DNA of 64,000 nucleotides from Thuidium tamariscinum. Its lineage: Eukaryota; Streptophyta; Bryopsida; Hypnales; Thuidiaceae. The notes under the pieces were generated by a model that worked only from the letters and a program-made list of their open reading frames with translations, did not search any database and was not told where the DNA came from. The stretch is from contig OX344758.2 of NCBI GenBank assembly GCA_947034885.2, positions 8,620,501 through 8,684,500 of the forward strand, given 5' to 3'. Position numbers and translations under genes: made by a program. Shown one piece after another: positions 1 through 64,000 of the stretch (its first letter is position 1; every line of letters begins with the position of its first letter).

Positions 1-2338
1 TTTTGAAGATAATGATTAAAAATATCAGTTATAATATATATTAGAATCATCTAAATTTTTTACCATTGATGAATATTAGAATGGAAAACTTAATTTTGTA
101 ATTTAATTGAAAATCCAATTTTGAAGGAAAAAATATGAATGAAAAACACAGCATATTGCATTTTTAGGATTTTAACACATGGAGCTTGCAATTGCAATAA
201 CTTTTTTAATTTTTTAATTTAAAAAAATTTCAAGTTGAAGTAGAGAGAAAAATGATCAAACTTCATTTTCTTAATTTAAGTCAAATACCAGAAATGATAA
301 TATTAAAAGTTAGAATCAAGGTTGACCAAGGTGCATCCACTTTTTGGATGCATGCACCTTTTAGGGTTAAAGAATTTTTTGGGTTGCCCGGACTACCCGT
401 TGTCAAATGAAAATGACATGTCATGCAGTAACTTTTCAATCATTCACTCAAAAGTTATGAAAATTGTTGGGTCTTAAAACTACTCCTTAAGCATATATTG
501 TGTGAAAATTTCAAAGAAAAAAAATAAAAACTCCATGCGTAGTGAGCTGCTCCAAATCACTATTTTGCCAAAAAACTCAGCTTGGTCCTTTAGGGGTTAA
601 GGCAACATAATTTCAACATTCTATATAATACACACTAAGTAGTGAAATTAGGTGGCCTTTACAATTAGATTGCCTTATTTCAAGAAAATTACTTTATACG
701 CCATCAAAATCAACAAATGTTTCTACAAATATTTGCATTTGTTCATACAAAAGTTTATAAGTTCCAACTACACCAACATCCAATTTAAAAATAGTGTACT
801 TTTGTAGCGTATTAAAAAACACAAATATAATATAGTACAAAATGTTGAGAAATTAGTGAGGGACAACCTCATTTCACTATTGAAATGAGCTAATTTGCAA
901 CCTTTGATTGCATATAGTGGGTGGTTCTAAAACAGACCCTCCTCCCAAACTGTCCTCTAGGAGGCTATAAAATGGATATGTGTTGATGAGAGAATGGAGT
1001 AATGGTTGCATCATAACTTAATAAGGTTTGGTTCATAGTTCTTTAATGGTTGATTTTAAGAGCCACAATGGGTTCATTTTTAACAAAGTGAATAGTTGTT
1101 CATTAAATTTTTTCAAAATAAGAAATGATGGCCCAACTACTTTCTTAACTATGCCAAAAAATCTGAAAATATTAATTGACTTAAGCTTTCATTTAAGTTT
1201 TAGAAAGGGTCACATTTATGAACCTTCTCTATTATTTTATGGATGCCGCAATGTTTGATTTGGATAATGTCATATCTTTTTTCAGACCATAGGTGTGTGG
1301 TTTTTGTAAGGGCTACAAGTCACAAATAGGTACCTACTGCAAAGTTCTTTGAAAATTCATAAGTAATTCAAAAATGCTCTGAAAAATATGAAACCAATTG
1401 GATTAGATTCCACATCAATTCTTCTTCAAGTGAAAAATAAGTGAAATTTTTTTAGGGCATCTGAAACCCATCAAAAAAGCCCAATAGCCTTAAAGTGTCG
1501 CTTTTAGAGCCATCTACCTTATATGAATTCAAAATTTCAAACTTTTTTTTATCATGGGTGGCAAATAAAAAATTTGGAGGACACTAAATCCTCCATTTGA
1601 ACTAGGTCCTACAGAGACAAATTTATCCTAGGAAAAATATAAGAATTTAAAAAAAAAAAAAATTATAATGTTTATTACAAGTTCTGAATTCATATTTGCG
1701 ATCAATAACCCCAAATTAGCTATGGGGAGGTTTTCGAGCTTACCTAGACATGGCCCAAAACAGGGGGGCTTTTTTACTCTTACTCCTAGAGAACCCAGAA
1801 ATTACCCTGTAGGGCCCAGTTCAAATGGAAGATTTAGTGTCCTGCAAAAAATTCTACCAAGTAAAATCGACGCAGACAAGCCATTGGAGGGAATCAGGAT
1901 AGGCCCTCCTTTTTGCCAGTGTGTCAGATGTCATGGAGCTGAAAATTTTAAAAGGCTATTTCTGTCAAAGTTGCAAACATTTTAAAACTTCAAATTTACC
2001 AAAATAAAAAGTTGCAAAGGGATCATGTAATCCACACCAGCTTCTTCTTTTTCCGCCACCGTGTGACCAGAATGCACCATTTCAAAATAAATCTCTTTTT
2101 TTCGTCAGATAAAAGTAATCTTTTTTTTCCAGAAATTTTCTAGTTCTCTTTAAAATATGGATGAAGTTGTCAAATTTGGATGAAAAGGTGTATGAATATG
2201 ACGAAAAAATGTTTTTAAGTCCACAAAATGAATTAATGTAAAAATACAATGCTTCACCAAATTTGAAGTGATTGCCATCTTGGCACTTTCTCAAAAAGTG
2301 AAAAACCATTGTGGATTCCACAATGGGCAGTTCTCGTG
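1..2338. other. AT-rich spacer, no gene recognised
   Basis: AT-rich sequence with only short, composition-driven open frames. The longest (about 1668-1985, plus) shows no recognisable motif. A small imperfect hairpin built on GGTGCATCCA and its inverse lies near 330-358. I see no RNA gene. Confidence 0.5.
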
Positions 2339-2340
2339 TA

Positions 2341-2616
2341 AGGTAGGTACACCCAAAAGCGCCACTTATTCATATTGAGCCTAGTTCTTGCTATTAATTA
2401 GTTCAAATTTTTATGTATTCTTGTTGGCAAGTGAAAGCATGTTCCAACGCACCAAAGAATGCAGGATTTGGATACCGTATGCAAAAGTTATTAACAGTCA
2501 AAGTCTGTTTCTGAAAGCGCCATCTACAGTCTGTAAACATGACTGATTTTGGAAATGTATGTGCACTGTAGATGGCGCTTTTAGGAACAGGACCCCTTTT
2601 GGGTGTACCTACCTTA
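2341..2616 (+). mobile_element. MITE copy 1, TA-flanked, TIR AGGTAGGTACACCC
   Basis: A 276 bp non-coding element starts AGGTAGGTACACCCAAAAG and ends with the reverse complement of AGGTAGGTACACCC. It is flanked directly by TA on both sides (2339-2340 and 2617-2618), as expected for a Tc1/mariner-type target site. Its interior contains a second inverted pair around the motif AGCGCCATCTACAGT (about 2515-2585). Two related copies lie at 40425-40697 (opposite orientation) and 52825-53084 (same orientation). The TIR is not the canonical Stowaway consensus. It has no coding capacity, so it is presumably moved by a transposase encoded elsewhere. Confidence 0.85.
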
Positions 2617-2618
2617 CA

Positions 2619-3123
2619 CAAAACAAAGTGATTGATAAGCATAAGCAAACTCATCAAGGCAGCCACTTGAGTTGAAATGAACACACTCAGTCAGTGCACA
2701 TGCCCAAAATCCGCCATGACACGTGGCGGGGCTAGAGTGGCTCACCAGGTGATTTTATTTATTTATTAAAGAACCACTGCGTTTCAACTTCAAGAAATCC
2801 AAGCTAATTTTGTGAAGGTCTGGAAAATATGAAACTATTTGGGTTTGATGTCAAGTTCATTTTATTTCTTAGGAAAATCTAGTTAAAGGGCTTCATTTTC
2901 TTGGGTTACCCTTAAAGATAAGATGGTTATTGCATGAATCATTGGCTAAAAAAATTGCAAAAGCACTCATTTAAAGTCAAACTACTATAAAAGATCTCCC
3001 CTTCTTACAACAAAATTCAAAAGATGAATAGTTGCATTTTTATCCTACTAGAAGCATCCTCTATCATCCATTGAACAAAAAAAAAACTCATTATCATTAT
3101 AGGGTTAACCCCTTCATGGCACA
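2619..3123. other. AT-rich spacer
   Basis: Nothing recognisable beyond AT-rich sequence between the MITE and the minisatellite. Confidence 0.4.
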
Positions 3124-3486
3124 TAAAGAATTGTACATACAATACCATACTATGTAGATACCATGATACATGATTTAAAGTCAAGCACTATGATACATGA
3201 TACTATGTAAACACCATGATACATGATACTATATAGACACCATGATACATGATTTAAAGTCAAGCTCTATGATACATGATACTATATAGACACCATGATA
3301 CATGATTTAAAGTCAAGCTCTATGATACATGATACTATATAGACACCATGATACATGATTTAAAGTCAAGCTCTATGATACATGATACTATGTAGACACC
3401 ATGATACATGATTTAAAATAGTCATAGTATCATGTATCATGGTGTCTACATGATTTAAAGTCAAGCACTATGATACATGATTTAAA
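3124..3486. repeat. 53 bp minisatellite with inverted terminal unit
   Basis: Tandem units of about 53 bp are built from the words CATGATACATGATTTAAAG and TATGATACATGATACTAT. The last unit (about 3418-3455) is inverted relative to the array, so GTAGACACCATGATACATGA near 3392-3413 faces its perfect reverse complement. The array could therefore fold into a hairpin of at least 20 bp. Confidence 0.8.
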
Positions 3487-5114
3487 ATATGGTAAGACAT
3501 AACGATTGGAGTGATAATTTAACAGCTAGCAAGTTTCATCTATATATCATATTATGATCTACAATTTATCTTATTCAAATACTTTGGTGAACAAGTTGAA
3601 TTTGAGCCAAATTTGAAGATCTTCGTACACATGGGTGGGATTTGCAATAATGATCCAAATTTGAAGTGCCATGTGTCCTTAGAACCTACTCCAAAAATGT
3701 GGGCAAACTTGTACTTTGAGTATATACCTCAAAGTATAGACTTCTACGTCAAATAGACTAAAAAAATCCATTATATTGTATGTTGTGTCTAATTTTGGAT
3801 CATCAAACCTTTCAAATCTTTAACCCTTAAATGTCAAGTTGGTGACTATGGAAATCATGAATTTTGATTCTATGAGGATCATTGGTTTAAAAAAAAAAAA
3901 TCTAAAACACTTGTTAGAAGTCAAAGCACTATAGAAGACTCTTTCCTTTCTACCTTTAATTTCAAAGATGAGTAGTTGCATTTGTATCCTACATACAATG
4001 ATTCTCTTTCATTCATCGATTAGAAATTGGCCATTGCATTATTTATGGATTAAAGGTGAAATAAAAATGGACATTTTGAAAGTTATAGTCGAAATTAACT
4101 AACCAAGCAGATCCTCTAGGTACTTTATGTTGGGGTCACTTTATATGACTCCATAAAAAATAATTTCTTTTTGCTTGAAATTCTCTTTCAGTAGTTGGAT
4201 TTAGAATTTCCAAACTTTCATTATGTAAAATATGAATTATTATGTATCTTTAGCAATAAACTCCTCTTTTGCTAGACCTTTAGCCAAACCTTTAGGAGCT
4301 AGGCCTTCCAACTTTATGGCTTTACAAAATACTTTGTAAAGGAAACAAGGCTTCCCATGCGCAATAAATGTTCTAATTTTAATTGTACCTTGGGCATTGA
4401 CTCCTCCCAAAGTTGACAATTTGTTACTAGATTTGAAGAGATGCATGTGACTACTTTCCCAAATTAGTTTATTGAATGAGAACTACTTTGCAAAATTAGG
4501 TGATTGCTTCTCAAAATGAGGTGGCATGAACTAATTGTTTCTTATTGAACTAATTTCGTAAAACATGTAATAGTTTTGTAAACTAATGGCATAACCTAAT
4601 CATTTTTCATTTTTTAAATATTTCATGGTGGTTTTTTGAGAATTACAAAAATCTTCATTGATATTTTCTGAACTATTCAAATATGCCACCTTATAATTTT
4701 TTAAAATTTCATTAGATGCCATATTCAATTATATTTTGAATCATTTTTTAACGAATCTGACTCATGCGTAGGGTACTGGAGTAAGTTATTTCCCATTCGA
4801 AAGTGTACTGGCAACTTCAGCTAAAAAAAAGCAAGGAACGATGCTCACCCCAAAAAACAGTCCAGATTGATCCAACACAGGACACTTTACATCATCATTT
4901 CATAAGGATCTTCCAACAGAATTCAAACAAAAATTGAGCTGTGAACACTAAATATGTATCAATCAGTCTTGCTGTACTGTACAGTCACTCAAAGTCTTTG
5001 CTCACTCGATCGGGACACAGAAATTAGACCCATCTACATAGATCCTCATAAATTCCAAAATTGATTATTAGCCACGCCTGGTTACTACTGATCCCTCAAA
5101 AAAAAGATTCCTTC
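3487..5114. other. AT-rich spacer and 3' flank of the 5115-6891 gene
   Basis: No gene recognised. A short reverse-strand frame at 4240-4446 shows no family motif. The last few hundred bases before 5115 are the probable 3' untranslated region of the minus-strand gene. Confidence 0.4.
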
Positions 5115-6891
5115 CTAGGGTGTGCTCATTCTACTATCAAGCTCGAATAACTCTTCATCCTCATGATCGCTCTCATACTCACCATCTGCAAATGTCACGG
5201 AACGGCACACGTCATGACGTTTATCTCAGCAACACCTAAAAAATCTTATTGACGAAAACGTGAAGTTTCCAAACATAGGAGCCTAGGGTTCATCTATAAT
5301 CCGCACATAAAAAAAAATTTGATAGTTCTTTCGTTTGGTGTCCAAGAGATGCATGTTAAGATGCTTTGGAACCACCATCAAGCTTCAACAAGACTGAAAA
5401 AAAGTTGATGTAGTCTAATCACAGGAAAACGTGTTAACTTGAATGCTTTTAAATGATTAATTTGAAAGGTTTTAAGGTTACGTACCTTTTCGATGCAGGA
5501 GATGCCAAATTTGACTGAAATGAAAAAGGAAGCAAAATAGATGGAAACGATAACAACATGAGAGATTGGGAATTCAGTATTTTCCTTGGCCACTGCAGGG
5601 TTCCAGAAGATATTGCATACCACTTTTAGGTGGACGCGCTGTGTAATCTATGCCAGACTGAAATTGGAGAGGCACAAGCTCCAGGGAGAAGTTTTCCAAT
5701 TTCACCAGTTGCCAGTCTCTTTCCATAGCCGCCTTCTTTGCCTGCCAGACCCACATGCATAGTATCAGAAGTAGTAAAATGATTCATACGAAACTATTTA
5801 AACCCATATGCCGTCCTCATACCACGAGAATGGAAATTTCCTCTGATTAAAAAGTCGTCACTAATCTGAAGGTGGAGAATCGTTCTAACAAGCAACGAAA
5901 AATGTCAACTAATAGAAACCAAGCAGACAGGTGACATCGAAAAAGATCACTTTTTGTGCTATGCTTCACCACACGGCAAACTGGAGGTGGGTCTAACCTA
6001 CTCCCTGAATTTCTATACTTTCTAGCAATTACCCTCCTCGACTGCAATTCTAAGAATCTTGCTGATGAGAGTAACATGGAATTGGAATGAACCCAAGACC
6101 ATAGGTAATGAGTATTGATTTTGTCAAAAGCCTTTACCGCTCTTAAGTTTAGGGTTTAACACACATGAAGCATTCGCATCCAGTGCTTGGCATTATATCT
6201 GTGCCATTGCGTCTTTGGCTATTAATCCTGCGTTTCCTGTTTTTAAGACCTTCGCACACAATCTGCCAAAGCTAGTATTCCCGAGCAATACATTTCGAAA
6301 ACCCTGTTCGAATCACTCCAGCATACAAAAGGCGGCACTGCCCAAGCTCTTCCGAACTAAAATTCCATGGGTAGCGTCAATGGCACACCTTCCTCCCAAA
6401 GCAACAAAACCCTAATAAATCAAAATGAGAAGCAATTGCAGTCATACCTCCACTTGGTCGCCATCGCTGGGCATCGGCACCACCTCACCCTTCACCAACA
6501 TCGTTCCGAACGCGTAATGCAGCAGTCGACTGGCGTGCCGCAGCGCGCTTTCTTTCGTCTCCCCTTGCCCTAGAAACAGCGGGTAATCCAACACGATGGA
6601 AAAGAAGCTTTGTTGGTCTTCATTCTCGTCGTCGTCCTCCTCCTCCGCCACCAGCACCGCGTACTCCCGGTGTTCCCCGTTCATCGCCGCCAAGCACCCC
6701 AACAAATCTTCTTCCGGGAAACCTCTCGCCTCCTCCTCTTCAATCGCCTCCTCACCAATCGTCGGCTGCTTCTCTACCTCGCCATTGCGTTGCTGCTGCT
6801 GTAGCTGCTGCTGTTGTTGCTTGTGCACATTCGTCCTCGCTCGTGCTTCCTCCTCTACCCACGCGAAATAGGGTTCGAATTCCAACCCCAT
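5115..6891 (-). CDS. Acidic, Q/E-rich protein of unknown function (4 exons, ~222 aa)
   Basis: I do not recognise this family. The model has exons 6448-6891, 5621-5741, 5482-5514 and 5115-5185, each bounded by GT..AG; the ATG is at 6891 and the TAG stop at 5115-5117. For exon 3, the obvious donor at 5485 would put the last exon out of phase. A second GT four bases downstream keeps the acidic C-terminus (GEYESDHEDEELFELD) in frame, so I chose that one. The N-terminus carries a polyglutamine stretch (about residues 24-39). An acidic block (EEEDDDENED) precedes a conserved-looking hydrophobic segment (YPLFLGQGETKESALRHAS). There is no signal peptide or membrane segment. The GC-rich coding exon, consistent splicing and codon phase support a real gene. 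The function is unknown. Confidence 0.65.
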
Positions 6892-7240
6892 CGCTCGATC
6901 GGCTCCAATATGTACCTAACTCGATCGACTCGACTCAAATCCGACTCAATCCGATTCAACCCGATTCAATCCGATCTCACACTTCTGTCTCGCCGCTTCG
7001 ATCGATCAACCCCCACCCCTCTCCCTCTCCTTTCAACTCCTCTCCTTGCTGTGTGTCGCAACCCAGGCGATGAGGTTCTTGGGCCTGCTGACGAGATGTT
7101 GTTACATACCGGAGAAACCGAAAACGACGACGACGACGACCATGGAATCGAAAGGAAGGTGCTCAACTTCCAGTGAAACCAGCTGACGAACAGGACCTGT
7201 GGGCCTTCAGTACGTAAGAGAGTTGGTGTAACCGAGTGAG
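6892..7240 (-). promoter_or_regulatory. Probable 5' leader/promoter of the 5115-6891 gene
   Basis: GC-richer than the spacer, and placed immediately upstream of the minus-strand start. It contains a run of about 9-10 bp near-repeats built on CGATTCAA and CGACTCAA (6918-6978). I cannot assign a TATA box with confidence. Confidence 0.3.
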
Positions 7241-10200
7241 TGTGGGTGTGGGTCAGCGTATGGGGTTTACAGTATTTGAAATTAGGGGTGTCGCTTGGTC
7301 TCTTGTTTCCGTCAGTCTGGCCCGTTTTCGGCTCGCGGTTTGGAAGTATTTTTACTCCTCAAAATTAATTTTTTTCATTCGTGTCCACAAAATTAAGAAA
7401 GAAATTGGGGCTGTTGGTGGGTGCTGCCGGTAGGAAGCTATTTAGATGACTACCGAATCGCAGTATCGCACTAGACGAATGCATGCTCGTGTGGAGCGAC
7501 TCCCGAGGTCGGAGGTGCACAACAGACACGGGAAGATCGAGAAGGGCCGGGATTGGATTTGTAAAGGTTGACGGAAGAGTTGGGGGACAGAAGAGAGAGA
7601 AGTGAGGATTGCGAGGTGGGTGGGGAGCGTGCGAGATCGAGGCCGAGAGATCGCTACAGACACAGCTTACAGTACAGCACTACAGCACTGGCTGGTCTGC
7701 AACCCGGCTTCGTCATGGATGGATGAATGAATGAATGAAGAGAATGAATTAAGGGCCAGCTTCTACGTGAGCCGGGCGGGTTGAACTTGGAAGGGAGAGC
7801 TACAGTGAGAAGTAAGTGATGACACTTCTATGTGGACCTGGTGGGTGGGGAGATATCGAGTAAGAAAAGCACACATAATGATTCCCTTGAATTTCGCTCA
7901 ATCTACACCAACCGCCTTGTCCACCGATATCGGTGAAACTTGAGCTCCTGCTTCTCCGCTCACCAAGGCCGGCACACACAATCGGTGTGTGCTGCTTGTC
8001 TTGTAGTACTTTTGCTACCGGCCCGACTTACTTGGAAGCTAGGCCTAAGACGTCTGGTAGACCGGGAGGAATGAATGTGGAGGGAGGGAGAGAGGACAGA
8101 ATGGATGAATTCTTGGAGGGCGGGATGGAGGAATGAGTGTTAATGGACAAGTTTGTTTAATTTGTGGATGCAAGGAGGGAGGGATGAATGTATTTGTATG
8201 CTAGTGTGGAAGGTGGAGGCACCTATTCCCACCATTTTAGTCCATTAAGAATTGTAGTTGATTATAGAGGCAAGCATGATGTTTTCTGGTCCTCAACTAT
8301 ACATCATAAAAAATATATCCATATGAAATGAATTTGGGAGATGAAAAGACATGAGTCATAATGCAAGGGATTCAACGGGGTTAAGATTCAACAAGCATGA
8401 TACCCAACAATTGTGGTAAAATCGAAATGCAATGCAATCCAACAAGAGCAAGTAAAATTTTAAAAATAATTTTGTATTTAAACGCAACTACAAGGAATGA
8501 GGAAATGTTGGGAACCATGAACAATATGGTAACAAAATTGATCAATATAAACAGAAAATTGTCCGTAAATTACTTATTGAGGCCATGAATTTGTCCATTT
8601 GCAAATTTACCTTAACCTTGTCAAGTTGGCAAGTAATTAGAATGAAAGCAGATGTTTATTAGAAACTTGTTGTAGACTTACTAAAGCATCCCATAATGGA
8701 CATTGTCCATAAAGAATAAACAAGACCTTGAGTGAGAGTGTAACTAATACAAGAAATACCACGAAGAAAAAATCTTAAAACATCTATGACTAGTGTTCAC
8801 TACTATATAGGGAATCTTCGCCCTCCTTTCATTTGCTTTTGTCTTTAGTTGTTTCATCTTCATTCTTCTCTTAGAGACTACACTCCGCAATGCATAATGT
8901 GGTTAGAGGAGATGCTTGAATGGAATAACAAGCTAAATCCAACTAAAACACATTAGATTTGAGATGCACTTGAGGTGCATCTATGACAGTAGCATGTGAC
9001 ATGGCCACATCAGTAGATATAGAACTCTCCCTAGTTGGTTGTCTCTAGACTATAGAATCTTTGACAGATCATTTCATTGTTGCTTCTTGCCATACTCGTT
9101 CTATGGAAACCGGTAGAGCAATTGTAAACTCAAGGTCCAAATTAAGATCTGTACAAGCTCGTCTACCACCACTGCCAATGGCAACTACAGATGCAGCAAC
9201 ACCTACTACAAATCCCCTTCCACCTTCTCCGTCACTAATAAAGATAGAAGAATTGCATGGACAAAAAAGAAGTAAGAAACAATTTGTAAACGTAGACAAA
9301 TTCGGCATTGACTACAAACTATGTTATCTACATTATAGCTTGATTTACACAAGAAAAAAAATCTGGAAACCCACTCTTACCTAATCAATACATGAGAGAG
9401 GATTATATCTCCTCTAGGAATGTGTACAAAATGGCAAGCAAAATGTAGTATTAGAGACCTTAGGAATGGCACCTTTTGGATCATTTAGCGAACTTTGTTG
9501 TAGATGATGGACTTCATCAGAGGGGTGAGGGGCTTCATTGCAGTTGAGTTCTTGTCCATCACTTATCACCTATGTCTCTCTAGTCTGCATGCCTTTTGGC
9601 ATTTTTTGCCTCATAAATGAACTTCTTTCTTCATGGCATTATTTTAGGCATTTTTTTCCTTCTCACTAATGAATAATATTGGAATCTAAAATATAGCTTG
9701 TTAGAAAAAAAATAGGAAAAAAAGAATTTATCTTATTATAAGAATATAAAAGAAATCCATATCACTACTATACATGTACATTTAACATGTATAATTAAAA
9801 GAAATTAAAATAATTTTGTAGCTCTTCTTACTTTCAATTCCCCTATAATTTGTTATAATAAAGATGATCATGACAAAGAGTTTTATGTAATCGTATATAA
9901 GCTTTACAATTTCATCATAATAAGAAAGTAGTTCAAATTTTTTCTTGAATGATTAAATTTCATGTCTCATGTGATTGCAAGAAACATTTAATGTGTTTTG
10001 TCACATCTTAGTTTTTCATTTGTTTTTTGGCTATAACTTTTTTGTTTTAACTCCAAATGACTCAAAATTTATAGGAAAGCTACTCATAACCATTATGCAC
10101 CTTACCTTATTTTTGAATATTTTTCAAAAATAATTTATTGTTTTAAAACAACCCTGATAATTACTCACAATGAGAGATTTAGGGATTTCTAGCACGATTT

Positions 10201-10786
10201 GAACCCCCTCCAAAAAAATTTGAGCTAAAATTTGAAAAAAATGGTCTCTTAGTAGACTTATAGCTATAGTCTAAAGGAATTTTAAAAATACTTATTTTTA
10301 TATGGTGTAGAAGTCCACAAAGATAGCTTCTTTCTACTCATGTTCTTATGTCAAGGATGATGTCTGCCACAACATCAAGCTGTTGTGGCGGACATCATCC
10401 CTAATATAAAAACACAAGTTGCTACATTAAATGTCACCTAAAATCCATCACCTAAAATATGAGATTCTTATAGTAATAAAAAGTATTAAACCTACTGTAG
10501 GTTGCTTTTATTCTTATTAAATAAATACAATCCATTGCTATCAATATCTAATATTATTGTATATGGTTTCTTGTACCAAATGCCTTTGCAACTACATCCA
10601 AATTATTATTTTTATTTGAATCATATTAAGCTAATCTATTTTACACTCAAGTGGATCTTGTGTTGTATTAAATTGGGATCCCTAATTAAGTAGTTAGTTC
10701 TACATAGCTAATTATTAGTTCTATTTGAAGGTAATTATTTTTATTTGAAATGAAAATAAAATAGTGCTATTAGTTCATTTTAACTA
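7241..10786. other. Spacer with simple repeats, no gene recognised
   Basis: This stretch holds an ATGA-type microsatellite (about 7716-7745), GGAGGGAGG-rich repeats (8070-8190), and otherwise AT-rich DNA. A frame around 9061-9384 has a serine/proline-rich stretch but no family motif. The foldback near 10355-10400 is listed separately. Confidence 0.4.
10318..10440. repeat. Foldback hairpin (20 bp stem, 6 nt loop)
   Basis: GGATGATGTCTGCCACAACA (10355-10374) pairs with 10381-10400, with one mismatch across a 6-base loop. Weaker pairing continues outward for about 18 bp. The flanking words (TTAAATGTCACCTAAAA) recur in inverted form near 41870-41890, so this may be a small foldback-element family. 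Confidence 0.6.
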
Positions 10787-10818
10787 ATATTTAACTAATC
10801 ATGGACAAATCCATAGTC
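10787..10818 (+). repeat. Left terminal inverted repeat
   Basis: A 22 bp outer block (10787-10808) matches the inverse of 23889-23910 with one mismatch. The inner 18 bp, ATGGACAAATCCATAGTC (10801-10818), matches the inverse of 23860-23877 with one mismatch. The TTAACTAAT word is also directly repeated just outside (10780-10788). Confidence 0.75.
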
Positions 10819-11205
10819 CAGAAATAAATCGGCCGTTAGCCGATATAGTCGAATGCATAGTTTTGTGTGCCACAAGCAATGAACCAAAATGGCTGCAAGC
10901 ACTAAAGAAACCAAAGTATCACAACACCTGGCCCATAAAAGAGTTGAGAGATAATAGTTTATGAACTTTTATTGTTAAATAAACACGTGTGTTGTGTCCT
11001 AATTTGTGACAAAGTATCGGCTGGCGCCTGATACTGGCAGCCGATTCCTAACATCACACACTAGAGCACCTAGACCTCTGAAAGTGTCCTAAGTGCGTAA
11101 AGTGCTACGGCATTCATTTGTAAGATGAAGCGCGACAAATTGTCGACCTTAAATCCTAAACCCTAGTCCATCCGACCCAAGTAATAAAATCGTGCGTATC
11201 AGCAG

Positions 11206-11378
11206 TCAGCCGATATCCCCCCCGAAAACTCCAGAGAGCAGGTCCTGTAGTGAAGAGGCAATGGACTCGATAGGACTGGCTCTGAAATGAGTTGTTCCAA
11301 TTTCTGAAAAAGGGTCTTCTGGCCTCCCCGATTCCACTGCTGTTGTATCGGCTGGCGGCCGACACAATGTTTGCTGAA
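11206..11378 (-). other. Possible 3'-terminal exon of the minus-strand unit
   Basis: A reverse-strand frame (about 11206-11324) could be spliced from a GT at about 11383 across the palindrome at 11346. The encoded peptide (for example PIESIASSLQDLLSGVFGG) looks amphipathic, but the phase does not join cleanly and no family is recognisable. Weak. Confidence 0.2.
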
Positions 11379-12029
11379 TCACCAGAATATCCCCTGCCAA
11401 TTCGGCTTTCCATACTTGATAGATTGTGCAACCTCATAGTGCAGTTGTCCCGGTCTCTGTGCGCCTTTGATGTATTCTGAGACTGATTGATATTGGTGCA
11501 TTGGATAAATGAATGGAATAATATCATTTGAAATGTTTGGAATAACTCTACTAGTGTTTGGGAAATTGAGATCTCCCTTGAATGGTCTCGGAATATAGCA
11601 CGCCGTATCCGGCGTCCTTCTGAGCGCAAGCGGGCACACATCGACGATGAGCACTTGGTCCGTGAAGCATGTAATCCTGGATGGTCTCTTAGTATGTAGT
11701 ATTGAGAGCATTTTGTAGCACCACGGGAACTTGAGGCTATCTACACAATACTCTCTGCCATAAACGAATGCTATGTTGTCTCTGATTTGTTTTGGAAGCA
11801 AGTGCGCAAGCAGAGGCCTAAGCTGAAGTATTGGCAACCTTGACCAAATTCCTACGTGAAACTTTTGAAACAATGTGCTGAACATATGAACTAGCCCAGG
11901 CCTTTTAATGACGTTTCTGTGTGGGTCTACCTTGTCCACCTTGATATTCGGGTCGAGATAACAAAGTAGTCCCGTGACTCCTAGAACCACACATTTCTTG
12001 AAGGACTGTGTATGGCCCACGTTGGACTC
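11379..12029 (-). CDS. FCP1/NIF-type phosphatase-like domain, catalytically degenerate (copy B)
   Basis: The open exon begins after a good acceptor (TTCTATTCAG) at 12029. It resembles the plant subgroup of FCP1-homology (HAD) proteins. The strand carrying the nucleophile reads VVLGVTGLL, where family members carry DxDGT, or DLNGLL in a related plant subgroup, so the catalytic Asp is replaced by Gly. Next come KRPGLVHMF, then VGIWSRLPILQLRPLLAHLL and a GREYC segment. The late Asp motif survives as VLIVDVCP. The frame stops at TGA 11379, or possibly splices onward. It is a diverged paralogue of the copy at 12494-13335 and may be its downstream exon, since the phases agree (0/0) if the TAG at 12494 is read through. 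A phosphatase role is unlikely; a binding role is my inference. Confidence 0.55.
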   Translation of the reverse strand, partial: ESNVGHTQSFKKCVVLGVTGLLCYLDPNIKVDKVDPHRNVIKRPGLVHMFSTLFQKFHVGIWSRLPILQLRPLLAHLLPKQIRDNIAFVYGREYCVDSLKFPWCYKMLSILHTKRPSRITCFTDQVLIVDVCPLALRRTPDTACYIPRPFKGDLNFPNTSRVIPNISNDIIPFIYPMHQYQSVSEYIKGAQRPGQLHYEVAQSIKYGKPNWQGIFW

Positions 12030-12493
12030 CTGAATAGAAGATAAGTTAGTGGACACATGACTCCACAACAAAAGCATCCGATAAGAGAAGAGCATGCATT
12101 AGGTGTCGGCCGGCAGCCGATACTAGAGCCTGACCCAATACAACAGGAAGCATTAATTGTTGAGAAAGAGACATGTGCTAGAAAGACAGTAGAGATGAGT
12201 GAGTGCTTGCCCCTACATTATTGCAATCAGTCGATTTCCAAGTCCAAGACCTAATGATGCAACTCTCAAAGGAAACATTGGAATGCTTTGAGAGTGAGCC
12301 ATGCGCACGCTTTAGAAGAACTCTGACTATAATGTCTTGATTACAAAAAAATGTTTAATCCATACAGAAGAAAAAAATGTCCCTAGAAGATTTGGTCTAT
12401 CCGTGCTGTATCTACAGAGAGTATGTACAATGTACACAAGAGTGTGTCGGCTGGCAGCCGATACACTACGCCTCCTCCATCCGTTCGCGTGGG

Positions 12494-13335
12494 CTATGCC
12501 ATTCCCAAGGCCTTTAGCTCCTCCTGTGAATATGGCACCTCGAATCCCTTCTGATAGTGCGGTGTCACATTCACGTACTGATTATGCATCGGGGTTCTCG
12601 GCATACATCGTGCAAGTCTAGTGGACGAGTTCCTCTCACAGAACTGTGCAACCGTGAGTCCCGAAGACAAGAGCCGTTCAATGAACGGGATCAGTGTCGC
12701 CTGGAGAAATGGCAGTTTTCCTGCCTTGAGTGATTTCTCCAAGTACATGGTGACGGGGGGCGGATGAATCACATTAAACGGCAGATTCAAGACGTTCCTA
12801 TATGGCTCCGAGTCCACGATCAATGAGTTGTTGATCGTGGCACCCGTATCGTACAAGGAGGATGCGCCGAGAATTCTTGCGAGACGCTTCAGAAAAATTG
12901 GTCGCGATGCATTCTGAGGGTCCCGATAAGTACTCTCGTCGCAGAACTCCTGTCCAAAGGCCAGGTAATCCTCTCCGATCTCCGGCGCCTTCCATCTAAG
13001 GCTATGGAGGCGCTGCTCGAGAGTGTTCTTGGTTAAGATTGACCAATAGACAATCACAATGTCTTGACCCTTACAGAAGAGGATGAACTCCCGGAGACCT
13101 GGTCTCTCTCTGACTGTCGACCTCTGAGTCATACTCTTCCCTTTGACAATGAGTGGCTCATAGAAAAGTAGAGTTCCCTGAACTTCAAGGAAAAGAAACA
13201 ACTTCGGAGTCGCTACCTGAGTAGGGCCAGCACTGTCGGGAGTCCGTGCTTTGTCTTGTGTTTGTTGCTGGACATTGTCATTCCCAGCTTCTGATAGGGT
13301 GTCGGAGGAATTGTCAGACTTTTGATAGTCATCAT
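12494..13335 (-). CDS. FCP1/NIF-type phosphatase-like domain, catalytically degenerate (copy A)
   Basis: The exon starts after the acceptor at 13336-13338 and runs open to a TAG at 12494. An acidic, Ser/Asp-rich leader precedes the domain. The nucleophile strand is LFLFLEVQGTLLF, with E and Q in place of the two catalytic Asp of DxDGT. ERPGLREFILFC, IVYWSILTKNTLEQRL, FGQEFC and the late motif LIVDSEPYRNVLNLPFNVI follow in the order of plant FCP1-homology proteins. It may be preceded by the ParB-like exons: donor at 13606, acceptor at 13336, phase 1 to phase 1. That join would make this a domain of one long protein rather than a separate gene. Two palindromes lie in the intervening intron. Host-gene capture is plausible. 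Confidence 0.6.
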
Positions 13336-13389
13336 CTGCATTGCCACACGAAATACATCGAACATGAGATGGTATGAACTTAGTTAGAT

Positions 13390-13463
13390 GACAAAACATT
13401 TGTGCACTATATCGGCTGGCAGTCGACAAAACATTTTTGCACTGTATCGGCTGGCAGCCGACA
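13390..13463. repeat. 35 bp tandem duplication carrying two palindromes
   Basis: The unit from ACAAAACATT through the palindrome is repeated with a 35 bp period, so two palindromes lie at 13410 and 13445. It lies in the putative intron before the FCP1-like exon. Confidence 0.75.
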
Positions 13464-13613
13464 TAGTCGAGAGGAAGTCTAGTCTGCCCCCAAAACGGCT
13501 CCTACTGACATGTCTACGCATGAGTCTGAGCCAGGCAGTTCTACTTATGAACGAACTATGTATGATACTCCACAAACATCGCGGAGCATGTCTACTGCCT
13601 ACGAACCTCCAGT

Positions 13614-16600
13614 CTACGTCCTCTTCTGAGATCGGACGGGAGACATCTCTTCGTTGGGGAAGTCCTGCGTCTGCGCCGCCGCGCCAGCGTCCTTCTCGTT
13701 TGATCTTTTCCGTTTGAAGAAGACCCGAGTTGAGCGTCGCGAGTCCGCTGACTCCGACTCCTTCTCTAGTGGTGCCCCCTTGCTCCTTCCCCGTCTTGGT
13801 TCTGGCGGAGAAGTGTCCATGGGTGTCGGCTGGCCGCCGACACGAATGTCGGCCATAGTCGCCGGTCGCCCAAGTGCAGTGACTCCCACCTGAGGCTCCG
13901 TCGCCGCGACGACCACCTGAGGCAGAGGTAGCCTGCTTATCTCCTCTGACGGTGGCTCGGCGCGCAGATCCACGACCATTGCGTGCGAGGAGTTTCTGTG
14001 TGGGAGCAGCATGGGGTGGTCTAGATCTTGAGTCGGGGGTGGATTGAGCGAAGGCCTCGGAGACGAAGGACGTTGTTGCCGTTCCCTTCGAATGAGTGTT
14101 GCTTCCGGGGAGCTCTCTGAGTCTGAGTCAGTATCAACCGTCACAAGTGGTGGTTGCTCTTGAGACTGACCCTGTGGCCGTTGAGTTTGAGCTGCGGCCC
14201 CCGGAGCCCGGGGCAGAACGAGGGTGGACAACGGCCGCGGTTGCTGAGGAGATTGCGCCCGTGCCGGTTGCCCCTCGTGGTCTGTCACCGCCAGCGTCAC
14301 CTGAGAAGGTCCCAGGGCATCCGAGGAGAGGAGGTTCATTCCCCTGACACGTTCCTTGGCCTTCTCCAATCCCTCCTCCTCCCGAACGAATTCCATGACA
14401 GCTTGTCCATTCCTCTGCAAAGCCATGGAGTGCAAGTCAGCCATCAATTGTATCGGCTAGCAGCCGACAGAAAGTGACTTCCTGAGAACAATGCAAGTGT
14501 GAGGATGGGACACGAAAACGTACCAGAGCGATCTCCGTGATGTTACCGCCACCCCAGATGTTGATGACTGTGGCATCCTTGGCCTTGAGGGTGGGTAGCA
14601 TGAGTTTCTCGAGCAGCCCATGGCCGACCCCGCACATCCCGCCATTCCAGTCGACCTCCCCCTCGACGTCGAAATTGAACAAGTCGAGCGCCTTGTGGAC
14701 CCCAGTGAAGCGCTTGAAGACCGGGAAAACACTGAGCCTGTCCTCGGGCTTCGGGAAGGTCAAGGAGAGAGTAACCAGAGGCCTGGACTCAATCTCTGCC
14801 TTCAGAAAGCCTCCCCGGGGAGATGGCTGGTAGTACACCGCATGGTAGTACCAGTCGGTGGAGGATGAGTTCGCGGCCGAGGCGACTGAATCCCTGAACC
14901 GCGAGTTTCCGATGAGGAGCATTGGCAGGGGGATGTAAGGGTCCCTATCTTCATCAACTTCCCCGTCGGAAATTTCAGCTGCCAACGATAGATCGAGCAG
15001 CTCGTTCCTGTTCACCGCTAGAGCTTCCCCCATTTCTGTATACCCGAAAACGACGAGGAATTTCTTGTCCTCGGGTTCCAGCTTCATCGTCCCCTTCGAT
15101 TGGCGAACGAAGTCCACCACCTCTACAATACTGTCCCCGACATGGCATTCGTATTGCAGTTCGCTTGACTTGCCTACCGTGGTAGGCACTGGGACTTTGA
15201 CGTAGCTTGCCAAAGTCGTGAAGAAGACCCCCGGCGCCTTGCCATCCGTGGACTTATCCGTGGTTGGATTCATGGGGTTGACTCGGCCCTTCAACCAGTT
15301 GCTTGCGTCCGTGAACTTCATCATGTCCTTCCAGACATTCCGGACTACGGCCGCTGAGTACCCCTCCTTTTCAGCCAGCTCCTTCCAAACCTCATCCGTA
15401 TATGGGATCCAGCCTGCGTCCTTGCAAGGAAAAGGGTACTTCTTCCTGGTCCACATGATCTCGTTCATGACGATCCTGTCGAGCTTCTTGTCCTTGCACC
15501 AGTCGAAGAGAGTGATCTTCCCTGAGGACTTGGCCTTGGCGGTGTTTTTGATGCTGACGCGAAGTGCCACAATCTCCCGTCCCAACTCGCACAGATCTGA
15601 ATCACGAAGCCCCAGCGTTGGCGTGAGATCCGTCTTGGTGATGTGCGTGAGCGGCTTCCGGTTGACCAGGAGATTGGGCACCGTTCCATCATCGCCAATG
15701 AGTTCGCCGTTCTCCCACGCATCGAAGACCTCCGTCCATAGCTCCCAGGTGCCCTCCTTGATGAAGATGAGTGGCAACTTGGAGGACACCTTCTCCTCCA
15801 CGAAGTGCGCCATCACCTTCAGCTTCGCAGCCTGAGTTCAACCACAATGCTTAGAACAGAGCACAAAGGTATCGGCTGGCCGTCGATACATAACGTAATG
15901 AGCAAATGCGAATAGAAAGAAAGGATGCGAGGGTAGTACCTCGAATGCTGCTGTCGGCTTGCCTCCTCCACGATGCGGCTCTGGGCATCCCGCCTTCACC
16001 CACGCCGCTCTTCCCATCTCTGCGCAGGATCTGAAGTTCTCCTTTGCCACCTTCTCAGCGATGTTGAGATTGAGGGCATTGGAGACTCTGACGAGTGTGT
16101 CCGGGTCTCTACTGAACACCGGAATCACCTCGAACTCCAGGAGGTCCGTTTTGGCTTCAGAGCCGTCGGGATATTGCTCGGCCAGTTCTCGGCAGGCCGT
16201 CACCGTGTGTTGCCCTCCAATGATGTACCAGTGGACATCCGGCGCCTTCCACCACGGCATTGAGACGCCGTTGACAACAGTGAGTTCCTCCTGCCCGGGA
16301 CACTTGTCCATCACTGCGTCCAGCCCTTTGTCCTTGGGCGTTGGAGCCCGCTTCAGTGGAACCCCATGAATTTCCGGCTTTTTCCTGATGGACCCATATC
16401 CCTTATACATGGTCTTCACCTGAAATGACAGAAGGCCAAAACATTAATGACTAGTTAGACATGTCGGCTGCCAGCCGATACAAGATATGAAATGACTTTG
16501 ATGAACGACAGATGGAAGTGATCATCCAATTACCTGTCCCAGCCGGTCCTTTGCAATCTTCCGATACTTGAGCTCGTCCGGTGCAATGTGGAGCTTGTCC

Positions 16601-17729
16601 GAGTGAATTACCCCCGGAAGACGCTGCTTCTTGTATGGAAACGCGTGCAGGAGGCCCGTCTCCAGCGCCTGGTAAATGGCGTTCACCTCGTTCTCCTTGG
16701 TCTTCGTGGTGAGGTGATTTCCACGACGGAGTGCTTCGTCCAATGTGAGCTTGAGCGGCTTCGACGGGTCATCCTTGCCCTTTCCTCTCCGCTTTGGTTT
16801 GGTCGGGGACGCTGGCTCCTCAAGATCGGCTTCAGCGACCTCAGCCACTGTCGCCGCCACCAGCTTCCTCTCCGCCGGTACCTTCTTCTTCCCCTTCTCC
16901 AGCTCCCGAGCGACGAACGCATTGTGCTCATCGCGCTCCTACTTCAGGCACTCCCACCCCTAGATGAGCTCCTCTGCAGACGACGGTGTGTTGCCGCCAA
17001 ATGTCATGCCCATGGACATGGACTTCTATCCACAGACCTCCTCCGTGCACTTGTTCACCGGCAACTCCACGGCGAAGTAGTCAAGGACTCCGACCGTGCT
17101 TGCTATTGGCATCAAGCATATCATGACATGCACGCACTCGCCAGCAGCCCTGACGGACAACACACTTCCCTTGCCAGGGGTCATGTTCCCCTTCAACTTG
17201 AAGGAGCATGCAATGTCCACTTTTTTGTCGGGTGCCTGCTTCCAGCACAGGCCCCATTCCTGGATGGCCTCGATCCCTCGCCATGTAGCTCGTGGTGGAA
17301 ACCCGTCACCCAAAATCCCAGAGTTCGGGATTTGCTCACCCAGCATTCGGGCCAACAGAGTCGGTTTCCTACAAAACAATACATTTCAATTCTCAGTAAG
17401 TTGTCACTATGTAACTCCACTTTGTGCATCTAGTGTATCGGCTGGCAGCCGATACAGCCAGTCCCTAAACCCTACCATCCCAAGTCAATTACAGATCATC
17501 GTAAGACCACTGTCCCAGATTTATATCGGCTGCCAGCCGACATCGCATGAGCTCAGGAGTTACCTGAGTGCTCCCATGTCTATCGGCTGCCAGCCGATAC
17601 AGCAACCCACAGGTGCCCCAGACTCTCAATGGCTGCACTCAAAATAATCGACAAATAATAATGTATCGGCTGGCAGCCGATACATGTAATGAAAAAGTAC
17701 CTCTCTGTTGCTAAACCGGAGGATGCCAT
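13614..17729 (-). CDS. ParB/sulfiredoxin-fold protein with disordered C-terminus (5 exons, internal TAGs)
   Basis: The exons are 17701-17729, 16534-17368, 15940-16419, 14524-15831 and 13614-14414. All join in phase across GT..AG introns, and each intron carries at least one palindrome. The conceptual length is about 1150 residues. Residues about 289-448 (exon 3) contain a ParB-like core: WYIIGGQHTVTACRELAE matches the conserved G-x-H/R loop and following helix. Exon 4 is uncharacterised; its end joined to exon 5 reads WGGGNITEIAL then RNGQAVMEF, resembling a decayed Rossmann methyltransferase motif I, as in ParB-methylase fusions (weak). Exon 5 is Pro/Gln/Ser-rich with a basic KRKR, a possible nuclear signal. 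Three in-frame TAG codons (17026, 16960, 16939) interrupt exon 2, all where Gln fits a helical context. The 13614 stop is also TAG; another in-frame TAG follows at 13599, before a TAA at 13545. DNA binding to the palindromes is inferred. Confidence 0.65.
13824..13842. repeat. In-exon palindrome encoding VGGQPT
   Basis: TGTCGGCTGGCCGCCGACA lies inside exon 5 of the ParB-like gene and is translated as VGGQPT. This is the same reading register as the two in-exon copies of the plus-strand gene. Confidence 0.7.
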
Positions 17730-17740
17730 CGCCGAAGGAC

Positions 17741-18917
17741 TGACGCTTGTCGGCTGCTCAGAAGGACTTGTCGGCTGCTGAAGAAAACTTCGGCCGCGCA
17801 CTCCTTCTTTGTCGGCTGCCCAGATACTCCTGTCGGCTGCTCCTCTGCTTTGCGTCTGGGTGTCAGCTGCAAGCTGGAAGGCAAGAGGGAGAGGGAGGGA
17901 GAGAGGGAGAGTGAGAGCAGGAGCGCAAATGGAAAATGAGAGAAAATGAAAGTGGCCTGGGGATATACCCTCGGCTGCCAGCCGAGGGGCGCAATCATGA
18001 CAAACCGAGTCCGTTCATCCTAGGATTTCATCCATCGCCGCTTTTCATCCAAGGATTTCATCCATCGCCCGGATTCCATCCGCTACCGTGTACTCCACAT
18101 CCAGCGAGGTACATGCAGGTGACGAACACTCATTGCTCAGCTGCGTACGTTTCCACCCACGATCTCTTGATGCACGGACTTGTCACTCTTGCAATCACCA
18201 CAACTTCATCCTCTTTCAGATTCAAATTTCAGGCGCCAAGTTCAGTCACAAGCATGCTCACCTAGGATTTGATCTTGGAGGACTTCATTTTCCATTTTCA
18301 TTTCCCCCCCACACACTCAGAGCGTCCAAGAACCGTGAGGGAATTGTAGTGGCCTGTTGTTTAGGAAGGATGCAACGTTAGAGAGGAAATTTAGTAGACC
18401 TCAGCCCAGTGCAGAGCTTAGGTATTCAGTAGTCCTCGGGTTCAGGAAGCGCTGAGGGACAAATGTTATTTGGCGTTCAAGCTTACGTAGGAAATGCAGT
18501 AGGATTTCAACTGCTGGGAGACAGATTTGAAGTGCAGGAGGATTTCAATTGCAGTAGGATTTCAATTGCATTTTCGAGAATTAGTTGCCTGTCAGAGGTT
18601 CTTGATTTCCTATTTGGTTGCGTTTGTGCTTCCATTTCTTGATTCAGCCTGGTCCGAGCATCTGTGGACAGTGCGTAGATTATAGGATTTGAAAAATCTA
18701 GCTTCATGCGTGATCCCCGGAGTTCCAATTGTACGGTCTTGTCCCTGTGCTAGACCGTACGGACAGTGGTATCGGCTGCCAGCCGATACCGATTTCCGTA
18801 TCTGCTAGGTCGTCAAGCATTTGATACACAAACGTATCGGCTGTCAGCCGATAAGGTCATTACGGGTTTTCCGGAAGCAGAAATTCCCAGTCTGGGTTCT
18901 CACCCCGATTTCGAATC
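17741..18917. promoter_or_regulatory. Divergent promoter region between the two transposon transcription units
   Basis: The minus-strand gene starts at 17729 and the plus-strand gene at 18918, leaving about 1.2 kb between them. The minus-proximal part has five same-orientation half-sites TGTCGGCTGC or TGTCAGCTGC (17748, 17769, 17810, 17831, 17861). These are followed by a GGGAGAGGGAGGGAGAG-type purine tract (17883-17910) and a palindrome with changed ends at 17969. Two full palindromes (18770, 18835) sit just before the plus-strand start. A hairpin GTACGGTCT..AGACCGTAC occupies 18731-18760. Short direct repeats of AGGATTTCATCCATCGCC (18021, 18052) and GCAGTAGGATTTCAA (about 18496 and 18552) also occur. 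Promoter function is inferred from layout. Confidence 0.45.
17969..17987. repeat. Palindrome with compensated ends (CCT..AGG)
   Basis: CCTCGGCTGCCAGCCGAGG keeps the core, but both outer pairs are changed so that the dyad stays perfect. The adjacent C/G also pairs. Confidence 0.75.
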
Positions 18918-21900
18918 ATGAGTGGCTCTGATGAATGGACCTCGGGTGCCAGTCCTATTGAGGCGTTCACAAGAAATGGCGGGTCCGGAAGACTGAAACT
19001 GCAAAAGGGAGTTGTTGTGGCTCTCACACTGGAAGGATTATACTACGCTGGAAGGGCGGTCGTAGAAAGGGTGGTCAGCCGCGATCCATACCTCGTGCGC
19101 GTTCATGTCCTAGATGTTCCAAACAACCTCGATATGCCTCTTCCGTTTCCGGAGGGAGACATGGTTTTCCTCAGACACTGCCCGGGAAGCTCAATCGTGT
19201 GGGAGGCAGGCAACGTTCATCCGCACGCAGACGCGGAATGGTCTTCTGCTGCTGTTGTCGGCCGGCAGCCGACACAAGTGCTCACTGATGAAAAACCCAT
19301 ACAGCAATTTCTCTCACTCACTGTCAATATGGATGTCTCACTTCTCCAGACTCTGGGCGACACTCTGTTCTATGCTGGTGTAGGGACAATTGTAGAGTGC
19401 TCCCCGAAGGGGTACTGGGGAGGCTTCCGCATTCCACACAGCTTCTTCCTCGTTGTGAAGCTCCTACACGTCGTCGATGACTTCAAGAATCACACTGCCT
19501 ATTGCGAGATTCCTGATTTCATCTCACTCAAACGTTGTGTAGGATACAAAATACTCTGGAGTGGTTACAAGGTCAGACCAATCCAATCATCTGTCCCTTT
19601 GGCCAACGTTGTCGGCTGCCAGCCGACAGGAGCACCTGCGACCAATTTCATGTAGCCTCAGATCGATGGGAACTATGAGAGTGGTGGAAGTTCGAACAAT
19701 GTGCAGATAGAACTCGGTGATCCGGGACCACAGCGGCTACTTCCTACTGCATCAGACGAAGACGAGCGAGATGATAGACTCTATTCGTCAGACGAGGACA
19801 GCCGCGGGTCTGCACACGACTAGCGCAATGTTCATGGTTACAGCACCTCTGGCACTGCCGCGTCCAACGCAAGTGTTGCTGACAGCATAGATCATTCGGA
19901 TGCGTTTAGAGATAGTACTCAGAGGGGTGACAATGCCGATCCGGTTGGAGTGCAAGATGGACTTCCAATCCCAGATAGACCGCTCTGGAGAAATCAATAC
20001 TGTCAACTTCTCAATGACGACTTCTCGGTACTGGGAAGAGCCATGATACAAGTTTGCCTACCAGATGAGGCTTGCGATGATGGCGTCCTGGGCGACACGG
20101 ATGTTGGGGTCATGTTCGTATCGGACAGTCACGAACTGCAAATGACAACCATGCGCTGGAAGCTCACACACACAAGATTGGAGGGGGGAAGGCTACTATC
20201 AGAAATTGTCACGCTTTGCTCACAGGCTGCTCTGTTGAAGGAGGCAGACGATGACGGAATGCAGGGGGTACCGAGGAATCCATACCGCTCTGTGTGTAGA
20301 AGGGTCATTCCCAAGGATCAAGAGAGCCACTCTAGGCTGCAAATCAAGACCTCGGAGGCAAAGGTACGTAAGGTCAGCTCACAGAAGTGCTGTAAGCTCA
20401 GATGCTGCCAGACCTTTCCCTAGGAGGACACCAGGTCTATACGACGAAAGTTCTTCGCTTGCACATTCGAGAGTAGGAGGGAGGTAGCGTATGCGGTGCA
20501 GAGTCAACTTCATGCAGGGAGTATTCCAGGAAAAAAATTCATCACTCTTGCTAATAGAGACATCTGCGAGAACGCATGGTATATCATTCACGGGGTATCC
20601 AGGTCGGCCTATCACGTTTACAAGGCTGCGGCCGCCGGAGGATCCGTCAACGGGTCGCATGGAAATGCGGGGGCTCGACGGCCACGGCCACAAACAATAC
20701 AAGCTCAAGCGACACTCAAAACGATCATCGATGAGAATGCAGACAAGATGCCGAATGAGTTTAGAATGGTTGGAAATAAACGCGTCGACAATCTCAAGGT
20801 CCTACCCTCTGCAATGAATTGGGATCACATACGCGAACAAGTCAATTATGTAAGTCCAACATCTGCCTCCTCGTCTACAGTATAAATGTCACTCTGTCGG
20901 TTGCCAGCCGATACATTCAAGGCTAGACTTAGAAGCGAGCAGTCATAGATCTTTCCTTTCTGTAGGACGGCACTCGCAGTTCTGTCGGCTGCCAGCCGAT
21001 ACAACTCTATCGTCTTACATGGATACTCATCCATGTAGTCATGTTCTTCAGGTCAATGGAATATGCAATATGGAGCCGGTATCCCAGTCTGCTATCAGCC
21101 GACTTCGAAATGCTCATTTCAAAAACGTAGAGGTCAAGGCAGTAGGGAGCAATTTCTCAAAATGCACAGAGTGTGACTTCCTCGTAGAGTTCATTGCAAA
21201 GTATCCCAGAGGTTGTGATGAGTGGCAGGCACTCGTCGACGACAGAGAGAGACATCTCAATTACCAGCGCGCTTGTAGAAATGTATACAGCGGATGGACC
21301 GCGCAGTCGGTGCAGAATCCATCAGAGTTCCTCTGCATTATTCATGACAAAATGGACACCACGAAGACTGCCATTCCTAGGATGCAGCGCATCACAAAGG
21401 CCACCGCAGGACTAGGACAAATTCCAATCTCTTGTACTGGAATGCTCACACATGGACATGGAGATGGTGCATACGCGCATTACTCAACATCGCTCTGGCC
21501 GGGGGATTCAAATTTCACTATTTCATCCATCTGCAGGGTACTCAGGGCCCTAGAACTACCTCCTGTAAGGGAATCAAAGATACTCTTCTCCACTCCACCG
21601 CTAAACAGCTTCTTCGAGGCTCTACTGCATGGAAAATCCAGATGCAGCTCGTCAATCCCGCAGTCATCGGACAAGGTCACAGACGCACCAACGCCAGGGC
21701 GACCTCAGGTACCACTGCCCAAAAAACTCTTCTTGCAACTCGACAATTCGGCCAAGGACAACAAGAACAGATTCCTCATGGCTTTCTGCTCACTGCTCAC
21801 TGCCAGGCGCATATTCAAGGAAGTCTCAGTCGGATTCCTTATTGTCGGACATACGCACGAGGACATTGACGCGCACTTCAGTTACCTCTCGAAACTCATC

Positions 21901-23067
21901 AAGAGGAAGAACACTTACGTTCTCGCAGATCTCATGAAGGCGTTCATGGACTCACAGAAAACGGTAGCCTTCATTCCGGAGTTCGTGCAAGAGGTGGCGG
22001 ACTTCAAATCATACTTCACAGGATTCCATCATGAGGGGGTCAACAAAATCATAGGGCTAGGAGATAAACACCTATTCAAGTTCTACGTCGTAGAGGATGG
22101 GGTCGATCGGGGATGGCCGGTCATGAGGTACAAGGTCAGGGCCACGGATTCTTCATGGCTCCCTCCTGGACCACCCGTCAAAATGTGGACAACGGATGAA
22201 AATGGGAAACCCAACATTCCTCAGGGGGAACCTCGACCTGTGCCTTTCAAGGCACTCTGGGGGAATGTAGACATTAATCCAAGAAAGAGAAACGCGGAAA
22301 AGGAAGTCGCAAGGGCCACAGAGTGCAATGAGAAACAGACATTCATTAAAAACGGAATCGCGAAATTCATTGAATTCTGGAAATCGGGAATGGCCAGAGA
22401 CAGACGATACGCACAGGAAATGACAGGTTGTGTAGCTTACTGGGAAAGAATTCAAGCAGAGATCAATTCACCGTTGCCACAAACTCCTGCGGTGCTTCAA
22501 GAAGGATTATGGCCGCTCTCGGACTGGACAAGGGATCACGCATCCACATCGTTAGACAAGGGGGCGCTCGAAAATTATTTAACGGACACCACTCCGGAGG
22601 ACGAAGGGGACCCCACTCCATACTGCGGACCTGCCAAGGACAGGCCAAGATTGAGATTCAATCCATTCAAGGATGTCCTCCTCGGAGACTTTGTGCTCTG
22701 TCGACCATGTCACAACAACCACCTGCCTGTTTGGCTGGGACGGGTACTCGAATGTGTAGACATGACTCCGGGGCCAACCTATGGAAACTTTAAAATCGAG
22801 TGGTGGACTCCCATGAAAGCAAAAAGGGAGTCCAAAGCGCTTATTGCGAGGGAGTGCTGGACTCGAAGATGGCACAAGGAACTCTGTCTTCCGCAGATGG
22901 TACATGTCAACATTGTCTTGTACTCGCACAGAATGCCCTCGCATGCAAAGAAAGGACCTCCCACGTCTCATGTCATCCCGAAGGCATCCGTTGCTGCTGC
23001 TATTGCGAATCTAGAGGCCGCGGGTGCAACTCTCGACAGAGATGCAGACGATGCCGGAGACGATTAA
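18918..23067 (+). CDS. DUF7869 transposase-like protein with N-terminal TNP1/EN/SPM-like repeats (2 exons, three internal TAGs)
   Basis: The exons are 18918-20849 and 21052-23067, joined in phase 0; conceptual length is about 1315 residues. The intron (GTAAGT..TTCAG) holds two palindromes. Residues about 28-105 and 130-225 are two related segments (LPFPEGDMVFLRHCPGSSIVW in the first) resembling the TNP1/EN/SPM-like domain. An acidic linker, a Cys-rich CCKLRCC knuckle and GKKFITLANRDICENAWYII follow. The C-terminal core has LQLDNSAKDNKNR (Asp about 875) and VGHTHEDIDAHF (His/Asp about 911-917), the hallmarks of DUF7869. This core is thought to be RNase-H-like, so a DNA-cleaving transposase role in the nucleus is likely but inferred. 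In-frame TAGs occur at 19653, 19821 and 20421; the frame stays open and conserved through the last one. The true stop is TAA. No in-frame TAA or TGA occurs within. Confidence 0.8.
19256..19274. repeat. In-exon palindrome encoding VGRQPT
   Basis: TGTCGGCCGGCAGCCGACA lies within exon 1 of the transposase-like gene, between its two N-terminal repeats. Confidence 0.75.
19610..19628. repeat. In-exon palindrome encoding VGCQPT
   Basis: TGTCGGCTGCCAGCCGACA sits directly after the second N-terminal repeat, 24 bases before the first in-frame TAG. Confidence 0.75.
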
Positions 23068-23859
23068 GGATACATCGACTCGGACTTATCGGCTGCCAGC
23101 CGATACACCATTTGTGCTCTCCAGTTATGTCATCAACACATTGCAACACGGATTCGTCTTCTCCATGCAGGTGTCGGCTGCCAGCCGATACGACGGGCTT
23201 GGCTGCATCACGGTCGCGTGGTTCGTCAGCAGAATGTTCACTTTAAGATCATTACGTGCAGGTCCTCAATGTTTACTCATTTTAGGATGTGCATTCTTAT
23301 CTTCTTCGGTGGGGCTTTATGTTATTTTACGGAAAGCCTTTATATTTCATAGGATGGCACTACAAGTCTTATGACTAGGCAATTCACATTTTACGTATTT
23401 GTCGGCTGGCTGCCGACAGGGCTAGGCGGAGGACGTTACTCTCTCAGGCGATACTTTGTCCTCGTCGGTTGTTAGATCCTTGCATTTAGCACTTGCTGCG
23501 AGTTTATGTACTTTCTTTACATATTTATCTGAATCTCCTATGGAGACCATGTTGCAACTGTTTTATCTTCAGTGCACAAACGGTGCAGGAAATTCTCTAC
23601 ATGTCATGCTCGTTGTCCTGTTTTACTCTTCTGGCGCACTTTACTTTGCTCTCTTATCGGCTGCCAGCCTATACATGTCATTGGCCACGGGATGGGTGCA
23701 CGGTTTTAGGCACCGCTTCTGATACTCCACTAAAAACGCTCCAACAGTCAACAATCCTCTCCTTTCTTATGCAACTGCTCGTTCTCAACAAGGTGTGGGT
23801 GGGCTGCCGACACTTTTCCATCATTTGAAGCGTCTTTTCTACATTCTCAGGTGGCTTGC
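23068..23859. other. Non-coding right arm of the transposon
   Basis: About 800 bp between the DUF7869 stop and the right terminal repeat. It holds five palindromes (23087, 23172, 23400, 23655, 23794), increasingly imperfect toward the end. No gene is seen; it is probably the 3' untranslated and subterminal region. Confidence 0.6.
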
Positions 23860-23910
23860 GACTATGAATTTGTCCATAATTCATGCAATTGTCCATAATT
23901 AGTTAAATAT
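23860..23910 (-). repeat. Right terminal inverted repeat with internal duplication
   Basis: Read on the minus strand it begins like the left repeat, then repeats the ATTATGGACAA word after a short spacer before the inner block. The right terminus is therefore about 19 bp longer than the left. Confidence 0.75.
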
Positions 23911-26520
23911 AGGTTTTTTCAATTGAAATTCAAATGAAGTGCATTTTTTAATCTCAATTTTGATTGAAAATATAAACAAATCGTCATTTCTATTTGACTT
24001 TGAATCACTTCCATCACATGTCTAAATGCCTAGGCTCTAGGCCTCACTTTCAACCAGTTCTAAACTATTTTTTGGCATAATCAAAGTAATGTTTATAAAA
24101 TTGAAAACTAATTATCCTTTTGTTTTATTTTTTCTCATTAAATCCATTAAAATTTCCTAATACTTTGTAGTTTTTTCTTAAGTAGTTGGTTAAGCATAAT
24201 TCAAAAGGTATAAAAAAAAAGTCTAATAAAAATTTATAATTACCTAGAGATGAGTTTGGATGCTGAGGCATGGTTAAAGAATAGCGGTCACATTGCACAT
24301 CTCCTTCCTCTTAATGGCACTTGAGCATTGCATTCTTTGTCTCTTTTCTCTTCTCTCAATCATTGCTTCTTCTTCTTAAACTCTCCGCTTACGGCTTAGC
24401 TTTCCATTATGTTTCTGGCACACTTGGATGTTCATGGCGAACCTTACGGATAGGCAACTTGCTCTCATATTTGGCATTTGTAGTGTTGCATTATAGAATA
24501 TTTTAGTCCTAATATTGGTTTTTGTGGCAAAGGTTGTCTAGTATGAGCAAACTAAAAACCTATTGGGAAAACTCAATGATTTTCTAGTCAATCTATTCCA
24601 GCAATTAGTGACAAATCTTAACAACTAATTGTTATTGGCCTACTATAGCTATAGATTGTACGCTAGTTTAGTGACAACTCTTTATCGACTAATTTGCATC
24701 TAGGTAGAATAAGAAAGTGTGATTTCACAAATTGGTGGATGCCTTCCAAGCAAGAGCAAAGGTTGATTTTGCTCAACTCTACACTGTTTGGATTCTCTCG
24801 AATTGGACACAAATCTTGACATTTTAACCAAAAAAAATTGGCTTTGTCAACTCTCAAGGGTACTTTGTGGTCTTAAACAACTACAGTGATTGATGGCAGG
24901 CCCCAATATTAGTAGGTATCTCTCAAAAGATGCAATAAACAATTGGACAAAATTGAACTACAAACAAAGAAGTGCATTTATTAATATTTGGCTTGCCATA
25001 TTTGAGATATCAGGTTCTTTTGAAGAAGGTATCAACTTTGTCCTATGCTTCTTATCAAGAATTCCTAGTTGCAATGACAAGTGTTGGACATTGTGTGTAC
25101 AAGAAGGTTACTACTACAAAGTTTAAATCTGTAATATGGAAGTAGTTGAATTCAAAAACATTGCATTTGTAGAAATGAAGTAGCCCTAATGCACACTGTA
25201 ATTTGAAAACCCATACCATAGTTTGGTCGAAACTCAAGTCAAATTCAAATTCCTCAAAACCAAATCACAAGGGGTTCGACCCTCACAAAATTGCACTTCC
25301 AAAAACTCACTTCTATCTGATACTCAAAAACATTTGTTCATAAAAAACCACAACTCAAATAAAACACACTCAAATAGTAGCTGAACTCCCCAAAATGATT
25401 GTGTTGCTTTGCCACTCAACAACACGATAGCGCCTTTGAATCATAGCAACATTTTTGCCAATCTTGTACTCAATCTTGAACTTCCTCCCTTTCAAATGCA
25501 TCCTAAGCTCATCAGCTCACTACCACTGGTCAAAATTTAGAAATCTTGGACAAACAACAATGTCTAATGTTTATTGTTTCTTCAATCCAAGCACTCCCGT
25601 TCACGGATTGTATGCCATTTGTCGTTGCCAATTGCACTAGCCTATTCTTGACACCTACCATGCCACGAATTATAATCACATCCAGGAATTCCTCTCCACC
25701 TACTACATGGAGAGCCTTTTTTTAATTCGCAGTAGCTACTTTTAGACACCCTGGATAGTGAGGAATTAAACATTTCACTAAAAGAGGACCAAAGTAGCCA
25801 AAAAAGAATGTTCACCAAAATGATGAAGTAGCCTAAGTTTTGTTGCTTGCATAAAGAAATGATCTTTTGCCTTTAAGTATATATCCTTGGATTTTCAAAA
25901 ATGTTTGTGGAAATTCAATGCATTATAATAGAGGGAATTGCAATAGGATAGAAAGCCCTCATTCCTTGAATTAATTTTAAAAATGCTCGTAGGACATGAA
26001 CAAATAACCAAAACTCCTTCTAATTCATTGAAATCCTTGTAGATAAGTGTAACTTCTCATAATGTTAAGAGCATTAGTTAGAGAATTAAAGAAAATTAAA
26101 ATTAACCGACTACAAAATAGGAGGCAAATTTTTATAATTATCCGTACTGCAACCTTTAAATATAACATTCTTAATTGAATTCTTTGCAACCCTTCTTAAA
26201 TACCTTCTTAGATACTTGATTGGCAATATATAGTAAGACTCAAATTACAATATCAATATAAATTTCTATTTCTATTTCTATATCTATCTCTATCCTATCT
26301 CCATATGATTGCAAGATACCTAATTGTCAGTTAGTCAAGAAGAAACTCTATACTAAAGACTAATAATAACATAGAATGATGGGGTTGAAATTTGACCTAC
26401 CAAATACTCCTTAATTAATTAAAGTTGGAAAATGTGCTAGACATGTAGTTTTAAAATAGGAAGATTTACTTGAAGCACATAAAACAAATTATTGAAAAAA
26501 TGATGCCCCAAATTCCCATT
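23911..26520. other. AT-rich spacer
   Basis: No gene recognised. It contains a short CTATTT/CTATCT microsatellite (26259-26305). Nothing else has clear structure. Confidence 0.4.
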
Positions 26521-26859
26521 TAGAGAAATGGTTTTAACCTACCCTACCGTCAGTCCGTCACTGTATCGGGTAGTAAGTTACGAGGAGGACGTGGAGGCGT
26601 GGCTGACCAGCCACGCCACCCATGCGCTTGCTTGCTCTGGACCAAGGCATGAAGTGCGACCATCGCAGGCATCCGATCCGTCGTGGCGAACTTCGCACCC
26701 TTCATTCCGAAACCGCAAGCGGCTGTGAAACCCGTTCTCGGGAGCTTGACATTCGTCAACAGTAGTGGTTGCAGCTGGGGGTTTCGCAACACTCTTTTCC
26801 AACTTCCAAGCTAGGCCAAACAGATTTCCGCGCTCTCCAATCCACTTAGCATTACTTAT

Positions 26860-27370
26860 AGCCAGATTTATTTGGGGTTCCTTTTCATTTACGAATTCCG
26901 CTACCAGATTGTTCAAATTTGGAGTTCCTATGCGAGTACAGATTTCGCTGTAGGTTTGTCGAGATTTGGGGTTCCATTTAATTTCGATTTCCGCTCTCAA
27001 TTTGTTGAGATTTCGGGTTCCCATTCATTTGCGAATTCCGGTACTAGATTGTTCAGATTGGAGGTTCCCATTTGATAATAGATTTTGCTCTCGGTTTATT
27101 GATATTGGGGGTTTCATTCAATTTCGATTTCCGCTATCAGATTGCTCAGATTTCGGGTTCCCAATCATTTGCGAATTCCGCTACCAGATTGCTGAGATTG
27201 GGGTTTCCATTCAAAAGATTTTGTCGAATTTTTGGTCCCCTTCCAATCTCGAGTTGTGGAGATTTTGGGTCCCCTTTCAATTACGTATTCCGCCCTCGAA
27301 CTACGGAGATTTTGGGTTCACTTTCAGTTGCGAATTTTGCGAATCTGCCACCCGATTGTCAAGATTTTGC
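26860..27370. repeat. Degenerate 46-47 bp tandem repeat, about 10 units
   Basis: The word GGGGTTCC and its variants recur at 26873, 26921, 26968, 27014, 27061, 27107, 27154 and 27200, then less regularly to about 27310. They alternate with TTGCGAATTCCGCTACCAG-like words. The array lies in the promoter or 5' leader of the downstream zinc-finger gene and produces several spurious open frames. Confidence 0.8.
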
Positions 27371-27456
27371 AGTGTAAGGTGACGGACGGACAGAATTGGG
27401 GGTGGATCCTTCCGCCCGCGCTCGGGAAGACTCTCATTACTACCATTTGAATTAAG

Positions 27457-27962
27457 GTATGATCATTCTATCTCTCATTACATTAGTGGGGTTCACAGTT
27501 TGTGGAATCGGATGCATTCTACAATGAAGGTTTTAGGGTCCTAAATGGTGACGTGCACATGTTCGTCTTCGTCGTGGATATGAAAGGATTCGACAAAAAC
27601 TCATTTTCCTCTTACGCCTTTTAGGTGATGGCACTCCATTGCATTGATTTGGTAGGTCCCGATGCCACCTTGCTTGAGAAAGCATCTGACCATTTAATGT
27701 GCTACGGCTTCTCGACGTTGCTCTTGTGATTAAAGTTGATAAATTTCTCCTTCTAATTCCATACCACAAGGTCTGAAACCTAGAATTGCGATGTACAGAA
27801 TTGTACCTCGAAGTTTCACTTGTAATCGGCGGTGATAAGTTTTTCGTTCTATTTCTAGTCCACAAGGATCACGGAATCCAGAATTGCGCATTTTAAAAAA
27901 TTCTTTGGCGTCGTTTAGGGTTTGGCGCTGATTGATTGATTTTTATTATGTTTTCTCTTCAG
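27457..27962 (+). other. Predicted 5'UTR intron of the DnaJ-type zinc-finger gene
   Basis: A good donor (AAG then GTATGA, at 27457) and a good acceptor (TTTTCTCTTCAG, ending 27962) lie 13 bases before the coding ATG at 27976. This implies a non-coding first exon, as is common in plant genes. Confidence 0.5.
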
Positions 27963-27975
27963 GAGTGCAATTATC

Positions 27976-28278
27976 ATGTCGCCCGGAGTGGTGACCCAAG
28001 TGGTGCAAGGCTTGAGCGCTTTAGCCGGCGCCTGGGTAATCAAGTCCATAATGGACGCCGAGCAGGAGAAGCCCATGGGCGGCCTCTCTCAGTGCCCCAC
28101 CTGCAACGGCTCCCGCCGCGTCCCTTGCATGTGCACGCGCTGGTCCGATAACGACGTGGGCTGCAGCACTTGTGAAGGCTCTGGGATGATGCGATGCAAG
28201 TCCTGTGGCGGCAGTGGGACGGGACGGCCCATCCCCGTGCAAATTCGAGCCTCCAATCCCCCACGAAACGGGGGATGA
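27976..28278 (+). CDS. Small DnaJ-type cysteine-rich zinc-finger protein (100 aa)
   Basis: The N-terminus (residues 1-27) is a hydrophobic/amphipathic helix (VVTQVVQGLSALAGAWVI). It is followed by a DnaJ cysteine-rich segment: CPTCNGS (about 40-46), CMC, then CSTCEGSG and CKSCGGSG (about 63-82). These CxxC pairs are expected to bind two zinc ions. There is no J domain, so this is not a full Hsp40. Small plant proteins of this sort include plastid BSD2-like assembly factors, but the subcellular site here is uncertain. The coding part is a single exon ending in TGA. The context is unusual, with tandem repeats on both sides. I am confident of the domain, not of the pathway. Confidence 0.85.
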   Translation: MSPGVVTQVVQGLSALAGAWVIKSIMDAEQEKPMGGLSQCPTCNGSRRVPCMCTRWSDNDVGCSTCEGSGMMRCKSCGGSGTGRPIPVQIRASNPPRNGG

Positions 28279-28315
28279 GGAGCAGCAGGGGCTGCGAACC
28301 CTAATTTGTACTTTT

Positions 28316-29545
28316 ATTTAGAGTTGCGTTCATTCTTTAACCAGAAAGCTTTTGTAGAGGGGGAAGTGTCAGCGGATCTCGGTGTGTGTACACTTGAAGA
28401 TTGCGGCAGTTTGCTAGTCGTGTATACTATACTCTTACATTTTGATACAAAAAAGATTTCATCTCAGCACCCGAGCCTTGTGTCTGCATGTTTGTCTGAT
28501 GCGCAAATGTTTGCTATGCAGTTGCAATGCACTGATTGTTTCGGTATTATGCATGTCATCTGTTGAAACCTGTTCCTCCCTCACATTTGTTTTTATTTTA
28601 GCTAGTCATTGAGAATTTCGTACAGTCTTTAGCCAGAAGCTTTTGTAGAGGTTGAAGGGCTACAGCTGCTCTCGGTGTGTGCGTACTTGAAGATTGCAGC
28701 CGTTTCGCGTTTTGCTAGTGTATAGTATGTTGCCTTTCGTTTTGATGTTAAAGAGCTCCCGCCATAGTTCCCAGTACTGAGTATTCGCAAGTTTGTCAGA
28801 TGTCCAGTTTGCTTTGCGTTTGAAGTCCCAAGTACTGATAGTTTCGGTATTCTGAAATCTGTTGAAGCCTGCTCCTTCAAGGTAACCCTAACATCTGTTT
28901 TGAATTTATCTAGTCAGTGAGAGTTTCACGCATTCTTAATCCAATGCTTTGTAGAGGTTCTCCGTTTCGTGAAGCGTGAGTAGATCTTGATGTGAGCCTG
29001 TCCATGGACATGCTTGAAGTTTCAGATTTTGCTTCTCGTGTGTACTCTTTTACTTTCTCATTTTGATACCAAATAAAATTCAGCGTTGCACTCTAGCTCT
29101 GCGTTGCCAAATTGATTGCCCTTTCGCAAGTTTGTCTGCTACTACTACATACAAATTGTTTGCTATGATTATGAAGTTCTGGCACTAATATCCGAATATC
29201 TTATGATAGTTTCAGAATCGGTTGACAGATGGGTTTGTTTCTTTCGCAGAAATCTGATAAGTGGTTTTGTTTTACCTTTAACTGAAGCTTTGTACAGATT
29301 CTCCTTTCTGTAAAGTGTCAGTAGATCTCAATCTGTAAATTGTGAAAGCCTGGCACACTAGAAGATTCAGGTTCTGCTCCGTGTGTATACTAATTATGTT
29401 TTCTTTCGTTTCGTGACCAATCGGTTGCCCTTTTGTAACGCAACTAAGTTATTTGATGTACAAATGTTTGCTTTTATTAATATAAAGTCCAGGCACTCAT
29501 AGTTACAGTATACTGCAAGAGAAATCTTGAAACCTGCAAATGTAT
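28316..29545. repeat. Four degenerate tandem copies of a ~300 bp unit
   Basis: The units carry the landmark GCTTTTGTAGAGG (or GCTTTGTACAG) near 28347, 28638, 28946 and 29287, then GTAGATCT-like, CTTGAAGATT and GTGTGTATACT words, and end with AGTTTCGGTATTCTG and CTGTTGAAACCTG variants. They begin just after the stop codon of the zinc-finger gene and probably overlap its 3' untranslated region. Confidence 0.7.
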
Positions 29546-30645
29546 AAACGCCACTTTTGAAGCGCTGGAGCAGAATCCCTCGTTCGATTGGTCAAGTTTG
29601 TATGCAGTCTTCTTTGCAAGTGAGTGCTGTATTTTCGATGTTGACTGTGGGCATGTCAATTAGCACATACTATTTGTTCTGGAAATTGGATAAGCCATAT
29701 TTATGTACACAGATTTGGGGGGCGAGGTTGACGAGTTGATGGAGTAAGATAACGACACCTACATTTGCACAAGCATCATGCATTTGCGCATGGTTTCTGT
29801 GAATAAACTATCTTAAAATTTGCTTAAGTTGAATCCAATTAGCAATTGAGAGATAATTTCAAACTTTCAATTTTTCTTAGCATGTGTTACGAACACCATA
29901 TGGATAAACGATGATTACTTAAAGTGCTGATTAAGGAATACCCCAAATCGACCCTCCACTCGAGCTCAAAAGTGTGCATTTTAAGCAAGAATCACGTCTT
30001 GGTCACAAGGTAGAGATTTGCTGTACTGTACTGTCCACACCCTTATCAGCAAATGAGGTGATCGACTGTACCAGAATTGAACTGGGAGCTTGTTTAGAAA
30101 TCTCACACCTCACTTCCATGCTATATAACCCAAATGGCTCCGATCTCCTCTTCTAATAACCACCTCATACTGATGATTTCCATATCAAATAAAAAACAAA
30201 CAGCTACCGAACAAGAATATCATCTATAAAGCTGAAAGAGGCTATATTCATGGGAGGAATTAGGGTTTAGATATTTAGCAAAGTACATGAGAATCCACTC
30301 GAAATTTCTCACTGCACAGTGGAATTAGTCTATACTGATGCAACACCTCCTACCCTTTGCTCTAGAACCAACAAAATTTGAGATGATTTAGGTGAATTGT
30401 ACATGAAAAATAGTGGAAATCATATTACAAAACTCAGCAGCTCCATGGTACATGCGTGTCGCAGAATGGAAAACATCTAGTCTACAGTTTCATTCCAAAA
30501 TATCATATGAAGGGAATTATGTACACTCATAACTGACTATACCAATATCAGCTTCAACAGAGGTAACACTTGACCTGTTGATAAAGCATTGGCCTGCCGT
30601 CTCTAACCTGCTTGAAACAGTGACTCTTCCTGCACAATTATATCC
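29546..30645. other. Spacer between convergent genes
   Basis: AT-rich, no gene recognised. The right part is probably the 3' untranslated region of the minus-strand membrane-protein gene. Confidence 0.4.
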
Positions 30646-33600
30646 TTATGCATCATCTTCAATATCTTTTATCGCGTCCTGCCATCACATGGAAAGAGGC
30701 AGAGAACAATGAGTTTGGACCCTACTACCAGACTGCCTTAATTCAAAGATGACGGACCTTGTTGCTAATTGAAAGGCAATTCCAACATATCTTAGCATAT
30801 ATTTTTTCGACACCAAATGCATAAACCACAGGTGTACCCCAAATCAACCTTACACTCTCATGCTTAGATAGTGTACATTTCAGGTAAGCATTCATAAGGA
30901 GGACAAGTATGTTCGACCTCAAAAACTTATTTTTCCAGCTCAAAGGAGGCAGCAACAAACCTTAGCCAATTTACCAACATACGATGCTGCAAAAACGGTC
31001 GCCACCAGCCCCAATCCCAATGTCCAATAACTTTCAGGCCCACCTGGAAAGGCGGCCTCTGACTCTTGCTTCTGCACAAAGAGAAATCCAAAAACTCGTC
31101 AGAAGCTTTCTGAGTTGATCAAATACAATCAGTGACAGCATAAGCAATAAAAACGTAAGCATGTCATTTGATTAACTAACAGCTTTTTTCCCTTAGACCT
31201 GCTGCTACACCTCACCAGAAGATTCTAATTGAAGTTCCCACTAAAACCTCACTAGTAGTGTCTCCGTATTTAAAGAAACCCTGCTAGAACAGGTCAATAG
31301 TGGTGAGAGAACATGTTGCGCCTGCTGTAATGCTTACCATTCAGTTCTAATACACATAGAATCATCACTACTCACGGACAGGTACACGCTTAGCTTTTCT
31401 TAAATCCGTGTATGATACGCACTACAAGTAAACAAGCAGCAAATATTCTAAATACTCGAACACATTGAAGGTACAGGATGGAATTGCAACGTACTATGAA
31501 AGCCCTTCCAATGGCACCTGCGCTTACATATGCCCATGTTCCAGGCAGCATACCCAACCAACTGCACATTATATTCAGATCATGGATTAGGGTACATTAC
31601 AGCAATAGGGTGATCACAGCTTTTTAGGGTGACACAGAGTGAAAATAACAACAAACCTAGATTTTATTCCATAGTAACCCTAAAGGCCTTGAACCACAAA
31701 TAAGAAGTCTTCTTTGGAAGACAATACTGGTAACCAGTTATAGTAACTTCCAAAGCATATTATTATCATTCCAAGATGTAGGACATGAGTTCTTTTAATT
31801 GGTGTATTTTGTCACTTTCCTTAAATATTTCTATGTGAATAATTTCAAATCCAATAGACATAGAAGCCACCATTTTTGACCATTCAGGAGTTTTAAGTGC
31901 TGTACCTTCCGAGCACGTAAGGGCCCAGTTCAACAGAAGTGAGACCGTAGAGGTAGTTTCCAAGAGAGAAAGGGAGTAAGGGACTAAGTCGCAACAGAGT
32001 AACCACCCGGAAACCATCTGCTCCAATGGCCTTATCAATCGCCAAAAACTTGGGGTTATTTTCAGCCAGTTTCAGTATACGATCCCGTGCAAAATACCGT
32101 GATATGAGAAACGAAGCTGTTGCTGCAAGCTGCAAGAGTCCCCACAAAAGAAAAAAATTCAGTGCGAACCCATAAGAAATGGTGAAAGGGGAAAGACAAG
32201 AAAATTCAAAGTTTGCCACTGAAAATGAATTCAGGGTTTGCATTGTTACAAATCAGCATACCGTGCCTGCCAGAGAGACCACGATAGTCCCATACAAAGT
32301 ACCAAACAGCAACCCTGCTGACATGGTCAAAGGAACAGCCGGAATGGCAAGCACCTGAAAGTGAACCACAACAAAAAACAAAACATGTGTTACCAAACAC
32401 AACAATGGGTTTTAAACTAAACGACATGATTACAAGAGCTCAAAACTCTCCAGAAGATGAAACCAAATCGACTTGAGTAGATTGAAAAACTACATTCTCA
32501 GTCTCACTTTGAAAAAGGTTAACTTGACAGGTTTTTCACTAAAACTAGACATCATGCAAGCCAAGATTCATAGAGAGGTCCGCCTGCAGTCACTCTAAAT
32601 ATCTTCCTATGTATTGCGTTTAGAAGCCTCGATACAATTACTGCGATCATAGGCAGACCTCCCCATGAAAGAATAATCTCTTTATGCTGTTCTCTAAAAA
32701 TTCTTGAAACTGTAAAATTTTACTTTGATCCTTCGAATTCTATCTAGATGTGAAGTACCACAATTTGCTATCAATGTTTGCAAGGAGACCACAAGGAAAA
32801 TAGCAGTAGCAGCTGAATAGCCTATTAGGGCTTCTAAAAAGTAATGGAATCCTGAAACTAACTTACTCATTCGGACCTACCTACCTTAACAAAGTAAGCG
32901 AGAATATTTTAGAAAATTGATGTGAAACTATCAGTTTTAAAGGGACTTCACCAATGTTAGGTGACAGTTTTAAGGTTCAATCAATTGAATGTAAAAGTAG
33001 CCCCTTCTAGACGATGAAAATGGGCATCCCTACATTCCCACTTTTAAAAATCATAGCAAATGCATTGTTAGTCCAAAAGCTACGTTTTCTTTACGAACGC
33101 TCGATTTTCAATTCCCTTCATGAGCAAATAGTATTTCCAAGATTCTTCCCCTCCATATATGCTGAAATGCGTTAAGTGTTGAGAACAAGTCTGTCGAACT
33201 TATTGAAGTAACATCATGTGTAAAGTAATAACTTTAAAAAGGGGGAAATCGTACCTCTAACCCGGCATAAGCAAGCACAAACAGACCATATCCAGCAGGC
33301 CCATACCCTGATACACGAGTGCACACAGAAGAACCAACAATGAGCACAACCATTCAGAGTGATATTGAATCTTTCAATTCTTCATCTAAGAGTAGGAGAC
33401 ATTCTTGAAAGCCCTACAACTTTTAAAAACCACACCTAGATCACCGAGCACTCAAATTTCACGATTCAACGACGTCCCACTTCGTTTCCAGTTTGGCTTT
33501 CGTGAAAACATAAAATCAGGAAGTGAAATCCAATGCCTACTCCTCAATTTCCTCCTCAATGGTCGCTTCGTCAGACTCCTACTCACAAAGAAAATTTCAT

Positions 33601-34535
33601 GTGGCGCAGAATACAGAGCAGGAAATGTAACGAAGGTTGACAACCCAAAGAATTTGCTCCGTTGCAATCCTCTAAACCTCCACTTCGCTAAGCAATCAAA
33701 AATACCTCAAAATCTCACCACTCTCATAACAGTGGCCATCTCACCGCTTGCAAGTGTGGTACCCTTTCACAAAAAATTCCCTATTGTCACCTACCTTGGT
33801 TTCTATTCATCTACCAAAAAAGTATTGAACCCTTATAACTTCCGCAAGTGGATTCCATCCAAGCATTTACTCCGCTGCAATCCTCCATGATAAATTCTTC
33901 TTCGCTCTGCAATCCAGCATACCTCAGATTCTGACCATTTTCATACCAGAAACTATCTCACCGATATGAAGTGCCGTACCCTCACACAGAAATTGCAGAG
34001 TGTAGAAACCTTCAAGCGCAAGGAAAACAGCAGAGGCTGATAACCAACCTTCAAGGAAATCCGAGAATTGGGTGAGAAGCTCATTAATTTCATCCTTGTA
34101 CACAAATCCCAAAGCTCCAAACGCCGCCACAAACCCCACCAACAACGTCGTCGCCAAAATCGTCCCCTTCACAGTCGTCGACACTCCTTCCTCCTCACCG
34201 TCTCCATCCTTCGTCAATCTCTCGTCGTCCTCCTGGGCTTTCACGGGTAACAAATTCACAACTTCTTCTGTCTCAGCTGAGCCATGTCCATCCGACCCTA
34301 ATTCCACCGGCTTCGATTGCTCCTGCACCACCTCACGCTGGCTGTCTTTCAACGACCCCACTCGCCCACTTCGAGCTCGCAAGCGAACTTTCGATTGGGA
34401 GGTGAAGAGCGTCTGGGGCGAGAGGAATAAAGGCAAGCAGCTGGAGGAGATGTGTCCTCGCGTGCTTGCAATTGCGTCCACATCGGGGTGCCGGAGTTGC
34501 AACCCGACATGGTGTGACAGAGTCGTGGCTGCCAT
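30646..34535 (-). CDS. VTT/SNARE-associated (TVP38/TMEM64, DedA-like) membrane protein, probably plastidial (7 exons, 355 aa)
   Basis: The exons are 34049-34535, 33255-33307, 32262-32354, 31906-32129, 31495-31561, 30961-31071 and 30646-30678, all GT..AG and in phase. The N-terminal ~60 residues are Ser/Arg-rich and acid-poor, like a plastid transit peptide. An acidic linker and a membrane segment (TILATTLLVGFVAAFGALGFVY) follow. The VTT domain carries the hallmark AIPAVPLTMSAGLLFG, ISRYFARDRILKLAENNP, GFRVVTLLRLSPLLPFSLGN and SWLGMLPGTWAYVSAGAIGR segments. A last hydrophobic helix precedes DAIKDIEDDA and a TAA stop. The family includes DedA and TMEM41/VMP1-type lipid-handling proteins; the substrate here is unknown. 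Length and exon pattern look intact. Confidence 0.93.
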
Positions 34536-34960
34536 TCGATCTTACTCACTCTGTCACTCTCTCTCTCTCTGTCTAACTCTCTCGGATCTCTCCGTCTCTC
34601 GCTCGAATCTCCTATACCCTAACCTGTCTACTGAATCTGTCGATTCCTGTGTGCTTGCACTTGATTCGTGACCTCTGTGTCTCTCGCTCCCTCCCTCTCC
34701 CTCTCCCTCTCTCTGAATCAATCGATTTCTGTGTGCTTGCACTTGTTTCGTGAGCTCTGTTTCTGATTCTTACTGGAAGGGTGTTTGACCCTGAAGGTGT
34801 GAAAGCTCGATGGGTCTGCGCGTGGGAAGCTCACGGCGAAGTCGGTGATGGGCAGGAATCGGGTGCGAGTGTTTGGAAGGCGACGCCTGGGCGGGGAGCG
34901 TCCGCTTGGCACCACAGTAGCAACCCCGTCATCCACTTTGCCTGGGGCTTGCCACTCAGG
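34536..34960 (-). promoter_or_regulatory. Pyrimidine-rich promoter/leader of the VTT gene with an ~83 bp tandem duplication
   Basis: CT-rich tracts (34547-34605 and 34677-34713 on the plus strand, so GA-rich in the gene sense) lie just upstream of the ATG. The segment around TGTGTGCTTGCACTTG is duplicated with a period of about 83 bp (about 34646 and 34729). Confidence 0.35.
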
Positions 34961-37900
34961 GCTTCTTCCTCACAAGGCCAACCAGCATAACTTACGTGAA
35001 AGGCAGATTCCGCATAAGATTCAAGGCATTTTTGTAATTTAAAAAATAAAAATAAAATTGTCACGTGTCACTTTGTGATTGGTTTAGAATGATGTACACA
35101 TCTTAGAATTTGATGTGGAAATTAAATTTCCACACTTTTCACCTTGGACATTTGATTGATGAATTTTTGATCATTGCTCTTATATTGTCAACTTTGAGGC
35201 AATGACTGCCTCTTTTGAGCTCATTGTCATTGTCATTGTCATTGTGACAAACTATGTCACAATGAGCTCAAAAACTATACAAATTTTAAAATTTTGTACC
35301 TTCACCCCTCCCAGCCTGATTTAAATATTAAAAATTAAAAATATTAAAATTTGAAACTTTTGAAACCCCCCTCTCCTCCCAATCTGATATAGATTTAAAA
35401 TTTTAAAATTAAATTTTTTTTTAATTGGTAAAACCCCCCTCCCCCTCTTATAATTCTCAGAGGGTGGGCTTGGAGACAAAGGATATGGGATAAATGATAT
35501 GATAATTTGTATAGTGTATACTATATCTGTATTCATTATCAATGTCCGTATTTGTATCAATTTTAAGTATTGGTATATGTATTCAGTATACATATTAGTA
35601 TTTGTATTCATTTTCTATATCCAAATTCAATATCTGAATTCAGTATCCAAATTGTGTATCCGTATTGTATATTTGTGTTGTAAATTTTGTATTTTGTATT
35701 CATATTCAGTATCCATATTTGTTTTTGGTATCCATATTGGTATCCGACGGTTGTTGATTTTTCTTGGAGGGGGGTGGGATTTTTTTTAATTCACATCTGA
35801 CGGCTATTGATTTTTTTGATGATCGAGGGTAGGAAAATTAATCAAACAGGCAATGACTACCTCTTTTCGTCACATTGTAGGGCAAGTTTACACCTAAGGC
35901 CCACTAATGTGATCAAAACATTGACTAGTGGAGGGATAGGCATAGTCCAAATTAAGTTTACACTTCAACCAAGTCATGCCCATGCCATTTTTCAAGGACA
36001 AGAAGTCTATTTGAAATCCTACATAGCCAAAGTAGATAATGCTTTGCTCATTTTAAGAAGCTTTCGTAACCACCTCTTCAAGGTAGGCATAGTGAATTTT
36101 TAGGAGACTATAACAAGCTAAAACCTTGCAATTACAGATTTTGACTACTAATTGATCTCGTGGTTGACAATGTTGAATCTAATAATTAATAGACATAGCC
36201 AACTATGGGCTCTTGAATTTATACCAAGATCATGTAAAATGCCATTAGAGTTTTTTATTTTAGGCTCTCGCTTTTAATGGTCTCATTCAACAAAGTGGGG
36301 TACTTCAAAATACTTATCATCTTTTGTTTTGGCCCTCATATAAATTGATCTTTTTTTACTACTTTTCACTCTTCAACAGCAAAAAGAATGTCAAAAAGAG
36401 TCATAAAGATTGTCATAAACAATGTTGTTGATACAGTTGAAAATGTGACCAAAAAATTAAAAAATTAAAAAATTAAATTTTGGAAAGACTACCACAATTT
36501 ATTGTAGGACTACTTGCCCTACTAAGTGGCCAAAGGCAAATTGTATGCAAGTGATGGAAAATGAAACTCTCACCTCATTGTTTGTATTAGAAATATTTTG
36601 TACATTGCAATTTGTGCAAAAATGGAATTTTTTTTATAGCTTACATGGTATGGAGTGTCTATATTATTTTTTGCACTACTATTTCCCTTTTTTCAAAGCA
36701 TGCAAACCCTCCAAATATTTATAATAATGCAAATACAAATTGTTTCATATTTTTTGGGACCTTTGTGAAGTTTTCAAATAAAGTGTAATTTTCTTGAAAT
36801 TTTTCAACAAAGGCTATTGTTTTGTAAGCCTAGGAGACTAAGCCTATGAGCCTACAAGAGAATACAAGAATGATAAAAGTATCTACATTATAGAAACTTT
36901 CTATAATTATAGTGAAATTATGTCATAGATACCTATATTATAGTTGTTATTGTTAAAAATACCTTCAATGGTTGTAGAATATCCACTTGTATATATCGGC
37001 TCAAGGCTCACATGCTCAAATTTCATGCTCAAATTTCATGCTCAAACACTAGCATTGTGTTTTTTTGACATTGTATCCAATACTTTATTTGTCACTTCTT
37101 TTGACACCATTCAATAGGAAAAAAATTTAACAAGACACTTTCTTGGGCTCTAAAATGTGGTGGAAAAAAATTGACATTGATTTTGACTCTTTAATGTCAA
37201 AAAAATTGTCAAAATGTTTTGAATTTCATAACATTTTGATTTACAATACTTTAGTATGGAAAAATGTTTAGAGTTTTTCCTTTGTATTTCATGAGATTTT
37301 GCACTTTACAATTGTAAAAACCTTAAAGCTTACTTAAATAGGAGCACAAAGAAGGAGGACTAAACTACCATCCTATTGATATCAAAGAAGATTTAACCCC
37401 CAATTGTCCTAGATAGGAAAAAATGTAAAAATGTGCTTCATACCTATTTTATAGTGAATAGTTTAGTATTTTCAATCTCCAAAAAATAATCTCTAAAATA
37501 ATGTGGGTGGTTATGAAAGTACATAGAAAGTTTATATATTATTTTTCATGATTACCACGAGATTTTTGGAGTGACTTATTAAATTTTAATAACTAATTTA
37601 GGATTATATTTCAACTAATAAAGAGATTTCATCCAATTAAATTTTAAATTTCATAACACTTATATCACAAAATTATAAAATTAAATCTCATTTGTTCACT
37701 AAAGAATTTTGAAGATTTTATACTTGTATGATATCCAAGTTTGTTATTTTTATTACACTATAGAATTAGATTCTTATTCTTGGGGGTTGACCCTTGGGAA
37801 TAAAAAACTAGTTTCTTTAGGATTAATTGATTATTGACAAAGTATTAATTTGTTCTAAGAACAAAATTAAACATTTAATTTCAAAAAATAATAATATACA

Positions 37901-38499
37901 ACATGTTTGAAACTTTGTTGAAAAAATATCTTATTTCTAAATTACTTGTGACAATTTTTGAAGTGTATAAAAACTTATGAGAGCTACTATGTATGATAAA
38001 TAATACTTTATAAGATATTGTGCTTTTTCTTGAGGTGAAAAAAAGCTAAATTTTTTTCTTATTCCTACTAGTAGTTTTTGTTTTTTTAAATTATAAGTAA
38101 TATTTGGGGATATCTACAAAGACTAAGTTTTTCCTAGATAAAATTAGACTATTGGTTTTAAAATACAATAGTTTTATATTACAATTTTGTTCACCCTGAA
38201 TGAAAATCTTGTGACAAAAAATAGGCAATGTCTTTTGTTTGTAGCCAAATGGTGAAAAATAGTGCATAACATCATTTTCTTTGACTAAACATTTGAGGTA
38301 TTTTCTAACCTTCACTATCTATTTTCCTCCGATTCCCATATTGAATTGTTTTTTTCTAATCTTTGGATTGTTTCTTTCTCTATTATTTAACTATAAATAG
38401 AATTTTTTACAAATTTATTGACCAATTTTTTTCCTGATGTTTTCAAATTTCAATGGCAAGATTTTTTTTCTTGATTCCACTGACAAATTTCCTCCAATA
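34961..38499. other. AT-rich spacer with simple repeats
   Basis: No gene recognised. Contents include a hairpin at about 35215-35272 (TGAGCTCATTGT..ACAATGAGCTCA with GTCATT repeats between), a TATCCATATT/GTATTCA satellite-like stretch (about 35510-35750), and a three-fold ATGCTCAAATTTC repeat (about 37012-37044). The remainder has no structure I can see. Confidence 0.45.
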
Positions 38500-38501
38500 T
38501 A

Positions 38502-39073
38502 CTCCGCCTCTGTCTCGAAATAAGTGTCCAAATCAAGTAGATTTTTTGTCCAACTGAAAAGGTCCCTCTTGTGATTTCAACCATTTAGTGAATGTTTGAC
38601 TAAATGACCTTAAAGGGGCAAGTGAAATAATGTAAGTGCACTTCATTGGCCTTGCAAACTTGATTTTAAATGGTAGTACCAGACAACTTTTGCTCAATGC
38701 TTCCTAAGATAGCAATATTAATGACTTATTTAGTGTCTACTTTAGAGCTATTAAAAATTGATTATAAAGTGGGATAATTTTTTAATTTTTGGATATTTAG
38801 ATTGGGGAACATCTTCTTAGAAACCCATTGTAGCTGAAACCTTATAAATCAATAAATTGATGGAGCTAACAACAATTATAAAAAATGTCCAAAATCTCAC
38901 TTTCAACTTGTATTTTTAATGCCTAAACGACACTTCATAAGCTCCAAATTTTACATAGATTTTAGACATGGGTTATTCATTCTTGAATGCCCAAACTTTT
39001 GGTACTTTGATTCAAAATAGAGTTAATCTTTGAAGGGAAAGAGATTCGAACACTTATTTTGGGATAGAGGGAG
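38502..39073. mobile_element. Stowaway-type MITE (572 bp), TA target site
   Basis: Starts CTCCGCCTCTGTCTCGAAAT and ends with the inverse of CTCCCTCTATCCCAAAATAA, close to the classical plant Stowaway terminus CTCCCTCCGTCCC. TA dinucleotides flank both ends (38500-38501 and 39074-39075). It has no coding capacity and is on the long side for the family. Confidence 0.85.
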
Positions 39074-39075
39074 TA

Positions 39076-40424
39076 ATTGTCTTTGTCTTTATGAAATCGA
39101 GGCTAAGAACTAAATTAAATTAAATTGTGTATGTAGGACATTCAAGTGGTCATATGAAGTGAATCTTGTTGAATGAATTTTGTATTTTGCAAGGTGATTT
39201 TAAAACACAAGCCCCCTTGTGATACATTTGTGCCGTCCTATGAAAAGTTTGTACACTATTAATCTTGTGTACTTTACTTCTCCTAGCATATTCAAGGTCC
39301 TTTGATTCCAAATATGAATTCAAAATTATCAAATTTCATTTCAAATGAAAAATAAAAAATTCCTTTGATTTCTCCAACAATAAAAATTCGACTTGGGCAA
39401 ATCCACTTTAGCATACTAGGCCCTCTATTATTGTTGTGCATGGTGTGTATAGTTGAGGTGAAGTAAACCCTTCAGTCATTCCCCCAAGTACTTTACGGGG
39501 TAAGATAGAAGTACCTATAATAGATAACTTAAACATTTTAGCAAGTAACATGTGCCAGAAAATTTGGTGTGAAATTGAGTTCAATATGTGCAAACATAAA
39601 AATAAGGAACAATGCCAAAAAAAATAAAAATTCTTTCAATAATGATTATTTTATTCAATATAAATGCAAATTGTTCATTAGGATATGTTCTAATTTTATA
39701 GGCTCACTTATTATGGTTAGCTTTGACACTTCTCCCTAAGCAATAAAAGAAGAGATGATTGGATGAGAACATACAAACAAAGAATCTTTTTCAATAAATC
39801 ATGCATCCAAGTGTTGTCTACAATAGCACAATAGGTCAGCCTATGAAGCTATCAAAAAAGGTTTTCTGAAATAGATACTTCTACCTTATATAAAAACCTT
39901 CTTTTGTGCCATATTTTCTTGTTTCCCTAGCAAAATTGGGTTCTCTAATTGCAAATAATTTGCAAGTTTTATCATGTGTGAAAATTAAAAAATTTCAGCC
40001 CTTGTCGTTGGAGACCAGCAAAGGGTTCAGTTGCAAAGAAATTACTACACTTTTTTCCCCACCTAAAACTACCTACGCAAAAATCACTGGGAGGGTAAAA
40101 TACTGTACAGTGGCGAATGGGTGGAGTGAGAGCTTTGAAGCTACTGTATCTTTGGGGTGGTGCCAGGTGTGCTCCCCGAGAAGAAGCCACGTGGTGGAAT
40201 CAGAGCTGATGCTTACCGAAGATGCCTTTGAAGATAATCGTCGTATCTTGACTGTTGACTTTGTTCACATGAAATCAGCAAATCCATGTGTGGGAAGAAT
40301 TGGCGGCTAAAAGTAAGGTAGGGGGCTGTAAAAGCGACCCTTTACCAGCTGATTTGCATTTTGGGGAAGCTAAATTCCTTAAAACAATTTTTAGTAAATT
40401 TTTGTGGTAAGAAAAATGGAATTA
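39076..40424. other. Spacer, no gene recognised
   Basis: A frame at 39906-40310 (plus) lies in slightly GC-richer sequence but shows no family motif and no supporting splice structure. Otherwise AT-rich. Confidence 0.35.
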
Positions 40425-40697
40425 AGGTAGGTACACCCAAAAGCGCCCTGTTCCTAAAAGCGCCATCTACAGTGCACATACATTTTCGAAATCAGTCATG
40501 TTCACAGACTGTAGATGGCGCTTTCAGAAACAGACTTTGACTGTTAATAACTTTTGCATACAATATCCAAATCCTGTGTTCTTTGGTGCGTAGGAACATG
40601 CTTTCACTTGCCAACAAGACTACATAAAAATTTGAACTAATTAATAGCAGGAACTAGTCTTAGTATGAATAAGTGGCGCTTTTGGGTGTACCTACCT
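40425..40697 (-). mobile_element. MITE copy 2 (inverted orientation)
   Basis: 273 bp, same family as 2341-2616 but reversed. The TIRs AGGTAGGTACACCC are intact at both ends and TA flanks both sides (40423-40424, 40698-40699). The internal GCGCCATCTACAGT inverted pair is also retained. Confidence 0.85.
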
Positions 40698-40699
40698 TA

Positions 40700-42816
40700 G
40701 CATCTAACCCAAGTCGTTTCATATTTTTTGGACCTTCATGGAATTAATTATGAATTTTTGAAGTTGAAAATACAATGGTTTCTAAAAGCGACCTCCTCCT
40801 AAAATGTACACTTTTGGTACATGTTAGAGGCAAAATCTACCAGATTGCTTTTAGAGACAGGGTTGCAATTACAACCCCCTACCTTAGTTCAAAGTTATCG
40901 AAGTGGGAAAAAATCTGGTTGCAATTTGAAAACATCCATGAAAAATATATGAATTTTTTACCTACAAGATAAATTTTCTATTTTGAATTTAAAAATTATA
41001 TTTTGAACCAAAAAAACACACAAAGTAATTGGACTCTATACCAAAAAAAGCATATTCAATTTGGAAGCTAAAGGAAAATAGTTGGTAAAACTTATTGAAT
41101 GTTGTAATAGAGAAGATGAATAATTTATGTGGTCTTTAATTCTTCTATGAAATGCAAAGAAATATCTATAATTATTGCAAGCAATTAGGACTTCTATACA
41201 AATATTGACTGAATCTTAAAGCTTTTAATAGTTTAGTTTTTTCTTCAATCTTCAATCAACTTCTACTTAATAATTTTTTGATAAGGGAAAATTAAGTGTT
41301 TCTTTTTCTTGAATTTTTTCAAAGATTTTTAACTTGATTTTATTCTTTAGTATAAACAATTAGAAAATCCAAATCAATAGTGCAAAATTTTTTAATTAAT
41401 AAGATTCAAAGCCAAAAAATCCTGTCAAGCAAGGTGCAAAAAAATTTGTTTTTTTAAATTTGAATGCTAACATCTTACAATCTATAAGGTCAAAGTTTTG
41501 AAATTTCTTCTATAGTTACATTCATATACAAGTGTAGTATAAGATCCCATAGTTAGACGAGCCAAAAAACAAAGCTTTAAGTTGTTTACTCTATGTAATA
41601 GAAATAATAGTTTTAAGTGTTTTTTGATAGTAAAACTGCCTTAGTCCTTTGGAAGTTAAGTAGCTTAAATTGAATCTCTACCAAGTAAATGAATGATTTG
41701 TTTTCTATTACACAAGAAGGGCATGTGACTTGTTCAAATTCAGCTTTCAAATGCTCCAAACCAATAAAAGTTCTATTCATCATTGGTGAAGGTAGTCAAC
41801 CTTGTTAATATATGCAATTACTAATTAATTAAATCCTTTAAATCACTATAAGAAAACCATGTTTTAGGTGACATTTAATATAACAATTGATGTCTAAGTT
41901 GATAGATTTTAGGTGATGTTGAATATTACAATTTATGTTGTTATGTTAGTAATGATGTCCAATGTAACATGAAGATGTTACATTGAATGTCATTGTTAAC
42001 ATAAAAACATGAATTGTCATTGTTAACATGAAAATATGGGTTGTTATATTTGATGTCACTCTTAATCTATCAATTTAAATATCAAGAAATTACACTTGAT
42101 TTTTATAGTGAATATAGTAGCCTGACCATTTTATTGTAAACATTCCATTTCAATTAGTTGGATAGAATTTGTAGGTTCACACATTGTAATTACTATAATT
42201 ATAATCTCATAGCTAAAAACTCCCTGATAGTCCCTAAACAATGACTGAGATCAATTGCAAAATAGTATATAAACTACCATTTTACACTTTGACCTCACAA
42301 TTATAGAAGAGGGTTTTGTTTAAATGGCTTAATTGTACTATACCTCCATCCATATTTGTTTATGATACTTGTCACCATGCATGTCATACATGAAAGTAGT
42401 TGTTGGTAACCATGCATGTTGCTTCAAATAGGGGAAAAGGTCAGGTCATAATCAAATTGACATTAAAGAAGATGTCTATAGTGGCTTGTGCAAGGTCTGT
42501 ATGTCTAGTTAGATGTCATGAATTGCATGGCGGACAACTTCTCCTTTCAAGTTATATTTGTAGGGAGTAAAAACCAATAATGCCAAAAATAATGTCTCTA
42601 AAAACATTTGTATGTTCTAAATGTATGATGTCCACAGAAACATCAAAGGTTGAAACTTAAGTTGGCTATATATATTGATGTGGCATGCCATGTCAACACT
42701 TTTATGTCCACGTGACATAATTTTCACGTCATCTTGCCATGTCATCTTTTTCCCACATTACTTGTCCGTTATCTTCTTTTTTACCTTGGAAAACCTTTTT
42801 TACAACTCACCGCAAT
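40700..42816. other. AT-rich spacer with a foldback remnant
   Basis: No gene recognised. 41860-42115 is rich in inverted words (TAGGTGACATTTAATATAAC, GATGTTACATTGAATGTCA) related to those flanking the hairpin at 10355-10400. It is probably a decayed foldback element. Confidence 0.4.
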
Positions 42817-44367
42817 AATTTTCTTTTAGTTGCCTTCAATGAAATTTGACTAAGGATGTTGATGTGGCTATGAATGTTTTCCTTGACGATCTCAAAAAGA
42901 TTTTGATATTTTTAGTGATGTCTTAAAAAACATCATGTTTTTTTAATAACACCAATATATTGTGATTGTAAATTGGCTATTTTTTTAGTCTTCTTCAACT
43001 AGACATCCCAATGTTTCACAAGATTCATAAAGACTCATCATTGACCTAGCTAGCGCGTGTAAAATCTATTCTATACCCCGAACTACACTAAGCTACTAAT
43101 ATTTAGTTGTTGAGACTGTTCACTCGTTCAATGAAGAGGCCAATGATGAGATTGCCAAGCTGAACCAATGCATTTTCTACTTCTTCATATTGGACCACTC
43201 TTGCCAAATAAATTAATATTAAAACTATAACAATAAAATATAACAACACAAATGCTTACAATCAGTGTGATCTACCTATTAGTTAAGGTTGCTATGATCA
43301 ACTTAAGCAATAGTGAAAATTAAGCTAAGAAGTACTTTAGTATGTAGAGAGATCAAGAAGACAAAGATCAAGAACTGAAAGAGGAAGAAAAGAGACAAAG
43401 AATGCAACATGACCACTGTCTACTAAACCTTGTCTATCTAACCCTCAAACAACGGGTGGGTCATTGTGGATTCCACGGGCTATTTATCATACTAATTTGA
43501 GGAAATGTCTGCCTAATTCAAGGTGGAAGTGAATAGAGAATGTCAAATGCAACGACGGTCAACAAAAAATACAGCCCGCATAGCAAATTATGAGAGGGGA
43601 AAATGGAAGCATAACCCTCTATTCAGAAAATTCAGCTCATCTAAAAATATGAGTTGAATTTTTGAAGCTATCACTTATATTGCATGATGGTGCACGGTCA
43701 TAAGCCTTCTAACGAAAAAAAATTGAATGAAAATTGGCATTTTTCCATTCAGCACACGCTTTTAAAGTCAATCATCAACTAGAAATTAGTATCTGCATTG
43801 TTTAAGGTCAAGCATCTAAATTCATCTCTAGAATTGATGGTTATTAAAAAATCATCAAAAAGTACTATTCGGAAGAAAATTTTGGTATTGAGATACAAAT
43901 AAATAGTGTAGAGTTTGAGTTTTAGATTCTATTCATATGATTAGATTCACCAGTGCTATCACCAATACTTTCCTATAAATTTTGAAAGGAAAAATTCAAA
44001 ATTCCTTTTAAATTCAATTATAAGCAAGTTATTGTCATTTTTTGAGTAAATTTTGTTGGAAAGGATTTGATATTAGGCTCTCTTGACATGGTCATTTTTG
44101 GTCATTTTTGTGTTCTCAAATTCTATGACTTCATTTTTGCAATTCCAAGTTTGAACTAGAGTCAATTTAAATCAACTACTTCACATACTTCCACATTTGT
44201 AATTTAAAAAAAATACATGCTCTAGTAACACCAATCCCTTGGATAGGACCACAACTTCATAAAGTATCTCTAAAAATTAGGATGACTTTTGTCTAAATTA
44301 TGATGAAAAAAATTTGGATTTCAATCTATATATCATCCAAAAATTGAACATTAGAGTGTTTCGGGGT
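42817..44367 (+). repeat. Direct duplication, copy 1 (~1.55 kb)
   Basis: Matches 45030-46745 nearly throughout, for example CAATGAAATTTGACTAAGGA at the start and TTTGAAAGGAAAAATTCAAA near the end. It lacks two internal stretches present in copy 2. No coding content is recognisable. A deleted LTR pair or a local tandem duplication would both fit. Confidence 0.7.
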
Positions 44368-45029
44368 TAACTCTTGAATGCCCTTAGTGCCCATCAGTGG
44401 TATTTGGATGACCAAAAAGTGGCCTCGAGAGAAATTGAAATCATTTTTTCATTCATTTTTTGCTTATTGAATATTGACCTTTCATGGAGGATTACGAAGA
44501 GTACCTAATTGAGTTTGTAGTCTTACTAGCATTTGTCTTTACATGAATGAGTTAATAAAAAAAAAATGGATGGCAAAATTTACTATTCCAGTTTTCTTCG
44601 AATCTAAATCTTTTTTAAGGTATAAAAGACATATAATTTCACACACACACACATTCACAAAATTGAGTCTATGCTTAGTTTTGTTTCATCCTGTGCACCA
44701 TATGTTGAATCTAAGTGGACAAAATGCAAATGAACAAATATGGATGTTGTAGTATCCTTTGTGCACTACAATCTACAAAAACTTAAAGCAAAAAAAAATT
44801 ATGGTTTGGAAGTAAATGAATTCCAAAGCTAACCATGCGATAGACTCAATTCTTGATACCAGATTCATAATCACTCCCAAAATCGCCTAGGCTTCTTTTT
44901 TGAGCCTCCATGACTTGGATATTTTATTGCATGTTGTGATACACCATTTATGACTCATTCCCATTGGTGTTTGAAAAAGTTGACATACATATGCATTAAA
45001 AAATTATATATATAGTAGAAAAGGTAGAT
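44368..45029. other. Spacer between the duplicated segments
   Basis: AT-rich. It contains a short (AC)n run (about 44641-44653). No gene. Confidence 0.4.
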
Positions 45030-46745
45030 AATTTTTTTGTTAGTTGCCCTCAATGAAATTTGACTAAGGATGCTAATGTGGCTATGAATGTTTTCCTTAA
45101 CAATCTCAAAAATATTTTGATGTTTTGAGTAATGTCTTGAAAAACATCACAGTTTTTAATAACACCAATATGTTGTGATTGTAAATTGGCTAAGCTTTCT
45201 AAAACATTTAACCAAAATCTCTGTTTTTTTAGTCTTCATCAACTAGACATCCCAATGTTTGACAAGACATATCATGTCATCCGGAACACGTTACGTTTTT
45301 GGCCTAACATTAGAAAAAACATGACTATCTTCTAGTGACAACATTATGAAACTTGGTTGGCAAATACTACATTCATGTAGATCGATTGAGACTCACCACT
45401 GATTTAGCTAGTGCATACACAATCTATTCTTTACCCCAAACTATACTAATCTGCTAACATTTAGTTGTTGAGACTATTCACTAGTTCTAGGAAGAGAGTG
45501 ATCATAAGATCACCAAACTTCACCAATACATTTTTTACTTCTTCATACTGGACCACTCTCGCCAAATAAACTAATACTAAAACTAGAATAATAAAAATGT
45601 AACAACACAATAATTACAATGAGTGCAATTTGCCGGTTAGTTAAGGTTGTCATGATCAAAATAACTAGTACTTCAAATTAAGCTAAGATGTATAGCAACG
45701 CATGGAGAGATCAAGAAGACAAAGATCAAGAAGTGAGAGAGGAAGAAGATAAGAGACAATGAGTGCTATAGTATTGAGAGAAGAAACGAAGAATGTGAAG
45801 TGACCACTGTCTACTAAACCCCATCTATTTAAACCCTAAATGATGGGTGGGTCACCATGGAGTCTTGCAGACTATATGTCATATTGATTTGAGGAAGTGC
45901 CCCAGAATGTCAAATGCAACAATGGTCAACAAAAAATATAGCTTGCATAGTAAATTATGAGAGGGGCAATGGAAGCATAACCTTCTATTTAGAGAATTTA
46001 GCTCATTTAAAAATATGAGTTGAATTTTTGAAGATGCCACTTAGATTGCATGATGGTGCAGAGTCATAAGCTTGCTAACAAAAAAAAAATTGAATGAAAA
46101 ACAACATTTTCCATTTAGTAGATGCTTTCGAAGTCATCATCAACTAGAAATTGGTGTCTACATTGTTTAAGGGTTAAGCGTCTAAACTCATCTCTAGAAT
46201 TGATAGTTACAAAAGAATCATCAAAAAGTACTATTTAGAAGAAAATTTTGGAATCGAGATACAAAACAATAGTGTAGAGTTTGAGTTTTAGATTCTATCC
46301 ATATAGTTAGGTTCACCAATGCTATCACCAATACTTTCCTATAAATTTTGAAAGGAAAAATTCAAAATTCCTTGTAAATTCAATTACAAGCAAGTTATCG
46401 TTATTTTTTGAGTAAATTTTATTAGAAAGGATTTAAGATGAGGTTCTCTTGACATGGTCATTTTTCAAAAACTTTGTGTTCTTTGATTCTATGACCTCAT
46501 TTTTGCAATTCTAAGTTTGAACTAGAGTTAACCTAAGTCAATTGCTTGACATACTTCTACATTTGTTATTTTAGAAAATGCATGCTCTAGCAATACCAAA
46601 TCCAATCTTTTTTTAAGATCACAACTTCATAAAATATCTTTAAAAATTAGAATGACTTTCATCCAAGTTGTAATGAGAAAGAAATTTAGATTTCAATTTG
46701 TACATTGTCTAAAAAGTGGACACCAAAGTGCCTAAGCTTAAAGAT
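45030..46745 (+). repeat. Direct duplication, copy 2 (~1.7 kb)
   Basis: The longer partner of 42817-44367. It contains extra internal sequence (about 45202-45235 and 45262-45380) absent from copy 1. Confidence 0.7.
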
Positions 46746-47559
46746 TTTGCATTTAAATTCAGTCGTGAGCTACTTTTTGACTCAAAAGGTGTTTAAGGGC
46801 TAGTTTCCATTGCTTGAAGCTTCCAAAGGTCACTTCACACTAGCACATTCCAACCTCCAATTCAACAAACTCCATCTAAAGGCTAAATCTCAGTCTCCTT
46901 AAATTGTAGAAGGTAAATAAAAAATACAATATATGCCATTGGGAGTTTTATAGTATAAAGACCACAATTCAAATGGACGAAATTGTGATAGTGGGTGGTG
47001 ATACTGCGGCGGCACTTATTAATATATATGCAGTTACATAGAGTTCAGTGTAATTTTGCTTCATCATTTGTGCATCGGGAAATGATTCAGCTACCCAGAA
47101 CTCTGCAATCATATGATTGCGCAACATAGCAGATTCACAAATCAAAACGTGCAAAGCACAAATCAGGAAGTTTCACAAGTTTGAAAACAAGGAAACCCTC
47201 ACAGCCTTCTAGAAAGAAAAAACTCCAGAGGGTGGGTTTTTTCTTGCCTTCCATTGAAAGTGGAAGTTGAACACCTCGATCAACAAGACGCAGCTAATAG
47301 TCAGAGATTGCTACAGCATGGGCCGGCCCAAAATCGTCCCAGGGTCTTGCCTTACAAGCCCACATGAGCAAAGAATTGCCCTTATCTTCATGACTAACAG
47401 AGTTTCGGCAGTTGAAGTTCAATGTCAAAAACAGTTCGCTAAATGTCATCATCAACTACGTACATTATCCTATCTCACCACGTTTACAGAAGGCAGCAAG
47501 GATCAGAGAGGCATCACTTCGTCCGGAAGCATAGATTACAGAGTGTGGACGCAACTTGC
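46746..47559. other. Spacer and 3' flank of the BET1-type gene
   Basis: No separate gene recognised. The part nearest 47559 is the likely 3' untranslated region of the minus-strand SNARE gene. Confidence 0.4.
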
Positions 47560-49774
47560 TCATCTCGCTAAATAATACACCAATAAGAAGATCACCACAC
47601 AGGATGCAACAATTGTCGCTATATTGCGAGATGACTTGGTCTCAAAAACCTGCACAATATGTAACGTCCCGTCAGATGACGCATCGCTTGCACAACGAAG
47701 GTAAGTCATTGATCAGTTCCTGGAGTTCCTGAAGTTCTCGAACATGTATCTCTATACCTCAGAGCTATGACAGAAGCTGCTATCAAGACAAGATTGTAAG
47801 GTGGAGGATACTAAAAACTTTAGTACCTGAACCCGTCTCCTAAACTGACCCTGTTTTCAACAGTAACTCATTCACTTCGTTGGTCTTCAATTAGCAAGTG
47901 ACAAAAGCACGACTTGCCTAAATGTCTGTGACCGCTGATCTTTGAATAGAAATCGGGTTGTCTATTGTCACTTAGAGTGGTGTACAACCTCCCAATTTGA
48001 AGTTGCATAAAAAATCCACATGAAGTGATAAAATGTGATCTTTGATGTGATCTTCATAGATATGGCTCTTATAAGTGACGAAGGATTTCTCCACTGATCT
48101 CCCCCAAACCACACTACTACGTATGTTAAATTGCTTCAAGTGACGCAAATAGTTTCCTCTACCTTAAGATTAGAAGGGATTCAGAGTCGCATTACTTCTT
48201 ACCCGTGTAAAACGATCCATAGTTCCAGCCATCAAAGACCTCGATGCATCCATGGCATTTCCCTGCAAAGAAAACAGTAAAAATTATCCATGCTGCATTA
48301 ATTGCAATGATACAAGTAAACTTACGCCTTCCTATAGTATTCTTACCAAGCAGTAGTGCAGATCTTCGACATACCCGAAAGATTATTCCAAATAACAAGT
48401 GGCCAACCATGAGGATGTATTTGAATGTAGAAACCATGGTCTATTTAAATTCGTGAATTTAAGAGTGTCATTTCACACAATCCTGAATATCATCCTCACG
48501 TGTTGAAAAGTGAAAAAACAATCTTGACTTAGTATCTATCTTTTAAATAGAGATAAAAAAATGGCAATTCAAATAGCACTGAAGAATAGACCAGATTACC
48601 ATTCCCTCCAGCAGCTTGTTGTGACCCTCCACCTCTTCGTGTATATCCCCTGTCAACTGAACGCAACACCACCTTCCACGCCTCAGTTCAATTCAGTAAA
48701 CCACGGAAGCAAGAATGACTGCCACCAGTCAGTAAAAGCTTTTTCAAGTTCTAATTCTCCGCTTCAAACAGGGAATCAACTGAATGTAGCAAAGATACAA
48801 TCCACTTATACGACGTAAAATTGATCCCAAATTCTGTGATAGACTCATTCATGCATGATATTAAGATCAAGTCCAGGGCAGGAGTTGTCTAGAAGACCTC
48901 TTGCGCTAACCAGGTGTTCTATTGAATAGGGAAGGCGGCGAAGTATAGTGGACATTAGTGTATTTATAAAACCAAAGGCCAACTAGATTAACCCCTAGGG
49001 AAACCCTTCTTCTGTAATTTTTGATTAGACATTAAGAACAGCCTGCAAATCTTCGCAGCTGCATAGGTTTGTGATTTACAATCTCATCCCTCGAATGTGA
49101 AACTCCATTTATATAACAGATATTATGTTTGCAACGGGACACTTGACACCTCAATGTTGTGAGAAATGAGGAATCCACCTCAACATTAGGGTTTCACCAA
49201 AAAATTAGAGAAGTAAGCTGCACGAGTTTTTTGAAGATCACTTAGAAGTGAAGCCAGGAATGAGGGTCTTCATCTGCGGGTTTTTCAAAGCATCGAGCGT
49301 GAAGGAAGAAACACTAGAGGATGCAAGGTTCTCGGAAGTACAAATTAACCATTAAAGTCGAGGTCTGGCAAATACGAAGACAATTCAATCGAAAGAGTAG
49401 CAAGAGCATTTTGAAAAGATCTGATGAATGCGGCAAAGCAATGGGGAATCAATGCGTTACTCTAAGAAACTCCTTACCCTCTTGAGAATATTCACACGAT
49501 CATGAAGCTCTCCTAAGCCTCGCTCGTTCTCCTGCTCCGCAATCTCAGCGCTGGACGCATACGGGGCCGATGTTCTAAGCCCGCCTTCTTCCATTTCGAG
49601 TAGCTGGCTACGATTGGCCCTGTAATCCCTGTCCAGATTTCAGATGGACGAAAACACCAAACCGAACAAGCTCAAACATTGCAGCGCCACTCCGGATCCA
49701 GTGACCAAATTGGCAATGCAAGGAAGACGCAAAAAAAGGCAGCAAATGTTATTCTCTGACCTTCGCGGATTCAT
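47560..49774 (-). CDS. BET1: BET1-type Qc-SNARE (5 exons, 123 aa)
   Basis: The exons are 49761-49774, 49478-49628, 48600-48656, 48203-48262 and 47560-47649. All are in phase with GT..AG introns, and the stop is TGA. The protein begins MNPRR, as plant BET1 proteins do. Residues about 20-45 read MEEGGLRTSAPYASSAEIAE. The SNARE helix runs through NERGLGELHDRVNILKRL and DIHEEVEGHNKLLEGM to MDRFTRVFETKSS. It ends in a single C-terminal membrane anchor (IATIVASCVVIFLLVYYL). The length equals the family norm. BET1 acts in ER-to-Golgi vesicle fusion with syntaxin 5/SYP3-, membrin- and Sec22-type partners (family knowledge). Introns of over 300 bp separate the small exons. The gene is intact. Confidence 0.95.
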
Positions 49775-52700
49775 GATTGCTCGCGATGAAGCGTTCTGCG
49801 AACCCTAAATCTTCTTCTTCTTCTCCTTCTTCGGCCGAAAGAATGAATCGCAGCACCCTCGACTATCAAACCGCAAGAGAAGCTGAGAAAGCGGCTATAA
49901 CACTGCTAAACAGAGGAACGCACATGAATTTCTCGCCCTGGAATTCGGTGACGACGATCGAAACAGGGAAACTGCCTCAAGATGACAGTGAGGAGTGAGG
50001 GATGAGTCCAGGGCAAGCCAGCGAGTAAGACGACCTCTTTAATGTCACCTTCTCTAATATCACATTGTCTGTCCCCAAGGGAGAGAACCAAACTTAGAAA
50101 GCTTCGTACACTTCCAAGAATTGTTGTAGCTAATTTAGAAATGAGCTATTTTTAAAAAAAATTGGACATGTTGAGGTATTCATTAACAATATACTACTGT
50201 GTTAAGAATTTGACAAATTTTAAGACTTTGTTTACTGGAATTTTAGTTAATGAAAATAATTACATTTCTTATAATTTCCACCAAAATCTCCCCCAAAATG
50301 TGAATGATTTGAAAAATGTATAGAGTATTTGTATGTTATTTTTCGTGATTTTTGGGAACTTTTGTAAGTGAATTATAAGATATTGAAGGTCATATTTCAA
50401 CCAATAATATTTCTTTCAATAAAATTTAAAATGAATTCTTATTCCTTTTTCTACAAATTTTTGAAGATTTTGTACTTGTGATAAGAATATGTTATTAATA
50501 AGTTTGATTGATTTCTCTTGAATTTTCAAATCTTATTTCATGCAAGTGTGGTATTTTTACCATAGTATGTTCAAAATTTTGTTGAAAAAAGAATTTAATT
50601 TCTCAATTAGTCATAGCAATTTTTAAAGTGTATGAAAATTTATGTGAACCAATATATGTATATGTAGCTTTTCAAACTTAAAATCTAAGTGCTTTACAAG
50701 AATAATATATATTTTCCTTGATAGATAATGAAGGCTTTTCATCAATATGTTTTGACTATAATTTTGAAGACTTACAATTAGGATGGCTTATAATCAATTA
50801 TTTGAATAGATCTCACATTATGAGTTATATTAGTTATACTAGTTATACTAGCTATACTAGAAATTATATTTAATATCACCTATTTGAATTGATTTTTAAA
50901 TGCTACAAAGTATAATTTGACCTCTTGATGAATTTTTTATGAATTGTGTTTATAAAGATTATATTCTTTGAATTCTATTGATATCTATGCTCATGGTCAA
51001 AATGTTTATCTTTTGCAAAGTAATTATAGATTTAAATAAGTATTTTGTACAAATAATATTAAATGCAATTTTTAATTTAGTCTAGATAACGAAAATTTTA
51101 AAAAACAATAAATTATATACTTTGTGTTCATCCTCTCACTTTGCACTACCAATACTTTCAAAAGTCATGACCTTAAATGACTAATGTCTTAAAGATAAGC
51201 TATAGACTAGGAAAAGTTTTTTCTAAGCTAGCCTTCACATTGACCTTAGTGTATAAACTTTAATTCAAAAGTGGTTGATGGATGACTTTTCAAAAATGAC
51301 AAACACAACTGTTGGTTTCAAAATGAGATCTACCTTTTTGAAGGACTACCTTGGTCATATGTAAGCATCTATCTTTCTAGGAGTTAATCCTATAGTCCCT
51401 CAACAAATCTAAAATGGTTTGGAGATGAATTCAAGATCATTGTGAGAATCTACTTGTAAGTGCAACAATCTAATTATTTTTGTTATCATAGTAATTTGGC
51501 TATAATAAATTTGATCATTCCAAGGTTATATAAGGGCCATTTATAATCAATCAATTAAAAAATTGTAGATATGGTTTGAGAATATGGTTCGAGTAGTCTA
51601 AGGTAAAGTATAAATTTTTGAAGTACAAAGATAGAAGTGATGGGGATTGCCAAAATTTGGAGATGGCTTTAGAATTTATTTTTTAATTTTTTTCTTCAAT
51701 TTTGGATGTGGCAACAATATCAAAACCTAGTTTTGAACTAAGGTAGGATCACCCATTCCTAATTAGAGCCCCATATCCAACCTGTAGGATATAGTTATAT
51801 TCAACCAAGGTTGAAATAGATTTTCAAACAAAGCGTAGAATGTGTTTTTTTCTCCTTTTGAAGGTTGGGACTAGTAAAGTCATGACACATGTCCTAAAGT
51901 AGTGAGCAAACATAGCTAGGGGATGCATGGATTAGGAAATCTGAATATAGCAATAAAACAAACATAAACACAAACAACGAGGTTGTTTGTTTGTTTGTTT
52001 TGTTTGCTACGTTGAGATTTCCCAGACCATGTGTCCCCAGGTTGCATTCGGAGTATTGTTGGAAAGTTCTCAACGAGTAGGGGTGTGCAAGCTTTGTTTG
52101 TGACATTCCAACCTAGAGTACAATGGGAAAGTTATGAATTTATGAGTTATTTGTGGTTCTAAAAAATTAGAAAATTATTTTTACTTTAGTTTTCGCTATA
52201 GCAACGACACAATGCACACTAAAGTTAGTATAGGAGAGGGCTCTAAACCTGAGTGGGCATTTTCAAACATCCAGTAGGGTCTCTGAAATGGACATGCGAA
52301 CTTTGGAGAAATGAACTCTGGATCACAATAGATTACAATGCAGCTTGATGAGATTTGTTTTTACGTCTTCAATGGATGGTTTAATAACTACACTTGGCGG
52401 TTCATTCCTAACTAAATGATTAGGTGTCTACTAATTTAATTCTAAATTAGAATTCGTTGTTCAACTACCATCTTACAAGTATTAAAAATTTGAAATAATG
52501 ATGAAATCAAGCATTCATTTCAGATTTTGAAAGGGGCACTTTTAGAAACCATTTCAATTACTTCACACATGTGGTAATGCTAGTTTTTGAACAAGGCCTG
52601 ATTTTTTTTGAAACTATGCATGGATGGGTTTCCAAGGGCCTATGATCACTAATAGGGACCTACACCAGATTGTTGTGTTAAAAAATTCGTAACTAATTCA

Positions 52701-52824
52701 ATAATGCTTCAAAAAGATATGAAACGACTTGTGTTAGATTCCTCATCTATTTCTCTTTCTCTGAAAAATAAACTAAATTTTTTTCCATATCAAGAGATAT
52801 ACGAAAAAGGCACATCGGCGCTTC
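49775..52824. other. AT-rich spacer with simple repeats
   Basis: The first ~300 bp are probably the BET1 promoter. Beyond that I see an (AGTTATACT)n stretch (50821-50862) and a (TTTG)n stretch (about 51982-52005), and no gene. Confidence 0.4.
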
Positions 52825-53084
52825 AGGTAGGTACATCCCAAAGCGTCAGTTTTTCATACTGTGCCTAGTTCCTGTTATTATGTTGTTCAGATTTTTTACA
52901 GTCTTGTTGGTGAGTGAAAGCATGTTCCAACGCGCCAAAGAACAGTGGATTTGGATACTGTATGCAAAAGTTATTAACAGTCAAAGTGTGTTTCTCGAAG
53001 CGCCATCTACAGTCTGGGTACATGACTGATTTTGAAAATGTATGCACATTGTAGATGGCGCTTTAAGGTCAAGTGTCCCTACCT
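52825..53084 (+). mobile_element. MITE copy 3 (decayed), just upstream of the TBC gene
   Basis: 260 bp, same orientation as 2341-2616. The left terminus is AGGTAGGTACATCCC with its TA lost; the right is a shortened CCCTACCT followed by TA. The internal inverted pair is kept. It ends about 290 bp before the coding start at 53373, so it may lie in the promoter or leader. Confidence 0.8.
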
Positions 53085-53372
53085 TAGATGGTCGCTTCTT
53101 CTCAGGGATGCTGAGCTGGCTCCGGACCTATGTGGCGGATGACATGGCTCCCACAACCGAGCCTCTCCGTATTCCTGGTGGGGACTCCTCCTCCCTGACT
53201 CCCTCTCTCCGTCCCCAATGCTTCGTGGAGTTCGATTTTGACTGCCATCTGGTTTCCTCCCGAAGATGCTGTTTGTAACAATTGCAGGCTATTGAGACCC
53301 CAAAATGTGAAGCACCAATTCCACTTGGGAGTTCGATTGCTCGCTTCTCGCGGGTGGGGCCGAAGGGCTTTG

Positions 53373-54728
53373 ATGCAGTCGGGACTGCAGGTTTTGTTCC
53401 AGGTGTATGAGTCCTTCCTCGGGGAGATCATGTCGCCGTCCTCTTCCTCCCAGAGCTCCAGCAGCAGCTATGCCGCTTCGGTGGGCGTCGGGGTGGCCGT
53501 CACCGCCGTGGCGGGCGTGGCGGTCGCCGCAGCCGTGGGTGGATTGATCTACTACAACGACGGCAAGCTTCCGTTCTTCGATCTCCCATTCTCCACGCGA
53601 CGCCACCACTCGCCTTTACTCGCGGAGCAATGGATCGCCTCCTTTGACTCAGAGGAAGGAACCTTGCTTGATACTCGGTTCATCCACAAGGTCCGTGGGG
53701 GAGGTATTGAGCCCGCGATTCGTTCTCAGGTATGGCCGTTTCTTCTGGGAGTTTACGACTTAGACAGCAAGTCCGCGGAGCGCGAGGTCGTGAGGCTGAC
53801 GAAGAGCGAGGAGTACGGGGAGCTTCGATCGCAGTGCGTGAAAGCCGCCGAAACCCTAATCCAAAACCCTAACGACGACGAAGAAGAGGAGGATTTCACC
53901 AAGGTGGATGCTTTGGGGGCGATCCCGAAGGAGGAAGAGGACTTCCGCACATGGCAGCGGATCATTCGATTAGACGCGGTCCGGATGAACGCCGAGTGGA
54001 TCCCGTATGCGGAGACGCAAGCCTCGGTAACGTTTGAGGAAGCCGCGCGGCTTTCAAAAGCCGCGGGATTGATGGACGACGACCATCTGGAACCGCCGCG
54101 CAGACACCACGCCGCAAGGCTTGTGCTGATTTTGGAAGCTTACACGATGCATGACCCCGAGACGGGATACTGTCAAGGGATGAGTGACTTGCTGTCGCCC
54201 TTTGTGGCGTTGATCGACGACGATTACGAGGCGTTTTGGTGTTTCGTGAAATTCATGGAGTTTGCGCGTCATAATTTCCGCTTGGACGAAATAGGGATTC
54301 GGCGGCAGCTCAACTTGGTGAGCTCCATCATTCAGGCGTCGGATCCGGCGCTGTTTCAGCATCTGGGAACCCTAGGGTGTGAGGATTGTACATTTATTTA
54401 CCGCATGGTGGTCGTACTTATGCGACGCGAGCTCAGCTTTGAACAGACGCTTTGTTTGTGGGAGGTCATGTGGGCCGATTGGGCGGCCATTGATAACAAA
54501 TGCGTTGAGAGGCGGGACAGATTAGGGCCTCCCTCACGGGACTTGCTTCTGTACGTGATTGCAGCTGCCGTGCGGAAGAAGAGACGGAACATTTTGCATT
54601 ATAGTGGCATGGATGAGCTGGTCAGGGAGTGCAATGGCATGGCTGGGAATCTGGATATCTGGGAGCTTCTGGCAGATGCGAGAGAGCTGGTGCGGTGTGT
54701 GCAGGTTGAAGCCACCAAGAGGGATTAA
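53373..54728 (+). CDS. TBC-domain Rab GTPase-activating protein, single exon (451 aa)
   Basis: 53373 is the first in-frame ATG. A second at 53430 (MSPSSSSQ) is equally plausible and would give 432 residues. A Ser-rich start and a hydrophobic Ala/Val/Gly segment (VGVGVAVTAVAGVAVAAAVGGLIYY) suggest a membrane anchor. The TBC domain follows: GIEPAIRSQVWPFLLGVYDL, then the arginine finger IRLDAVR (Arg about 204) and the glutamine finger YCQGM (Gln about 268), so GAP activity should be retained. Later motifs include FWCFVKFM and FEQTLCLWEVMWAD. It resembles plant TBC15/Gyp7-like proteins, which accelerate GTP hydrolysis by Rab proteins in vesicle traffic. The Rab partner is unknown. It ends in TAA, with no introns in the coding part. 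Confidence 0.93.
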   Translation: MQSGLQVLFQVYESFLGEIMSPSSSSQSSSSSYAASVGVGVAVTAVAGVAVAAAVGGLIYYNDGKLPFFDLPFSTRRHHSPLLAEQWIASFDSEEGTLLDTRFIHKVRGGGIEPAIRSQVWPFLLGVYDLDSKSAEREVVRLTKSEEYGELRSQCVKAAETLIQNPNDDEEEEDFTKVDALGAIPKEEEDFRTWQRIIRLDAVRMNAEWIPYAETQASVTFEEAARLSKAAGLMDDDHLEPPRRHHAARLVLILEAYTMHDPETGYCQGMSDLLSPFVALIDDDYEAFWCFVKFMEFARHNFRLDEIGIRRQLNLVSSIIQASDPALFQHLGTLGCEDCTFIYRMVVVLMRRELSFEQTLCLWEVMWADWAAIDNKCVERRDRLGPPSRDLLLYVIAAAVRKKRRNILHYSGMDELVRECNGMAGNLDIWELLADARELVRCVQVEATKRD

Positions 54729-56160
54729 AATCCTGCATCTCATTTTTTAGGTTTTCTTTTTCTTTTTCTATTAGAATTAGGCATCTGCCATTCCTTGTCA
54801 TTGCATTTGTAGGTGTGGTTTGAGCAGGCGTATATACATCTCGAAAGCTTCGAGGTTTAGGGTTCCTGTTTTCCCATGATAGTAGGGGTGTCAGAAGAGC
54901 TCTACAAGGGGAGCCAGTACTTTGGAGAAAGAAGAACCACGTTATGCCCAATTTGGAAACGAGCCTGCGAAGTGCGGAGCAGGAACTGTGAGGTTTGATA
55001 CCCCCTATTGTGAACCCTGGGGACGCAGGAAGAGACTGTATCATCGAGCATGTCCAGGTGAACTTGCGGTACGTTCTTCGTGAGAAGGTACTTTTATTGC
55101 CGGTTCATTAAGTCAATTATTTGAAGCTCTGGGCTTTTAGCGGACGTGAGTGAAAGCTCCTTCTGCTGTATTGTAAATGATGTAATTTTCTGGAATCATC
55201 ACAGGCGGATTATCTTTGTACATGCCGTATGCTTGTCGTGGTTGGCCGTGATTGGAACTACGCCGTCTTTATTAAGGACGAAGTTGGTTTTTGGAGGTGG
55301 CAATTCTAGGTCTTGCGAAGTGTAATTCTTCCGATCAGTAGTTAGTTGACTTTGTTCTGCTTCAGATTTGGTAACGCTGTTTCCAGACCTAGTAGCTCCA
55401 AATGATAGTTAATTTGACACCCAACTCAAAACAAATATTGTTAAACTGAGCTTGAAGTGGAAGAGCATTAAGTTTTCAAGTGCTCATCGCTTGCATGGAT
55501 ATGAGTTATAATAGGATGTGCAATGATTTGAACAAGATTGGATTCAGCACTTGTGTGCGATTGGGTTCAGCATTTGTGTGCGACAGAAGTGGATGTCTAA
55601 GAGCATCTAAGATAGATGTACCTAAAAGTAACGAGAGTCATAAAGACCAAAATCCAAGTGCAGTTGGAAGCGAAACAAATAGGTTGGGTTGCAAGAAGTT
55701 ATGGTCATGTGAGTAATCTCTTGCATGTGACACAAGCTTCTGATTTGTTGCTTTTGGGTGTTTTTGTGACTAGTATATTAGTCTACTATTCGTTTTTCAT
55801 GACCACTTATTTGTTAGTGTACTTCAATCTATAGTAGGTGCATCTATACAGTTTTCAAAATTTTTGCATTATATTCGTATGCTTGGAAGAACATTGAATT
55901 AATTTTATTAGTTTCCTAAACCATTTCCTAACAAGTTTATACCATTTCATTTTGTAGCTATCTTCAAGATCTACAGATCTCAAAATCTGTAGATCTAGAA
56001 TAAGTATAAATTTTAGGTGTTCCTATATTATATTTTGGAAAATTGTATAAGTTTCATGCAATTAATGAATTTTGTTTTTAATATTTGAAAATGCAATATA
56101 CTGAATTGCTAAAATGGAAAAGATATTGTGATGTGTCATTGAAAGTATGAACTATGTCAA
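54729..56160. other. 3' flank of the TBC gene and spacer
   Basis: About the first 600 bp are moderately GC-rich and probably transcribed 3' sequence. The rest is AT-rich with no gene recognised. Confidence 0.4.
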
Positions 56161-56173
56161 ATGCTTCAATGAA

Positions 56174-57398
56174 CTCTGAACAAGCTTTTCCAAGTGATTG
56201 GGTTGGAGTCTTTGTTCAACCCCACAACCCATTACCAATTGTACTTTGGCAACTTGAAGAATTCAATCAATCTCTCTTTAGGTTGTACCAACAAGAAATA
56301 TAGCTTTCTAGAGGGATATCCCGAGCTACTATTGGTATACAATCCTGGCAAATACCCATCTTACCACGGTTTGCAAAAACAACCACTTACATAGGCTTCA
56401 TTAGACAAGTTCATGTTCTCTAAGTCAAGAAGAGTAGAGCTTAATCAACTCATATGCTTTTCTCGGGGGCAATCACATCACTAGACTTTGACTTGGGGCG
56501 ATGGAGGTGGGCCAATGGAAAACCATTATTAGAATATACAGTGTCAATAGGACGTAAGCTTCTCACTAGCTCGGCTTTCTTGAAACGGACCATCCCTTCT
56601 AAGTGGGTTGGTCTCTTACTCGATCATTTATTACCAGCATGGAGAGATATTTAGATGAAAGGAAGGCCTCTGAAGGATGCAACATTTATATGGTCCATCT
56701 GGCACAATGCTGTTGCAGTTAACTCTTGGAGAGCACAAATTGTCCCAAGTATTGATGTTAAGTGCCTTTGTTGTTCAGTGGGTGATATCAAGACTCCACT
56801 TCATCGATTTCTTAGTTGCCCAAGGTCACAAGATATTTGGGACTACGCACAATCTATTGTGCATCATCTTCGAGATTCCTCCCCTCCTCAAGGTCCCTTG
56901 GATAGACTCAATGCCATCCAATGCATCTTTGGTTTTTCCTTGCCTAGGAAATTTCGCAAAATCCGTATTATTTGGACTCTACTTTGTAGAGTAGCTCTTT
57001 GGCTATGTTGGATTTCTAGAAACCACTTAGTATTTGCCTAGGATAGATGGCCCACTCAACTGTTTCAATCCACTCTATGGAACACCTTTTTAGACTATGG
57101 TCGAGCTGCCCTCTTCAAAATCCAACGAGCAGCACGCTCTCGACCCTATTCTGCTGATGATATTTGGCACCAATTCTATAGCATCTGGTTACACCCTATC
57201 TTTGCCTATAAGGAAGGAGACTCCATTCACTGGGTCAATGAGGGCCCTCCCTCATGCATCTTTTACTAGTAGTTTTTGCTCTCTATTTGTTAGTGATCCT
57301 GGCTCTTGCTGTTTTTGTCTAGCCTTCAGGCTTGGTTGCTTGTACTTGGTTCTTTTTAATGCAATGGCTCGCCACTTGTTTTCAAAAAAAAAAAAAAA
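56174..57398 (+). mobile_element. 5'-truncated LINE (L1-type) with poly(A) and target-site duplication
   Basis: ATGCTTCAATGAA occurs directly before the fragment (56161-56173) and directly after its poly(A) run (57399-57411), a clear 13 bp target-site duplication. Inside, on the plus strand, broken frames give the C-terminal part of a plant LINE reverse transcriptase with its zinc-binding motif (KCLCCSVGDIKTPLHRFLSC, about 56758-56817). About 1.2 kb survives and the endonuclease and polymerase domains are gone. Stops and frameshifts break the reading frame, so it is inactive. Confidence 0.88.
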
Positions 57399-57411
57399 AT
57401 GCTTCAATGAA

Positions 57412-59711
57412 ATAGAAATGGATATTTCCACCTTTAACAAGAGAGCTAATAATTAGAAAAGATTGAACGACCAATTGAGTCAATCAATTGTAAGTTTGAA
57501 TAGCTTCTTTAGAACAATCATTGTATTTAATACCTATTCGCTACTTTTTTGTTACAAAGATAATAATATAGTTCATAGTAATTTTATTGATGGATTGTTT
57601 TAAAAAAATTCATATATCATAGTAAGATTAATCATAAGTGCAAAAGATAAATCAAGATGCAATTCATATATTCTCTCTCACAATTTAATGGGAGATCTCT
57701 TTATAATCATCTATTTGCAATTACTAATTTATAGGCTTACGTAGAACCATCCATAACTAATCATTTAAGATATTTTAGACATGATTTGGTGTTGTCTTGA
57801 CATGATTTGGTGTAGTGCAAGACAATGCAAATATTTCCAAAGGTGTAATGATAGAAATGATGCGGATTGCAAAACTTTGGTAATTTTATCACATGAATTG
57901 AAATTCCTAGGAATTTCAAAAGGCAAAAGTTGGGCTTGATCCATGATCATCTAGAGTCATCCAATTTTGATCATTTTAGAATTACTTTCCCACTCACTGC
58001 TTCATACTTTCTTGCTCACTTAAATGTGTCATTAAGTTATTGGTTTAAACCTAAAACACACATTCCAAGGAGAAAATGGAAATTTGTTCCGATCTTTGTT
58101 CGATATATGGTACCCTATTGATTGGTTATTGGGTGGTGATTGGGAATGGGTGGTTCTACCTTACTTTTATCTCCATCTTATGATTGATTTCAAGTTTGGA
58201 ACCAAAGACTCATTAGATGAAATTTGAGGGTATTAAGAGACTGCAGGTTCTCGGACTGCAGGAATGCAGTTTCTGCCCTGTGAACTCGAATCTTACGTGG
58301 TCGCGACCCTGCCACGTAATAATTTATGTTTTTTTTCAAAAAAAATTTATTTTTTTGGACTTACTTTCATATTTCAGGACCCAAATTTATTTATTTATTT
58401 ATTTATTTATTTTTGTTTGGGAAAAATTGGCCTGACAGTGGACAGTGACATTGGGAGCTATTTCGGGAACGGACCCAAAATGGCCCTGTAATGCCCTCAG
58501 ATTTCATCTAATGCTAAATTATTTGCTTCAAAATTGGGGATTAATTAATAAAAAATTTGAAATTTGAAAAAAAATAACCTTCATTAAAATTGATCTAATT
58601 CATTCCTCATCTTCTACATTTTGTGTTTTCCAAACGATTTGTTAACACCAATCTTCAAAAACCTTTCTAAATGGCATTTAGAAAATGTTCTTTTTTCTTT
58701 TTCATTCAAAGTAAAATCCAACAATATGAGTGAAATTTTCTTTCGTTTCAATCATTTTCTTTCCGTGATAAACACATCTAAATTAATAACAAATGATTGA
58801 ATACACTTATGATACCCTTCATAGGTACATAGAAACAAGGTTTTTTTGGCCATTCTAGTGTTAGATTGCACCCCCTAAAAAATAATTTGGCCAAAAAAAA
58901 TGCACAAACCATGAAATTTTTACCAAAATAATTCAAATTCAAATAATTTTTTGGCTGAAATCACCAAATTGTGGATAAAAAAAGAATTATGGATATCTCA
59001 TATGTGCAAATGAGATATTTTCTATCCAATATGTAGATGAATCTTGTAATTTGAAGCACCACTATAGCATTCGCCATCACCACTTTGGTACTTCATTAAA
59101 AAAAACAAAAGAACTTTGTATAGCATTAAAGAAGAGATCATGCACTACTCCAAAAAATTGAATGAAACTTATACATTAACATATTTCTAATGTCAAATTC
59201 TAAGTCCTTCAACATTCCAAGGTAAAGATCATACAAGTAAAGATCATAGTTCATAAGATACTCCCAACATAATATAATTGGAAGGAGGATGGATAGAAAG
59301 GGAGGGACTTGATTTTAGACACTTCTACCTCACAAAACAAGTCTTCTGATTGTCATTTAACAAAAATGGCTATTGGAGTTCTTTCATTAAATCCAACTCC
59401 ATGGCAAAGAGAATCTAAAATTCCTCAGCACTACTATACAAAATGCGTTTCCAACTACACTAATTTGTCCTACTCTACTCCAAGATATGAAATCAATTTC
59501 CCAAAGTCACCGACTATGTGAGTGCATCTCCAACTACCCACTGACTTGTCCTATTCAAGAGTATGACACTAATTCATCAAAGTCACCCTATTTTTCAACT
59601 AGTGTAGGCTAAAATATTACAGTGAGTATTTGCATCAATATCCACAAAAAAAATAGCCCAATTTTCTTGTATTGACACTACTTCTGCACTGAGAGCTTCC
59701 TTCTCCAAGTG
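57412..59711. other. AT-rich spacer
   Basis: Contains a (TTTA)n microsatellite (about 58386-58412) and no gene recognised. The last part is the 3' flank of the CBS-domain gene. Confidence 0.4.
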
Positions 59712-62700
59712 CTAGGGCTTTCCTACTTCATCTTCTTCTTCTTCATCTCCTTCTTCACATTTACTCAGCAACGGCATTGTCAAAGTCACGTCCCCATGGA
59801 GACCATGCGTTGCGAGGTGCTCCTCTCGTGCTTCCTTCTCCACTTGCCGGATCTTATTCACAGCCTGCTGCCCTTGTTTTGATAACCCCAGTTGCTGCCC
59901 CTCGTACCCAACAAAGCAACTGTTAGCCCTCAATCATGAGTGTTGATGGAGTTTCTTACAATTCAGTTTTAGCAACATTTAGAACAAAAGAAACATTAGT
60001 TGCATTTCCAAAATGCTTTCCTCAACCCATCACTATTAACATCATTCTTAACGTCACCGTGAAGTGCAAACAACAACCCTGTTTTCAAAGAGAATCTTCA
60101 CCGTGACGACGAAGGTTTCCTTGGTGATGTTAGTAAGAGAAGTCTGTCTTTTTCATCGCTGAAAACATTGGATCTGGTGAATGTGGAACCGAAAAAACTG
60201 ACGGACGAGCAGAAAGTGGTTCATATGAATTCATGATATGGTTCATAGTTCAAACGTTACAGAAAACAGAGCAAACGGCAGGAAGTTCCTTTTTCACCGG
60301 TACTTTTAGTATATTTTGTCTTGCCAAACAGAAGTCCAGGACGAGGAACTCATTACGATTGGTTTAAGAAAGATTTTGTCTGTGCAGATTCTCATGCCGG
60401 CCTTTCATCGTGTTCCGTGACATTCTTGAACTTCTTTTAAGGCATGAAACCGTTTTTCCTTCCCATGAATTGAATTGAGGCTCTTTCGCTGGAGAAACCT
60501 TGACTCTAAACTTGCAAATATATCATGGGTCACTGTACAGTACAAGGAATTATTCCATGTACAGCGAGATTGTGAGATTATGTCGTTTTCGGGCTTTAGA
60601 ATTCTATGAGATATATGTTGGCTTACCGGATTTGCAACCCGACGAACAAGCATTGAACCCGCTCTGACGTGAGCTGCTGCGGCTGCCACTCGAACCCTGT
60701 AGTTCAATTTTGCGACATCAGGCAAAAGGCTCTGTTGCTATGTTGCATAATACAAAGGACTCATCATCAGACCCTAAACCGTAAACCCTTAAAACCCCAA
60801 AAGGCCGAAGATATAAAAGCCGCAACACGGGACTGAATGCGTCACTCACTTCTTGTGTACATCGATATATACATCTGTCTCGTCCACAATCTCCTCCTGT
60901 GAAGGAAAACAAAATGGAAGCAAACAACGTGTCATGAACAGATATCCTTGAAGATCCTACAAACCCCCAGAGCCTGCGGGATGTCTTAAAAGCGAGAAGC
61001 ACCGAAACCCACGTTCAATGTGCACTTGATCTCTGCCTACTGATTTCAATCCAACAATCCAACCTTCAACAATACATCCTGATTAGTGATGGAGTTCATT
61101 AAAACTTAAGGGATACATTAACAATACAAATTCTTCCATCCGACATCCGAATCCAATAAAAGTGCACAAATTTCCATGCGTATATTTGTTCTCTGCCTTA
61201 TTTTCGCATGGATTCCACCAATTCCACCTTCAATATTACAATCATCCATTGTGCGTCCAACCAACACGGTGAAAAGAATGAAAGCAAAGCAGGGTTTCGG
61301 GAAAATTGTACTTGGAGAAGCTCTTCTATCACATCCTCCATAGTTATGATGCCAATAACTTCCCCGTAGGAACAATAATTGTAAAGATCACCATGCTCCT
61401 CGCCATGTCTGCTCTCCTCAAAACCTTTACTCTCCTCATCCTTGCTCGCATCGAAGTAGTACGAATCTCCAACACCTTTACTCCCATTGTCATCTTTGCT
61501 CGCATTGAAGTAGCACGGATCTCTAACTCCTTTACTCCCATTGTCATCTTTGCCCGCATCGAAGTAGCACGGATCTCTAACTCCTTTACTCCCATTGTCA
61601 TCTTTGCCCGCATCGAAGTAGCACGGATCTCTAACTCCTTTACTCCCATTGTCATCTTTGCCCGCATCGAAGTAGCACGGATCTCCAACAAATTTACTCC
61701 CATTGTCATCCTTGCTTGCATCGAAGTAGCACGGATCTCCTTTACTCTCCTTCTCATCCTTGCTCACATCGAAGTAGTACGGATCTGCGCCACCTTTACT
61801 CTCCTTCTCGTCCTTGCTTGCATCGAAGTAGTACGGTTCTCCACCACCTTTTTCCAAGTCGAGTTTTTCCCAACTTTCCAAAGTCTTCTCATGGCCAACA
61901 TGGAACCCATTCGGCATTTCATTGCCATCAACATCATAAACACCACTTTTCCTCCTGCCTTTGGCTTTTGTGACGGCTGCCATGTGACTCCCACCCTTCT
62001 GGAACTCATTCAGGATATCGTACAAGGGCATGTCACTGGACACTCTGTTGCATTAAAAATCAACAAAAAAATCGCAGGTTTTAAAATGGCTCTGGATCAA
62101 AAGGAGAGGGAGGGGTTTTGCTTCGACAGAATAGAGGAACTTTGAGTAGGACTACTTCACTCAAAAAGAGTGGCTAGCTGCTTGAATGTTATTTTTTTAA
62201 CAAATCCTCGTCGCCTGTTCTAAATTCATACTCCCTCCGTCCCACGAAAAAACTCTGAATGATAGGAAATAGTGCATGTGCCATGTACGTTAAGATAAAT
62301 TATTGTTACTTGAAAACAATTGAGGAGGCTCAACTATACAAGGATTTGTAAGAGCAGGAAGCTTACCTCGGTATCCTCCTTATTGAAGCAGCGCTAACAG
62401 GAGTTTCGGCCTCCGCCCGAACTGTTAGTAGGCTCTTCACCTGTAACGAGTACAAATATGGAAGTAAAAAGTCAATTAGTAAACGACCTTACATAATCAC
62501 TAATCTTCACATACAAAACATTCTTGAGAACTGTTAAGCAAGGAGAATCTTTGTTACAAAGATTACGAGAACATTACCCAAAATCTAAGACCAACAACTG
62601 TCTCATCAATTGAATGCGTTTAAGGCTCTTCAACTGAATTAGAAAACGCTCCCATAAACCCTAAAACCCTAAACTTACAACATACGACACTGTCGATGGA

Positions 62701-63632
62701 ATAATAATTCCACTAAAATCGTAGAACACCCATTACTTCAAGAATGTCATGTATAGATCAATCACAAAAAAAATTCTAAAAACTTAATTCTAGAAGTTCA
62801 GTTGCTTCACCGTAAAATGAAGAAGCATTGAGCTAATTCTTTCTTAGAGTGACAACAAAACTTAATCTTTCTGCAGAACTCAAGACTGCGGAGGTTTTGC
62901 TAAGTTTGAGATTCGCATACCAGTAAAACGCCAATGAGGTTGCGGGAATTTCCTTCGTACACTGGAACACGGCTGTGTCCTCGAGCCAGTATCTTCCCCA
63001 TCGCCTCCCTGTAATTTAAAAACAGAAAGACAGACAAACATACATAAATCATTTGTACAACGATGCTTCCTGACAAAAAAACAGAAAAAAAAGAGAATCC
63101 AAAATAAGCATACACTTGTAATTAGATCAAATCTATTCTTTCTTGGGTTCTTTGTCAATTTTAAAATAGATTTCCAATCTATATCTTAGCATGTATGTTT
63201 TCAAAACTTGAATTAGTTTAAGAAAGTCTCTGAACCTTCTACTCCATTGCGGTAAACTGACAATTTGTAAAATTCTTAATGATAGCAAGATTGCAACTCT
63301 CTCTTATGTCACAAATTGGCACTTCTCTACTTCATGTGTGTCTTTGTACATGAAGTGGGCTTTTTTGTTTTTTTGTTTTGCTTCAAGCATGTTTCATCTT
63401 TGGTTTAGAAGATGTAACTCGAGTCAACAAAAATTGATCATCGAGTTATTAAACTTCGACTTCAAAATCAAAACCATTCTCCAAACTCCATGTGATTGGT
63501 CAAATCAATTTACAAACAAAGCAGAAGAACGGTAGCATTAGAGTCTGACTGAGTGTGGACATACCAATCCAACTTGGAATTAATATCCAGTGAGAATGTG
63601 GATTCAATTGGCGTCATGGAGTCCAGGGCAGT
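59712..63632 (-). CDS. CNNM/CBS-DUF21 membrane transporter, 3' part (8 exons in window)
   Basis: The exons are 63565-63632, 62921-63008, 62367-62440, 61312-62044, 60850-60896, 60627-60696 and a last exon from about 59894 or 59900 to 59712 (TAG stop); at least one upstream part lies beyond the window. The in-window protein opens with TALDSMTPIESTFSLDINSKLDW, then EAMGKILARGHSRVPVYEGNSRNLIGVLL (first CBS), DMPLYDILNEFQKGGSHMAAVTK, and after a repeat insertion GIITMEDVIEELLQEEIVDETD (second CBS). The family (CNNM in animals, CBSDUF in plants) carries divalent cations, probably magnesium, and senses nucleotides through the CBS pair. The N-terminal DUF21 membrane domain is out of the window. The last acceptor is ambiguous by six bases. 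Confidence 0.88.
61425..61860 (-). repeat. 54 bp coding minisatellite inside the CBS-domain gene (8 units)
   Basis: Eight successive ~18-residue units of the type DPCYFDAGKDDNGSKGV lie in one exon. The central four are almost identical and the outer ones more diverged (KDEKESKG). The array sits between SHMAAVTK and the second CBS segment, in the loop where CNNM relatives usually have a short, variable, acidic linker. Confidence 0.85.
62231..62260 (+). mobile_element. Partial Stowaway MITE end
   Basis: CTCCCTCCGTCCCACG, preceded by TA, is a classical Stowaway terminus inside an intron of the CBS-domain gene. I find no matching inverse terminus nearby, so it is a truncated copy. Confidence 0.55.
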
Positions 63633-64000
63633 CTGAAAATGAGTCAGTGAGAAAAATCCAGTCAGCAATGATAAACAACATTTCATAAGTCTACAGCAAC
63701 AATTTGAATATTTGCAAGAATTTTGAGATGCGTGAGAATTGCAAAGATCTGTTGCAGTGAGGGTACATTTCACACCATAAAATTGTTAACCAATGCTTAA
63801 ACGGGGGGGGCCTTTTGTTTCCACAAAAAGTGGGAGTGGGACCCCAAGTATGGCAACTTTCTAGTTAGCCAATGACTCTCTTGCAACTTTCCACCCAGCC
63901 AATGATATTGACATTGGTGTTGCAACTTCCTAGTCAACCCAACCCATGATTCTCTACATATTATAACTAAATTAAATTCACTCCTAGGCATGTAGGAAGG
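63633..64000. other. Intron of the CBS-domain gene reaching the window edge
   Basis: No exon is visible. A near-duplicated phrase (GCCAATGA.. with GCAACTTTC/GCAACTTCC) occurs around 63850-63930. Confidence 0.4.

Follow-up and report, generated by a model that had tools for sequence, protein, structure and literature searches.

In the literature that we searched, transposon self-recognition against host silencing has one worked-out plant example, VANC, which is encoded by VANDAL elements, and these are Mutator-like elements. Passages of the Arabidopsis work (PMC5735166) describe VANC as an element-encoded anti-silencing protein with a family-specific short motif; the VANC21 motif, YAGTATTAY, lies in one orientation and often in tandem repeats, and both binding and the loss of methylation were shown experimentally. 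Passages of another paper (PMC12477816) describe Sola1-1_Ec32 from Ectocarpus, a 21.5 kb DNA transposon with a ParB-like gene (1,104 amino acids) opposite the transposase. The product of that gene combines ParB with a DNA methyltransferase, and the passages on Sola1 make no mention of palindromes.

A 13 kb transposon and its copies

The Thuidium tamariscinum element is a real 13 kb transposon with dozens of copies in the genome. In the window (the whole 64 kb stretch of DNA that was analyzed), positions 10782-23915 are a single copy of this terminal-inverted-repeat (TIR) DNA transposon, 13,134 bp long. An earlier note, made from the window's sequence, had placed the block at 10787..23910; the block stands, and comparison of copies shifted each end by five bases. 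The inverted termini that it reported are arms of 33 nt that are 85% complementary (Table 1), and all copies read have the same terminal inverted repeats. Its GC-richer body in AT-rich DNA was also borne out, with a GC content of 0.44-0.59 inside 11-23.5 kb versus 0.29-0.36 in the kilobases that flank the block. Further GC-rich stretches of the window lie at about 6-8 and 53-55 kb.

The earlier note proposed that the whole is one mobile unit, to be checked by searching for other full-length copies with a consistent target-site duplication and to be abandoned if no other copy had the same termini. Other full-length copies do share these ends, and both the copies and the duplication were found. 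Across the 363 Mb genome, the right end was paired with 37 of 40 scored left ends (for the other three, no right end was found), and 12 compared copies aligned end to end. Copies c01 and c03 are outside the alignment and the duplication count, as their stretches gave no match to the right-end motif; c01 has TTAA at its left end, with the right end unread. Where both ends can be read (29 copies), the target site is duplicated exactly, over 4 bp, in 27, and the left 4-mers of these 29 include 28 distinct sequences. A duplication of TA or ATAT, guessed by eye from the window alone, was displaced after copy comparison by the 4 bp outside AACTAA/AGGTT.

KDZ, hAT, and MULE elements make duplications of 8-11 bp. 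None of the 29 copies matches at 8 or 9 bp or at any other length from 5 to 9 bp, and a per-copy look at lengths up to 12 bp found no match. CACTA and Harbinger elements make 3-bp duplications, and a 3-bp match is seen in 2 of the 29 copies, both inside TTTT sites. In Sola elements, a 4-bp duplication without a fixed sequence is usual, and this is what the moss copies have. Kolobok and piggyBac follow a TTAA rule (passages of PMC9587614), and there is no TTAA among the 27 matching duplications. As for the claim that the element falls outside the standard superfamilies, hAT, MULE, KDZ, and CACTA are disfavored because the varied 4-bp duplication differs from their usual lengths, but Sola1 also pairs a ParB-like gene opposite a transposase. 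The element has the common TIRs, the fixed-length duplication, and the DDE/D transposase with an RNase H fold that mark a cut-and-paste TIR transposon.

Predicted genes and their relatives

The divergent multi-exon genes of the earlier note are predicted models, drawn from open frames and GT-AG splice junctions and backed by a codon-position bias (Table 1). This bias across copies (counted without c09 and c10) points to coding constraint on both genes, A and T. Gene T was not assembled by pattern in 3 of the 12 copies, and gene A was not in 7 of 12. The window copy is damaged, with in-frame stops in the transposase and in exon 2 of gene A, and one more near the end of gene A.

Table 1. Features of the window copy; genes are predicted models.
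Feature	Position	Strand	Evidence or remark
Target-site duplication TTTT, left copy	10778..10781	.	Copy comparison
Left terminal inverted repeat, starts AACTAATATTTAACTAAT	10782..10814	+	Common to copies read
NIF/FCP1-like phosphatase domain block, PF03031	11379..12098	-	Pfam E 5e-7
FCP1/HAD-like coding block (LFLFLEVQGTLL...)	12494..13342	-	tblastn to family-2 NIF-like gene
Gene A exon 5, tail of low complexity with one palindrome in frame at 13826	13599..14414	-	End computed from 1,150-residue length
Gene A exon 4	14524..15831	-	
Gene A exon 3, ParB-like motif YIIGGQHTVTACRELAEQYPD	15940..16419	-	
Gene A exon 2, 3 stops in window copy	16534..17368	-	
Gene A intron 1	17369-17563	-	Between exons 1 and 2
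Gene A exon 1, proposed start ATGGGAGCACTCAG	17564..17577	-	Splice signals
Gene T exon 1	18918..20849	+	3 stops in window copy; intact in copy C1:23429221-23442349
Gene T intron (GTAAGT...TTCAG), palindromes at 20897 and 20985	20850..21051	+	Splice signals
Gene T exon 2, coding for the DDE catalytic core (DUF7869) and a C-terminal BAH-like part	21052..23067	+	Pfam, model, structure comparison, 34-sequence alignment
Right terminal inverted repeat, finishes ATTAGTTAAATATAGGTT	23883..23915	-	Inverted-arm match, copy comparison
Target-site duplication TTTT, right copy	23916..23919	.	Copy comparison
26 palindromes, consensus TGTRTCGGCTGSCAGCCGAYACA	10829..23671	.	
15-bp core starts	10829 11199 11348 12106 12447 13412 13447 13826 14453 15872 16464 17438 17526		
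15-bp core starts, continued	17583 17666 17971 18772 18837 19258 19612 20897 20985 23089 23174 23402 23657		

Protein T is a predicted DDE transposase of 1,315 amino acids with a DUF7869 core. Pfam matched both the DUF7869 and the FCP1-like sequence of the earlier note, DUF7869 at E 1.3e-40 and NIF/FCP1 as listed in Table 1. Foldseek with T returned nothing at E 0.001, and a solved-structure search with the exon-2 frame gave no match; a later structure comparison with the model of T retrieved transposase rows. In the list from that comparison, MazF folds (scores of 5.2-5.6) do as well on the C-terminal part of T as BAH domains (5.3-5.7). DUF7869 proteins from Physcomitrium patens and Ceratodon purpureus are like T (64-67% identical over most of the searched part). 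These relatives, known here as proteins only, are annotated just as DUF7869 or hypothetical proteins. DUF7869 was detected in P0002 and P0004. We found no paper on DUF7869 in the literature searched, which included few subscription journals. The evidence supports a role for this domain, which had no stated function, as the core of a DDE transposase.

Protein A is predicted to have 1,150 amino acids and is encoded divergently from T. The ParB-like gene of the earlier note survives weakly, at the level of a motif, and not in Pfam: no ParB domain was found in single exons or in residues 1-927, the domain query, which excluded most of exon 5. NCBIfam gave no match for exon 3 of A or for P0001, and the sole PHROG match of exon 3 is of unknown function (E 0.013). 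With a pLDDT of 57, the model of exon 3 is of poor quality; neither a ParB nor any PDB entry matched it, and a solved-structure search with A1 had one match, a dihydrofolate reductase (E 0.52). Against phages, tblastn with A gave weak matches (E 2-10), with a ParB-like label on 5 of 11 records and in three of five phages, and a segment of A from a related family (family 2) matched four records, none of them labeled ParB. The phage proteins in the motif comparison were preselected for matching the motif of A, so its P value is flattering. At the level of the motif, the phage comparisons hint weakly at a homology of A to ParB.

The earlier note took the additional genes to be captured or accessory, which fits the ParB-like gene poorly. 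Of 14 more distant transposase loci, nine have the divergent pair of transposase and ParB-like gene again (the other five have no partner within 60 kb), and because of this the ParB-like gene seems to be an integral partner of the transposase. This comparison set the 14 distant T loci against 26 of 27 A rows under 50% identity. Conversely, among 23 distant A-like loci, 14 lack a scored transposase partner; the scored set was 66 of 751 transposase candidates. As for the FCP1-like sequence, the FCP1/HAD-like block has no Pfam match alone and is 25% identical to a NIF-like gene of family 2 (E 1.3e-14, tblastn). A single relative stretch extends far enough to include the region after the ParB-like gene, and the FCP1-like gene lies there.

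Palindromes in the element and its relatives

The palindrome family is indeed confined to the block: allowing up to one mismatch, the pattern TCGGCNGNCNGCCGA matches at 26 sites across the 64 kb window, every one inside the element. Shuffled windows have a mean of 0.01 sites, which rules out chance. Genome-wide, the exact palindrome occurs at 540 places versus 0 for the reversed control, and the first places listed all lie within three C1 copies. About 60 kb of sequence flanking the copies has no sites, and the positions of the palindromes are common to the aligned copies, which disfavors mobile inserts. Each of the five modeled introns of A and T has one or two palindromes; several more lie between the divergent genes and four lie downstream of T. 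Three are in coding sequence, in frame (two in exon 1 of T and one in exon 5 of A). A 35-bp tandem pair with palindromes lies at 13390-13459. The terminal repeats differ in sequence from the palindrome.

In old copies, the palindromes have decayed about as fast as the remaining element, which gives no sign of selection on single sites. Nor is decay of methylated CpG concentrated in the palindromes of three old copies (0.07-0.12 within palindromes versus 0.09-0.15 outside). The young copy c09 is an exception and shows the opposite, with 8/104 (0.077) within palindromes versus 42/1286 (0.033) outside.

Family 2, known from three partly read stretches, has a different palindrome, ATCGGGAGATCTCCCGAT. 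Among the stretches read, neither palindrome occurs in those of the other family. Palindrome arrays are present in L076 (76 bp) and L077 (59 bp), and L078 has two sites; the L077 locus has no scored T partner. In a 66%-identical homologue, read from the protein only, palindrome peptides lie within the same introns; between corresponding exons in P0001 and family 2, sites or palindrome peptides recur.

Interpretation and comparison with known systems

We propose that this cut-and-paste DNA transposon has built-in self-recognition, with the ParB-like protein A reading the family-specific palindromes; we consider this probable, if only just. T would move the element, leaving 4-bp target duplications. 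A would bind the palindrome of its family, of which about 25 copies are spread over the element, in a manner like that of ParB at parS, and the many bound sites might cover or bridge the element so that it stays open, an anti-silencing effect like that of VANC on VANDAL. Alternatively, binding might mark the element as self. We infer that A, and not another protein, binds the palindromes and that the effect would be anti-silencing. More tentatively, and with more doubt than confidence, we suggest a eukaryotic address system resembling ParB-parS: each family would have a palindromic address along the element and in its introns, with a co-evolving ParB-like reader that acts on copies of its own family only.

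It is unlikely, in our estimate, that T itself binds the palindromes as internal loading or regulatory sites while A does something else. Many transposases bind repeated sites close to their ends, and T also differs between families 1 and 2 (49-53% identity), so that the palindrome and T change together too. However, the sites extend across the whole body and all five modeled introns, the end repeats differ from them, and the ParB-like motif makes A a natural palindrome binder. A role of the palindromes in expression, as intronic splicing signals or as sites for host transcription or chromatin factors, is less probable. The sites in every modeled intron, between the divergent genes, and between matching exons in P0001 and family 2 would suit such a role, but enrichment in introns would be produced equally by avoidance of coding sequence, and the three coding sites and the four downstream of T do not fit; for a host factor, it is odd that a related family in the same genome has a different palindrome.

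We give less credence again to A being a relative of ParB-methyltransferases, with the CpG-containing palindromes as its modification targets. Searched with Pfam, neither residues 1-927 of A nor its single exons show a methyltransferase domain, and CpG decay in the three old copies is not higher in palindromes than elsewhere (c09 is the opposite), although the phage proteins that share the motif also match phrog_498, which is labeled as a DNA methyltransferase. Finally, functionless mini-repeats that are mobile or spread by slippage, like gene-invading palindromic repeats, are very improbable: they could yield the short tandem arrays (13390-13459, L076, and L077) and the in-frame coding copies, but not readily the common positions, the site-free flanks, or the palindrome peptides that the 66% homologue has in matching introns.

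If A does read the palindromes, then this would be an independent self-recognition system, one that uses a prokaryote-type DNA-binding module, has very specific sites that can be counted, and offers two families for reading within a single genome. A moss would then serve to test how address and reader co-evolve, and there would be a reason for the ParB-like genes of algal transposons.

VirB is a member of the ParB superfamily and, according to passages on Shigella, offsets transcriptional silencing there. As far as the passages on bacterial ParB-parS go, the moss element is similar in having palindromic sites and a protein with a ParB-type motif, whose possible homology to ParB has weak support at the motif level. 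It differs in that there are about 25 sites on 13 kb, A has no Pfam ParB match, and no ParA-like gene was noticed. With VANC, as described in the passages cited above, the moss element shares a short motif that is enriched in non-coding parts, including introns, and that varies among related families (two were read in the moss). The VANC21 motif forms oriented arrays, whereas the moss palindromes are mostly single, and the moss system is known from sequence alone. Sola1, in the passages on it, is likewise large and has its ParB-like gene on the strand opposite the transposase, a likeness of size and gene arrangement; in Sola1 ParB is joined to a DNA methyltransferase, whereas none was detected in the parts of A searched with Pfam. 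A ParB-like gene opposite a transposase was already known from Sola1, and it is the family-specific palindromes that appear to be new, relative to the mainly open literature that we searched.

Ends and copies of the element

An earlier note had described this block as a 13 kb transposon that pairs a DUF7869 transposase with ParB-like and FCP1-like genes. The block is real: its inverted ends, its step in GC content, and its divergent multi-exon genes were all recovered, and the element is a transposon. Comparison of copies placed its ends at AACTAA...AGGTT. In the genome (363,211,507 bases in 19 contigs), 46 candidates for the left 614 bases yielded 40 scored matches (80–100% identity), and 49 candidates for the right 501 bases yielded 40 main matches. 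Following each left end downstream for up to 100 kb on its own strand led to a right end in 37 of the 40 cases; 25 of these pairs span 13.0–13.9 kb and the other 12, all above 14 kb, span 16.9–66.4 kb. Because some long pairs have matching duplications (L038/L039, 30 kb; L042/L043, 64 kb), nested insertions are probably behind them; the duplications at the 51-kb pair L050/L051 do not match. Both ends could be read in 29 copies; 27 of them have an exact 4-bp target duplication, and none has one of 5 to 9 bp. Nine young copies are 96.6–99.0% identical to each other, and three older copies are 89–94% identical to these nine.

The transposase, T, has a DDE-type core, which together with the 4-bp duplication is the basis for proposing that T cuts and pastes the element. 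The near-identity of the copies suggests that T is active. Among named proteins, its closest homologues come from two mosses, Physcomitrium patens (66%) and Ceratodon purpureus (64–67%), which makes a moss the probable host. Searching the genome with T gave at least 69 matches (66 of 751 candidates were scored), with groups at 49–53% and 60–80% identity. No paper in the literature searched names DUF7869. Outside the element, a RabGAP-TBC frame (E = 1.5e-30) is probably an ordinary host gene.

Coordinates of the element and of other features
Feature	Location	Remarks
Window	C10:8620501-8684500	
Element	window 10782-23915	
Three in-frame palindromes in T and A coding sequence	window 18918-20849, 13599-14414	translate as VGRQPT, VGCQPT, VGGQPT
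RabGAP-TBC domain frame	window 53199-54725	plus strand
Example of a long end pair	C1:43523144-43589497	
Tandem repeat (~49 bp), AT-rich	L076:2536-3178	upstream of family-2 ParB-like exons
Phage ParB-like yardsticks	L081:1162-1425, L079:1344-1860, L080:630-1455	adjoin Tet-like J-binding protein or queuine tRNA-ribosyltransferase annotations (DNA-modification-type neighbours)

Two families of palindromes

The window's palindrome has the consensus TGTRTCGGCTGSCAGCCGAYACA. All 26 sites with at most one mismatch (0.01 expected) lie within the element, so its reported restriction to the block holds inside the window. Across the genome, the exact pattern occurs at 540 places, versus 0 for the reversed control; among the places listed, exact palindromes fall inside three copies. 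About 60 kb of flanks around nine copies contain none. The exact pattern is present at 24 positions in most young copies, and in old copies the palindromes decay at about the same rate as the rest of the element. Coding sequence is avoided, with 57% of the length but just 3 of the 26 palindromes, and all five modelled introns have at least one (7 of the 26 sites in 5.5% of the length).

A genome search with exon 4 of A, the divergent gene, gave 86 matches, among them relatives at 38–49% and 24–30% identity. By a count of loci from the match tables, the 14 distant T loci include 9 with an A-like match 10–31 kb away on the other strand; at all nine the two genes diverge, as in the window, and the remaining 5 lack an A-like partner. 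Conversely, 14 of 23 distant A-like loci lack a scored T partner, with 66 of 751 T candidates scored. Three stretches from the 24% group (L076, L077, and L078) contain 10, 6, and 2 copies of another palindrome, ATCGGGAGATCTCCCGAT, at up to three mismatches, which was found neither in 100 plain shuffles of L076 nor in the window at that threshold. The window's palindrome is absent from all three stretches at up to two mismatches. ATCGG...CCGAT forms the outer part of both palindromes; their central parts differ. In L076 and L077, the second palindrome occurs both after exon 4 and in the interval that separates this exon from the ParB-like segment, and in L078 only after exon 4; two more are in frame in the tail of L076. 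A NIF gene (E = 4e-16) follows A in L076, matching the order in the window.

The ParB-like motif of A

A appears to resemble ParB only at the level of a motif. Pfam had no match for residues 1–927 or for the exons taken singly, NCBIfam had none for exon 3 (the motif segment) or for its homologue P0001, and a structure model of exon 3, of poor quality, matched no ParB. Against 50,697 phage records (tblastn, E up to 10), exon 3 matched 11 records from five phages, weakly (E of 2–10). Five of these, from three phages, are labelled ParB-like and match at or near the motif YIIGGQHTV; the other six lack that label. In a profile comparison, exon 3 and three of these phage proteins gave an alignment of IIGGQHTVTACRELAEQYPD with LAGNHTLMAIRDLAEQYPD-type sequence (23 columns, probability 50%), with a P value of 1.6e-4 that flatters because the proteins had been picked for the same match. 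Among PHROGs, exon 3 matched only one of unknown function (E = 0.013). The family-2 segment matched phrog_723, a ParB-like partition protein (E = 0.041), which is unaffected by the choice of phage proteins; it also matched four phage records, none labelled ParB.

P0001 (ENA) was the lone public protein for A at E = 0.001 among 7,991 candidates scored (66% identity across 26% of the query). Its reading frame runs through the counterparts of introns 2 and 3, and these stretches hold three peptides that equal the three-frame translations of the palindrome. The peptides suggest that the site itself is conserved in the DNA.

Possible roles and known systems

The palindromes may be recognised by A or, less likely, by T. 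Sites so numerous and so widely spread would suit a protein that marks or coats the element as a whole better than one that pairs two ends. We lean slightly towards self-recognition, in which T moves the element and ParB-like A binds the family's palindromes for anti-silencing or self-marking; if A does bind, that role would be our first choice, at about an even chance. The family-2 phage matches without a ParB label, the choice bias, and the unpaired A-like loci slightly lowered our confidence in this reading and in the broader one given next, and we moved that weight to T as the binder and to a role in gene expression. More doubtful is the broader idea that each family has its own palindromic address, repeated along the element and read by a co-evolving ParB-like protein. 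As guesswork, the FCP1-like protein might target RNA polymerase II phosphorylation.

hAT, MULE, KDZ, CACTA, and Harbinger elements have usual target duplications of their own. The varied 4-bp duplication is at odds with these and disfavours all five, as well as the TTAA inserters, described as duplicating TTAA (PMC9587614). Membership in Sola1 is possible because Sola1-1_Ec32 of Ectocarpus is also described with a ParB-type gene, a ParB-methyltransferase, opposite its transposase (PMC12477816). The element would thus be of a known kind, and what is new would be its palindrome system. The two closest logics for that system, with A as the presumed binder here, are those of VirB, which is described as relieving silencing, and of VANC, which is described as binding family-specific motifs in non-coding parts and causing loss of methylation (PMC5735166).
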